Assembly: GCA_016800925.1 (NCBI GenBank)
Contig: JABCPU010000124.1
Span: 62,001-126,000, forward strand
Source of the DNA: Suillus spraguei
Lineage: Eukaryota > Basidiomycota > Agaricomycetes > Boletales > Suillaceae
DNA: 64,000 bases
Reading direction: 5' to 3'
A program made the position numbers and the translations under genes. Positions 1 to 64,000 of this stretch are shown here, piece by piece. Positions within the stretch are counted from its first letter, which is position 1; each line of letters opens with the position of its first letter. The notes beneath the pieces are model-generated. The model ran no database searches and was not told the DNA's origin. It saw only the letters and a program-made list of their open reading frames with translations.

Positions 1-1502
1 GCAGGCAAACCCGATACTATTCTTGGACTTACGAGAGTCTTATATGCAGTCTTGTCTTTGGGGAAACACCTATAGTAGACGACCACCTGAATGGTCAACA
101 TCCCAAATGCACTGTAATGGAAGGTCGAATTCAGCATCAGAAGGTCAAATGGATGAGTACCTACGTGGCAGAGACGGCGAAGCCTACGAGCAAGGCACCG
201 AGGGTGTTATCAAAACGCGGGAGGACGTCTTCTACGGGCATCTTGCAGACGCAAGCAACGAGATGAATGAGCGAATGAATGAAGATAAAGGTTATGATTA
301 GAAGGTAGCATTATGAAATAGTCGGCTGCAACAGCCTTGGGTATCATACATACTCCGTAAACGGATTGGATCTAGTAGTAGGTCCGACGAAGTTGTTGAC
401 GATGATGCATTGATGCTCCAATGTCTGGGCTCCGAATCCGAATACCGGCGTGGAAGTTTGGGAATCAGGACAGAATCATGCAAGATTGCATCCCGGCAAA
501 AGTTTCACCAGGAGAAGATTAATGTTCGGAACCGCATGTTTTTTGCGTCTTGAACAATTTATGCACATGGGCATCGCAACTTTAACTTACGGTAGTGCAT
601 TTTTAAATTGACCAGCGACTTACTTAAGCGCTGCTAAATGTGGAAGATCCGCGGCACTAGAGACTTTGTGGCATGGAACACATGTGCAGACAAAAATGCA
701 GGTCATTATCAGTTTCACAGCTCCAGTTCTGTAGGGTAATCTTGTTACAAAGAATGGTTTGTATACGGTTGCCATACTATTGCCGAGCCTGTACATCAAT
801 ACATAACGTTGTGCCTCAATCGGAATTGTCATGTGCAGGAGTGTACCCTCTAAAAGTTTATGCATCGTCGGATATTATCATGAGCGTCTCATTGGCGAAA
901 CATGAATGAACCTGACGCAATATTAATGTCGACGATATGTACAGACCGATAGAAGGCTTGACATTGGACTTCGATCTGGTCTCACCGATAACAACAATTG
1001 TCATGTGGTCTCGCAAAAGTTATGACATACCGTTCGGATAGGCACAGGGCACCCACCAGAGTGAATGGTTACACGCTGAAAGATAGGATCATAACAATTG
1101 TAATTGCGGTGACTTACGTTGAGCGCAAAGTGCCGATGCTGATGCAATGATCCAGAGTCACCGGTGGCGACCGAGGTCACGGTGATTAATGATTACTAGT
1201 ATCAATTACCAATCCGCAGAATGGATTCACAATACATAGAGTTTTGCATCACAAGCACGGAGGCATAAGTACATTTGCGATGGGGACGCGTCGTCCATTG
1301 TAATCCTATATAATCTCGGGACTAGTTGATCATGCACTACTCTTGGAGCATTGAAAAAAAATTCACGATTTCGAATTCAAGATACTCTTATAGTTCAAAG
1401 GAAATTATGTATTACCAATTGATAAAGTTCGATTTGAATAAAGGCCATCCGGGAGAACCCAAGACTTACTGTGAAATGTTGATTCCAAATGACGTATTCC
1501 AG
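1..1502. repeat. Dispersed repeat R, copy 1 (runs off the left edge)
   Basis: This stretch is closely similar, in the same orientation, to 9100-10226 (copy R2). Its middle part (about 735-960) is also similar to 1940-2020 plus 5392-5690 (copy R3). Shared landmarks are the start 'CCCGATA', the motif 'CCCTCTAAAAGT' and 'GGAAATTATGTA'. Short open frames (23-301 here, 9091-9465 in R2) encode related peptides, but they are interrupted and match no family I know. I read them as decayed remnants of a repeat, not genes. Class of element is unknown. Confidence 0.75.
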
Positions 1503-1931
1503 AGGATTTAAATATCAAGTCCCACTAAATCAAAATTCGCGGTGGTTCCACTTTAACCACGTCGCCTTTACCTGCCTTCCCCGTTTCCACCACGATCCAC
1601 TATCGGACGGAGAGAAGCCCGTGTGAACGATCGTCCAAACTCCACAGGCACTCCTACTTCCGCCAGACAAAACCCAACACATCGTTGAGGTTAGTCATAG
1701 CGAGCCCAGGCAACGACAGCCCTCGTAAAATGTGTCCTGGACTCAAAATACACCCCACTTTTCTTCCATGCTTAGCTCGTAGCACCTTGCTTGTCCAGCA
1801 ACTGCAACAACACTGCTAGTTCCAGCACCAGATGCAGTCTCAATATCTCGTTTTGCAACGTCTACTGCAGAGCGCACGAGGACAGCAATAAACGGTTTGA
1901 GCACAGCAGCTAGCAGCGCGGATGGTGCAAG
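1503..1931 (-). pseudogene. Truncated copy of the YEATS-gene 3' end
   Basis: The sequence matches 10909-11366, the 3' end of the YEATS-domain gene, in the same orientation, with substitutions and several deletions (an 18 bp loss near 1707 is one). Only the C-terminal 130 or so codons and a little 3' flank are represented. It joins repeat R1 directly. In the source locus, R2 and the YEATS 3' end are separated by 682 bp. It cannot encode a functional protein. Confidence 0.85.
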
Positions 1932-1939
1932 AACACGCG

Positions 1940-2020
1940 TTGTCAGTTTTACATCATGTAGCGTAATCTTTGCTTATGTTACCATACTATTGCTGAGCGT
2001 TTATTAATAATACATAACGT
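1940..2020. repeat. Dispersed repeat R, copy 3, left part
   Basis: Similar to R1 at about 735-815, including 'CCATACTATTG' and 'ACATAACGT'. The copy stops abruptly at 2020, where the inverted-repeat element begins, and resumes at 5392. Confidence 0.75.
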
Positions 2021-2053
2021 ATGGAAAGCCAGAGCACCGTGCTCATTTGCCAG
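2021..2053 (+). repeat. Left terminal inverted repeat
   Basis: Begins ATGGAAAGCC and includes the palindrome GAGCACCGTGCTC at 2032-2044; a second copy of the palindrome follows at 2053-2065. It pairs with 5359-5391 on the other strand. Confidence 0.85.
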
Positions 2054-2225
2054 AGCACCGTGCTCACGTGCATTGCCTTATTAGGCAAAAAGTTTCGACG
2101 GGACTCCAGACACGCCTTGGAGCCAACCCAGTATTTGCACCTAGTAAAACAAGTGACTACGAAGTATAATTTCAACCTCGAAAAACGACGGTCCAGTCAC
2201 GAAGTACACTAACACAATTCGAATA

Positions 2226-3945
2226 TCACCATTCATCCACTGCGCCATCATTCTCTGACTCATCACTCGAAAATTGCCAAACAATTAAGGGTCCAACACC
2301 CGCAGAACTGCCATCCAATGGAACATCAGGTTCATCCAGCTCGGCTAGAGCGTTTAAGTTGTGGACGTGAGAATCACCTTTGGCCTCGTCAGTATATAAT
2401 TGATTAAAGGAGATTTGCGTCGTACCTAGGCCCAATCCTCCCACGCACGCCACCCATGTAATACATGTCATCCGGTTCCTCGTTGAAAGGTAAATCGGCA
2501 TGGCCACTGATCAATGTCAATGCACCGGTGGCGGCACCTTCATTTTCCGTCCGAGTCAGTAGTAAGTTGGGATGTGGGTTCTCTGCAAGCTGTACAGCAG
2601 ACAGCACATTCCTATATACAGTCCAAACTGATGACCGAGTCACTGCAGGGCGCCCCATTGCATCATAACAATGCTCGATAAAGTTGCCAAGCATAGGTGG
2701 GACAAGGTCGAATACCGGGTTGGAAGCATCGATATAGACATTGCGAACGTAGTCGATGCCCTCGCGATCTATAGAAACCTAGTTGGCATAGTCAAGTAAG
2801 CCTTTGTGTGCGGTCACTTGTGCAAATGAATACCTTGAAATCCAATGCTCCGAAATCTTCGGGAGAATGGTAGATAAGAGTTGGGACACCGTGTGGGAGT
2901 ACCTAGGGGGATTGTAAGCACACATTTTAATGAGACAGAAATAAGTAGATACCTTGTTGCGGTCACGCCTCTTGGCGGAATTGTTCACTCGGTCTCTATA
3001 AGCGTCAAGCTCCTGCTGCAGCCAGGGTATAAAAACCCAACGAAAAATCATCCTAGAAGACAACAAGACATATAAGGGCATAGGACCATAAGACAAGCGC
3101 TACGTACATTTGGAGAGTATCCGCTGAGTCGTACCAACCCTCAATGACACCTTCGTCCAGCAAATTCTCGAAGCCAGGTGTGAACCTACGCCGGAGTTGT
3201 GACCAAGTGATTTCCGGCATTACGTTTTTCTTCGTGCGCATCCAACGATGTTGCAGAGTTCCTTGCAGGGTTGGGTCATAGCGCTGGCGAAGAAGCGTCT
3301 GCGCGTTCGCAATGCCATAATTTTCGGACCCTAAATCGGATTGAGTGATCAGCGGCATATCTAGCACTTGCGTCAGTGAAGTATTTACAAATGGCATATC
3401 ACTCACGGCCAAGTTCTGCGATTGTGTCGAGATAGTAGTTGAGGATTAACTGTGGGTTTCTGTTAGAATGCCAAACTCGGATCCACATTATCCGCCCTGA
3501 AAACGGCTCGATTCCAGTGTGAAGACCGAGCCCAAATCTGAGCCATTTGTCGTGCTGGTCAACGGCAAAGAGATCGTTAACGCCAGCTGCCCAGAAGCGC
3601 TTTCGTTTCAATTTTCTGGCCTTACGTTGTCGCACGAGTTCTGGTTCATAGGCAGCGAAGTAAGACATCATGACTGATCTATTATAGTCACGGTTGCGAT
3701 GTCAGTCTTTGACAAACAGATCAACTTGACAAAATTACCTAGATACACTCATACTCTTTTCGTGAAAGAGCAGACTGATCATCTCTCGTGTTCCGGCGTG
3801 AGGGTACATCTTGCGAAGATCCGTCACAGCTTCGTGGATTGTTTCTATAGTGTGACCCTGCCGGCGAGACCGTTCAAGGCCCATGTCCACACGGATTTGA
3901 CGAAACTTTGTGAGTCTAGGATAGTTATGAGCAATTAAGTCAGCT
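2226..3945 (-). CDS. Integrase-core-domain protein, putative transposase
   Basis: The spliced protein belongs to a family common in basidiomycete genomes, annotated as integrase catalytic/core domain. Exons joined on minus read: an N-terminal helical part with GLERSRRQGHTIETI, then FFAAYEPELVRQRKAR-like sequence, then the core with WAAGVNDLFAVDQHDKW (first acidic residue of an RNase H-like fold), GIEPFSGRIMWIRVW, SDLGSENYGIANAQ (second acidic position, QSD.GSEN), and HRWMRTKKNVMPEITWSQLR. The C-terminal part contains WLQQELDAYRDRVNN, LPHGVPTLIYHSPEDFGALD and GRPAVTRSSVW. Introns of 50-60 bp are seen near 3730, 3400, 3110, 2940 and 2800. No stop or frameshift interrupts the spliced frame, so the gene looks intact apart from an undefined 5' end: the frame opens around 3945 without a clear ATG, and a first exon may be missing or upstream. 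It lies in the TIR element, divergent from the alpha-kinase. Confidence 0.75.
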
Positions 3946-4088
3946 AATCATAAATATCGTATACGTACCCGATACCGTAGCGTTCTGTATTGAAAGCACC
4001 ATCTGAAGCGGCACTGTCCAAAGCGCCAGTCAAGCGGCCGTTTCAGCGTGAGATTGCGAGTGTCCCATCCTCGCCTCCCCTCAAGAAA

Positions 4089-5235
4089 ATGGCATCTGCC
4101 AATGTTGGTTTCCGTTCTCCAGATCGAGAACAGCTGCGGGAAGTTTTGCAGTCTGGTGGGACTACAGACATAGATGTCCGACAAGTAAGTACGTGCTATT
4201 ACTCTTAGTCCTTCTCTGACATCACACCTCCTAGTGCTCACTATACAGCACGAGAATATTGAATTCTTCCCCATCCCAACACGCCCGCTATCAGTCATTT
4301 TAGACGACCCAAAGCTTCATGCTGCCTTCCGCACGGACACCGAATTGAGCCACAGCGGCCGACTTACAGTTCAGACCTCGACGGACGACATGCTTGGCGT
4401 TGGAGGCTTCAAGACGGCCCATCCTGGGTTCTTGACGCTTTTATCAGCCCCCGAAATTCCTTTAGGTTCACGCCCACGCCAGAAGGTCGCTGTCAAGCGA
4501 CCATTTTACAAGAAGTACCCTCCAGGCAGCAGCACAAACCCGATCAATTTTTCGATTGGACGCTATACGATAAGTGACGAGCTTCCAAAGCTGTTCAGAG
4601 AAGCCAATGTCTTGTACTGGGCACGCTCATTGCTCACATTTGCATATGAATACATAGACCATTGTGTTGCTAATTCATCCGACACTCCGCCCTTTCACAT
4701 CCCTCGCTTGCGTTTTGTCGAGGCCGGTCTCGCATTGTCACACGATCACACACAACCTGGCCACAAATCAAAGTCACTGACCATGCCTCGGGCTGGGTAC
4801 CTCGTCGAAGAGTTGATCACCGATGATTTCATCAAATATATCCATAATATGGATTGCAACCCTATGCTTGATCCATACGAGGTTGGCTATGAAATCGCCG
4901 AATTTCTAGCTTGCACGCAACACATACAGTTTGCCAAAACCGGCGGTCTCGCTTTCATTTCCGATTACCAAGGTGGATTGGAGATTTTGTCTGACCCTCA
5001 AGTTCTTACACATCCGTACGTGATTTCATTTTAAAATATTACTCGTAACTCAACTGGGGACTATAGCCTGGTCAACAAAGGGAAGGATGATATCTTCGGG
5101 GATGGCAACATCGAACGTGCAGTTAGCACATTCGAGAAGGAGCACAATTGCAACAAGTTTTGTAAATGGAGTGGCTTTAAGTTGAAAATTTACGAAAAGT
5201 TGGAAATTGACGAAGCAGAGACGGAGACAGATTAA
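4089..5235 (+). CDS. Alpha-kinase (atypical Ser/Thr kinase) carried by the TIR element
   Basis: Spliced product has the alpha-kinase signature: a lysine in QKVAVKRPFYKK, YLVEELI, FLACTQHIQFAKTGGLAFISDYQGG, ILSDPQVLTHP, then FGDGNI and the zinc-binding C-terminal motif EKEHNCNKFCKW. Introns follow codon ..VRQ (4184-4248) and ..LTHP (about 5017-5066). The family phosphorylates Ser/Thr on proteins and is strongly expanded in some basidiomycetes; targets are unknown. The first in-frame ATG is at 4089. The open frame extends back to 3981 with plausible coding sequence, but a stop lies at 3978-3980, so an upstream exon (acceptor at 3980) is possible. At about 340 residues it is little more than the kinase domain. 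It starts close to the 5' end of the integrase gene on the opposite strand and ends 124 bp before the right inverted repeat, which makes it part of the element. Confidence 0.8.
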
Positions 5236-5358
5236 TCTTGGGACTTGTAGATTTCTTGCTGGGGCTTGTAGATTCACGTTTTGTTTGGACATGCTTATAT
5301 CAAAGTATTATTTGCACGCAGTGTTTGGGGTCCCTCAACTGCATGTGACCAAAGTCGC

Positions 5359-5391
5359 TGGCAAAACGAGCACGGTGCTCCGGCTTTCCAT
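5359..5391 (-). repeat. Right terminal inverted repeat
   Basis: Reverse complement of 2021-2053 with two or three differences. It contains the palindrome GAGCACGGTGCTC at 5368-5380 and ends GGCTTTCCAT. Confidence 0.85.
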
Positions 5392-5690
5392 AATAACGTT
5401 GTTCCTGAACTCAAAGCATTTGAATGCATACGGAATTGTTGTGTAAAACACGCAGTTCCTTCAGGAGTACCTGTATCCTCTAAAAGTTTATGCGCCCTCG
5501 GATATCATCATGAGCTTCCCATTGGCGAAGCAAGAATGATCCTGACGCACAATGTCGACAACAACGAGAAGGGATAGGTACAGGGACACACGAACTTTGC
5601 ACATGTATCATATTGCACATTTCCATCCTGATACGATGCCAGAGCGAATGGTTATACACAAAAGCAAAGATACTATCACTCCCGGTAATA
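5392..5690. repeat. Dispersed repeat R, copy 3, right part
   Basis: Resumes the repeat interrupted at 2020. It shares 'CCTCTAAAAGTTTATGC' and 'CCCATTGGCGAAGCA' with R1 (850-895) and R2 (9777-9830). The right limit is approximate. Confidence 0.7.
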
Positions 5691-7661
5691 GAGGCTACGT
5701 AACATTCAAAGAATCATTTCCCTCGCGAACACATCACTTTTTCTTTCGAAAATTTTACCTGTCACAGTCAACTTTCACTTTCCAAAGTCTTCAAACCCTG
5801 CATGCATCACGCAAGGCTCGAAAACAGCAAATACAGCAGTATCACTAAGTTGGAGTATCTAATGATGACAGTAATAATTACCATGATTGCACTAGTGTTG
5901 CTGGTTGGAGCTGGGTGGTCTGGCACAGGTCCTAGGGAGTGCAGGCGTCTAGCATTGGCAGGAGTCCTGGCTCATAGTCGGTAGTCCTCGGCTGGGTTGT
6001 TATAGTCGGTCCTCGATAGATTGAGCCGCCACCTCCTGCTATAGAGATTTGGCCTTGGGTTCGCCTTGCAGTCCGTCCCCGTTCCAAAGTATGTGGGGAG
6101 TGAGGCTCAAGTGCAGATGCTGCATTGGGGGACATGAGCAGGCTGAGATTGGTGTCCAGACGGTTTGTGCATTGGATTTGGTGGGAGAATCACATCCTCT
6201 TGTTCTAATTCAGTAGTGTTGTTGAGACGGCGCCTGAGAGAACGGGGAGGGTTGAACAAACCCTCATAGCGTGGATCTTTCTTTGATCAGGATTGTCATC
6301 GAAGTGTTGCAGAATCTGATGCAACGCCTTAGCTTTGAGTCTGGTCTCGGATAGTTGCAAGGCTGCAGGGTTTTGCGAGGTTCCGCGCATGGGGTATGCT
6401 ATTATGGTACGTTAAACTGGCCAGCTGCTGCCAAGAGGTTTTTAGCCCTCTTCTCTTTGACCACCTCGATAGCAGTTGTGATGTGGGCTTCACTAGTGGA
6501 GCTTTCTTCAGCTTTTGAATATGTTGCCTTCCTACGGTGGGTGCCATTGGAGATACTGACACGATGTAGCAACGATCCAAAGGCACAACGGGTGATGGAC
6601 TGATACTGACACGATGTATGTGGACTCAAAAAGGTAAATGCCGTGTGTGCCGAGGAGGAGATTAAATTATTTGTGCACCCCTATTTGGTGTCACGCTGTA
6701 GTCCAGACTTGTCGTTGATTCCACCACTGTAGCACCTCAGCACAGGAGAGTAACTATTATCGAACTGGTTTTATGACATTCCAAGAAGGTGCCCTTTATG
6801 TCCCAAATGAATTTTTATGAGCACCTGTGCAGGATCTTTGGGACTTGGATGATTTGTGTTGGACTAAGGTTACAAAGTTACAAATTGCCACAATTTCATC
6901 TCTTGCAACTGCATCATCATCATCCACAGTGAACACTGAGAACTAAGAACCAGAAGGGCCGCATCACGGTTTGTCAGTGTGCGACGAAAGGGATATACGG
7001 ATCACTACTAGCAGGACTCGTATTGAATACCTTCACCTCACGACCCGAAAAGTAAGGATATGAATGACAGCGTGTTAGTAGCATTCCGCGCACACTGTAT
7101 CTACTGATTAGAACGAGTACAGCACATTATCGTGTTTTTATAGTAGTGTTATACAATCTTCCCTCTATGAGTACTACAACAAGCGCTGCCCTTTTGCGCA
7201 TAAAATAAAGACAAATGACCGCAGAGCCACATTCAATCAAAAGCGCACCTCGTGCGCAGGGTACGGAGTGGTCTAGGTGTTGTGAGGGATGGTATAAATT
7301 GCAGTCGAAAATTACCAGCCCAAATCATAGCGTGGCGTCTAGATGACCAATTATCGCAAGGTCAATGACGGAAAACAAAAGTACATACTAAACTTGGTGC
7401 CGAGTTACGACTTCTGGTAACATCCTGTCATAGTGGATCATTTATATGAATTCTAACGGAATAAATAGAATCACTGTACCCACCAATTTTTCCTCGTGAA
7501 TGGTTGGCATCGGCAGCTGTATGGGCTTCTGCACTGAAGGCTGCATGGACCCGGTAAATATATTGAGACTCGGACTCGCTGTCCTTCCTCCTTCAAGGTC
7601 TGTGCCACGATCTCGTATAATTGTTCGAGTGTTGAGTCTGAGTAAAAATATAAGCCAGGCA
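5691..7661. other. Long intergenic region, no gene recognised
   Basis: I see no coding pattern or known element here. A 17 bp direct repeat, GATACTGACACGATGTA, occurs at 6552-6568 and 6602-6618. The stretch beyond 7471 is probably the 3' flank of the minus-strand gene that ends at 7662. Confidence 0.6.
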
Positions 7662-9060
7662 CTAAGAATATCCTCGTAATCCGCTCACGTAGCCAGAAAT
7701 GATATCCCATACACTGGATAAGTTTATCTTAGCTTGAGGTAAGAATGACTTGTATATAACTTACGTTCACTCAGAACAAAATACATGCACATGAACACGA
7801 AGTTCGTCGGCATGATATTGAACTTTCCACACGATTCAGTGTGTGAGACCTGCACATAATATTATCACATACCAAAATAAGGGTCGATAGGCTGACGGTA
7901 CTGTATATAGAGCATGTGTCACGCTTTAATATGTGAAAAGTACCAGAGACCAACCTAGTAAGAATACCGGTATTCACTGCGTATATTATTAATTTATTGA
8001 TCACGGAGTCTGCACTAAAACAACGGATTCATCGGAATACATGATAAATGTAAACTTGTAAGACGTACGTTGAACAGCTTGAACGTATTTTCTGAAGGTA
8101 AAAGCACAATGCGACAGCTATGCTCATGTCCGTGACGACTCCGATGCTTAAGGAAACGCTTCCCAAAGACTACAGAAAATAAGAACGGAGAATAGATAAC
8201 CATAGACTCACGCACCCTCAAGTCAATAATGTGCGCGAAGGAAGGCAATTCGAAACTGTTTCATTTACTATGTCGGAAAACTTGACGGTACAATATAAAA
8301 AAAATAGGAACCATTTTACAGCAAACGCTGATAGTAATATTCAGAATATGTTTCGAACGGAAACTTATATGTACTCACTGGTTGCCGTGCCAAGTTGTGC
8401 AAAAACCATCAAAAACTTTGCAAGGACCCTTTTCAGCACAATGAAATGCGAAATTGAGTTAACCCACCAAAAACCCTGCGAGCCACCGATTTCTACAGCT
8501 GACTTTGCAATATCAATACAAATTCTGGAATAAAATGAAGACGGTCCCGTACATCTCCAGACTCGTAGTGTGAAGCAACTATCAGAAGCCAAAAGTCAGT
8601 CATGCGTTGAACATCGGTGAAATTATTCCACGTACGTCTTGACAATGGCACCAACAACAGCCTGTGTTCGAAAGGACACTTCAATTAGTACATCACACTT
8701 AGTCCACAGGAGATACTCACGCCCAGAGTTGTTTGCAGCTGTTATTTGAAGAAACTTCAATCCATGTTAACGGTAAGCAAAAGTATGACCTCACTATAAG
8801 AGTCCTAGTCCGAAGGTTAGAGGACAAAAAGGTTATTACTTGGAACAGAAGGGCTCACCACTGAGGTTTTCCTGTAGTCAATTGGATCGGATTCAGATAA
8901 TTTCTAATGGATTCGTTCAGCAATGTGAGACGAGGAAAGCGGGCGAAAGCTCACGTAATGGTGTAGAAATATACAGCATGACCAATGAATGTTTGATCAA
9001 CGAAAGAAATGAACCTTGATGATCTGAGCCTTGTTTTCAACAGGGTAGACATCCACCTCA
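7662..9060 (-). CDS. DUF6534-like fungal integral membrane protein (perhaps decayed)
   Basis: No long frame exists, but joining short exons on minus gives pieces typical of the basidiomycete DUF6534 multi-pass membrane proteins: FIGHAVYFYTIT, then CFTLRVWRCTG, then SIGVVTDMSIAVALCFYLQK, then DSVINKLIIYAVNTGILT (the family's most recognisable motif), then IMPTNFVFMCMYFVLSE, ending GLRGYS before TAG at 7662. Candidate introns have GT-AG ends, for example after ..KIRSSCST and after ..GILT. The family has about seven transmembrane helices and no established function. The 5' end is not resolved and abuts repeat R2 at about 9091. The last exon departs from the usual KLYVNS-like ending and several joins need short introns, so a pseudogene is possible. 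Confidence 0.4.
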
Positions 9061-9090
9061 CCATATCAATGCAACCTGGTCAAATGTGTA

Positions 9091-10226
9091 ATGAACGTGC
9101 AGGTGAACCCGATAGTATTCTTGCACTTACGAGAGTCTTGTATGCAGCCTTGTCTTGAAGAAAACGCCTATAGTAGACGAACACCTGCATGGACAACATC
9201 CCAAATGCACTGTAATGCAAGGACGAATTCAGCACCGAAAAGTCAAATGGGTGAGTACCTACGTAGCAGAGATAGCGAAGCCTATGAGCAAGGCACCGAG
9301 GGTGTTATCAAAATGCGAGAGGACGTATTCTGCGGGCATCTTGCAGACCCAAGCAACGGGATGAACGAGCGAATATATGAGGATGAAGATTGCTTAGAAC
9401 GTGGCATTATGGCTGCAACAGCCCTGGGTATCATACATACCCGTAAGCGGATTGTATCCTACTAGGCCTTATTCCGAAGAAGTAGTGGACGATGCGATGA
9501 TGCATCCGATGCTCCGGTGTCTGAGACCGGATACCGTGTAGAAGTTTGGGAATCAGGATAGAAACGTCCAAAATTACATCTTGATAAGATTTTCACTAGG
9601 ATCTAGAGGATTAATGTTATTCGGAACCACATGTTTTTCGTGTCTTCAACAGTCCATGCACATGGAAACTTGTGTTTTGATTTTACCAACGACTTACTTA
9701 CTAAAGCGCTGCCCGGGGTGGAACGTTCTGACATTTGAGATACGGAATTCGAATGACGATATAGAACGGAGTGCACCCTCTAAAAGTCTGTGCGCCCTCG
9801 GTTATTTGCGTACGCTTCCCATTGGCGAAGCAGGAATGAAACCAATGCAATGGCAATGTCGACAATATTCCAGACTGATCCATAGAAGCTTTGGCATACT
9901 AGTATTTCGATCTGATTTCATCGATAACAACAAGTGTCATGTGGTCAAAGACCTCACAAATGTTGCGGAATGCCGAGAAGGGATAGGCACACGAAATGCG
10001 CATGTATACACACCAAAAGATCATACCAATTGTGGACTTACGTTGAGCGCAAAGTGCCGATCAGTTGACCTTCAGTCGCTTATCTCGAAGGAAATTATGT
10101 ACTATCAATTGGCAAGGTTCGATTTGAATGAATATTGCAAGCCCATTCGGGAGAACGACGTCTAGCTCCAAGACTTACTATAGGTGTTTATTCAAGAAAG
10201 TTCCAGAAGCGCAAATAACGTATTCC
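9091..10226. repeat. Dispersed repeat R, copy 2
   Basis: Same orientation and content as R1 (1-1502), with deletions. For example, the part around 'CCATACTATTG' present in R1 and R3 is absent here. The 124-residue frame at 9091-9465 is related to the R1 frame at 23-301, and neither resembles a known protein. Confidence 0.75.
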
Positions 10227-10944
10227 CTCTGTCGGTCTTGAGTGATGGGAACTCACTAAGATACCTTTCATATCGATGGCTTGAAGGATTCATAAATGCG
10301 ATACGGTCAGGGCTCGTGTGCTGTTGTGTAGCATGATGTGGGGGATTCCTTCCAGGTCCCACCACACATCTCGCGTCGTTGCTCTCGTACATACTAGTCA
10401 CCTGTGCTCAAGTGAAAAACAAGCAAACGCCAAAAATTATAAAAATGCGCGTAATTACCGCAGTGACAAACAAGCGCCACGGGAGGCAAGGTTCACGAAA
10501 AGCTATACGATGCGTATCAGTCGGCGGTGGCAAGCCCTAATGTGCAAATAAAATTACTGTCGCGTTCTGCATCACAATTGAAAGTTCTTGAAATATACAT
10601 TATCAAATATCGTTTGCAAAGACACGCACTGATTATAATACTCAACTATAACATCAAGCGCTGGACAGAGCCTAGCTATTGATTATCCACGTCCAAAATA
10701 TGTGTAGTATATCTAAAGTAGAGTTGTTTGACCCACCACTCTCAAGGCAGGGAGATCCTGGCGAGCCCCAATATCAACCACCCGCTCCATAATGTTATGA
10801 GCGTAAGAGACTCACCGGTTTCGCAAGGCATGCATTATGTTTTGCACAGTCCAAGGGATCACAATGGATATAAAAAAAGGCAGTACCTGCCCACGACATC
10901 GGACTCGGAGAGGATTCAAATACCAAGTCCCACTAAATTAAGAT
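10227..10944. other. Spacer between repeat R2 and the YEATS gene
   Basis: No gene seen. The part 10227-10908 is exactly the segment missing from the duplicated version at the left end, where R1 is fused to the YEATS tail at about 1502. Either the left copy lost it or it was inserted here; I find no inverted ends that would mark it as an element. Confidence 0.55.
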
Positions 10945-13900
10945 TCACGGCGGTTCCACTTTAACCACATCGCTTTCAACTGCCTTCCCCGTTTCCATAC
11001 TGCCATCCTGATCCACCATCGGACGGAGAGAAGCCCGCGTGAACGATCGTCCAAACTCCATAGGCACTCCTACTTCCGCCAGACAAAGCCTCAACACATC
11101 GTTGAGTTTAATCATAGCGAGCCCGCCACCATGGACAGGAGTAGGCAACGACAGCCCTCGTAAGATGTGTCCTGGAGTCAAAATACACCCTACTTTTCTT
11201 CCTCGCTTAGTTCGTGGTACCTTGCCTTGTCCAGCAACTGCAACAACACTACTAGTTCCAGCACCAGATGCAATTGCAATATCCCGTTTTGCAACGTCTA
11301 CTGCAGAGCGCACGAGGACAGCAATAAACGGTTTGAGCACAGCAGCTAGCAGCGCAGATGGTGCAAATGCCTCTTCGACCTCCGAATTTGTACGGCGCTT
11401 GTCCAGGGAGGGAGAGGGAAGTTCAGGGAAATGCGAAAGTCGCAAAGACCCAACGCTCCTATGAATAGCAAGAATAAGATCAGGCGGACTTAATGAGACA
11501 ATTTGCCGCGCAGAATAACGCCAAGCTCCGAGCATTTGAGAAGAAGCCATAGGTTGATGCGGTAGAGCTCGCCTGTCCCCCGCAGTGTTCCCGGCGTATA
11601 GGGCGGTTTCTAGTTCGCCTCCAAAAATCTTCGTCAAATTGACAATGGGTATTCGTAAATCCCGCTCAAGTTCGTGTGGCGGAACGATATCGCAAACCCA
11701 AGTTACTGTCTCATCGAAAACAGGCTCCTTCTTCACTTTGACGGTGACAGTAAGTGCGGGATGAAATCGTTTCTTTATGCCGCAGACAAAGCAGGGTTCA
11801 TCCACTGGTAAAATTGCAGATTCCTTCTCCTTGTCCTTGACTTTTGCTCTATCCTTCTTTTCTTTCGCACTTGGAACAGGAACCTCGTTCTTCGAAGACG
11901 AACGCGGAAAAAGCCCCGAGTCTTCTAGGAAGGCATAGACATCACCAACAGTGAGAGAAATCAAGTCCACCGAGTCCGGGGCCGAGGAGGTGTGCTGGAC
12001 ATAAAGGGCTTGTAGTGCTCGGGCTCTTCCCCACTACGAATAAGTTTAGATACATGACAACAGTAAAGTCGATGCCGATAAAAATACGCACTTCGATAGC
12101 TTTCCGTCTCCCGGGTACAAGCGCCAGAAGATGCGCCACAGAGGGAACCAGTTTATATGGTACTTGGAAAGGTGAACGGAATTTCATATCTATGGCAACG
12201 TCATATCAGAAAATTGCAAATGAACGCGCGCCGCAGCGTTAGTCAGAAATACCTTTGAGCGTCATAGGGACTCTTGGCAACAAACTCCGCAGAACCTTCT
12301 CATATCCTAATTCATCCACAGATTCTCGAGGTTTTGCCACAGATTGCCTTGTAATCTCTGCAGGTTCACGTTCCAGGGAAGGAATAGGCGGTGGAAGACC
12401 AGAGGGGACAGGAAGGAGACGTGTCCCTTTGTCAAGTTCGACATCAAGAACTTGTTCTGAACCAAGAACAGAGCTCGTTGCGTTCCCAGGGTCAAGCTAC
12501 GTGAAGACTGAATATGAGCGATGCAAGGCCAGAAGAAAGACACACATCGATCCAATGTTCTACTTCCATTCTCCCGCCACTAGCCCACTCCATCACGACC
12601 TTCGCAAGAAAGGGCTCAGAAGATGAGCCTATGATGGCAAATGGCACTTTGTCCACAGTACAAGACTGCCGTAGTGTATTATCAGATGGGGCCACAGCCA
12701 AAACTGTCAAGCGTATCATGAATGACGCCAAGGGAATTGACTATGGAAGCGTGGATATATATTATATGGCTTGGAGGATGAGAAAGGAATGCACGCACAT
12801 AAGAAGGAGCGGTGACACTGAGCATCCACCGGTGAGTGTGCGACGGTGGGATACTGAGGTCTACCCGTCGGTCTGCACAGATGCGATCAAACTTAATTAA
12901 TATGTTGTAAAATGTGAGCATACTTGGTGAGATAAATAAACTTCTATCTGTGATATGCACACGAGCGGTGATATGGAAGCGTGAAGTTGTGCTTCCTGGT
13001 ATCGCAGGAGTTGCTGTGTTTTCTGCAACGTTATCAACAAAGGCAGGAGCGTCGACAACGAGATCGAGTTCAGGGCGAGCTCTATTTCGATGCGGAAAAG
13101 TCATTCGCCAAGGACGACCACCACCCTCGTCTGCTTCCCTACCTTCGAATCTGGGAGAAGGCCTACGTAGAGCAGTATCGACACTGAGAATGTCAACATC
13201 TGTATCTTCCTCATAAGTGTGTATGCATCTCCGTTTTGGGACTCTGCCAAGAAATGGAGCAAGGGCAGGAGAGTCTGCATGTAAACCGAGGGTGCGTGAA
13301 AGCAGGGTGCTGGGTATAGCTGCCATGCCAGCCGCCCCCTGGCCCTCTTCGGAAATAAGGGACGTAGGGATATTCACACCGACAGCTCGTTCAAACAGTC
13401 GTTGTAGACCGACGACACTGCCTCCCCAAGGTACTTCAAAACCTTCCTCCTCGACCCGATCTTTCTCTACCTCATCACTGGAGGGTACCGGAACAGCACA
13501 AGCTGTAATACATGCATCGTGGCTGGCCCACTCAGTACCATGGGCAAGCCGCGCATGATTCAAGAGCCCTTGAAGGGTACTGAACTGCGTGCGAGTACAA
13601 GTAGGGCAGGTAAGAATAGCAATCTGTTCATCGACGGCTATCTGTGAAGGGGGCAGACGGATATAGAGCAACTTTTTCTGCGGGTGGATTTTTGCTGCAG
13701 CCGTACGCGTTGGTCTGACCTTCGGAGGTATACGCTCGCGCTGTGTTGGGGCTACAGGGGAGAATGAACGAAGAGGAGGTTCAGCCTCATCGTATACCGA
13801 CTCCTCTCGATCATATAAGAATGCGCAAGGTACTTCGACAGCGTTAAGGGCATCTAAAGCAGCTTCTTGAAAGTCATCTGCTGTAGCGTCAGGAACTAGA

Positions 13901-14211
13901 GTGGATGAGTCCTGGGCGAGAGCCTCCTGTAGCATAAGTGCCCATGTTATGCGAGAATCGATGGTGTTTAGAAGGCGTTGGCGGATGGCAATTTCCAGGT
14001 CAATCTCCTCAGCAATAAGTTGGCGTATTCCAAGGTCAGTTTCATCTGAAAGATATCAGGCACAGTCTACACAGAAATTTGTGGGCAGCCGCGCACCTTC
14101 TGTCACGGATTTAGGTTCAAGGTTGATATTGTGCTCCTCGTGAAGTGAAAAGCGCCTGCGTTTGTGTGGGGGAGAACCGACCACATTGTGCAAGGAAAGT
14201 GAATGGCTCAT
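10945..14211 (-). CDS. YEATS-domain chromatin reader protein
   Basis: Start is ATG at 14211 (MSHSLSLHNVVGSPPHKRRR, a basic N-terminus), followed after a first intron by a helical stretch (AEEIDLEIAIRQRLL). A zinc-finger-like segment CPTC..(12)..LLNHARLAH comes next. The YEATS domain follows, assembled from several exons: ITARVHITDRSLFISP, THRWMLSVTAPSY, DKVPFAIIGSSSEPFLAKVV, GGRMEVEHWID, LDPGNATSSVLGSEQVLDVE. The C-terminal half holds KFRSPFQVPYKLVPSVAHLL and a second Cys-pair-containing part (CFVCGIKKRFH) before the stop at 10945. About 940 residues in all. YEATS domains bind acylated histone lysines, and relatives act in acetyltransferase, remodelling or elongation complexes; which complex this fungal form joins is not shown. 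A truncated copy of its 3' end is at 1503-1931. It shares a 178 bp intergenic region with FEN1. Confidence 0.82.
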
Positions 14212-14389
14212 GTACCCATCTACCAACGACCGTACCTGCTTGTTCCTCGGAGGAACGCATTAGACCAATTCTACCGTGACAGGGGGTCACACCGCGTTGA
14301 GTCACAATCGCGTCACAACGTGTCACGCGCACGTTGTCACACTCCTCCTCACCGTCCACGACATCGACATCCTACACGACCAACAAACA
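14212..14389. promoter_or_regulatory. Bidirectional promoter between YEATS gene and FEN1
   Basis: The two start codons are only 178 bp apart and point outward, so both promoters must lie here or overlap. The stretch is rich in GTCACA/TGTGAC words (about 14284-14340). 'ACGCGT'-type MluI elements, typical of yeast replication genes, are not seen in the exact form. Confidence 0.6.
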
Positions 14390-16034
14390 ATGGGAATTAA
14401 AGGACTCACAGCGCTCATCTCCGAGCATGCACCAAAGGCTATTATAGAACACGACATTAAGACACTTTTCGGACGCAAGGTCGCCATAGACGCGTCTATG
14501 TCCATATACCAGTTCCTCATTGCTGTCCGCCAGAAGGATGGCGAGATGCTTACAAATGACGCGGGAGAAACGACAAGTCATTTGATGGGTTTTTTCTATC
14601 GTACCATACGTATAGTTGAGAATGGTATCAAACCCGCGTATGTATTCGATGGCAAGCCTCCCGAGCTCAAGTCGGGTGTGGTATGTGGTTTAATCATATC
14701 GCGTATGCACCGTCCTCACTCTTTCACAGCTCTCAAAACGTTTTGAAAGGCGGGAGGAAGCTAAGGAAGAAGGCGAAGAAGCTAAAGAAACTGGTACTGC
14801 AGAGGATGTCGACAGGCTCTCTAGACGTACAGTCAAAGTCACAAAAGAGCACAACGAAGAATGTAGAAAGCTATTGAAACTTATGGGCATCCCTGTCATC
14901 GTAGTATGTCTTTTAATGTGCTCGCTAGCTCAGTTGTTAATACCCTCTCAGGCACCATCCGAAGCAGAGGCACAATGTGCAGAACTCGCCAGGGGAGGCA
15001 AGGTATGTAACGTGTTGTTTTGTCGATGTCGGTACTCACCGAAATTTAGGTATATGCAGCAGGTTCAGAAGATATGGACACCCTCACCTTCAACGCACCC
15101 ATTCTCTACCGGCACCTGACCTTCTCCGAGGCAAAGAAAGCACCTATAAGTGAGATAAACCTCCAGAAGGCACTCGAAGGTCTTGAGATGGACATGTCAC
15201 AGGTCTGTTCTATATCTGGCCCTCGATTTATCTTGAAACTGAAGTTTTCCAAGTTCATTGACCTCTGTATATTACTTGGTTGCGACTATCTCGAGCCAAT
15301 AAGAGGAGTTGGACCGAAGAGTGCTTTAAAACTCATACGAGAGTACGGTGGGCTTGCAGGTGTCGTCGAGCATTTGCGAGAGAAGTACGTGATTCCAGTC
15401 CTATGCAACTTCATGTATCTGATGCGGTCACCTTACTCAGGCAGGCAGATAAGGAGGAAAAAGCTGCCGACGCAGAAGATGGCGCCAAGAAGAAGAAGGG
15501 AGGCGTACAAGTTCCCGAAGAGTGGCCCTGGGAAGAGGCAAAGAAATTATTTGAAAAACCAGATGTAGTCCCGGCTTCTGAGGTCGAGGTATGAAATTTG
15601 TTCATTGCCATTTCATTAGCATGACCACTTACACTCTTATTAGCTCGAGTGGAAAGACCCAGATATCGATGGTCTTGTGCAGTTCCTCGTCACTGAGAAA
15701 GGATTCAAGTAAGCAGTCTTCCGCCTGCACAGCCACCAACTAACACACATACAGTGAGGATAGAGTCCGCAAAGGTGCCGAGAAGCTACAAAAATTCTTA
15801 AACGCAAAGCAGCAAGGTCGCCTTGATGGTTTCTTCTCAGTGCAACCCAAAACCTCGCCGAAGAAGTCGAAGACCGATGACACAAAATCAAAAAGCAAAA
15901 CTGTCAAAGACGGAAAGGGAACAAAACGGAAGGCAAGTATCCGTTCGAGGCACGACTATCTTTCACTAACATCATATTAGGCAGAAGAGAAAGCAGGGGC
16001 ATCAAGCAGCAAAAAGAGCAAGACGAAAAAATAA
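14390..16034 (+). CDS. fen1: FEN1 flap endonuclease (Rad27 family)
   Basis: Structure-specific nuclease that removes 5' flaps in Okazaki-fragment maturation and long-patch base excision repair. The start [10 protein letters not shown] matches the family's invariant N-terminus. Catalytic acids are visible: [42 protein letters not shown] and [13 protein letters not shown] helix-hairpin-helix follows ([11 protein letters not shown]), and near the C-terminus a PCNA-binding box, GRLDGFFSV, before a Lys-rich tail. About 430 residues, usual for the family. Introns: 14681-14729, about 14904-14954, about 15006-15050, one ending just before FIDLC near 15250, 15386-15440, 15591-15645, 15710-15754, and a last one near 15935-15981. 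The last intron starts with GC (AAG|GCAAGT), a rare but known donor; using it gives KRK then [12 protein letters not shown]. The intron before FIDLC would end in AAG. Confidence 0.96.
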
Positions 16035-16218
16035 CTGGTCAATCACGTAGCACATTCCCCTTCTGCTTTTATTATTGCCAGGTGTTTTTCGATGTCTGCA
16101 CTATCTTATTAATGTTTGTATCACAGCATGTATGTCTCCGCATTGTATATTACGCCCCATCCTTATCTGATTAGCCGCTCAATCCAAAACACCTCCTTCT
16201 ATCAATCAAACGCAGGCG

Positions 16219-17785
16219 ATGTCCCACACTCCAAAAAACACGTGTAGGACGCATTTCAGCTCGAGTCAATGGCCGCTTCTGCGTGATCAGATTGCAAAAG
16301 GTGGAGTAAGCCAGGCACCACGTTCAAAAGTTCGAACGCAAGAGGCCTCGTGTTTCCCTCGGGTTCGGAAACAAACCGAGAGTGGCACATGCCTGGCTCC
16401 TGACTTTACCCTCGACATCGACAAAGGATCATCGCATCAGGGTACTCAGGTAACACCCAAGGCCGTTGTGCGTCACGGAAAAATGCGGTATCGACGGTCA
16501 GATAGCGGTGAGTAACATCTTTGAGTGATTGATCCACTGATTTGAACTCATCGATGGGCATCAAGATTCTTCTCATGAGATTGTAGCCGTTCAAGCTCCC
16601 GTGGCTCGCAAACACAGACACCCTCGAGCACCGACAACAGTCCAGATCGTGAATGATGACTTTGATGCTGTGACCCAGGATATCGACTTTGAGACTGGGT
16701 CAGAGATACGGGGGTTTGATGGTGTCACGCAGGTGTATGTCCATAAAGAGGAAATGGAAGATGCCACGCGATATAGTGGCTTGTATGGGGTTTATGGGGA
16801 GTGGGCGGAGAAACATGAAATCGACTATGGGCGGGCGCCTGATCTGCAACAGGAGGAATACCGTTATGCCGAGGAGCTTGCGAGGCGCGTGCTCGATGCG
16901 GGGCTCAACGATCAAGAAACCGTGCATTCATCGGACAGCCGACAACGTGATGCAAGCACTATAAGGCGTCATGAGCCAGAGGCAAGATCAAAAGTCGTTG
17001 AACGCGGATCAAAGGTCTCGGTTTGGAGGGAAGATGTTGCGAGAAACGAGAAAGATGAATTCGGGAACGTGGTTGGAAATAATGCCGCAGACACTGCCCA
17101 ACGGACCCAGGAGTGGCGAAGCAAGTCACCGCCAGTAGCCAGAGATATAGAGGTTTGTGTCTCGATAAATCATTAAATCGAACATGACGTTGACCACTAG
17201 AACTTACAGAACCTGAAATCAGGACTCAGAAGAAGCCGCTCAAGTGTTTCGCAGACATATCGCTCGGAGAGATTGTACACACCGTCTGATCTCAACGCAA
17301 ACTGGCCACCTCATGGGAAGAAACCAAAGCGCGACAAGCGGGGTACTCCTCCAAGCCCGACACGTTCTGAACAGATATATACAATGGCTGAACTGAAGGC
17401 TCTATCCAGGAATGCCAGAACCTCACCACTACAATCCCAACCAGTCACTTTCTCGCAAGAACCAACACCGACCAGGAGTAGCAATAGCAACAGCAACTCG
17501 CCGCCACGTAGCCTTCCTAGTAGAAGCTGGCCTTCCGCGCCCGTGATGGGTGTTCGTTCAACTTCTACATCTTCGGTTGAAATGGTGCTTGCGTCATGCG
17601 AACCGACGTTGCTTCACATAGCCCCTGTGCTTGCTAGTCTCGGAATTCGGCGCGAGGAACACTTGCGTGCATTTGCCCGATTGCGAGAGGAGACGAGAGA
17701 CAGGGAGATGAAGGAGGAGGTGTTGAAGAAAGGTGTGACTGTGCTTGAATGGGCGATTTTAATGGACAAACTTCAATCTTTTTGA
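16219..17785 (+). CDS. Conserved hypothetical basidiomycete protein
   Basis: Three exons: 16219-16507, 16587-17152 and about 17214-17785, joined at phase-consistent GT-AG introns. The product (about 475 residues) is mostly low-complexity and charged, with an acidic middle (VNDDFDAVTQDIDFETGSE) and a Ser/Asn/Pro-rich part (SNSNSNSPPRS), which suggests long disordered regions. The last 70 residues look folded and helical: MVLASCEPTLLHIAPVLASL, then EHLRAFARLREETRDREM and VTVLEWAILMDKLQSF. I recall no function for this family. It is downstream of FEN1 in the same direction, 184 bp away, with no sign of shared function. Confidence 0.72.
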
Positions 17786-18302
17786 TGTGACTTACTGGGC
17801 TGTGCCCTTCAATGACATGTCGACCGGTTACTTTTGATAACGTACTCGACACATGATGAACCTTCCGTATATCCATGTCAGGGGGTAAACTGACTGATGA
17901 CGGAAATGATCCATATTAACATCAAGGAGATCATTGGCTATGATTGACGCAGACAGACTCGGTATATAGGCTATGAGACAGTGTCACGTTGGCGTGTTTC
18001 AATATGAACGCGTTGTTAAATACATGGTAGGCTGGTATTATAATTGTATCTTGTATCCAAGCAAGGATACAGATGTCATGTCATCGACGTCCCCCTTGAA
18101 CGCGTCAAACTTGGTCAGCTGGTCAGCCTTGCTATGGTATTGAACTAGTATGAATGATATGATCAGATTGGATGTCCCGTGCCGGCTACCGAGTAACGTG
18201 TGCCAATGTCGTACTACATAGGAATTCTAACTTGATTCAATCACACAGTACATTTATTTCCCTCCTTGACCATTACCACCACTATTCCCATAGCCTGTTA
18301 CG
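17786..18302. other. Intergenic region
   Basis: No gene seen. The last 60 bp before the FGGY kinase start contain CT-rich tracts ('CCTCCTTGACC', 'ACCACCACTATTCCC'), a usual core-promoter feature in basidiomycetes. Confidence 0.5.
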
Positions 18303-20451
18303 ATGGGAAGTGACATACCCTACTTCATCGGTATCGATGTCGGCACTGGCTCTGCTCGCGCCTCCCTCGTTGCACAAAATGGCGAGATCAAAGCGTCTTC
18401 CACAAAGGACACCATCACCTGGCGTGATAAACACGATCACCGTATCTTCGAGCAATCAACGAACAATATCTGGGAGCAGATCTGTGCTGCGGTGAAAGAA
18501 GTGTTGAAAGAGTCTAACGTTCCCGCAACCGCAGTCAAGGGTCTTGGCTTTGATGCTACTTGCTCTCTCGCCGTGTCAGATTTTAATGCCGATCCGATAA
18601 TAGTGACAAAAGGCAACGATATTGGAAAGAACGGCGATCGGAACATCATTCTGTGGGCAGACCATCGCGCTGAGAAGGAGGCTGAACTTATCAACTCCAC
18701 TGGGTCGATCGTCTTGAATTATGTTGGCGGAACCATGAGTGTATGTGACAACTGCTAATCCCATATGCCTTCCTAATTCTACTTTGCGAGTAGCTTGAGA
18801 TGGAGGTGCCCAAGATTCTTTGGCTCAAGAAGCATATGGACCCTGCCCTGTTCGCCCGATGCCAATTCTTTGATCTTCCCGATTTCTTCACATACAAAGC
18901 GACTGGAGATAGCACACGCTCCTATTGTTCGACTACGTGCAAATGCTCTTTTGTTCCAGACAAAGGCTGGCAGCCGGACTTCTTCGAACGCATCGGTCTC
19001 GGTGAACTTATCGATGATGGTAACTGGAGGCAGATGGGCACCGCCAAAGGCCGAGTACAGACTGCCGGAAGCCCAGTCGGTCAAGGCTTGTCTCGGCAGG
19101 CAGCTGAAGAACTCGGACTTGTGGAAGGCACTGCTGTTGGAAGTGGTCTGATTGATGCGTATGTTGTATCCCATTAATTTGTCTACTTTGATATGGATGC
19201 TCCTGCGTCATGTCAGGTATGCTGGCTGGATGGGCACGGTTGCCGCTCGATACACGGAAAATGGTCAGCTCTCAACTGTACTTCCCTCCCTCGACGAGTC
19301 TCGTCACCGTTTGGCAGCTGTTGCTGGAACTAGCACTTGTCATCTTGTTCAGGTAAATTCCCTGCACAATACATCCTCACGTCGATGAAAACGTTGTTTC
19401 AGAGTCGAGAGGGTGTCTTTGTAAAAGGTGTATGGGGCCCATACAAGGTATTTCATTGCCATTCCGCATATCGATCGATATCCTAATGGTACATTCATAC
19501 AGGATGCAGCTTTCCCTGGCTGGTGGATGAATGAAGGGGGCCAGTCGTCTACGGGACAACTTATTGACTTCATCATCACTACTCATACCGCGTATCCCGA
19601 ACTCAAAGAACGTGCAAAGCAAGAGGGAAAGGCTATTCATACTAGTTCGTATCGCTCTCCACGCTGGCAACGAACAGTGTTTTAACGCCTGTCTTGATAG
19701 TCTTGTTGGACGTCCTCGAAAAATTGCGCCATGAGAATCATGTTGATACCTACACGGAGCTTACGAAACATATACATTTCTATCCCGATTTCCATGGTGA
19801 GATGTGCTACAGTTTGATGTTCATCCCTTGTTGACATCCATCGCAGGAAACAGGTCTCCGATTGCCGACCCCCGAATGAGAGGTTCCATTGTCGGTCTTG
19901 AGTTGGTAAGTCACCTTTGATCGAGAACTGAACTTTGGCTAAAGTGATCTCCAGGAATCATCTATCGCTGACCTCGCTCGCAAGTACTACCTTACCCTCG
20001 AGGCTATCGCCCTTCAAACACGCCACATTATCGAGGCTCTCAACACGGCAGGGCATGACATCACATCTTTGTATATGTCCGGTGGACAGGCAAAGAACGT
20101 GGTGATGATGCAGCTCTTTGCGGACACGTGTGACATCCCTGTCATTCTGCCCAAGTCACATTCTGAGGCAGTGGTTCTCGGTGCGGCGATGTTGGGAAGG
20201 ATTGCAGCAGAGGGTGTCAAGGTTGGAGAAGACATGTGGAAGATCATGGTGAGATGTCCTATGTAATCTGCTGAGCGTGGTAGATGCTGATTGTTGCTAT
20301 CCAGGTCGAAATGACACCTGCTGGTACCCTCGTGGCCCCTGGCGCTTCGCCTAAAGTGAAGAAGTTGTTAGATGCCAAATACAAGATATTCCGAGAGACG
20401 ATTGATACCCAGAAGCGGTGGAGACAGGAGATTGAAGAAGCTAGCCATTGA
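18303..20451 (+). CDS. FGGY-family carbohydrate kinase (ribulokinase type)
   Basis: ATP-dependent sugar kinase of the FGGY family, closest in style to the fungal/animal D-ribulokinase group (yeast YDR109C, human FGGY). Visible motifs: YFIGIDVGTGSARASLV (first phosphate loop), LGFDATCSLAV, NIILWADHRAEKEA, LEMEVPKILWLKKH, GLIDAYAGWMG, LAAVAGTSTCHL, PGWWMNEGGQSSTGQ, NRSPIADPRMRGSIVGL, LYMSGGQAKNVVMMQL and SEAVVLGAAMLGR (second phosphate/adenosine region). It ends WRQEIEEASH. Introns of about 50-60 bp lie near 18740, 19160, 19350, 19450, 19640, 19800, 19907 and 20250. About 590 residues, normal for the family, and no defects seen. The last third is duplicated in decayed form at 27815-28345 as part of a segmental duplication. 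The sugar substrate cannot be fixed from sequence. Confidence 0.92.
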
Positions 20452-21406
20452 AACGTCCATGTGCAGTCAAAGAAAGCGCGATTCAGTTGATGATAGATTT
20501 CTGTATTATTGTACCAATATTTGCATGGACAGAAGAACAGGAGCTCGGTATCCCAGTTGACTGCAAGACGGATGATCAATCGAGAATTGGCTATCGCAGT
20601 ACTAGTGATGTGAAAGCTCTTTAAAATCGAGATCACGTGACTTTTTGCTGAGCCGTGGCATAAACTGAATTTCTCGACATAACATAACTCGCCTTGTAGG
20701 ACAACCGTCCGACGCAACAGCAACTTACCACACGCCTTCTATCCTACCACACGTGAATTGGATACAAAAACTGGCAGCAGGTAGTGGTCGAGAACACGAG
20801 TAGGAGTCCAGGACCACCCGCGGGCCCGCTGCCGTCCAGGAATCAGGATACAATCAAGGTGCCACAGATTTGCTGACCGATCATGGGCCTGGCTCCACTC
20901 AAAAAAGGTCAACATAGTCCGACATCATCATTCAGCCCTCAGCCCTCATTGATAGGCCATATTTCCAAGGGAATCGCCTTCTGCGGGTTATTCAAAACAG
21001 TACAGAACACAAATAATATACATGTTGAGTACAAAAATGACTGGTTTAACCACAGGTCCAACTAAATTCTTATCGTGTACAAAGAGTCATGCACTACAAC
21101 TACGGCGAGTTTTTTTCTTATCAATTACTTAACAGCAAGCTCTCTGGATAATCACTGAGTACGCTGCTTCATTGCAGCATCATGTAGCCTCATGTAGCTG
21201 TTATTTACTGCAAATAGACCACTTCGCGACCATCCACTCAGTCTCTGATTGGTGCGATAACTGAAGGGAACACCTAGAAAGTCAGGTATGTACCAGTAAC
21301 CAGGTTGACTAGGTGACTTGTGGGGCAAAAGAACGTTCGTTGCTCGCAGCTCGAGTCGTTTTGAACGTCTCCCTCTTTCTTACTGCCATCTACGTGATCC
21401 TGCAAC
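20452..21406. other. Intergenic region between FGGY kinase and HET gene
   Basis: No gene seen. Much of it (about 20750-21400) is conserved with 29040-29650 in the right copy of the duplication, so the HET promoter was duplicated with the gene. Confidence 0.6.
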
Positions 21407-23696
21407 ATGTTTGTGAGTTGCACACTTTTTCTGTTCGATAGCTTTCATCTAATGCATGTTCCTGCTATCGTACAGACGGGCTATGGTACGGGTCTTCAAT
21501 TCGGACTTGGGATACCACAATTGGCTCTTCCCGTTGGGTGGGTTGCAACCACTACCACGTCTACCCGCTCGTGAGTTGCGATATATATATATATCATATG
21601 TAACATCATAATAACTGAAGTTTCTAAGAACGAATAATTACGACAACCTTATGGGGATCGGCACCCAATATCCCCAGCAAGAATGGGTTGCACCAACGCA
21701 ACCTTTTTATAATCCCATGTCATTGACATCCCAATATAATCAGCGCTCCGATTATGACAGGGCCATTAACATGAATTCGCCATCTGATACTGACTTTGAA
21801 AATCATAGTAAGGCAAAATTGAGGGAAGGGCGATGGAAGGAAGCACTTATCTATGCACAGATGGTGCGATGGTACCTCGGACCATTTCATAACCTTAGCT
21901 GACTTTAGCGAGATACACAGGTCGTCCAACTCAACCCTTCATCTCACGTTGGATACCAGTTGATGCATGCTGCGTTTCATGGCGCACAATACTATGTTGA
22001 AGCTATTGCAGCCTTCCAAACGATGCTCTCAAGATTGGATAATGCTCGTGATACTGAGTCACAAAGTAAACTCCAATAACTCTTACGTCAACACACTTTA
22101 ATGATTTCAGCAGAGTTGCGCCAGCAGTACCTCAGTCCATCCGAAGTGGGCCGTACTATTCAAAAAGTCATCGATGCTCAACTTGAAAATACTCCGCTGC
22201 GTGTACTTGATACCACCACCGGCCTCTTATGCGATCGAGAGACGCAGATAAGCACCTTCAAATCGAGCATAGAGTATAACGAGCTTGTATCATCAACAAT
22301 TACGCATCGAGATATCGATATGAAGCGCGTCGAAGGAGTGGTGGGGACATACTTCCGATATGCCATGCTGTCACACAGGTGGGAAGGGAAGGAACCGCTG
22401 CTGCAGGACATACAGGGCAGGGCCGTCTATATGTTGACTCCGGTTGGCGGCATCGCTAAATTGCAGTCTTTCTGCCAAACTGCATATAGTTTGGGGTATC
22501 GCTGGGCATGGAGTGATACATGCTGTATTGACAAGAACAACCCTACTGAGCACCAAGATTCGGTCAAGTCTATGTTCAGCTGGTATCACCACTCCGCGCT
22601 CACGGTTGTATACCTCTCGGATGTCCCACCTTCATCAAAGTCTGGCGCACTGCAAAAGAGCGCTTGGATCACCCGCGGGTGGACTGTTCAAGAATTTCTC
22701 GCCCCCAAAGTCATTCTCTTCTTTCAGAAGGATTGGACTCCTTATCTTGGTGATCACACTTCAAACCACAAGGATTCCGTCGTGATCATGCAGGAGTTGG
22801 AGAATGTGACGGGCATAGATCGACGGGCCGTCGTGGGTTTCCGTCCCGAGATGAAAAACGCCCGAGAGAAACTGCAGTGGGCATCGAGACGTACTACCAC
22901 ATTGCAAGAAGACATCGCATACTCGTTATCTGGCATCTTTGGGATCCGCTTAAGTGTTGATTATGGCGAGAAGAAGCAGAGCGCACTCGGGCGGCTTCTG
23001 CGGGAAATCATAGCCCAGTCGGGCGACATTACTGCCCTGGACTGGGTCGGAAAGTCGTCAGACTTCAACAGCTGCCTACCAGCTGACATCACTTCATACA
23101 ACGCTCCACCATGCAAACGACCGTCTCTATCCACAAATAAAATTCAGGCATTGGTCTCCTCGCTGCGGGGTTTTGTGCCTCTACAGTCGGCTTCGAAACT
23201 GTATGAGGCACTAGACCACCTGGGTGCTCCCGATTTCACGAGCCACCGGTTGTCTCTGCCTTGTATTGTATTCCCAGTCACAGAAGCCACGCGGAGGTCA
23301 GGTCGAAACCAGAACGCATATACAGTCAAGTCAGACGGGCTTCTTGATCTGCAGATCACCATGGAAGACACGTTGATCCCGTTCTCGTCTGCAAGGCCGC
23401 CTCCCCCCTGGCAAACAATCTTGCTCGTTCGTCCATGGAGTCGCGATCTCCTCGAGTTGGATGACCCTGCTAAAGATTCATCCGGTGCACAAAACAAGCC
23501 GGGTTATTCGGATTCTTACTCCCGCGCATTGCGTTTGATAGTTCACCTTAAACAGCCCTTTGGTGCATTTTTGCTAGCGCGGCAGCGCGATGGAGCACTC
23601 AAGAGGATTGCATCGGATCATGATATCATTGCTCAGGTTAAAGACATGGCTTCTGTTGACCACATGATGGACATCAGGACCCTAGAGATACTGTAG
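21407..23696 (+). CDS. HET-domain protein with TPR-like N-terminal part (copy A)
   Basis: HET domains are found in fungal non-self recognition (heterokaryon incompatibility) proteins. Short exon 1 (ATG TTT) starts at 21407. After a Gly-rich stretch and a linker comes a TPR-like pair of helices split by an intron (FENHSKAKLREGRWKEALIY and HAAFHGAQYYVEAIAAFQTM). The large last exon (from about 22109) holds the HET domain: YFRYAMLSHRWEGKEPL, LGYRWAWSDTCCIDKNN, SMFSWYHHSALTVVYLSDV, TRGWTVQEFLAPKVILFFQK, and TTLQEDIAYSLSGIFGIRL, followed by a C-terminal region without a family I know. About 660 residues and no internal stop. Compared with copy B its N-terminal Arg-Gly repeat is lost (GYGTGLQFGLG instead of RGRGRGSQRGRG) and one intron would use an AAG acceptor, so copy A may be drifting. 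It is the left member of a segmental duplication. Confidence 0.85.
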
Positions 23697-23741
23697 CTGT
23701 GTGTTGTTTCTTAAAGACCGTTGAGCGGTTTTCGTTTGTAC

Positions 23742-24180
23742 CGTGCGCTCGTTATCCCAAGGGCAGTCTTCCACCAACGAGAATAGATCGTACTAGTCGT
23801 TTAAAATACCTATTCGCTTCCCGTCTTTCCAGTACCATATCAAGTTTCCCGGGTTGACATCTCGATGATAGACTCCTTCCTTCCACAAAGTAAGGTGGCC
23901 TGCACGCTATGTCAACTAAGAGCATGGGATACATTGATACCATACGTGGTTTGTGGAAGCTCCGTAATTAGCTCCAGCTTACGGAATACGCCGAGAATGT
24001 AGAATCCCTTGCCGATTACCAGATTCACGTCTGAAAAAACTGTTAAGAGTGCGATCAATCTTGACAGACGAGACAAGTCTGATGGACTGAATATACTGGT
24101 GCTAGTTTGAGGTACTTGATCCCTATAAAACAATTCTATATGGTGGACCACTTGTATTGTGAATATACCAGTGAAAGTCA
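23742..24180 (-). pseudogene. FunK1 kinase fragment
   Basis: Similar to 24700-24860 and 25530-25600 of the neighbouring complete FunK1 gene, but with the middle deleted. The catalytic-loop exon (reading like KEGVYHRDVNPGNL) is still visible near 23840-23890 on minus. Frames are broken, and a stop falls within the DYD region. It abuts the right edge of the duplicated HET segment. Confidence 0.75.
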
Positions 24181-24242
24181 CAAGGATCAATACACAGAAA
24201 ATTTCTGTATGTACGGCAAGTGACAAGTAAATAAAATCACAT

Positions 24243-26909
24243 TCAAAGTTTACTGAGCTCGACCCAACCCTCTAAACTTGTAAATTTAGAAAGAAAAGCA
24301 TCGAAATCTGAGTCGGCGTTGGGCTGCTGGTATTCTCCTGAGCTCGATGGCCGTTTAAGGCGAAGATAGTATCTGTTGTCAGTATCTTTTTTAAGCACCA
24401 AAAAACAGTCCACAAGGAAATCCCATGTAACTTGGTCCATGTCCGAGGGTGCGGAGGCTGTCATATTATTAAGAAAGACTAACTTCTTCTCGCCACATGC
24501 AATGGGGCCTAAAGTCGCCCACTCATCGAAAGGGCGCAATCTCCGTGGTAGGAGGACTCCCTGTCTGTAGCGCAAGCAAATCCAAGCGAAAACCCACATA
24601 AATGACTCCAGATCGTGGCGATATAGGTGTTTAACTTCGCCTCGTTGACCTTCCATGGTGAGAAGCTCACGCGCCATGAACGGCACTGTGCCTGTGCGCT
24701 CGTTGCCCCGAGGACCTGAGTCATCCGCCAACGAGGATAGATCGTAGTCATTTAAAACACCTATCCGCTTCCCATCTTTCCAGTACCACATCAGGTTTCC
24801 AGGGCTGACATCTCGATGATAGACCCCTTCCTTCCATAGAGTAAGGTGACCTGTACGCTACGTCGACAAAGAGCTCATAAATGGAATGAAACACATACAT
24901 AAAATACACTGACGCCATACGTCAAAAAGTACTTTGCCGTCAAGTTTCGTGATAGGATGAAGCTTGGGGAATACGAGGATGTAGAGCACGCGACTGCCCT
25001 TGGTGGGTTCTGGAACGCCGAGCGCTTCTCGGATGGTGGACGTGGGATTCGTGAACACGTGGTGCCAAAGCAGCTCTGGAATATGGTCCTGTACGGTATG
25101 GTGCACCCTCGCGATCTCCTCAACCTTTTTCAGGATTTCCGGCTCGCTAGTGCGACTCGCCTCTCCCCAAAAGATCTTGGCCACCATCCCATCCTGGAAG
25201 TTACCGTATTTTTGCGCGAGCGCTTGGCTAGTGACAGGTACCACATTGGTGGCCCGTCCTTGTAGTCCATAGTGCGTCACTCTGTCGTCGTGGCTGGTGT
25301 GAAGTAACAGATCCACTTCTCCAAGTGTTTCGTCCTTTATTGTGAGTTCGTGGCATTGTTTCCCCTCAACTTCAATGGGGAGGATGACCTTGCTTCGGCC
25401 CCAATCCTCGAGCCTGAATCGTTGCAGAGCATACAATAGTACCATGAAACGCGGGAGATCTTGAATGAAGTTGATGCCTGAGCATTGAATGATCCCTTGT
25501 CGATCATAATACCAGATCCACATTACATCGTCTGAAAAAGCTTTGTTAAGAGCGTGATCAATCTCGACAGATGAACGAACCCACCGACGACAATAATATT
25601 GAGTAGATGATTGACTCCAAGATTGGACGCAAACATTTCGGCGCCGTATAGACCCGTCTGAACAGTTACATCTAGAACCTCGTCCGCGTCGTCCGGATCC
25701 ATCTTGGATTTTTTCGCAGCGGATTCCAAAGGGTCCGTTGCCTTGCGCTTGGAGCTGGACCCGCCCTGACAAGGCTGGCTAGCAGTAAGACCGGAAGATA
25801 CAACTGCAGCTTGGCTGACTAAACTTGATCCTGGAATCCTAAATACTATCACTTACATGCAGGGTCGGGCGCAGGTTGTGTTGCTGGGGTCTGTGAAGGA
25901 TTTGGCTCCGGATCTTCAACCTTGAGGTGATCCACCGGCAAATACTCTGGCTTTGTAGGCACATAGTCTTTCACTACATACGAAGAGGGCGGTGGCTTGA
26001 TCCCTTTCGTCCTCCCCGGTGTCTTTCTCTTGAACTCGATGCAAGCTAGAACATCCTTCCAGGGGAGATTTTTTGGCTTTGCCGTCGCGTTCGTGTCCAT
26101 GTGGGCCTTGCGCTTCGTGTCGTGCATTGTGTCGTCCTTCTTGTCGTCCTTCACGTCGTCTTTCCGTTTTCCCTTCTGTTTTCCCTTCTTGCCGCCTTTC
26201 ACATCCTCGAAGGGAGCACATGCGCTGTTCAAAGGAAGAATGACGAGGTCGGGCTTCCGAATTGATTTTGCAGTCTGGTGCGTTTGGTGCATGGGCATAT
26301 CGTTCTGCTGACAGATCATGTCCACAGCGGAGACAGGGGCACGCATCCCGTCAACCTTGATGTCTTCAAGACAAGCGAGCGCGGTGTTAGTTGCTCTTAT
26401 GAAAGGGCTGTAGAACTTGTTTTCTACTCCTGGACGTATGCTTGTAACGGTTAAGCATCTTCATCAGCGACCTTCGAACAAGTACTCACTATTCATTGAG
26501 AGCTGTGTGAACGTCCGAAGATTCTACAAGTGGAGTGGAGGTCTGTCCATTGCAAACCGGTAAAACTGCCTTTAGGCACTTCTGCAGGAGTTCGGGCTGT
26601 TTAGTCTTGGGAGCGGAAGAAGCGCGCTGTAGGAGGACTTGCAGCATGGCATCTGCCTTGCACTCCTTAGCCTGCTCAATATCGCGTTGAATCCATGGAC
26701 CGACTTTCTTAACCCTTGATAGAATGTCAGGTGCTACTCAATAAGAACAGGAGATGTGCCTACTTGACACCGATCACGCCGATGTTGTCGCTGACGACGG
26801 TAGCCCCACGGCTGTTTGGAGTAGATTCTATTTTGCTAGCACTATGTGCCGGTACATTGGCACGTGGTGGAGTAGACGATGTGCCAGCAGTCTCGCCGGC
26901 AGGGGACAT
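24243..26909 (-). CDS. FunK1 protein kinase (fungal-specific)
   Basis: Start MSPAGETAGTSS at 26909. The N-terminal part contains helical segments and ENKFYSPFIRATNTALACLE, then RKPDLVILPLNSACAPFED and WKDVLACIEFKRKT, the typical FunK1 beta-rich start. It is interrupted by a Lys/Asp-rich insertion at 26130-26210 (KGKQKGKRKDDVKDDKKDD). Next come TGLYGAEMFASNLGVNHLLN and RFMVLLYALQRFRLEDWG. The catalytic loop is VYHRDVSPGNLMWY and the metal-binding equivalent is IGVLNDYDLSSL. The C-lobe has RTGTVPFMARELL, YRHDLESFMWVFAWICLRY and FDEWATLG. Introns of about 50 bp lie near 26740, 26450, 25850, 25530 and 24860; using GTCAGT as donor restores WRHLTLWKEG. About 700 residues, apparently intact. FunK1 kinases are expanded in mushroom-forming fungi and their substrates are unknown. 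It lies between the two copies of the HET segment, on the opposite strand. Confidence 0.92.
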
Positions 26910-27814
26910 AATACTAGGTGTTGTCGTTACACTGACTGAGTGCTGTGAGCAGAACTGGTCAAGTGTAGAAAACTAACAAAGACGACTGCTTCCTGCCTTA
27001 TATCTAGTCGTCCAATGTGGCGCAAGTGTGGTAGAACCATTGATCAATCTGATGTGGATTGATGTGGCGGTTGTGGACCTACAGCACTTTCGACTCCGAC
27101 GACGCGTTCCAACACGCTCACGTGACACTAACTTCTAAGATCAACTTTAGCAGTGCGCCAGGCATGTCAAGACTCAAGAGGCCACACAAATGTCCTGTAA
27201 TGTTGAATTCATCACGATCATCGGACTTGCACTATTACTATACAATCCCTAGGAAAAAATGTTTATTTGATTCAAGGATCCTGATTTCGGAATTCAGGCT
27301 GGGACGGCCCGGGAGTCTCAATATCGAGAAGGAAGGTAAATGGCACGAGTCAAGTTTGTGAGACAATCATTACCCCCTTTAATACATCCATGACTCGACG
27401 CGTTCACGTCAATTGCGAATAGACATCAGCGACTGTGTGTTTTGAGCGATGTAGACAATCAACGCATTTAAAAACATTGGCTGAGCGGTGCTTGTAATAC
27501 ACAATACTAATACCTCGCTCCCTTCTGTGCTCCAGGGCCTCGTGCCCTCACTCATATACTCCTCAGTCAATCTCGCAGCCCGAAGGAAGAGCGATCCACC
27601 AGTGCTTCTGCGCCCTGTCCTTAAAGTAGCCCTTCGGCCGTGCGCCATAGAGTGAAGAGAAATGCGCAAAGGTGTGCTGCATCTTCGGCATACGTTCGTT
27701 CACGTGGATTATCGCAGACAGAATGATATCTTACTGGTACGTTTAGTGTCATGCGCATCGAGGTTCATGGGTTCAACTTGAATGCTCAAGCCACTGAAAT
27801 TGATTGTTGCACTT
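26910..27814. other. Intergenic region, no gene recognised
   Basis: Short open frames (27059-27361 plus, 27409-27669 minus) do not resemble anything known and lack supporting splice structure. The FunK1 promoter must be at its left end. Confidence 0.5.
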
Positions 27815-28345
27815 CCCGATGAGAGGTTCCATTGTCGGTGTTGAGTTGGTAAGTCGTCTTAGAGCTGAACTTTGGCTAAAATGATCTCCAGGAATCATCT
27901 ATCGCTGACCTCGCTCGCAAGTACTACCTTACCCTCGAGGCTATCGCCCTTCAAACAGGCCACATTGTCGAGGCTCTCAACACGGCATCACATCACATCA
28001 CATCTTTGTATATGTCCGGTGTACAGGTCAAGGATGATGCAACTCTTTGCGGACACGTGCGACATCCCCGTCATCCTGCCCAAGTCACATTCTGAGGCAG
28101 TGGTTCTCGGTGTAACGATGTTGGGAAGGATTACGGTGGAGGGTGTCAAGGGTGGAGAAGACACGTGAAAGATCGTAGTAAGATGATCTATGTAATCTGT
28201 AGATGCTGACTGTTGCTATCCAGGTCGAAATGACGCCTGTTGGTACCCTCATGGCCCCCGGCGCTTCGCCTAAAGTGAAGAAGCTGTTAGATGCCAAATA
28301 CAAGATATTCCGAGGGACGATTGCGGTGGAGACAGGAGATTGACG
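27815..28345 (+). pseudogene. FGGY kinase tail, decayed copy
   Basis: Copy of 19872-20420. Exons for SSIADLARKYYLTLEAIALQ and SEAVVLG remain recognisable. An 8 bp loss in the GGQAKN region shifts the frame, a TGA follows GEDT where the intact gene has DMWKIM, and the region before the last exon end has lost bases. There is no N-terminal two thirds. It is the left end of the right-hand duplicate. Confidence 0.9.
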
Positions 28346-29653
28346 ATATTATGTACCAATATTTGTACGGATGGGAGAATCCGAGCCGGTGATGGATTGA
28401 CGTCATTGGTACTTTTTAAACAAATTAAGGTTCCGGGATGACCGGCATCTAGTTCATAGCCAGCCGGAAGTTTGTCTTGCAGGAGAAAGGGTCTAGAAGA
28501 ACAAGGTACGATCTCAGTCTCTCTCGAAGAACTCTATTAACATGTGCGCTACCTAGAAGAACGCTATTGCTTTTGTCAGTCAACGCTGACGGTACGAGAA
28601 TCTATAGACTCACATCTCAGTCACTCTCTCAGAACTGAGATGTTTCTACGCTACGGCGCTGGACTTTATAGTAAGTGAAACAGAAACGAAATTTCAGACA
28701 TAACTCCTCGGCCGACGTCATCCCACTGGCCCATTATGGCTTGCGCTCGGACCACGTTCTTCAGCTCCTCCCCCTCGTGCCCTGCTTCTCGGATTCTTCG
28801 GCCATTCCCTTCTCTTCTCTCTCTGGTGCGTCGGACTCCAACAGTTTATGACCTGCACCCTGAAGCATCCAATTGGTTAGGCCATCGGGAAACCCACTGC
28901 CGAGCGCAGTAGATGTAAATTCTACCTTGCCGAACCTCCGAATTTTAAGGTTTAGAACGAGGATTTCCAAATCCCACGGGAAGTCATCCAGTAGCGTTAC
29001 ATACTCGGGTAAATTAAACTCCGCTCGACGAGCACTTGGGCGGCAATCATAGGACTAGCGTGAATGGGATACAACAACCTGGCAGTGATAAAAACACAGT
29101 TAGCATCACCTCTTCACAGGACGCAATTAATTGAAGGAGCTGATTCGCTGACAGATCATCATGGGCTCCATTCAACACAAGGCTAACGTACTCCATCATC
29201 ATGTCATTCAGCGCTCAGGCCTCAGCGCTCATTGATAGGCAACGGAATCGCCCTCTGGAGATTGTTCAGAACACCACAGAACACAATTTTTATATATCTT
29301 GCGTGCAAAAATGACCGACTTAACAATAGGCTCAAGAGTCATACACTACAACTGCGGTAATTTCTTTCTTTCTTTTTTTAATCACTTATCAGCATGCAGG
29401 GTCTCCGGATCCTCGAATACGCTGCCTCATTTCAGCGTCATGTAGCCTCGTGTAGCTACTATTTACTGCAAATAGTCCACCTTGCGGTCACCCACTCAGA
29501 GTCTCTGATTGGTGCGATAACTGAAGAACTAGTAAGTCAGGTGTGTACCAGCAACCGGGCTGACTAGATGACTTAAAGAGAGCTTGTTGCCTGCGTCTCA
29601 AGTAGTTTTGAACGCCCCCCTCTTTCTTCCTGCCATCTGCGTTATCCTGCAAC
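28346..29653. other. Region upstream of HET copy B, with an insertion and a protein-coding remnant on minus (28761-29060)
   Basis: On minus, about 100 codons ending at 28761 read as protein-like sequence (NLPEYVTLLDDFPWDLEILV, FTSTALGSGFPDGLTNWML) with no start codon of its own. It is probably an exon or gene fragment brought in by an insertion absent from the left duplicate; I do not recognise the family. From about 29040 the sequence again follows the left copy. Confidence 0.4.
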
Positions 29654-31895
29654 ATGCCGGTGAGTTGCACACTTTTTCTGTTCGACCGCTGTCATATAAT
29701 GCTATCGCACAGAGGGGCCGTGGAAGAGGTTCTCAACGCGGACGTGGAGTGCCACAATCGCCTCGTACCAGTGGCAGGGTTCCAACTCCTCCAACCCACT
29801 CGTAAGTTGCGATATATATATGTAGCATCATAATAAGTGGTGTTTTTCAGCATGGATAACTACAAATCTACGGATATCCGCACTGAATACCCACAGCAAG
29901 AATGGCCTGCGCCGACACCGGCTCCTCGTGACCCCATATCATTAACACCCATTCAGCGCCCCGGTTATGACAGGGTTATTGACAATTCACAATCTGATGC
30001 CGTCTTTGAAAATCATAGTAAGGTAAAATATGGGGAACGGTCATGGATGGATGCACTTCTCGAAGCGCAAAAGGTGTGATGGTACCTCGGACCATTTCAT
30101 AACTAATAACTGACGTCGGCGAGATACACAGATCATCAAACTCAACCCTTCATCTCATATCGGATACAAGTTAAAGCACGCTGCGTTCCATGGTGCACAA
30201 CGTTATGACGAAGCTATTGCGGCCTTTCAAACGATGCTCTCAATATTGGATAATGCTTGTGACGCTGAGTCACAAAGTAAGCTCCAATAACTCTTACGTC
30301 GACATACTTTAATGGTTTCTGCAGAGTTGCGCCAGCAGTACCTCAGTCCATCCGAAGTGGACCGTACTATTCAAAAAGTCATCAGTGTTCAACTTGAAAA
30401 TGCTCCGCTGCGTGTACTCGATACCACCACTGGTCTCTTGTGTAATCGAGAGACGCAGATACACACCTTCAAATCGAGTACAGAGTATAGTGAGCTCGTA
30501 TCATCAACAATCACGCATCGAGATATCGATATGAAGCGCATCGAAGGAGTGGTGGGGACATACTTCCGATATGCCATGCTGTCACACAGGTGGGAAGGGA
30601 AGGAACCGCTGCTGCAGGATATTCAGGGCAAGGTTGTCTACAAGTTGGATCCGGTTGGCAGCATCACGAAATTGCAGTCCTTCTGCAAAACTGCCCGTGA
30701 TTTGGGGTATCGCTGGGCATGGAGTGATACATGCTGCATTGACAAGAACAACCATGTTGAACTCCAAGAATCGGTCAACTCTATGTTCATCTGGTACCAC
30801 CACTCCGATATCACAGTTGTATACCTCTCGGATGTCCCACCTTCATCAAAGTCTGGCGCACTGGCAAAGAGTGCTTGGAACACGCGCGGATGGACAGTTC
30901 AAGAATTCCTCGCTCCCAAAGTCATTCTGTTCTACCAGAAGGATTGGACTCCTTATCTTAACGATCGCACTCCAAACCACAAGGATTCCGTCGCGATCAT
31001 GCAGGAATTGGAGAATGTGACAGGCATAGATCGACGAGCCATCGTGGCCTTCCGTCCCGAGATGAAAAACGCCCGAGAGAAACTGCAGTGGGCATCGAGA
31101 CGTACTACCACATTGCAAGAAGACATCGCCTACTCATTATCTGGCCTATTTGGGATCCGCTTAAATGTTGATTATGGCGAGAAGAAGCAGAGCGCACTCG
31201 GGCGGCTTCTGCGGGAAATCATAGCCCAGTCGGGCGACATTACTGCCCTGGACTGGGTCGGGAAGTCGTCAGACTTCAACAGCTGTCTACCAGCTGATAT
31301 CACTTCATACACCGCCCCTCCTTGCAAACTCACAAATGAGATTCAGTTATCGGTCTCTTCGTTGCGAGGTCTCGTGCCTCTACAGTCGGCCTCGAAATTA
31401 TATCAAGCACTAGACCACTTGAGTGCTCCCCATTTCGCGTACCGCATGTTGCATCTACCATGCATCGTATTCCCAGTCACAGAAGCCATAGGGAGGCCAG
31501 GTCGAGACCAGGATACATACACAGTCAAGTCAAACGGTCTTCTTGATCTGCAGATCACCATGGAAGACACGTTGATCCCGTTCTCGCCTACAAGGCCGCC
31601 TCCCGTCTGGCAAAAAATCTTGCTCGTTCGCCCATGGAGTCGCGATCTCCTTGAGTTGGATGACGCTGCTGAAGATTCTTCCGCTGCACACAACGAGCCG
31701 GATTATTCGGATTCTTATTCCCGTGCATTGCGTTTGATAGTTCGCCTCGGACAGCCTTTCGCTGCGTTTTTGCTGGCGCGGCAGCGCGATGGAGCATTCA
31801 AGAGGATCGCGTCGGGCCATGATATCGTTGCCCGGGTTAAAGACGTGACTTCTATTGACAACATGATGGATGTCAGGATACTGCAAATACTGTAA
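29654..31895 (+). CDS. HET-domain protein with Arg-Gly-rich and TPR-like N-terminal parts (copy B)
   Basis: Paralogue of copy A with the same exon layout. The start (ATG CCG, 29654) leads into RGRGRGSQRGRGVPQSPR, an RG-rich segment, then a linker, then TPR-like helices (FENHSKVKYGERSWMDALLE; HAAFHGAQRYDEAIAAFQTM). The HET domain shows YFRYAMLSHRWEGKEPL, LGYRWAWSDTCCIDKNN, MFIWYHHSDITVVYLSDV, TRGWTVQEFLAPKVILFYQK and TTLQEDIAYSLSGLFGIRL. All splice sites are standard GT-AG and no stop interrupts it, so this copy looks the healthier of the two. In its C-terminal half it lacks a few residues relative to copy A (after CK in the TSYTAPPCK region). HET proteins commonly act in allorecognition and cell death; that role here is inference. 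Confidence 0.88.
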
Positions 31896-31941
31896 TTGTG
31901 TGTTGTTTCTTGAAGATCGCTGAGCGGTTTTTGTTTGTACT

Positions 31942-32582
31942 TTGATGATCGAACTTGTATAGTATCGTATATGCATACGCAGATGTTGACTTGATAGCAG
32001 ACGTTGACTTGGATATCAAACGGGAAAATTCGCCCACGTGGAAAAGGCAATCAGATTTCAATCACCGAGAAATCGGTCAGAAAGGTGTGCCTTCGTTCGT
32101 TTAAACCTATTGGCCCTGTCTATATGACCACATCGGAAAATATAGTCAGTCAACGTCCTAGAGATCGCGCACTCTGAGATGCAGAAGGGGCATGGGGCCC
32201 CGAGACCAGATAGCAATGTCCTGCTATGGTGGATAGCCCGCAATATTTAAGTGAAGACGAGGACACAAGCAAGTACTGTGCGTGTCTCAGAACTTTCTGT
32301 GATGCAGGCCTAGAGACAGTGTGTTCGTCAGCACAACTTGAAGGCTGAAGCAAAAGGTAGAACCCTGTGTATTTCATAGTGCCATCAAACTACTAAAAAC
32401 GACGCCAACTGAAAAGCCACTACACGAGTCCATGAAAAAGGGGAAGGATGGGTGCCCCTGGGTGCATTGTGAATTTACCCTCGGAAAATTTCGAAATTCG
32501 CCGTACACTAGTGTGCATGAGCAGACACACGGGGCCGAGCCAGTGACAACTTTTGATGATGTCGCTGAGTTACATTAATGAT
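31942..32582. other. Intergenic region
   Basis: No gene seen. It starts where the duplicated HET segment ends and separates two convergent genes. Confidence 0.5.
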
Positions 32583-33916
32583 CTATCGGGAGAATCCAAA
32601 CAGATTAAGGTAATGTTTCAAAAAAAGGACAAGCAAGACTGTCGGTCTGTAATTGTCGGGGGTCTTGGTTCCAACCAAACCAGCTCTCGCCCATGCATCA
32701 ACTATGAAGTTACCCCAAAAGACTACCCAAAGCCAAGTCCACAGCAAGCCCCAAAATCCATCGACACGTGAGCTCGTACACCTTTTCCATACGCCTTCGA
32801 GTATTATACCGACGGCTTGCATGATGAAGAATCCAAATACAGCAACAGGGTGACCACCTCGTTCCATTGCCTTCAATCCAAAATAGTGCAAAGCGCCCGA
32901 GACGAGGAATGCGCCCATCACCCCTCCAGTGCGACCAAGTAGGTATGACAATGGTCGAGCGCCGACTGATACAAAGCATTCCCGGAACACTTGATGCCAA
33001 TTGTGACCCCAAAAACTGGTCAGCGACGTTGAGAACCACGGAGCATTAAACAGTGGTGGCCATTGAGATGGTGTTTGTCTGAATAACAAGATGAATCCAA
33101 CGGCCTGTATCTGATACACCATTTCGATCACAAAATAGGCTGCCCAGCCAGAGAGGATTGTGACTATGGTAGACCGGGTATAGCGACTGAAGGGTGGCAG
33201 TGATGCGTCAAATATCGTCCCCCCTTCAATCGATCCGAATGTTTCCGGAGAAAAATTACGAACGGCTCCACAGGTGGCATCAAATGCAAGCGCATAGAAC
33301 AGTAGCTTCGCGAGGGTGATGAACAGGAACTGCAATTTCGACATTGTTCCATAACTGCTCTTTGGGATGCGTAGGCCTTCTGCCCAATTCCACCCAATTC
33401 CACGAAAGTTAACTGAGAGATCACATGCATCCCAGATAGCGGTAGATAGTGGGGTATCATCGACACTGGTCAACTGGTTGCTTGTACTGCTTGATGTGGT
33501 ATCACCGTTGAATGTTTTGTTTTGTTGCATAATGATCCGTTTATATGGTTTTTTTGCGAAAGCCCAAGTGGTCGATCGCATCGAAAGGGTGAATAAGGCG
33601 AGCTGAGTTGTAATATTTGGATGAGACCTGGGCTTCTCGTGACGGACAACATATTCAGTGTACTCACACTTAAACCATGATTGAGGAAACGGTTGTTGGG
33701 TATGCCAAAAGAAAGATCGAGCGACGAGCCAGCTCGATATGCGTACAGCAATGTGACTGGAAGCAACGCAATACGAATCATTGCAGTATGCTTTTGTTGA
33801 ACCAGTACACCCATTGCAAAGTACAAGACAAAGGCGGGTAAGAGAAATGTTGAAAAAGTCGACATCGACAACGCTACTCTATCCTGGGCTAGAAGTAGCC
33901 TACTGAGGCTGACCAT
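32583..33916 (-). CDS. Wax-synthase-domain membrane acyltransferase
   Basis: Two exons: start at 33916 (MVSLSRLLLAQD), intron of about 65 bp near 33600-33665, stop at 32583. The product, about 425 residues, has some eight hydrophobic helices and the MBOAT/wax-synthase signature: LFNAPWFSTSLTSFWGHNWHQVF, with the conserved Asn/His region, and further on FLVSGALHYFGLK, which carries the second conserved His. A preceding segment, RGIGWNWAEGLRIP, is typical of fungal members. Fungal relatives acylate alcohols, including O-acetylation in terpenoid clusters; no terpene synthase, P450 or other pathway gene lies nearby, so a cluster role is not supported here. It converges with HET copy B. Confidence 0.9.
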
Positions 33917-34503
33917 GCTGAGAGCTTTTGTTAATGATGAACGTTGACGTTGAACTTAGGAAACTGATGAAACGTACTCAATAAATTGTACACTCAACTT
34001 GAACTGAGCTCGTCAATTTGCAAATTTGAACAGCTCAATTCTAAAAATTCGCGTTCAATTGGGAGCCGAGTTCGCTGCTAAGCGTCAAACTGAAACAAGT
34101 GTATTCATAATAAAGAACTATAAATAGCTTGATAGCCTGAGAGAAAAATGCTGCGCAAAGGCTGCTGTGACTGCTGCAGCTAATTGCCGCGAAACTTAGT
34201 AAAGTTACGATTCACAAAGAAGAAAGCGTACGAAGGCGCTCAAGTTGCTCAACGGTAATAGAATTCGGCGTGCTTAAAGTCGCTTTCCGCATTGTATCTC
34301 TCTCTCACATATCATCATTTCCTCGGATCGTCTTCATAACGAACACTCCAACTTCTTGGATAACCTAGTCCATAGCCTATGCATTTCTCCCGAGAATAAT
34401 AAGCAGGAGGCGGATAAGTTCGTCGGCTTCTTGTTTATTACATAATCCAAATTCCGCCCCTATATTTACTTTTATTTTTTGGTCCAACATCCAGCTCGCT
34501 ACT
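33917..34503. other. Intergenic region
   Basis: No gene seen. 'AATAAGCAGGAGGCGGAT' at about 34398-34415 recurs near 37130, marking the left side of the tandem duplication of the small membrane protein gene. Confidence 0.5.
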
Positions 34504-35035
34504 ATGACGTTGTGGCGATATATCGTTCTGACATTCTCAATCGTCACTATTCTAACAATATATGTCCTCATGGTCATAATTCCCTGCTGGAGGTCTCCAA
34601 ACTGGTATCCGATAGCAGCAGTCATCTTGGTGTATTCAGTCTTCATGCCAGCGAGTAGCATCTTCCCTTCCCGTGCCACGGGGAACTCATATTTTTCACC
34701 CCTAATTGCAATGTTGGACATGATATACGCTTATCATGGTCTACCACAGACTCATAAAGGTGAGTGAACTGCGTGATTCTCAGGAACCCTTATAACTAAT
34801 GTATATATATCCTGTAGGTCCTTTACTCCAGCATATTCAATACAAATTTCTCACTTTCGTTGGTGTCATGCTTATAATCGAAATAGCATACGATATTTAC
34901 ATGGAGGAGGGTGACTTGAAAGGGGGTCCGTTAAAGAAGGGTTCGTTGGATGTAGTAATTTCAGAGGTGGAGAATCCCCGTCACATTAGCACTGTCGAGA
35001 AGATCACACCTGACCAAGAAAGTCACCCAAAATAG
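34504..35035 (+). CDS. Small multi-pass membrane protein, tandem copy 1
   Basis: Two exons (34504-34759 and about 34819-35035) give a 150-160 residue protein. Hydrophobic helices: IVLTFSIVTILTIYVLMVII, YPIAAVILVYSVFM, a weaker one near FSPLIAMLDMIYAY, and FLTFVGVMLIIEIAYDIYM, then a charged C-terminal tail (EVENPRHISTVEKITPDQES). No family recognised. It is clearly related to the protein at 37400-38002. The gene is followed directly by a transposon insertion at 35070, only 35 bp after the stop, so its 3' UTR is likely altered. Confidence 0.68.
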
Positions 35036-35066
35036 CCCTCACCAGCGAGTTATTTTGTTCTTAATT

Positions 35067-35069
35067 AGT
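35067..35069. repeat. Target-site duplication (left), AGT
   Basis: AGT directly precedes the left inverted repeat, and AGT directly follows the right one at 36401-36403. The unoccupied duplicate near 38025 supports this boundary. Confidence 0.6.
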
Positions 35070-36400
35070 GGATGACTTTCCGTAGGCTGAAATATTCTGA
35101 TTAAAATATCATATCATATATTTACCCTTATTAGGCAGGTGTGCCGCGATGCCGCTGTTCATTTTCAGTCAGTTTGTAATCGTGTGTCATCTACCCCCCC
35201 AATAGACTTTACAGACGACTTCCATCCGTTTTAGGCCACTAACGCCAGCGATATACGCTGACATAATCAGCCTTGCTCTAGCAATGCGGCACCTTGCGCA
35301 GCAATACCAAGGTACGTTTCAACCTTTTTCCACGTATGCTGATCTCTCTCTCTCTCCCACCACTATCTAGGTGCCCAGTACAACATGCTCAGTTATTTAC
35401 ACCCTGTAATGGAGCTACTACTTGACCTGTCTGCCACCAGTACCTACAATCTTCCCCAATGCAACTTAGTGACTAAATCCTCGCGCTCTATATGTGAAAT
35501 TTACTTCGTTATCTCTCAAACGAAAGTCGGCACCCTTGTATCTCCTCCATTTTGGCTTTGCGCGCTCGCGTTGCACTGTTACCAGTGCAGGGTCCTTCAC
35601 TATTTTTTTACTATGAATATGCCCACCCCTTGCATCCGACGGCTCAACAAACACTTCTATCATATAAAGGTCATGTACCGGTAGCCACAAGGTAAGTACC
35701 TAAACATATTTAGTCGCTCAAATGTCTGACATTGCCCCCTCCCAATCCATGATTGTCCCTCGTAGCCAGGCGATTCCTCAGTTGCGCTATGATGGCGCAG
35801 GAAACGCATATGCGTGCGATGACTTTGGATAGTAGAGTTAAGATAGTGTAGCACAAGCCCAAGTGCCCCTGCAGCATCAAGGGAGCGTTTATCTATCCTT
35901 GAAGTTCCATGCGCAGAGACATCCTCACGAGGAATTGGTGTCTCATACCATGCTTGCGCAAAGCCTGCAGTAAGTAGCAAGGAGAAGGTGGACACATCAA
36001 CACCCATTGTAGTGATGAAGGCTCTATCATGTTGACTGTCGTATAGCACCTTCCATGGGGTATTGATGCGAGGATTTGGAAGTAGTTGGGGTCGGCAAAG
36101 GTACAAACGATGTGGGTGCCGAGTGTCAATGCGCTCTTGTCGTGATACCTCACTCCCAGCAATGATAGCAGCAGCGAGCACCTTAAGTCTTTCATCCTCA
36201 TCGAAGAGTTTAGCCTCGTCTTCGTTGAGAAGCAGCTGCTGGATTGCAAGGATATCGTCCATCAAGGACCAGACTAAATTTAATTGAATGAGCGTACGGG
36301 GGATTATTCCAGTAAAGATTAATATATCAGCGATGTTTGGTAAATTTTTGAGACTCCGGTATATTCTAATCAGAATATTTCAGCCTACGGAAAGTCATCC
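35070..36400. mobile_element. PIF/Harbinger-like DNA transposon, 1331 bp, defective
   Basis: Terminal inverted repeats begin GGATGACTTTCCGTAGGCTG on both ends (35070 onward; 36400 backward) and match without a difference for about 32 bp, with similarity to about 40 bp. The flanking 3 bp are AGT on both sides. The paralogous tandem unit at 38000-38040 runs straight through the insertion point, giving an empty-site control. The element encodes only the N-terminal part of a DDE_Tnp4-type transposase. Confidence 0.85.
35660..36265 (-). pseudogene. N-terminal fragment of a DDE_Tnp4 (Harbinger-like) transposase
   Basis: The frame starts MMDDILAIQQLLLNEDEAKL and contains FITTMGVDVSTFSLLL, TPIPREDVSAHGTSRIDKRS and LDAAGALGLVLHYLNSTIQ, a pattern common in basidiomycete transposases of this type. 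It covers the helical N-terminal domain that precedes the DDE core. After LNSTIQ the sequence departs from the family, and no catalytic Asp/Glu region is found downstream. The element therefore cannot move by itself. The full protein would be about twice as long. Confidence 0.75.
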
Positions 36401-37139
36401 AGTAGCAGGAGCTCGAATCGAGCATTGATATCTTTTTAAGCCACAGCAGGAATCTTGAACTTAGGGCCCAAGTTTATCTTCAACTCTCCGCACTACAGTT
36501 CGTCAAATCGAGTGTTAGAGTATCAACCATCAATCATTCATACAACACAGCCAAGGAAGACTCGTATTACTTATATAGTCATAGCGCTGCTATCGACGAG
36601 CCAACTGTGTATACAGTAGATTCGCTCACATTGCATAATGCATAAAAAATTATAACAAATCAGGATCCAATCTTTCGAAGATACACACAGCTATTCATCC
36701 ATAGAAATATTTGAACCTGGTCCATACATTGCTGTTAATGTATATTTTTTGGCGCCCAAGAATGATTTTCTAGTGATTTGTTTTGATTTAATTTATCTAT
36801 GCATTGTGAGCGAATCTACTGTACTGTATATATTGATCATTATGCCGATATCTGTCGTGAGTTCGAACCTTACTCACCAGAGCATGCAATAGACAGCAGA
36901 AGAGCGCAGCCTTTGATCATTACCATCGGCCAGTGCAATTTTCCAAAGGTACTATTTGAATATCATTCATTTGACGTCGAACGCCATCACGAGGGCACCA
37001 AGTGTCATTTCATTCTTTCACGACTCTTGTCGGTAATCTTCGAAGTGGCTCCACAATTCTGAGGAATTCAAGACCCTACTAGTTCATAGAATTTAGGGGA
37101 CCCGGAGAAATATTTAAGAGGCTTCATCCAGGAATAAGC
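36401..37139. repeat. Right remainder of tandem unit 1
   Basis: Noncoding sequence after the transposon that matches 38030-38545 of tandem unit 2, for example 'CCGCACTACAGTTCGT' and 'TATTTAAGAGGCTTCATCCA'. An 87-codon frame at 36799-37062 is not preserved in the other copy, so I do not call it a gene. Confidence 0.75.
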
Positions 37140-38545
37140 AGGAGGCGGATGCGAAGTTCGTAAGACGGCTTAAGTGCGTTGCGCATGTCTTGCGATGTGA
37201 TTGTAAATCCTCAGGAAAAGCACGATCCACAGTGTGTGCGGGGAAATGATGGTACCTTGCAGGTAGTGGCTGTCCCATCGTGGAATTGGTAAGGTACGCT
37301 GAAATAACAGGATTACACGATAAATTATTTATTAAATCCCAATGGTAGCCCCTATATTTACTGTGTCTCGATTTCTTATCCAACATCCAGCTCGCTACTA
37401 TGACATTGAGAATTTTTCGGCGACGTATCGTTCTGACGTTTTCAATTGCCACTATTCTAACATCATTTGTTTTCATGATCATAATTCCCGCTTGGACGAC
37501 TCCAGACTCGTATGTACCATCAGCACCCGCCTTGGTATTTTCAGTCCTCATGGGCATCTACCCTTCCCGTGGCAAGGGAAACGCATATATATTATTCCTG
37601 ACTACAATGTTGATCACTATGTATGCTACTGTTTACAGCATGCTGGCTGATGAAGGTGAGTGATTATCAGGAGCCGCCATGATTGTTGTATAATGTATCA
37701 TGGCAGGTCGTCCTGTAGATCCTTTAGTCGAGCATATTCAATATGCATTTCTCACTTTTGTCTATGTCATCATAAGTTTTGTGTTTATGATCGCAATGGT
37801 ATACGAGATGTACATGGGACATGCGGAGGGGGGAGGTTCGTTGGAAGGGGGTCCGTCGGAAGGGGGTCCATCGGTGGGGGATTCATTAGAGAGGGGTTCA
37901 TTGGAGGTAAGGGTTTCAGAGGTGGAGAATCTCCGTCATATCCTCATTAGCACTGTCGAGACGATCACTCCTGATCCAGAAAGTCACCCAAAGTATTTCT
38001 GACCAGTGAGTATTTCCCGTTCCTGATTAATAGCAGGAGCTTCGAGCATTGATATCCTTTCAAGCCTCAGCAGGAACCTTAAACTTACGGCCCCAGTTTG
38101 TCTTCAACCCTCCGCACTACAGTTCGTTAAATCGAGTGTGAGCGTATCAACCATTAATCATTTATGTAGCGCAACCGAAGAAGATTCGTACCACTTGTAT
38201 AGTCATAGCGCTGTTGTCGACGAGCGTGCACTTACTTTGTATATTGATCATTATTCCGATATCTGTCCTGAGATCGAGCCTTACTCACCAGAACATGCAA
38301 TCGATCGGTAGCGGAAGAGCGCTGCTTTCGATCATTAACATTAACGTCGGTCAATGCAAAGTTTCCAAAAGCACTAGTTGAACATCGTTCATTTGACATC
38401 GAACGCCGTCACAAGGTGTTCTTTCACGACCCTCGTCAATGTTTTTCAAACTGACTCCATAAAACTGAGAAAATCACCCTACTAGTACATAGAATTAGTA
38501 CATAGGGGACCTGGAGAATATTTAAGAGGCTTCATCCAGGAGTTA
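37140..38545. repeat. Tandem unit 2 (with membrane protein copy 2)
   Basis: Duplicate of 34398-35069 joined to 36401-37139. It includes the promoter segment, the membrane-protein gene and about 500 bp of 3' flank, without the transposon. Confidence 0.8.
37400..38002 (+). CDS. Small multi-pass membrane protein, tandem copy 2
   Basis: Exons 37400 to about 37655 and about 37707-38002 give a protein of about 180 residues. Hydrophobic segments: RIVLTFSIATILTSFVFMII, SAPALVFSVLMGIY, ILFLTTMLITMYATVYSML and FLTFVYVIISFVFMIAMVY. The tail has a short imperfect Gly-Pro-Ser repeat (GGSLEGGPSEGGPSVG) not expanded in copy 1, then EVENLRHILISTVETITPD shared with copy 1. Both copies keep their frames, which supports coding potential. 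No function known. Confidence 0.68.
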
Positions 38546-38633
38546 TAGGCGCGTGCAGTGTTACCTGACATGTGCCAAGTTGCTTACAAGCATTCTGAAG
38601 TCCCACTTCGTTAACCGACATGCGCTTGATCAG

Positions 38634-39959
38634 TCAAATTTTGTGCTTACTTCGTTGTGCCGCGATGAACCTCACAATATCTTCAATGGTTGGTCGAATA
38701 TTACAGGGACTCCAGCAGCGTTCGATCATGTTCCAATGCTCTTCCGCAATCTTCGGCTCCTCCGGGCGTCTGGGTTTTTTGCCATCTGCCACCATCACAA
38801 TAATCTGCATCTGCTGTTTGATGTAATAGTAAGGGACCTTCCCAGAGAGGACCTGAAACAAAGATATCCTTTAGTGATCAGCCATGCAAAGGACAGTGCG
38901 CACCTGTAACGTGATGCTGCCGAATGAGTAGATATCAGCTTCTTTACTAGGGCGATTGGTCGGGTCGTCTTGGTTTTCGGGTAAAGCGAACAACTCTGGG
39001 GCGCCCCACCGAATGTTGCCGGAGACGGTAGAAGAGAAAGTTGATGAACCAAAAAATTCGGTTACAACACCGGAAAGCCCAAAATCTGAAAGACAAGCGG
39101 TACCATTTTCCATCACCAAAACATTAGACTGCAAGATTGTCAGTGCGTTATATTGGAGGAGCTGGTCTCGACGAACCCCACTGAGGTCTCCATGTACAAC
39201 TTGTTTTGAATGAACTATTAAGGAAATAATCAACATGGTCAGTAGTAGTCATTGGATATTAATATGCCCGACAGATACGGACGATAACGTAGACCACTTG
39301 CGATATCGGACAGCTGGCAGTAGAATGGTCTTAATCGGCTTTGGACAAATTGAAACGTGGACTCACGAGTTTGAATCGATCGGGTATCAAAAGGTCTCGA
39401 TGGGACTCAAGATACGCGGTCAAGGATCCATTCTTTGCCCATGGAGACACCATGGCAGTGAACGGACCGAACCCGACGGCAACCCCATATAATGGGAGAA
39501 TGTTATCGTGGATAAGTTTTTTCCATATGATTAATTCCCGACGTAACCTCTGACGAAATCAATACCATGAATCGATTTTCTTGGACGTAAAACAAAAGCG
39601 TTTACCTTGTCTTTTTTAATTCTATCATTTTCATCAAAGAAGTAAGATCTGATAGCTTTAACGGCCACATTCTGTAGAAAATTTCTGCAAGGTTAGTGAC
39701 CGAGGGCCCGCTATATGTTGCAAGTCACGTTGGCAGACCTCTTCAGTAACCTGTGTAGGCCAAACCAGACTGCATTTCCAAATATCTCCGAAGCCTCCGT
39801 GAGCAGTTGGATAGTTGGATTGCTTACGAATATGCTGGGTAAGGTCGTTGAATAGTCTGATACTAACAGAATAAGTAGATCTCCGACAGATGTTCAAAGT
39901 TGATATTCGTACCTTTGCTCCTCGCCTCGGGCTTGATCGGCTGTGGTAGGGGGTGACAT
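38634..39959 (-). CDS. TKL-like protein kinase
   Basis: Spliced from seven or more short exons starting MSPPTTADQARGEEQ at 39959. Glycine loop AHGGFGDIW, the ATP lysine in NVAVKAIRSYFF, hinge region VSPWAKNGSLTAYLE, catalytic loop VVHGDLSGSN (HGD in place of HRD, usual in this fungal group), metal-binding SDFGLSG, activation end VSGNIRWGAPELF and C-lobe KEADIYSFGSITLQVLSGKV with the final RCW.PC..RPTIEDIV motif. Each join is a GT-AG intron in the right phase, and no stop remains. About 330 residues, essentially a bare kinase domain. This group is greatly expanded in Agaricomycetes, with largely unknown roles. Confidence 0.9.
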
Positions 39960-40900
39960 GGACACCAAAGGACCGCCTTTTGATATTGAATGCGATTGAA
40001 AACCTTGAAGAAAGACTTGGAGACTAGTCAAAAACACTCATATCAGTAGATCCGAGATGACTGAGCACTTGAGCGCCAACTTAAACATATTCACACTAGA
40101 TATTTAAATCCCCAGAAGCGGTCAGTAAGACATGTGAATGTTGTGTACCGGCGCGTTGGCACAACGTAATAGGCTGAGGGTACGCTTCAACAGAGTAGAA
40201 ATTGAAGTTGGGAACTTGAAAAGTTCATTATTTGTTGCAACACTATATCGGATAACTCGTCCGCTGGCCCAATTGTGAATCTGATATCATCCATAGGAAG
40301 CATTAAAACACGGCGTAACTCCACTCGCTATATAATTATAGCTTGCCTAGTGGGGGAGCGGCGCCCGACTTCCTAAGCCGATCTGCCAGAGATAATCATC
40401 ACGGGCTCAGGGAAGTCAAGATCCAAACGTCATTTCCGTTTACCCAAATCCTGAATATTTGTCCAGCAAAGATAAGAACGCACCGTTTGCGAACATCTGG
40501 GATCTGGATCCAGAGAAATGAGAAAATTTTTGATACAACTTGGCTGCGTCCGGTAGAGTCTTTCATGGAGAATTACTTGCGAAATTCTTGTTGCATCTTC
40601 TTCTGTCCCGATGTGATCCCGCCGAAGTGCATTATCAGTGTAGTAGTATACCAGTGTAAGTACCAGTGAATTTAGCAGTAAGGAAACATACTGTAGCAAT
40701 CTGTAGATCCAGGATTTTCATCATACGAGTCGGTAACACAACGGGCAGATGCTGAACCGCACTATAGCCACTTACGTAGAACGCTCTTGGTTGCAGGCCA
40801 AGTTGTATTGGCAGTACGTAGTACGTCATCCAACTTGAAGGTGGATACACGTGACGCCTTTACGACACTAACCACAACCACCACTACATAGTACGAAGCA
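39960..40900. other. Intergenic region, no gene recognised
   Basis: Nothing with coding character on either strand. The DPB4 promoter lies at its right end, where 'CACTAACCACAACCACCACTACA' precedes the ATG by a few bases. Confidence 0.55.
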
Positions 40901-41830
40901 ATGCCGCGTAAAGATGCTGGAGGCGGTCCGATTTCCGCTCAGGCTCAACAAGATCTAGTCTCAGAGGGTATCGAGAACTTTGAGCTTCCCAAGAGTCTTG
41001 TCACAAAGATAGCAAAGTCAGCTGTAAGGCATACATTTTCTGTAGCAAAATATATCGCGCTAATCGTTTCTTCAGATGCCAGACAATGCGAAACTACAAA
41101 AAGAGACAGTATTGTCTTTGGTGAAGGGTTCGACAGTGTTCATCAACTATCTTGGTACGCGAATATATCTTATATTCACACTTTACTGAATCGCTCTGTA
41201 TTAGTGGCAACGTGTGTGTGATAGCTAGTTTTATATGATGTCTTCTGATATATCTCAGGGCTCATGATGTGGCTTTATCCAAACAGCACAAAAGTATCTC
41301 AGCGTCCGATGTGCTCAAAGCTCTGGAGATGATCGAGTTCGGGGATCTCGTCGAGAATCTACAGAATGAACTTCAAAGTAAGACGTCACCCTCTCGCTTC
41401 CTAGTCGTGCTGAGGAAGCGCAGTTTATAGAGATAACACGAAAGGAGACAAGAGTCGTAAATCCGGAACGGCGAGTTCCTCGCACAAGGGCAAGGCCAAA
41501 GAAAGTGAACCTGCATCAGTCGCCTCAAAATCAAAAGGGAAGGACAAGGCGACGAATCTACCACCGCCATTCACGTTTGCCCCGCGGACAGCGGTAGCAT
41601 CCTCTGCGTCCCAATCAGATATGCACAACGCTAGGGTCGAACAGGAAGTTGATGATGAGATGGGTGAGCCAGGCGAGGGAGAAGACGAAGAAATTGAAGA
41701 TGAAGAGGACGAGGAGGAAGAAGAAGGGGAGGATAAAGCACCGGTTGATATGATGGCTGTCGAAGATGAGGAACAGAGAAAAGATGCTTCAGGGTTGGAA
41801 GAACCTAGGACTTTGCCAGCAGAGAACTAA
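40901..41830 (+). CDS. dpb4: DNA polymerase epsilon subunit D (Dpb4, histone-fold)
   Basis: Histone-fold (CBF/NF-Y type) protein that forms a dimer with Dpb3 in DNA polymerase epsilon and, in yeast, also in chromatin remodelling. The fold is spread over exons: ENFELPKSLVTKIAKSA, PDNAKLQKETVLSLVKGSTV, FINYL, AHDVALSKQHKSISASDVLK and ALEMIEFGDLVENLQNELQ. The C-terminal half is a Lys/Ser-rich linker followed by a very acidic tail (GEGEDEEIEDEEDEEEEEGE), as in Dpb4/POLE3 proteins. Introns at about 41024-41075, 41155-41261 and 41379-41430. About 240 residues. It sits close to other replication and chromatin genes only in the loose sense (FEN1 is 25 kb away). Confidence 0.93.
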
Positions 41831-42364
41831 TCTTAATGTGAGTCCTGCAATGAAAATTGAATATCTATCATCACTACATCAGAAATCACAGACACCCTTT
41901 GTCCCTTGGTTCATTCTGTCATCAAATTAGCAATCTGAGGCTGCTATGTACGATATCATTAAGATTAATCATATGTTCCGTACTCTTGAGCCAGTGCGGT
42001 GCAAGTACTTCTCACCATGTAAATCATTAATTAGATGGCGTGATTTCTTTACCAGCAAGGAGTGTCTAGCAGAATGCAAAAAGTAACACCGAGACATTGA
42101 AGTGTACTCAGATGTGTCGGTGCACGGAGCCATGGGTCTGGTTGTACAATATCATGTCCTTGAAGCTTCAGCGTGCGCAAATTTTGAGTATGTAAATACC
42201 TCTTCATAGTTAATTGACAAAGACAAAAACGCTTGTATTCGAAATCAAAAACGCGAAGATAGCGAAATACTACTAGCCATTGGACACCACCTCTGAGATA
42301 GTCTCAAAACACAATACCATCATGCGACTGTGTGCATGGACGACAGTGACCTAGACTGGGCCGA
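41831..42364. other. Intergenic region between convergent genes
   Basis: No gene seen. Confidence 0.5.
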
Positions 42365-44156
42365 TTATCTCGACCCTTCCACCCTTAAGATCATTCTATT
42401 CAAAGAGATGTTAAACTTCATTAACTCGACAGGTGGAAATGCACTCACAGGTAGCTCTAACATTGCCACCTGTTCCTCGTCCAATGCCAAAGTGACAGGG
42501 CGACAGTGAAGAATACAGCTACCGACAACTCGACGTAAGGAAGGTACGTTGTCACTGACATATGGCTCTTGCGAAATGGGTGGTAAGTCGTAGGTTCCCG
42601 AACTACCTTGCCGATGCCGCGCGCCACGGCGGAGGGATTGAAATCCATCATTTGCACCAGAACGGGTTCCTGGTCGTTGTAACGACACCAGGGAGTAAAC
42701 GATACGACGCGAGATCCTCCCGCTTTACACATTTTCGCGGGGAAGCAGCGACTGTTCTGTGGGCCCCATGATAACCAAGGAATAGACAGCCCATCTTCTG
42801 AGGTCGCATCAAACCACGATGGAGGAATATTCATGAAAAACAAGCGAGCAGTTATAACAATAAGTGGACCGCCACTCCAATCTGACAGGCATAAGACTCG
42901 ATCAGCAGGGTTTGTGGTCCAAATCCAATGGTTATCAGATGTCGCCAGATGTGCACAATTCGAGGCGCTGTGAAAAACCGGAGAATATCCAATGTTGTAG
43001 AAGTCCATATTGTCAGTATAGGGCAGCGTAAATCTTGCCTGGAGCTGCGGTGTCTTTGACAGGTCCTCAACGTCATATAGTTCTATATGGCCATGTGTTG
43101 TGAAAGTTAAAAGCTTTTCTCTGGTAAGAAAGCGGATTTCGGCCAAGCTACGGTGACCTTCGCCGACCACACATATGTCCTTGATATAGGAAAAGGTCAA
43201 ATGAGAACTTTTGAATCATAGATGAAAGAAGATGCCTACATCAGCTTGAACACCTTCGTGCCAATTCCATACGTGTAGCGACCAGTACCTGTATCCATCC
43301 TTGATAACCGCCTCACCATAGAGAGCAAGGCGGTCTCCGAGGACATTGACTAACCCATGACGATACACGCGTGTCCGCGATGAGAGTCTTTTGTTAGGGG
43401 CTCTGGTCACAGTAACCAGCTGAGATCCACTGGCTAAGAGATGCTCCTTGCCCGTCGATAACTGGCGGAAATTGATTTGGAACCTGGAGTTACGCTTGGG
43501 GCGGGTCTCCAATATGTCAACAGACACATAAAGGTCATGCGTTTCATCTACGTAATGGTTGACGGGAGATACGCCAGGGACTGGATCATCCTTTCTCCAA
43601 GTACAAGGAGGACCATTCGCTGAATCAGATGTGCATGTATTGGTGTCAATCACTTTTGACGTAACATAATTATCGTCCTCAGAGTCGGACTCATAATCAC
43701 ATTTAACGTCGGCGGAATGAAACGAAAGGCCAAGTTGTCGGTGGGTGATGGAGCAGAAATCAGGTAACCAATCAAGATGCGTATGCTGAGAGAGAAGGCG
43801 AACGCATGGAGTCATGCGTTCGCCTTCTCTCTCAGCATACGCAAGCATTCTGGTATGGATACAGTACGTGGATGAACCTGCATCAATCCTTGGGCACCAA
43901 GTTCGATAGCGTATTGTAGCTCCACCGAGCTTTTCACTGTCATGTGCATCGTCCGGCAAATCTTTAACGTAGGCAGATAAATACGTGAGTTTAGACGAAC
44001 AGAGAGGGGACCGACCAATGCGCAGTGTAAGATTTGATTGTACGGAAGGAAGCTAAGAATATAGCAGCGCAATTCCTCTGCGATACTAAGGAGGGTAGCC
44101 CTCTCATAACTGGAGAACATCTGTCTATGAGACAAAGAAGGCTCTTGATCCGTCAT
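42365..44156 (-). CDS. F-box protein, possibly disrupted
   Basis: Start MTDQEPSLSHRQMFSS at 44156. The F-box is EELRCYILSFLPYNQILHCA near residue 30, linking the protein to SCF ubiquitin ligase (family knowledge). A long region of beta-rich sequence without a named domain follows (LDWLPDFCSITHRQLGLSF, RLALYGEAVIKDGYRYWSLH, DICVVGEGHRSLAEIRFL, IPWLSWGPQNSRCF). Introns near 43200-43260 fit. Two defects stand out. A 66 bp palindrome at 43778-43843 puts a stop after CLRMLREKANA, unless a 77 bp intron (donor GTATCC at 43862, acceptor at 43786) removes it. Near 42530 the frame of VTTYLPYVE and that of ALDEEQVAMLELP differ by one base. The gene may be a recent pseudogene. Confidence 0.75.
43778..43843. 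repeat. 66 bp near-perfect palindrome in the F-box gene
   Basis: Two 31 bp arms (43778-43808 and 43813-43843) are exact reverse complements, separated by GAGT. The arm reads GCGTATGCTGAG..GAACGCATG. It is far longer than chance allows and would fold into a strong hairpin in RNA or single-stranded DNA. Confidence 0.95.
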
Positions 44157-45347
44157 TGAGCGAATGGGTTGTCTGCGAAGAGGGGAGGAAATTTAAGAAA
44201 GCCCCTGAGAACGAGCCACGTGACAGATTTGGTAATGGCTCTACAGTTAGGGGGAAGAAGCTGAAGAAGTCGGAAGACAACTAGGAAAAGTCAGAACAAG
44301 CTGCGAGTTACAAAGAAACCACATTCTATGGATCACATGGATAGGAAGTATCTGGCTTCAACGAGGAGGTGAGCCACTTCTACTGTCAAAATTCCAAGCT
44401 ACACAGTAATGGCAAAGGACAGCAAGCTGTATTGTCCACCTGGCTGCTCGTAGTAGCCTATATCTTGAAAACATTTCTGTAACAAAATCTGTTCCTTACT
44501 GTCCTGTAGGATCATCAAAAGAGCAAGGAACAGTTTTGGCCACATTGGCTTGGTGGCGTCCCACCCATCTCGCCTAGGAGACGTATCCTGAATTGCTCAT
44601 GGTCCTATCCACGAGGTTGTTCAATATGAGAAGGAAATGTGAGCAGGAATGTGGTGAAGATATTCCGACGTGTGAACAGTCTTGGTAGGGTCCTACAAGC
44701 CTTGTCATTGTGCAGGATCGAGCTTCTGCGAGAGTAGCTGACCGCTATTCAGCCTGATATGACCTCCAGACGCTACCAAGGCGATTTTGCGACCTGTGTG
44801 CTAGAAAATTGAAGGAAAAAATGCAAGCTGCCTTATTGTAGTGCAGCCTGATAGTAACAGAGGGTGAAAGTAAAGGCAGGGGCAAGCTGGCCAGTTGCCC
44901 CAATTGGTGTTATGCTGAAGGCTTGAACTGGGAAACACCGTGCATTTAGGATCAGAACCCTATCGAGCACGCAACCATGGAGCCGGGGCAGGCTTTTAAA
45001 CCAATAATCTTCCAGATCCGAAGTATAACTGATCATCTGTAACACCCGACGGCGACCCATCAGCATCCGTAGACCGTGATGTACAAATTTGCTTGCTTTG
45101 AGAATCTGCTAGTATTGAGGCTACCAGCCCGCTGGCTCTTGAAGTAGAAGGAAGCTTATCAAAGACCGACCATAATGGACTACAGCGCTTCGGTGAGGAA
45201 GAAAACGTGGTGTAAACAGAAGTAAATAACGCGCTTCATGACGAGCTCAATATTAAATATTGATCATCTGCTAGTGTAAGTACATATTTTTCTGTCGCTT
45301 TCACATACATATATAGGATTTCACAGCACTTAACAATCACGAACAGC
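44157..45347. other. Intergenic region of 1.2 kb
   Basis: A 77-codon minus-strand frame (44833-45066, starting MLMGRRRVLQMISYT) is the longest; I do not recognise it and see no supporting exons. Otherwise nothing. F-box and HOS3 genes are divergent, so both promoters lie here. Confidence 0.45.
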
Positions 45348-47499
45348 ATGAGTACACAAGCAGCCGATTCAATTATCAAGATAGAAGCTGGGTCCGAAGT
45401 TGACTCACTAGGAATCGGCACTCCATTACCTTTAGGTCATGTCTCCTCCGAGTCAGAGGTCCGACCATCCTTATCAAAAGTTCCGAAACACGTCAAAATA
45501 TACCTCCAAGATGACTGTCTAAAGCACCGATTTATGCGCTCGCGAGATACCTCGGGCGTCGTGGAGCGACCCGAACGTTTACGCGCCGTCAAGATTGGAC
45601 TCGCTGCTGCCATAGCACGTATCGAAGAGGCTGAAGGTGCTCTGAAACCCTCAGATACGAATGTTTCCGTAGAGGATGAACTGGCTGCTGCCCTCGGTAA
45701 GATGGATATCACTACGTCCGATGGCGGATTTATCCGAGCCCGAAGTATTTCTGTCACAAGAAGTACGGCTACTGTCGATCTCTTGGATAACGCCGCGGTA
45801 AAATACATTCATGGAGATATAGATGGAGATGTGTATCTCCAGAACCTGAAGGCATGGGCTCGGGATAGCGAAGATAATATTACTAAAAAGGGGTCTGAAA
45901 TGCCAGAGGGGATGCCACCACTTGACTTGTACCGTACGTGCTTTTTTGCGATATTTTTTCGGTTGTGAAACTGATGTTACGCGTGGTTGCAGTATGTCCC
46001 TCCTCCATCGACGCTATCCAAGGCGCTATTGGCGCCGTGTGCCAAGCAGTGGACGCAGTCATTGCGTCTACTCGTATAAATTCTTCTACCAACCCTCAAC
46101 GAGCATTTGTAGCAGTAAGACCCCCTGGCCATCATTGCGGAGAAGATACCCCTTCTGGATTCTGTTTTGTAAACAATGTAGCGATTGGTGCAGCTCATGG
46201 TGAGCTTGCCGACCTCGATTAGTGCCAATTTACTCATACACTTTTAGCACATCTCAAACACCTGATTCAACGTGTTGTTATACTAGATATTGATTTGCAC
46301 CATGGCAAGTCCACGGTCATGCGTCGAATACACTCTACTTAATTGTTTTGTCAGGTAATGGCACGCAGTCAATAGCATGGCAAATAAATGAAGAGACCTA
46401 CCAACAGACGCTCGAATCCGAGCAGTCGCATTCTGAACCAAACGCACTTCCTCCAACTCGCGGTCCGCAGATTTTCTATGGCTCAATACACGACGTTCTC
46501 TCTTTCCCGTGCGAGGTAAGGAACGCTTCTGTTATTCACTCATTGTCAGTGATTCAGCAGCATATTATAGGACGGTAAGGCGTCCTTTGTTCAAGCCGCG
46601 TCAACGTCAATACACGGACCGCATGGTCAATACATCGAGAACATACATCTCCAGACTTACAGCACCGAAGCATACTTTTGGGATGTCCTCTACAAAGAGC
46701 AATATTCCGTGATGCTGAAGCGAGCGTCACAATTTCTTGACAGTACCGGCGGACCAGGCGATGATGTTATGGTCTTCATCAGGTGGGTTTATTATATCTC
46801 GTGTCCGAACCCCCACGGTAGAGGGTTGAAATAGTTGTGGTTTCGATGCCTGTGAACACGAGTATCCAAGCATGTCTCGTCATGACCGAAAGGTCCCTAC
46901 AAGTTTCTATCACCGATTTGCTCTCGATACATGCGCTTTTGCTGATGTTTACGCTCGAGGACGCGTTGTGAGCGTGCTCGAGGGCGGGTACAGCGATCGT
47001 GCGCTGAGCAGCGGGGCAATGGCACATATATGTGGACTCGTTGGGGAAATCGTACAAGTAGATGAGAGGTGGTGGGACTTGAAAAACCTCATCAAGGTAT
47101 TTCGGTTTGCAATGCATCTCTCTATACCGTACTCAAGATCTGTTATAGCTCGAAAAAGCCACCAAGACCCGTAAATTTATGCCGGGAAACGCTGATCCCG
47201 AGCCATGGCTTGCACGTACCTCAGAGCTACTCTCCCATCTCGATGTCTACCGGACCCCACCACAGCCTTCACAGAATTGGGTCCGACCAACGTCGAGGAC
47301 CCTACGCGAGCGCAAGAAGCTTTCGAGAAACAGCAGCACACCTGAGGTGGTTAGTAAGCCTAGCAAGGACACACAGACGCTGGTACCTAGTTCGTTGACT
47401 TCCGTATCCGCATCCGAGAGTGGGGCAGTGAGCCCTCTCGTTGCCAAGAAGCTACCTCGAGTGATTTTACATGTCAGGTCGCCTGAGAGCACGTCGTAA
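45348..47499 (+). CDS. hos3: Histone deacetylase, Hos3 type
   Basis: Zn-dependent class I/II-fold lysine deacetylase. N-terminal: KVPKHVKIYLQDDCLKHRFM and SGVVERPERLRAVKIGL. Active-site region: AVRPPGHHCGEDTPSGFCFV (paired histidines) and VVILDIDLHHGNGTQSIAW (zinc-binding Asp and His), FYGSIHD, then FISCGFDACEHEYPSM and VVSVLEGGYSDRALSSG (catalytic Tyr in GGY). The C-terminal tail is Ser/Thr-rich (SRNSSTPEVVSKPSKDTQ) and likely disordered. Introns of 45-60 bp near 45935, 46200, 46310, 46515, 46780, 47095. About 600 residues, within the range of fungal Hos3. No defect seen. Confidence 0.93.
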
Positions 47500-47944
47500 T
47501 GGTGGTGTTTATGACATTGTACTGATTGTCGGAAGCTTTTTATATATCTAATGTGTACTTATTAATGCGAATATTGATATCTTTATTATACCGTTCGAAA
47601 TTTGGGCAGATCTTATCGATTATGCCTGGACCTTGGACCTCAATGACGATCATTATCACTTGTGAAGTTGTGAGATCACCGATCGATGTTGATGGCAAAC
47701 CAATTTTTTGAACATGTTGAACACCCGTTCAGTATCATACTCACTTGGACAGACATTCAGATGCCAGTCATTATACTGTCGTGAAACTCACTATCGCTTG
47801 TCTGTTGAAAACTCAAATGAACAGGATACAAAATCGGCAAAGCTGTCGTATTCCTTTTTTTGGGATGCTTAGTCTACTTATTGGATAATTATGTAAAGGG
47901 AGGGCGTCAGTCTTTTCTTAAACCAAGCCGTCATTGAGGTTCAG
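47500..47944. other. Intergenic region
   Basis: No gene seen. Confidence 0.5.
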
Positions 47945-49669
47945 ATGTCAACGTTCGACTACGTAGAGATTCCTCCAGATGTGATTCGTTTGCAATCATC
48001 TCCAGCCTCCAACCCCGTCCGTCCATTTACCAAAATCAGCACATCATTGCCGTCATGCTCGCCCACTCCTGCGGCTGCGGCCGCGGCCAGCACCACCTTC
48101 AGCCCGGCAAAGTCACTATCTACCCTTCTCCTTAATACATCTTCTATACCTTCGTATGCTAGCCCTCGCAAGTCCAGCACAGCGCTGCTAAGTACCAGAG
48201 ACCCGCTCAGCATTCCTATTACTACCGTTAATTTCAGGAGGTTCGTGGCTAGAGTAGGACCCGTGTTTTGGTTGCAGGATCGAGTGGAGGAGGTCCTCAT
48301 GTGGAGATGCGGGTGGAAGTATACTGGCATCTGGATTGCTGGTTACGCGTTCTTGTGTACGTGTCATCCTTTTCTACGATATCAAATCTTATATCACGGG
48401 TTGGCAGGTTACTTCCCTCGCATGATACTCCTTGTACCGCATGTCATACTAGCAGCTATAATGCTCTCTACACATCCTACTCCTTCGCCATCCGAATCGA
48501 CATCAGTGAAGAACCCACCGGCTTCAATCGCACCACCTCCCTCAGAGGGGAGCGTTGACTGGCAAGCTAACCTCCAAGCAATTCAAAACCTTATGGGCGC
48601 GTTGTAAGTGTCAATTGTGCATTTCTGCCATCATTTATAACACACTCTCATAGTTCTGATGGCTATGACCTCCTCTCACCACTCACTCCCCACCTTATCC
48701 ATCGATCCACCCATACCTCGCTTGTCCTAACGCTTACCCTGCTCTCTTTCCTCTTTTTGTTGCCTGTCTTACCTCTAATCTCTCTCCGCATGCTATTCTT
48801 TGTCCTAGGCGTATCACCCTTTATATGGACTCACCCAGTTACGCAAGCACGAATCCTACCACTGCTCAAAGCTGCTGTAAACGGCAGTATTGTAAAGGGA
48901 GGCAATGCAAGTGCCACATTGATGGGAGTAACAAGTTCCAAATATACTGCTATGAAGATAAAGCTCCGCCGCTGGATTGACGACGATAGGCTGGACGACA
49001 AACATTGGAGCGCGGCGATGCGGGAAGTGGAGTTGTGGGAGAACGAGAGGTGGACTCCGAGCCCTTCTTCATCCTCCTCGTTCGTCACACAGGATGATTT
49101 TGACGCTGTGGGGTCAGGGTTTGATGTTGGGGATGGGTCTGGAAGTGCATTGCTTGGTACAGGAGCTGGGACGTGGAGCAAGACAAATTTGAGGCCTGCA
49201 GATCGTGCGCCTTGGACGAGGGCGAGAGACGGTTGGAGTGGAGTGGGTGGGGAAGTGAGGTACGTGTTTCTTCAACGGACTGGCGTTTATCACACAATTT
49301 GAAATTGCTACCTACTCCCTACAACCCCAGCAGCAACCTCACGTTCTCGCTCGCACCAGGCTGGGCGTTTGTAGAGACAGAAGGATGGAGACCGGATGTA
49401 CTTGGGAGCTGGGTCTCTGCCGCTTCTGTTTCTAGTTCTGTTTCTGGGAGTGGTGATACCGTCTTTGGGGCGGACGACAGTAAGTTCCATACGTTCCTGT
49501 CTTATCACGCACTCATTCTCATTCTCTAGACGGATGGGTGTACACAAATGATGTATGGGCAGATCCACGTCGTATACCTCTTGATGCGTGGAAGGCGTTG
49601 GGCATGACAAGGCGGAGGAGGTGGGTGCGCAGAGTATATTTTGATCCGACGCTGGTGGAGAGCACGTGA
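47945..49669 (+). CDS. Peroxisomal membrane protein with Pex24p domain
   Basis: Four or so exons from ATG 47945 (MSTFDYVEIPPDVIRLQ). Order: an Ala/Ser-rich disordered N-terminal part; VNFRRFVARVGPVFWLQDRVEEVLMWRCGWKYTG region; hydrophobic helices (YHGLAGYFPRMILLVPHVIL, LVLTLTLLSFLFLLPVLPLI); FVLGVSPFIWTHPVTQARIL; then an acidic linker and a C-terminal dysferlin-like part (APGWAFVETEGWRPD, DGWVYTNDVWADPR, TRRRRWVRRVYF), ending at TGA 49669. This is the organisation of the fungal Pex28/29 and Pex30-32 group that controls peroxisome number and ER-peroxisome contacts. The WRPD/R.W.R motifs are also those of TECPR1-type domains. Intact. Specific peroxin number cannot be chosen. Confidence 0.9.
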
Positions 49670-51086
49670 GGAATCTTGAGGTTCGGGTGAGTTTGCTTTT
49701 AGGAGATGGAGCATGTTGATCATTGTATTACATAGCATAAATGTTGTGACATACTAGACTGCTAATCATAATCATCTGCAATTAACTCTTTAGGCCCGCC
49801 CGAGTATTTGTTACTCGAGCATTGGTACACGACAATGAATAACAAACTCCGAGGACATTGATTATTTCCCTGGTCCCAAACGTTAGTGGAAGAGCGCTCT
49901 TGTCGAACACGATTGGTTCCCCAGGGTCCCAAACAAAACCTCTGTCGGCTGCACCCGTATTCGGGCCTAGAGGTTTGTCAAATTGTCTTTGTGTCTGTTA
50001 TTCAATTTTCGCCGAGCCCCCTTTTTTCCGCCATACACTTGTGGCGGGCCACTCCTGCATGGTACTATTATGGGGTGTTCTGGAGGTTCGCACTGACCTC
50101 TCTTTGTTGACTTCTTTGACTGGTGCCCGTTTTCTTGACTGTCAGACTCACTCTGTCATTAGCTTGCACGCATTCATTCTTCTGGCCTTCGGTCCCATTA
50201 ATGTCATTTTTCGTTTGGTGGTGAATCCCGACAACAATTTTGGTCAGTCTATCGAGAATCTAGGTTGGCGCATACAGGGGTACAACTCATTTCATGTTTC
50301 TGAGACGACCCTTGCGAAGCGTGAAGGTGAATTCCTTTTCATGGACAGACTATCACATAAAAAGGATATTTCAGTGGGATGAATGAGCCCAGTAAGATGG
50401 AACTCCGAGGAAAAGATAGACCTTGAAGAATCTATCCATGAGTGAATGTTCAAGGCGTGGTAAAAGGAAGATTGTTGCGGGTTCAAACCTGCAACAGATA
50501 TCTGTACTGTAACGCTTACCACTTGGCTAAGACAGGTCAAGATGGGCATCTACAAGTCGAATACTATGCATTGACGGTAGAACTATATGAGACAGGCAGT
50601 CATTTGCCAACGCAAAATGAAACAAAAAGACTAGTTTGCGTTCAAGTCGATGAAAGCAACACACAGGAATAAGTATCGGGGACTGGCGCGAGCACCGTTG
50701 CGATGATATGCTTCTGCATCATGCATCATGGGCAACAATCAATGTTCAAGGCTTGGCAGGGGATCCTCTCTCTTGGATGTATGTCGTCCGGCGCTCCATC
50801 AAATACCCAAAGAGTGCAATGCAGCTCGATCATCGTGAAACTGGACTCACTAAGGCTTACGGAAACGCATTATTGTACCTACCGCCACAGGAACCTGTCA
50901 ACTGAGGATCAGTACTGCCTGGCAAACTCATACGTACATCAAACACATAAAGTGCCTGAGCACCTAGTAGCGAGCTTGTCACTTGGAAATATCAGCAGAC
51001 CACTTGGTGAGGGCTGATAAACTGCTACCTCAATAATTAATCACTAATATCAGATTGCTACACCATACGCCCTGTGGCAACAAGCT
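49670..51086. other. Non-genic region with an unrecognised frame and a SINE-like copy
   Basis: A 174-codon plus frame at 49858-50382 (ends WRIQGYNSFHVSETTLAKRE) has no recognised family and no intron support; it may be a transposon remnant. A SINE-like unit lies at 50425-50545. The rest shows nothing. Confidence 0.45.
50425..50545 (-). repeat. Solo tRNA-derived SINE-like unit
   Basis: On minus the head reads TAGCCAAGTGGTAAGCG (a good Pol III A-box) and, about 30 bases on, GGTTTGAACCC (B-box). It is followed by a body ending CCTTGAACATTCACTCATGG, which matches the body of the tandem units at 54461-55152. No complementary acceptor stem is seen, so it is not a functional tRNA gene. Confidence 0.7.
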
Positions 51087-53227
51087 ATGACTTCTGGATC
51101 TTCTGCAAAGCCAATCCTCAAGGAAGTTTCAACCGCAGCGCAATGGGAAGGACTAACTCTGAAGCACAGGTTTGAAGGGCATAAGGAGAGGATTTGGGCT
51201 TTCATTTTCTTGCATGACAACATCCGCATCGTGAGCAGTTCATTGGACGGCACTATGCGCAAGTGACACAAGATTTGTTGTCGGGAAACCATGGGAAGGC
51301 GAGAGGGGAAGGATATTTGCACTAGCGCTTTCACCGGATGGAAAGATAATTACGTGCGGGAGGGAAAACGGAAGTGTTCAGCGGTGGACTACTGACGGGA
51401 AGATGATCGAAGGTATATGGACGGGTCATAGCGACAAAGTGCGGTCATTCTCACGGTCACCCAGCGGAAGCCATATTGCCAGCGGGTCCGAAGATGGAAC
51501 AATCCTCATTCGAAGAGCAGACAATGGGAAAGTCAAGGTGGACCCAATCACTACGGAGCAAATTGGGCCTTGCACACTCACCTTCTGGAGAGAGAATTGC
51601 ATCGGGCGGATGGAACAAATCAATTTGCATCTGGAACACGAAAACTGGCGAGCTCGTTGTCGGCCCAATGAAAGAGATAGGAAAGCGTTATGTGACATCA
51701 TCGATAGTGTGGTCGGTCCTCCGACACAAGACTTTATTCCGCATCAGGCAGATTCGCACGCGTGTTCGACAGCAAATCAGGCACACTTCTCCATTCCTTC
51801 GAGCACAACGATACCCTGTATTCAGTTGCACTTTCTCCCAAAGGCAATGTTCTGGCGTGCGTAGGCCTCCAAGGTGTTGTACAGCTATGGAACACGGAGT
51901 CCCATCAGCCACTCGGCCAGCCATTCCATCAGGAGCATCACGAACGGCTTCTTTGCGTGTCGTTTTCTCGAGACGGGAGATACATAGCATATGGTGGAGA
52001 TAACCATAAACTGACTCTATGGATGGGTAGAGACATAGCCCTTCAGCTTCCGGCACCCACATTACCCCAACAAAATGATGGACAAAACACACGAGAGGAA
52101 ATTCGGTCTCACTCCCCATCATCATCTTGTCTGGAGGTAAGTACTTTCATATTTGACTTCCTGTCTTGCTTTGCTTATAGTGCTGTTGCAGGTTGATGCT
52201 ACAGGGGGCAATGCCTTCATCGCGGAGGCGTACGACGACCCGTACAACAACTTCTTCCAGGTACAACTCGTGTCTTTCATGCAAGGGTACCATGATACTC
52301 ACAACAAGTACATAGTCTTCACAACAATATCTTCCACCACAATCGTCTGGCCTCCGTCTTCCCCCCTTGTTTTCGGCTCGCCACTTGAATGTTATCTTTC
52401 GACGTCGCCCACCACCAGACGAGTCCATTCCAAAAGGACGCTCCAAAGCGTGGTTTCTTAAGTCGTCGCGCTCGCTCGAATTTATCAGAGAAGCTTGGAA
52501 TCATTAAGCCCAAACAACCAGTGCCAGAAAGGAAAGTGGGAGAACACAAAAGTGAACGAGGTGAGCATGTTGATGGTGTAAGTGCTGTTTCGACTCTTGC
52601 ACAGTGTCATCTCAACTCGATGGTCGTCAGCGCAATCCTCCACATGATTCGCTTAGCGTCATGGAGGATAAAGGCAAACAGCGAGATAATTCACCTGCCG
52701 ATACACAGAGCCCAGCGTCTTATGATCGCACTCTCCCTGCCCACCTGGATAGCAAAGATAGTCTGGGCTTCTGGGAACGACTCATGTAGGCTCGAGGCAA
52801 AAATCTCACATTCGGCTTTCTGCATTCCAGCACTCCACCTGTGAATGTTCCCCAACCAATACTACCCAATCCCCGGCACTGCAATTCCAGTCCATTTCTC
52901 GTAGGATGTCCTGTCTATGTTGCTGCTTGCCGCGAGGAAGATGTGAGTAACTCGACATCGCACCCCTTTCATATTATTGAAATCACTCTCCAGAGATACG
53001 GCATTACCCCTGAATCTGACGCAGAAGCGGATGCAGCTATGCTGCTTACCAACGCCGATGTGACTAGCATTTCAACGCGACCAGGGCAACCTGCAGTGGT
53101 GGCACAAGTGTCTCAAGGACGGCCTGCACAAATACAAGCCTCGACAAGCGGGCTAGAAGAAATTGGAATAAGCTGCTGTGGATTTGTCATTAGCTGTCGT
53201 CGTCGTTCCAACTTGCATCAGCCATGA
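51087..53227 (+). pseudogene. WD40-repeat protein, decayed
   Basis: Starts like an intact family member (MTSGSSAKPILKEVSTAAQW, LKHRFEGHKERIWAFIFLHD, IVSSSLDGTMRK) but meets TGA where the first blade should end in WD. Later blades are readable in shifting frames: IFALALSPDGKIITCGRENG, GSHIASGSEDGTILIRRADN, SPSGERIASGGWNKSICIWN, VALSPKGNVLACVGLQGVVQ, LLCVSFSRDGRYIAYGGDNH. The C-terminal part, typical of this Agaricomycete family, can be traced through DDPYNNFFQ, SARHLNVIFRRRPPPDE to GQPAVVAQVSQGRPAQIQ and ends near 53227. At least one stop and two or three frameshifts make it non-functional. The intact family forms a beta-propeller of unknown role. Confidence 0.82.
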
Positions 53228-54460
53228 ATTCATTTGCTGAGATGCTCTATCACTCGGTAACTTATCTATGTACAACATATTTATGCAGGAATAACCATCG
53301 GATTTCGGTTTCAACCGAGAGATTTCGTTGAATGGCACAAATGCAGTTCTGTTTGAGATCTAGAGGATAAGAGGTACACCAGGATAGGTCAACATTGCAA
53401 GGTAATCGGATGTGTATTCTGTTAATGGCGTGTGTTTGCTTCTTTCGGGCTGCCCGGATTGAAATGTCTGGTAAGCATAATCTCAATCTCTTGATGTCTG
53501 TCTGCGATACTTGCGAAAATTGCCTGACGGTTTGCCCAGAAATTTGTTGTTGAATTCATCGACATTATGACATTGAAGAGGGAAAGAAATGCGTGCCGAA
53601 GACAGGTCTCAGCGTTTCGAGAACATGCGGCGGGAAGAGGAAGTCAATGGTCACGTCGAAAGTTTGTGGTCGCTGCTACAAGTCTACGAAAGCTATGAAT
53701 TGTGGAACCCCATGCTCCGAATTGCCGTGTTGTATGGAAAGCTAGATCATCGTGCTCTATGTACTTCCAAGGCTTCCACTTCTCAGAATTCAATCTTTCC
53801 AGTAAGGTAAGTGCTTCCATTGGCCTCCGAACACCCTGTGCGACTATTCTAATGTGTCATGTAGATTTATTCCCCCTACCATAAGGGAGTGGGTTGTATC
53901 GTGTTTTACCACTGGGACCTCCTGTGTCTGTTGCTTTTGACCTTGAATTGTATTCTTCTCTCGTTTTCTTCGATTGCTCGTTAGCCCGGCCATTTGGGCC
54001 CAAGTTCGCGTTTTACCGAAATTCGCATGGCCTCAGTGACTCATTGCCGTGCGCTCACTACCGATGTCGAGTTCGAGGTCGCGTGTAGTCTTGATGTTGT
54101 GTTTGGGATGAACTGGATTGCTGCGTGGCCACCGTTTTGTGGGAAGATGAGACTCCCGTCTCCATGTCTGGCCTTCAAGGTGGTGACAGTGTCTCATTGT
54201 CCCCGTTTTTAGTATCTGCTGATTCCCTTCTGTGTTTCTAGAAACTCCATGTATACTTAGTGGTAATGTCAATCATATTGAACCTGCTGCTAATGATGGT
54301 GAATTAGAATTATATTATCTCAGTCTTCGTCCCTCGTCGGGGCAATTTTATCAGACTTGAGCTTGAACTTTATTGTGCGTGTCATCTTTTTCGGGGCGCG
54401 TCAATCAGAGGCCCCATAAATTTTCAACTTATGAAGTCTTGTGAGTCATCAAGTGGAAGA
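53228..54460. other. Non-genic region, possible transposon remnant
   Basis: Two overlapping frames at 53894-54212 give plausible protein-like pieces (PLGPPVSVAFDLELYSSL, TTDVEFEVACSLDVVFGMNW) that I cannot assign. No long terminal repeats found. Confidence 0.4.
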
Positions 54461-55152
54461 GTCAAAGACTTTAGCCTGACCAGTGTGGTTACCACAACAG
54501 AATTAAAATCTGTTTCTGTTGGACTATGCAGGTTTGAAACCTGCTCAAGTACAGTTTTGTTTCTATGGGAACACACTTTGCCATTCATTCATGGATAATT
54601 TCTTTAGAAGTTCACCGCAACTGGTCTTAGCCAGGTGGTTCCCATAACAGAATCAAAATATGTTAGTCTTGGCACAACAACGTTTTTTCGCTCGGAACAC
54701 ACTCTGATATTCACTCATGGATGGATTCGTTAAAAGTTCATCGTAATTGGTTTTAGTCTGATGGTTGCCACAACAGAATCAAAATCTGCGTGTCTCGCAC
54801 TGTACAGGTTCGAAACCTGCCGACGACAATGATTTTTCTATCGGAACACACCTTGATGTTCACTCATGGATGGTTTCTTTATAGGTGAGTCGTAAATGGT
54901 CTTAGCCTGATGGTCGCCACAACACACTCAAAATCTGTTTCTCTTGGATTGTGTAGGTTCGAAACTTGCCGACGACCGCGTTTTTTTCTATCGGAACACA
55001 CCTTGATATTCACTCATGGATGGTTTCTTTGGAAGTTCACTATAACAGAATCAAAATCTGTTTCTCTTGGACTGTACAGGCTCGAAACCTGTGACGACAA
55101 CGTTTTTGCTATCGGAACACACCTTGATATTCACTCATGGACAGTTTCTTTT
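54461..55152 (+). repeat. Tandem array of five tRNA-derived SINE-like units
   Basis: Units of about 150 bp start near 54461, 54617, 54742, 54892 and 55041 (the last two shortened). Each full unit has a tRNA-like head: TTAGCCTGATGG (A-box-like), an anticodon-like arm ACAGA-ATCAAAA-TCTGT with CAA in the anticodon place, and GGTTCGAAACC (B-box). A T-run of 4-7 (Pol III terminator) follows, then a body with GGAACACACCTTGATATTC and CACTCATGGATGG. Unit 2 lacks the B-box part. A solo relative is at 50425-50545 on minus. Confidence 0.82.
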
Positions 55153-55790
55153 ACCACACTATAACTCTATAAGACTCGCAGCCTCTTCTATTCTTGCCAG
55201 GCTATGGCAAAGTTATTGACGTTTTCCCACGCGGCTTTGTGGACGGCAGGAAGTTCATCCAAAAAAGACTTATGTAGCATTTCAAGTGAGATCTGCGCGA
55301 GAGAGGGTGAACGGAACTGCATGAATTGACATTGTCGTCGGTTACTGGGATGCAAAACATGTGATGTGCCCTGCGCCCACAACCGTACGCAGTCACACAT
55401 AGTGCACTGCCAGCCCGAGTTCAGCAAAAAGAGACAGACGCGCAACAACACAGCATCGGACGTAGTGGACAACATGCCGGTGGTTTTTCGTTCTTAAATA
55501 TGTCGTAGATCGATAGGTAGATATCTCACAATCGCAACAATCTCCCTAAATATGGTGGGGTTCACTCGAAAGTCGACTTGGTGAGAGACAGATGAATTGT
55601 CAAGTCAACGAGCCAAGCCTCCGGCCCCAACGCATCACTTTATCTACTTAAAATGTACGAGGGAGTCGCATGGCGCCAAGGTGTATGGACCCAGGTGCAT
55701 TTTAAGATTATTTGTGACAAGGAAGAGGCGGTGGAATAAAGTGCTCGAAACGGAGACTATCGCAATAAAATAAATACCAACTGCAGGAAA
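55153..55790. other. Region with an unassigned 95-codon frame on minus (55188-55475)
   Basis: The frame starts MLSTTSDAVLLRVCLFLLNS and is intact, but I do not recognise it and cannot judge whether it is expressed. The remainder, up to the kinase end at 55791, shows nothing. Confidence 0.35.
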
Positions 55791-57247
55791 TCATAAGAAA
55801 GAAAAAAACGCTGGGTTGATCCAATCCACATTTGGAGTGCGCGGTTTCTCCCAGGAAGGTAGGGGAAGCCAGACTGCTGCTGTGTGGGTCTCTTGTCCAT
55901 ACCGTAAGTTTGGCAGTGCATCTGACAGTTCTTCGCGTCTAAGCGCTATAATGCGTTGTCAGCACGATCATCTCAGGAAAATCATATTTAACCTACCACG
56001 AGAGTGTGCGTAGGAGAATTCTGTCATGTCATATGCGAGCAAGAACCATTTATGGTTTACGACTTCATGAAACCCATACCGTGATGACGGGACAGGTTCT
56101 AGCAGCTACCGCGGTAAAGATAAATGATAGTGTTGGAAAATGAACAACACAAAACTTACTCCTGAAATCAAATCAGCGACATTCTCATGGAAATCTTTAA
56201 AGATAGGGGATTGCTTAGATGTTCTGCCACTGCCGTAGCACCAAGAAACATAGAATGATATATCATCCTCTGTAACAAAGGGCGCCTGACAAGATGGTAT
56301 CATTAAGATAGCAGTGAAGGAAGACGCGAAGCATGCCTTTTGTTCGCTTGAAACAAGTTCGTAGATGACACAGCCTAATGCCCACCAGTCCACGGGCGCT
56401 CCGTACTTCATAGAACCGGGGTTGAGTTTGTTGTGAAGGACCTCTGGTGCCATGCAGTACGTCGTTCCCACCACATGTGCCGTATACTCCTGTCGCTTCA
56501 AGGGCCCCCTGTGTTGGTTTACATAACTCAAGCCAAAATCAGTGATCCGCACATTCTCTCGAACATCAATCAAGATATTTTCGGATTTGATATCCCGGTG
56601 GATGATGCCTATCTCGTGGAGAGCATTGATACCGAGGGCCTTGAAAGTTGGAGATGTGAGACATCGAATACCAGGAAAGACAGCCGCTTACTATCTGGGC
56701 GGTCCACCTGCGTGCATGGTATAAGCAATATGTAGGACCATACTTCATGTGAGCGCGTAGGTCGCTAGTCATGAGATCCTAGAGATATTCAATGGAGTCA
56801 AACAAGTCAAATGGCTCACAAGGGAAAAGGACATACCATAGCGAAACATATACAATCCTTTGTCTGAAATGACATTTCAAGTTCCATGATAAATCTAGTC
56901 GCGGGAAATGGCATCGATGATGCAATACGCTTGTACACTTCAAGTTCGTTAAAAAGAACCTTTTCTGTGGACCTGTAATTAAGACAGTCCTTTCGAAAGA
57001 CCTTCAGACAAAGCAAGCGATTTGATGCTATGTCTTGAGCTCCCACTGCTGTGGAGTACCCACCCTCGGCCAAGATGCACAAAATACGAAAGCCATATGA
57101 GTATGGCACAGGAGGAATTCGGGATGCCTCTGCCATTCCGGAGTGCGTGAAGGTGTGAACGAGGGTATCAGGGGCGGTAGACATTATGCCTGACGCGTTG
57201 GATGAAGCACTGGAATGAGGTTTTGGAGAAGATGAAGGAGTGATCAA
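55791..57247 (-). CDS. AGC-like serine/threonine protein kinase
   Basis: Start [16 protein letters not shown] at 57247 (an internal ATG at 57184 is an alternative). Visible: glycine loop region [23 protein letters not shown] lysine [10 protein letters not shown], catalytic loop [16 protein letters not shown], metal-binding [10 protein letters not shown], activation end [15 protein letters not shown], and [16 protein letters not shown], an AGC-type pattern. The C-terminal part closes with [20 protein letters not shown] and [12 protein letters not shown] before TGA at 55791. Six or so introns. The part around 56280-56340 between SSEQ and APFV is read as an intron. About 400 residues. Similar solitary AGC-like kinases are common in Agaricomycetes; the substrate is unknown. 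It has no obvious relation to neighbours. Confidence 0.85.
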
Positions 57248-60200
57248 CTTTTGAGTGACCTTGCCTGACGGTGAGGTAATAATCAGAATGAGGAGAAGGA
57301 GACAATAATGTGAAGCAGCAATTCGATGAGCGTATTTAAGAATTTTGCTGGTATGGCCACAACATACCCTGAATGATGGGTTGTGGACGCGCCGATTGGT
57401 GGATTATCTTAAAACACCCACAACATAATAATGACGACCAAAGAATGCCACCATCAATTACAACGGTGACTAGCACAACGGGGGAGATTGTGGAGGCGTA
57501 CACTGGGAGATCAACGCATATTGCAACCGCAGTAAAGCATTCTTTGTCGGCACACATCCCTACCAGCTGGCAAGTGTCCAATAAGGCGTACGGTATCGAA
57601 GCAGTGTGATGCCGCGGAAATCTGAGTCTAGAACGTAAGTACAATAGCAACAACCATTCTAGTCAAGTGCTAACCTCTGCGAGGCGTGATGTTACAGGCA
57701 TTTGACTTCTTCTAAAATTTTATTTATCGGTGTCGCGGGCCATTCAGAATGAATACTGTTGTCGCATTGGCAATGTAGTGATAAGATGCTCCACAACAAC
57801 TTCCAAACTATGTTCGAAATCGCGTCCTTTTTGAGTCGCAGGTCTTAACTTCTTCCGCTGTTGTCTGTGCCAGAACCCATGCAAAATGCTCAATAGTAGC
57901 TCAGAGGACACAGAACAGAGTAAATAATTCAATAAGTTAAAAATAAACTCTCAGGGAGGCTGGTGTCGACACCGAAGAAAGGACTTTAATGTGGAAAAAA
58001 CTTACTTGAAGATACCTTCATAGTCTCACCATTGAGTGTGTTTGGTTGGTCAGACCTTTTCCCGCCAAATTAGATATCATCATCATTTCTGTTCAAAAAA
58101 CGCACTTGAAGCTTGAGGCTAAATGCTGCATTTCAATTTGCTTGGGGTGACCACCTTGCTTATGGTCTGCTTGTTTTACAGACATACACAATGATGCATC
58201 GATGAGGACTCAGGAAGGTGAGAAGGATAAGCCCTACACTCACCCGCTTTCCCTTAATTATTTTTCCTATCATCAACAAACTTTTTCTTTCCAACAAGTT
58301 CCAAACTGCTGTCAACGACACAAAGAAAGGGCTCACAAATGGATATTGTAGTGATTACCAATCGCCTGCGTCCGGAAACAGCCGAAGTAACGACCACCAT
58401 CAACGACCACCGCCTCAGCTCAGTACCGTCGTCGCTCGCGGTCATCCCTTCACCGTTTATTGGCCCTTAGTCTGTCTCTCGTCACCGTCACCTCCTTAGT
58501 CGTCTGGAATCTGTCAAAAACAAGCAAAACTCTTGTTAATCCTGTCAAATACCATACCCCTTCATAGCGCCACTCACTCGATTTTCATACACTCTCTCCT
58601 TTCTCTCTACTCTGCCCTGTCAGGCTCAACGCCACGCCCTTCTGCATCCATTTCACCTAATCGATCGGTCTTTCATACCCGCGGACCCTTAGCGTTTCAT
58701 AGTATAAAATAGCTCATGTACACTCGTTTCTACAGGCAATCAGATCAGTCTCACGGTCCAGTATCACAGCCCAGTCTCGTCCCGTATCACGCTCGTTATT
58801 ATCAGTATCAGTCTTATCGTCTTTCGTCACAGAATTATAATTCTCATTATCGCAGAACTATCGCTAACGACTCGTCTCGCGCTCTTATTTTAGCAGGTCC
58901 ACACCTTACGAAACTCGCAGCCGGAGCCTTACTGGTTCTTACAGTATCTTTGGAAGAACTTGTATATTGTCATTTCTCATATACTCATCTCATCTCAAGC
59001 TGATATCCTAGCTGTGGAGTCGGTTGCTGAAGATGTTCCCGCGGAAGCAGTATTGAAATTCAAAATATATGTCGAGCAAAAGGATCGGAATGGTGCATGA
59101 ACTACTGTAACCTTTGAGCGACAGCATGACGGAGACATGAAATGGAAATGACAGCGTTTAAAGGCAATAACAATGTTGCAGCAGGTTGAAATGTTGATGA
59201 TTCGGATTGTGCAAACTATACAAGCGCAGGAGGCCGGGTACGGTGTTACAGGATCAGTTGAGTCGACAGACGACAATCACACGGTACACTCCAAATTGCC
59301 CGGCAAATGCCGTCACTGTTGACATTGCCATCACCATGACTTCGATGAACTTCAAGTTCACCTATGAATCAAGACCACAGAAGTGCCCATGCACGTGGAT
59401 GGTCAATGGTCATGCACTCATCCAAATGTCTCTCCCGTTCACCTAGGCTACTCAGAAACCTCCGCTGGTCGTCTGCCAGTATAACTTTTACGAGACATTC
59501 TCCAACGACGGTACAGGTAGCATGGAGCAGGGTAACATTTTTAAAGTACCTTCAGCTCAGGGAATTTTTCAGCCCGCCCCCACTTCTCAGTCAAGTGTGT
59601 CACCTGTGACGAACCTTGCACAGTCGATCAGAATCTGACTGGTAGGGAATCCAGACAAATCAGAAGCTGCGAGCGTCTTGGCGGCGCGTGCAGTTGCAGG
59701 GTCTTGCAATATACGGGCAATGAAATCGCCTCGTCGCCAGCCACTCCACCAAACTTCTGAAGGACCACACGCCAACCGCTCAGCCACTATACGTTACGCG
59801 AACCTGACTACGTTGTAATTTATTGGGTGCCAATGTGAGACTGTCGTTCTCTGACCAGAGGTTTCGAGAGTACAGCAAACAGTGGAGCTCAGGTAGCGCA
59901 CGTATATGGCAGTCATGCAAACAATACTGCAAGTAGTCAAGACTGTCGTCCCTTGACCGTTACGCCAAAAGCCAGTGATAATCAGTGCTCAAGCGCTCGC
60001 GCTTGATTTTCACGGACTTGACCTTCGAATGGATTCCTTTGCTCACGGCCAATTGTACACAGCGTTGTAGAGGGTGAAAACGCGAAGAGACTTGGTGCGT
60101 CTATTTGCAAAATGAACGAAGAACAATAATATTGTATTTCCTGAGTTGTTACTGTAGGTTATATCATCGAAAAAAGGGTGTCCTTGTATATTTTATGCAC

Positions 60201-60338
60201 ATCATGATTGTATACCTAGCTTTGCGACGTCCTCATAATGGTGATATTGGCCTTATCGTAGCTGGAAGAAAGATGAGAGATACATAGCATATGGTGGAGA
60301 CCACGGGTGGATCCATGAATGAATGAATGAATGTCATA
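57248..60338. other. 3 kb region without a recognised gene
   Basis: Several frames of 60-98 codons (57373-57609, 58218-58499, 58716-59003, 59207-59446) have no recognisable family or consistent splice structure. At about 60270-60297 the sequence GAGATACATAGCATATGGTGGAGA repeats a piece of the WD40 pseudogene (51971-51994), reading RYIAYGGD, apparently a tiny duplicated fragment. Confidence 0.45.
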
Positions 60339-60624
60339 TTAACCTCCAGCAGCCTCGCTTGAACCTCCACCGAGCCCAATATATGTCACGATGTCGCTCT
60401 CGAGCTCCTCGCGCTTCTTGCTCTCTTCTAGGAGATCACGTTGAATGATGATGCCAAGGTTCTCTCGCTTAGCTGAGTGATACATTGTGGCATTAGAGTG
60501 GATGTGATGCTGCTCGTGATCATGAATACTCACAGGAACGTTTCGAGATGGTTCCTGGCGCGGGTGACGCTGTTGCAAGGATGATGAAAGATACAAACGC
60601 ACTGAAGAGCACATAAGGCTGCAT
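60339..60624 (-). CDS. Small secreted protein with dibasic (Kex2-type) sites
   Basis: Two exons: 60624-60534 and 60472-60339, with a 61 bp GT-AG intron. The 74-residue product starts with a clear signal peptide (MQPY, hydrophobic VLFSAFVSFIILATA, likely cut after ATAS or nearby), then PAPGTISKR. Further Lys-Arg pairs follow at SKR (residues 32-33) and KKR (49-51), so Kex2-like processing would release ENLGIIIQRDLLEES(KK) and EELESDIVTYIGLGGGSSEA. No cysteines. No CaaX box, so it is not an ordinary basidiomycete lipopeptide pheromone. Family unknown; a small secreted or peptide-precursor role is inference. It was recovered by splicing; the longest unspliced frame starts differently. Confidence 0.62.
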
Positions 60625-62361
60625 GTTTGGGGTAAAGAGGAGTTACCAATACTTCGTTGATACATAACAGTAAAGGCTTTTAAATATTCTCATAGGTCCG
60701 CTCCATTTTGGCCTGTATTTTCAGATCGGGGCCAGCTGGCCTTCGACAAAGGTAAAATTTTGAACTTCGAAATGTGGCACCGCCGCAATACAGCATTCAA
60801 TGGTCGTGATGAGTTGCGCGGTAATCGCCCAGTAACTGATACATTATACAAATGAATCCGCTGCGGTCCGAAGTTTCATCATCATGACTCACCCGCACCC
60901 AGTTAGCCGACATTCAGTAACATGAGAGGAGCTGCCACGACAGCTATGCACGAATGAAAATTCAAATGTGTCATCATGCCGCCAGCACGTCATTGCCAGC
61001 ATCTCTCATCGCAAGTGCAGTGTAGCCTACAATGGAAAGATGATCAATTTGTGGTGACCCAGATTCCTCTCCGAGGAAGACAGTGGAGTTATTTTTGAAA
61101 TTCCTTGGAGCGCTACATTAGGCATGTCTTTGAGAGTAGCAGAATCTTAATCGTCTCGTTCTGCAATCCATGGTCGAGCGTACAGTGTCTGAGAAGCAAG
61201 GAATAAAAAGCCCACCCAACATTTTTGCGACAAAGTAGCAGTCACTCAGCTCTGAAAACCAAAATTTATAGTTATCTCTTCTCTTCAGCGCGCTCATATC
61301 CGTTGTCAGTCTTTCTGAGGTGTAACCCATACCGAGAGTCATCGTAAGACGATACTATGAGGATTCGCGATCGCCACTGAATATAGGTAGCCAGTTTTTG
61401 AGGTCTGAGGCCATATACCTGATGCAATCCGGACAAATTTCAGAGCAAAGTGCAATCAGACAAAACGGGCCGGGACGGCGGAGGCCTGATGCGTATCCAA
61501 ACAAAATTTTAGTGAAACGGCAGGGCCAAATTTGTAAGCGTACTTGCTTCGGAACGAGAATGGCATGATCAGTCTTGTTCCCGACAACAATCTTCGCTGT
61601 TTGCGTTTCTCTCTTCTTTGCTCTTGCCATTTGTGCGGCGCTCTACAGTTTTAGTCTATTTTTTTTTCCTGACGTCCAGATCATAACCTCTACTACTGTC
61701 CCCACTGTCGTATCACGCGTTAGCACACTTGGGGCGCAACCAAATAAAAGTCCCCAACATTGTAATGCTGTTCAAATCAGGGGACGTATTCGAAATCAAC
61801 ATTCCTAAATATATCTCGGGGGTCGGGATATGTATCGCATCTGTCCATACACCTTTTCTGACTGTCTGGGCAGGCCTCAGGCCTCAGGTGCCAATGTTGT
61901 AGCTACCTCCTTTTGGAACTGCTATTATTCATTCGGCCACTCCCGTTCTTTCAGCTACCTAAATGACTTGTAAGTTGTGACCAAGTCGTGGCCTAGAACG
62001 CACGCCGAGTGGCCAGCAATGCGGCTTTGCAATGGGAGTTCTGCCAGGTTCTGCGACGCTCCCTTTGTGTGAGTTCTAATGTGGGCTCATTATCTATCGC
62101 CACGTCTCACATCAATGCAGTTGGAGTACCGTTAGTTTTCCCCTTAATTCTGCCAGCCACATTGGCAGAACATGGTTCTGCCGAGTTGTGTGCACAACCA
62201 GGCATGGCAGCAAGCAGCAAAACGTGCGAGTTCTGCCAACAACGATACATGGAACCCAGCTATTGCAGATCGCTTATCTAGTCCTCTTGTTGTGCAGGTG
62301 TTTATTCACCTGCCTTGGCAGCCTCCTCAGTGTGCTCTCTTCTCCCATAACCATCCAAGAT
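60625..62361. other. Intergenic region of 1.7 kb
   Basis: Nothing assignable. A 91-codon frame on minus (61355-61630, MARAKKRETQTAKIVVGNKT) and a hydrophobic plus frame (61575-61808) overlap and cannot both be real; neither is recognised. Confidence 0.45.
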
Positions 62362-63930
62362 ATGCCCAGTTTAAACATGCCAGAATGTGCACACTACATC
62401 CCCCCTGCAGAAACAAAGGAAGACTGTAAGAGTATCCAACAGATACAATATATTTGTCTAACGACTTTTCGTGTAGTGGAATTTGCGGATCTTTCCATCA
62501 TCGACCTTTCTAAAGCACATACAGCAAAAGGGCGCGCAGAGCTCTATCCGCAGCTTCGAGATGCACTCCGTACCCATGGCTTTGTCTATGCTATCAATCA
62601 TGGTTATACCCAAGCTCAGGTACAACTAGTTCGTGTCACTCATGGTCAAGGGTCTCTGAATTTATATTGTAGCGTGACAGGATCTTTGACATAGCTAGTG
62701 TGCCTTTCAACGACGTTTCTCTAGATGAACAAAATACATACACCGCCAGTATCGAGAGAACGGGATCTTATGCAGGTTATAAACCCCGTCAATTCTGGGT
62801 GCGTCGTATTCCACAAGGGACAACATTTGCGAAACTTACTGCTCTCATTCAGAGAGTCAATACGGAAAATCAAAATTTTGATCAGATCGATAATTATGCA
62901 AGTAGGTGTTACAAATACTTGTGTGATAGGTGCTTTTTATGATTCGGCAGTAAATATCGATGTCACAAAACGTCCCCATCCCACGGCCTTGCGCCCTTTC
63001 ATTCCAGAGCTCGATGATTTTGCTCGCCATAATTACTTTAACATTCTCCACCCGGTCCTGCGGTAAATTCTGCTGTGAGTCTCTACTGATGTTTCAACTT
63101 ATGAGCACTATCAGACAGTTTGATCGCGTTAAGCCTTGAGCTGCCCGAGGAAACTTTGGTGGAAAAACACAGCTTTGACCGAACGGGAGATACCGCTGGT
63201 TAGTCTTTCCTCTCTTGTATCTAGTCCTAGATCGATGAGCACATTTGTAGTCACGTTCATGAAATAGTAAAGGCCCTTTCTTCGCGACTGCTTCTTAACT
63301 TATAGACTCTCGTCAAGCTATAGGCGTTCGAATGATGAAGAGGAAAAATCAAAAAATGTCTGGATGAAGGGACACGGAGGTACACTCGATCCATCTTTTA
63401 TTACAAACTGATCTCCTGAATCAGGCAGACGTTGGCAGCATTACCATTCTATGGAGCCAGCCTGTCGCGGGCCTACAGATCATGGCTCCCGACGGCAAAT
63501 GGAGATGGGTCCGACACATTAATAATGGTGTGGTACGCCCGCAAAACACTACCATGATATCTGCGAACCTGATGTTCTGTCCTAGGTCATCAACACAGGC
63601 GACATGATGAAATTCTTCACAGGTGGATACTACAAGCCCACGATCCACCGCGTTGTCCAGCCCCCCTCGGACCAACGCGCCTACGATCGTCTGGGTGTAT
63701 ACTGCTTCGTAATGCCAGACAACGACGTTCGTTTGTTGCCGTGTGCTGACAGCCCTGTATTAAAGCGCGTTGGAATTGAGCGCCAGTGTCCTGATGAGGA
63801 TTCGCCATCGTGCGAGACGTGGAGAAAGCAAAGGATAATGAAATATGGGCGGTCTGATCTTGAGAAGGGGGTGGAACGTGGTATTGAGGAGGAGGTTATC
63901 GAGGGGATTGTGGTGAAACATTACAACTGA
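62362..63930 (+). CDS. 2-oxoglutarate/Fe(II)-dependent dioxygenase
   Basis: Start MPSLNMPECAHYIPPA at 62362, about eight exons, TGA ending at 63930. The N-terminal DIOX_N-like part reads EFADLSIIDLSKAHTA and ALRTHGFVYAINHGYTQAQ. The jelly-roll core has MKGHGDVGSITILWSQPVAG, with HGD as the first two iron ligands after splicing at GAG|..CAG|AC, then GLQIMAPDGKW, INTGDMMKFFTGG and YKPTIHRVVQPPSDQ, with the distal His. The 2OG-binding Arg is in YDRLGVYCF. About 400 residues, as in the isopenicillin-N-synthase-like group. Substrate unknown. The C-terminal 60 residues are charged (RSDLEKGVERGIEEEVIEG), as in fungal relatives. No pathway partners are visible before the window ends. Confidence 0.9.
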
Positions 63931-64000
63931 GCATTTAATGTTCGATCATTCTTCAGATCTTGCTGTCATTGGTTCAATGACTTTCTTTTAGTTTCAAAAT

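Follow-up and report, generated by a model that had tools for sequence, protein, structure and literature searches.

An alpha-kinase of Suillus spraguei, an ectomycorrhizal bolete, travels in a DNA transposon together with an integrase-core transposase gene, as a preliminary description of this DNA had proposed; in one assembly, both genes occur together between matching ends flanked by short target duplications in the family under study, in a divergent relative and in a third family. The kinase and transposase have co-diverged, and the kinase is under purifying selection. The insertion within the window (the whole stretch of 64,000 nucleotides that was analysed) is very probably a copy of an IS3EU-type element that has lost internal sequence and is non-autonomous; longer copies of this element encode both the transposase and the alpha-kinase with an intergenic region of approximately 1 kb. 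On present sequence comparisons, the kinase is best read as a putative selected helper of the element and not as a random passenger. It is unusual for a transposase to have as its co-inherited partner a kinase maintained by purifying selection, and such a partnership can be tested directly.

Structure of the insertion

The left end of the window element has 29 matches genome-wide, 25 of which are identical over 140 bases; its status as a transposon insertion is thus far beyond chance, and a chance inverted repeat was rejected. The features of the insertion are given in Table 1.

Table 1. Features of the insertion and its flanks, in window positions
Feature	Position	Strand	Remarks
R1, host repeat paralogue, uninterrupted	721..980	+	Aligns over joined flanks, one ATAACG
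Target-site duplication, left	2014..2019	.	ATAACG, 6 bp
Inserted element, whole	2020..5392	.	3,373 bp; very probably derived by internal deletion from an IS3EU-type transposon of ~5.76 kb
Terminal inverted repeat, left	2020..2053	+	Begins TATGGAAAGCC
Palindromic motif GAGCACCGTGCTC, two copies	2032..2065 (2032-2044 and 2053-2065)	+	Each located inside a 21-bp direct-repeat unit
Transposase gene, integrase-core (rva_4, DDE), 5'-truncated	2226..3995	-	Without residues 1-38; 1-base insertion in C-run 2440-2442
Deletion junction	3994..3995	.	2-bp overlap AA; 2,389 bp of full element absent
Alpha-kinase gene, 5'-truncated	3996..5235	+	Residues 356-734; catalytic domain kept; start codon and Cys-motif N-terminus gone
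Terminal inverted repeat, right	5359..5392	-	Ends GGCTTTCCATA
Target-site duplication, right	5393..5398	.	ATAACG, 6 bp

The insertion had originally been placed at 2021..5391 with a target duplication of 6-8 bp (ATAACGT). Both the insertion and the duplication stand; the true bounds lie one base further out on each side, and the duplication is 6 bp long, as in 23 of the 25 family copies having both ends readable (21 of 23 read automatically, plus C689 and C602, whose imperfect left ends were read by eye). Two long copies, C1240 and C952, are without a target duplication. The inverted ends of about 33 bp noted at the outset are likewise borne out: the arms (2020-2072 and 5340-5392) extend over 53 nt and are 75 % complementary overall, with the outer ~33 bp judged by eye to be the best-matching part. 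The paired motifs within the left end are candidate transposase-binding sites. R1 aligns across both flanks once these are joined and has ATAACG only once; it is therefore a paralogous empty site, which agrees with its first reading as the empty version of the host repeat.

Positions 1-1930 and 9099-11366 of the window form a diverged duplication of approximately 2 kb, ~78-100 % identical by piece and with a spacing of ~8.7-9.4 kb. This duplication is among the repeat families D1 and D3-D17, and the element sits at the end of one copy. Additionally, two long similar open frames lie on the + strand (22080-23696 and 30291-31895), which we take, by eye, to resemble HET/heterokaryon-incompatibility-type proteins.

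Copies and empty sites

Fifteen of the 29 copies are ~5.76-5.94 kb in length and match both genes in divergent orientation, and one further copy (C1195) is interrupted by the start of its contig. In the reference full copy, C991, the integrase starts at 2140 (- strand) and the kinase at 3122 (+ strand), with 981 bp between them.

For 20 distinct insertion sites (sets of 12 and 10, two in both), the two flanks were joined and the same assembly was searched for uninterrupted counterparts. Such a counterpart, 95-100 % identical across the junction, is present for 16 of the 20 sites. The presence/absence variation that had been raised as a question between strains is therefore seen, in both states, within one assembly. 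The C817 site has two perfect empty counterparts and the C549 site lies inside a repeat, so that these two may be repeat copies; 14 of 20 sites stand without them. The C314 site belongs to a repeat that has numerous relatives of 86-98 % identity. For the window site, C1158 and C425 no empty counterpart was found among the candidates scored (40 of 260 and 40 of 470), and misses on this scale do not prove absence. Most simply, the empty counterparts would represent the second haplotype of the dikaryon. Since many sites exist in both an occupied and an empty version, natural comparisons are possible.

The element is recently active in Suillus spraguei. Its ends, duplications and empty sites suggest cut-and-paste movement, in which the transposase would excise and insert the element through the TATGG..CCATA ends.

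Several flanks deserve mention in their own right. The two flanks of the C1158 insertion, left and right, find their matches at different places, C269:44312-44389, which is on the window's own contig, and C1047:29719-29803. Copies C952 and C991 have a common left flank (99.8 % over 1.5 kb) and different right flanks, a pattern reflecting either an assembly chimera or ectopic recombination.

Classification and known systems

The window family fits the IS3EU type on the basis of its ends, duplications, transposase type and a published gene pair, rather than of a tree. IS3EU/GingerRoot elements in general have TA..TA termini, usually 6-bp duplications and an IS3/IS481-like DDE integrase core (PMC10045372). 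All three are found here, with TATGG..CCATA at the ends and 6-bp duplications in the copies counted above, in the divergent relative C128 and in the third family (C302, C292 and C1246). In contrast, a kinase is mentioned nowhere in the main text of PMC10045372, while the window family has one. Ginger1 and Ginger2 were rejected on the duplication, which is 6 bp here versus 4 bp in Ginger1 and 4-5 bp in Ginger2 (PMC10045372).

It had been stated that no element with this pair was known. This does not hold, as one passage of Kojima (2025), on rust and truffle IS3EU elements that carry TET, places a transposase and an alpha-kinase in opposite orientation within IS3EU (PMC12730594). Fungal TET+ IS3EU elements are described there with TAYGG..CCRTA ends and inverted repeats over 30 bp, and the window family resembles them in its ends, its 6-bp duplications and its oppositely oriented pair. 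In those elements, however, a TET/JBP gene sits between the pair, and the hosts are rusts or a truffle as opposed to a bolete (PMC12730594). In a Pfam scan of the two longest open frames there (156 and 137 residues), the 981-bp intergenic region of C991 gave no match up to E 0.1 and hence no TET/JBP gene; the family is therefore not filed as TET+ IS3EU. A Polinton identity for the window element is presumably to be set aside.

Among the open-licence PMC papers listed, no paper on the transposase/alpha-kinase pairing was found besides PMC12730594, nor any published test of the evolutionary constancy of the pairing. The pairing is thus known but little remarked; its presence in two more families, the co-divergence, the catalytic conservation, the dN/dS values and the empty sites are new.

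Recurrence of the integrase-kinase pair

C128 is 6,432 bp long, is flanked by the duplication TCATTG and has both genes inside; each of its ends is one mismatch from that of the window element over 18 bases. The three members of the third family have identical 35-bp inverted ends with both genes inside and are flanked by the duplications GCTAAC (C302), TTAATT (C292) and TTCTAC (C1246). The ends of C438 and C344 were also sought, with one plausible end found for each. Among the matches listed are 18 integrase loci that do not belong to the window family, and 15 of them are accompanied by an upstream kinase match on the other strand, within ~5 kb at 12 of these and at 9.4-10.4 kb in the other three. 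Also among the matches listed are three integrase loci with no kinase nearby (C307, C702:257302 and C684) and seven kinase loci with no integrase nearby (C361, C315, C865, C869:125499, C860, C425:119745 and C644). A further 16 matches to the Pfam rva_4 model, on C310, C317, C869, C77, C769, C469, C603 and C55, apparently belong to another group.

The association extends to other species. The kinase homologues whose host is named number 58, and 13 of these are apparently on the same contig and in the same species as an integrase homologue, where random placement in genomes assumed to be 45 Mb would give ~2.1; the count was made against the 118 named among 120 listed of 464 integrase matches. 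Consecutive locus tags occur in S. luteus (CY34DRAFT_15632/15633) and S. fuscotomentosus (F5891DRAFT_1191262/1191263). The hosts of kinase homologues other than Suillus presumably belong to Boletales genera. None was found outside such genera by homologue and profile searches, which were word-limited and dealt with a kinase that diverges faster; the profile search returned 60 proteins, 3 of them absent from the earlier homologue list, and did not reach rusts or Agaricales. Integrase homologues of ~50-60 % identity do occur in Agaricales (Mycena, Hypsizygus and Lyophyllum) among the matches listed, and their listing without a kinase counterpart counts against universal pairing.

The two proteins and their co-divergence

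The full kinase has 734 residues, and its spliced model matches an annotated Suillus spraguei protein throughout. It consists of a Cys-rich N-terminus, a conserved middle domain and a C-terminal portion with the PF02816 domain, fold, and catalytic and zinc residues, from which kinase activity is predicted; the fold comparison effectively covers residues 420-725. Nine checked residues of the catalytic and zinc motifs are invariant over 33-38 aligned sequences. Unlike the known alpha-kinases of PF02816 (TRPM7/ChaK, myosin heavy chain kinase A and eEF2 kinase), this kinase is transposon-encoded and has the Cys-rich N-terminus and a middle region that has no Pfam match. The transposase matches rva_4 (E 6e-13) and has conserved DDE residues D146, D205 and E246. 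Compared by sequence with solved structures, the transposase had six matches, the best at E 0.1 and none convincing, and a search against PHROGs gave no match.

Kinase and integrase distances are correlated over 15 pairs (13 same-contig pairs, the S. spraguei pair P0001/P0060, and P0182/P0069), with r 0.897, a value reached in 0 of 20,000 permutations. Species history could yield such a correlation, and re-pairing was therefore restricted to within species, with four S. spraguei elements read from DNA added; the observed r of 0.84 was attained by none of the 2,880 re-pairings other than the true one.

The window family versus C128 is the sole whole-gene comparison usable for dN/dS, the others having pS of 0.748 or more and pN of 0.23-0.39. 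It gives 0.258 for the kinase, 0.162 for kinase residues 440-734 and 0.178 for the integrase. C128 itself is decayed, with 5 stops in the kinase and 2 in the integrase. For kinase residues 1-300 compared with C438, dN/dS is 0.141 at a pS of 0.706, which is near saturation and carries no weight. The similar values indicate selection on the kinase about as strong as that on the transposase. Given that copies are mostly young or decaying, such selection probably acted on elements while they were spreading.

Possible role of the kinase

It is reasonably likely that the kinase has been kept for its contribution to the spread of the element, its substrate being either the element's own transposase or a host factor for silencing, repair or cell-cycle timing; phosphorylation of such a target would aid movement. 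Precedent for phosphorylation controlling transposition by a DNA transposase exists in the Mos1 mariner transposase, which is regulated by host PKA and inhibited by phosphorylation (PMC3902898). There, however, the kinase is that of the host, whereas in the window family it is carried by the element.

Host benefit and passive carriage are both less likely than a kinase aiding its element. A kinase from which the host profits, in symbiosis or stress signalling for instance, could have led host selection to keep kinase-bearing copies. Purifying selection alone is silent on the beneficiary, the seven listed kinase loci lacking a nearby integrase would suit a host function, and in rusts alpha-kinases are expanded with one under diversifying selection (PMC4469406, PMC4150398). 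This explanation is nevertheless unlikely, as the assembly holds an empty version for 16 of the 20 insertions tested, divergent copies have acquired stops as element genes would, and the kinase follows the transposase lineage within species.

Carriage of a host gene captured once and borne harmlessly as a neutral passenger is more improbable still. Gene capture is frequent in fungal transposons, with TET/JBP genes in 11 lineages (PMC12730594), and derivatives without a complete kinase gene also amplify in this family. However, a neutral passenger would fit poorly with the invariance of the nine catalytic and zinc-motif residues, with a kinase dN/dS (0.16-0.26) near the transposase's 0.18, with the tight co-divergence within species, or with a kinase upstream at 15 of 18 other integrase loci among the matches listed.

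Alpha-kinase counts

The Pfam Alpha_kinase model has 29 matches genome-wide, of which 25 are in the window family and two more (C344 and C397) lie beside an integrase, so that 27 of 29 adjoin an integrase of this kind of element. Compared with six element kinases, the kinase at C644 shows 43-48 % identity to five and 34 % to the sixth; that at C425:119745 shares 32-38 % identity with element kinases, and its zinc motif contains a stop. Most alpha-kinase genes in this fungus thus look like parts of jumping genes, and the suggestion that the element accounts for the kinase expansion is upheld for this genome only, where it explains most of the abundance. Kinase counts in such genomes need rereading in this light.

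Alpha-kinases are listed as an expanded gene family in rusts and, within pathogen-associated families, include a gene under diversifying selection (PMC4469406, PMC4150398). Tentatively, the element-borne alpha-kinase may be a standing functional partner of the IS3EU transposases of fungi that licenses or protects transposition, in which case much of the expansion in basidiomycetes, including rusts, would consist of transposon genes and not of host signalling genes; this wider proposal is held with appreciably less confidence than a helper role in the present family.

Deletion derivatives and the window copy

Relative to the full copy, the window copy is missing 2,389 bp. The deletion takes integrase residues 1-38, kinase residues 1-355, both start codons and the intergenic region. 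Additionally, two 1-base indels (C-run 2440-2442 and A-run 4183-4184) distinguish the window copy from both C1158 and C787. The C insertion frameshifts the integrase C-terminus and is possibly a homopolymer sequencing error. The two spliced frames that had been described as apparently intact are thus not so, and the element taken to be compact and complete is an internal-deletion derivative of a longer one. That the window copy is instead a complete two-gene element, to which the longer copies have added inserted sequence, can be given virtually no credence: the catalytic domain of the kinase and the DDE domain of the integrase are both retained and the 3,373-bp form occurs at two sites, but both proteins are completed by start codons and exons lying in the extra 2,389 bp, the completed proteins match homologues from the first residue (full-length matches that already refute the idea), the full-size layout is similar in other families, and other independent deletions exist in the copy family.

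Three copies have the window form (C269, C787 and C1158). C787 aligns with the window across 6.4 kb without a single mismatch, with 7 gaps, and is the window locus, so that the short form occupies two independent sites; the 2,389-bp deletion, with its AA overlap, is common to C1158 and the window copy. A 1,346-bp form (C425, C314 and C269b) lacks 4,416 bp and is found at three sites, each with a different duplication. Other shorter copies measure ~4.8 kb (C1229 and C549), ~5.1 kb (C544) and ~3.7 kb (C1087), and C440, C366 and C327 are interrupted or partial. The occurrence at several sites of derivatives that have lost much coding sequence suggests that they were moved by transposase from full copies, which would mobilize them in trans.

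One 1.35-kb deletion derivative (C269:14514-15858) shares its contig with the window and lies ~46 kb upstream of where the latter begins. The C549 copy went into, or next to, a different element; the end of that element, GGTCTGGCTTTCCATA, resembles the second family. Finally, C1240 and C1065 differ in the intergenic and 5' kinase region by small duplications and contractions, the remainder of the two copies being nearly identical.
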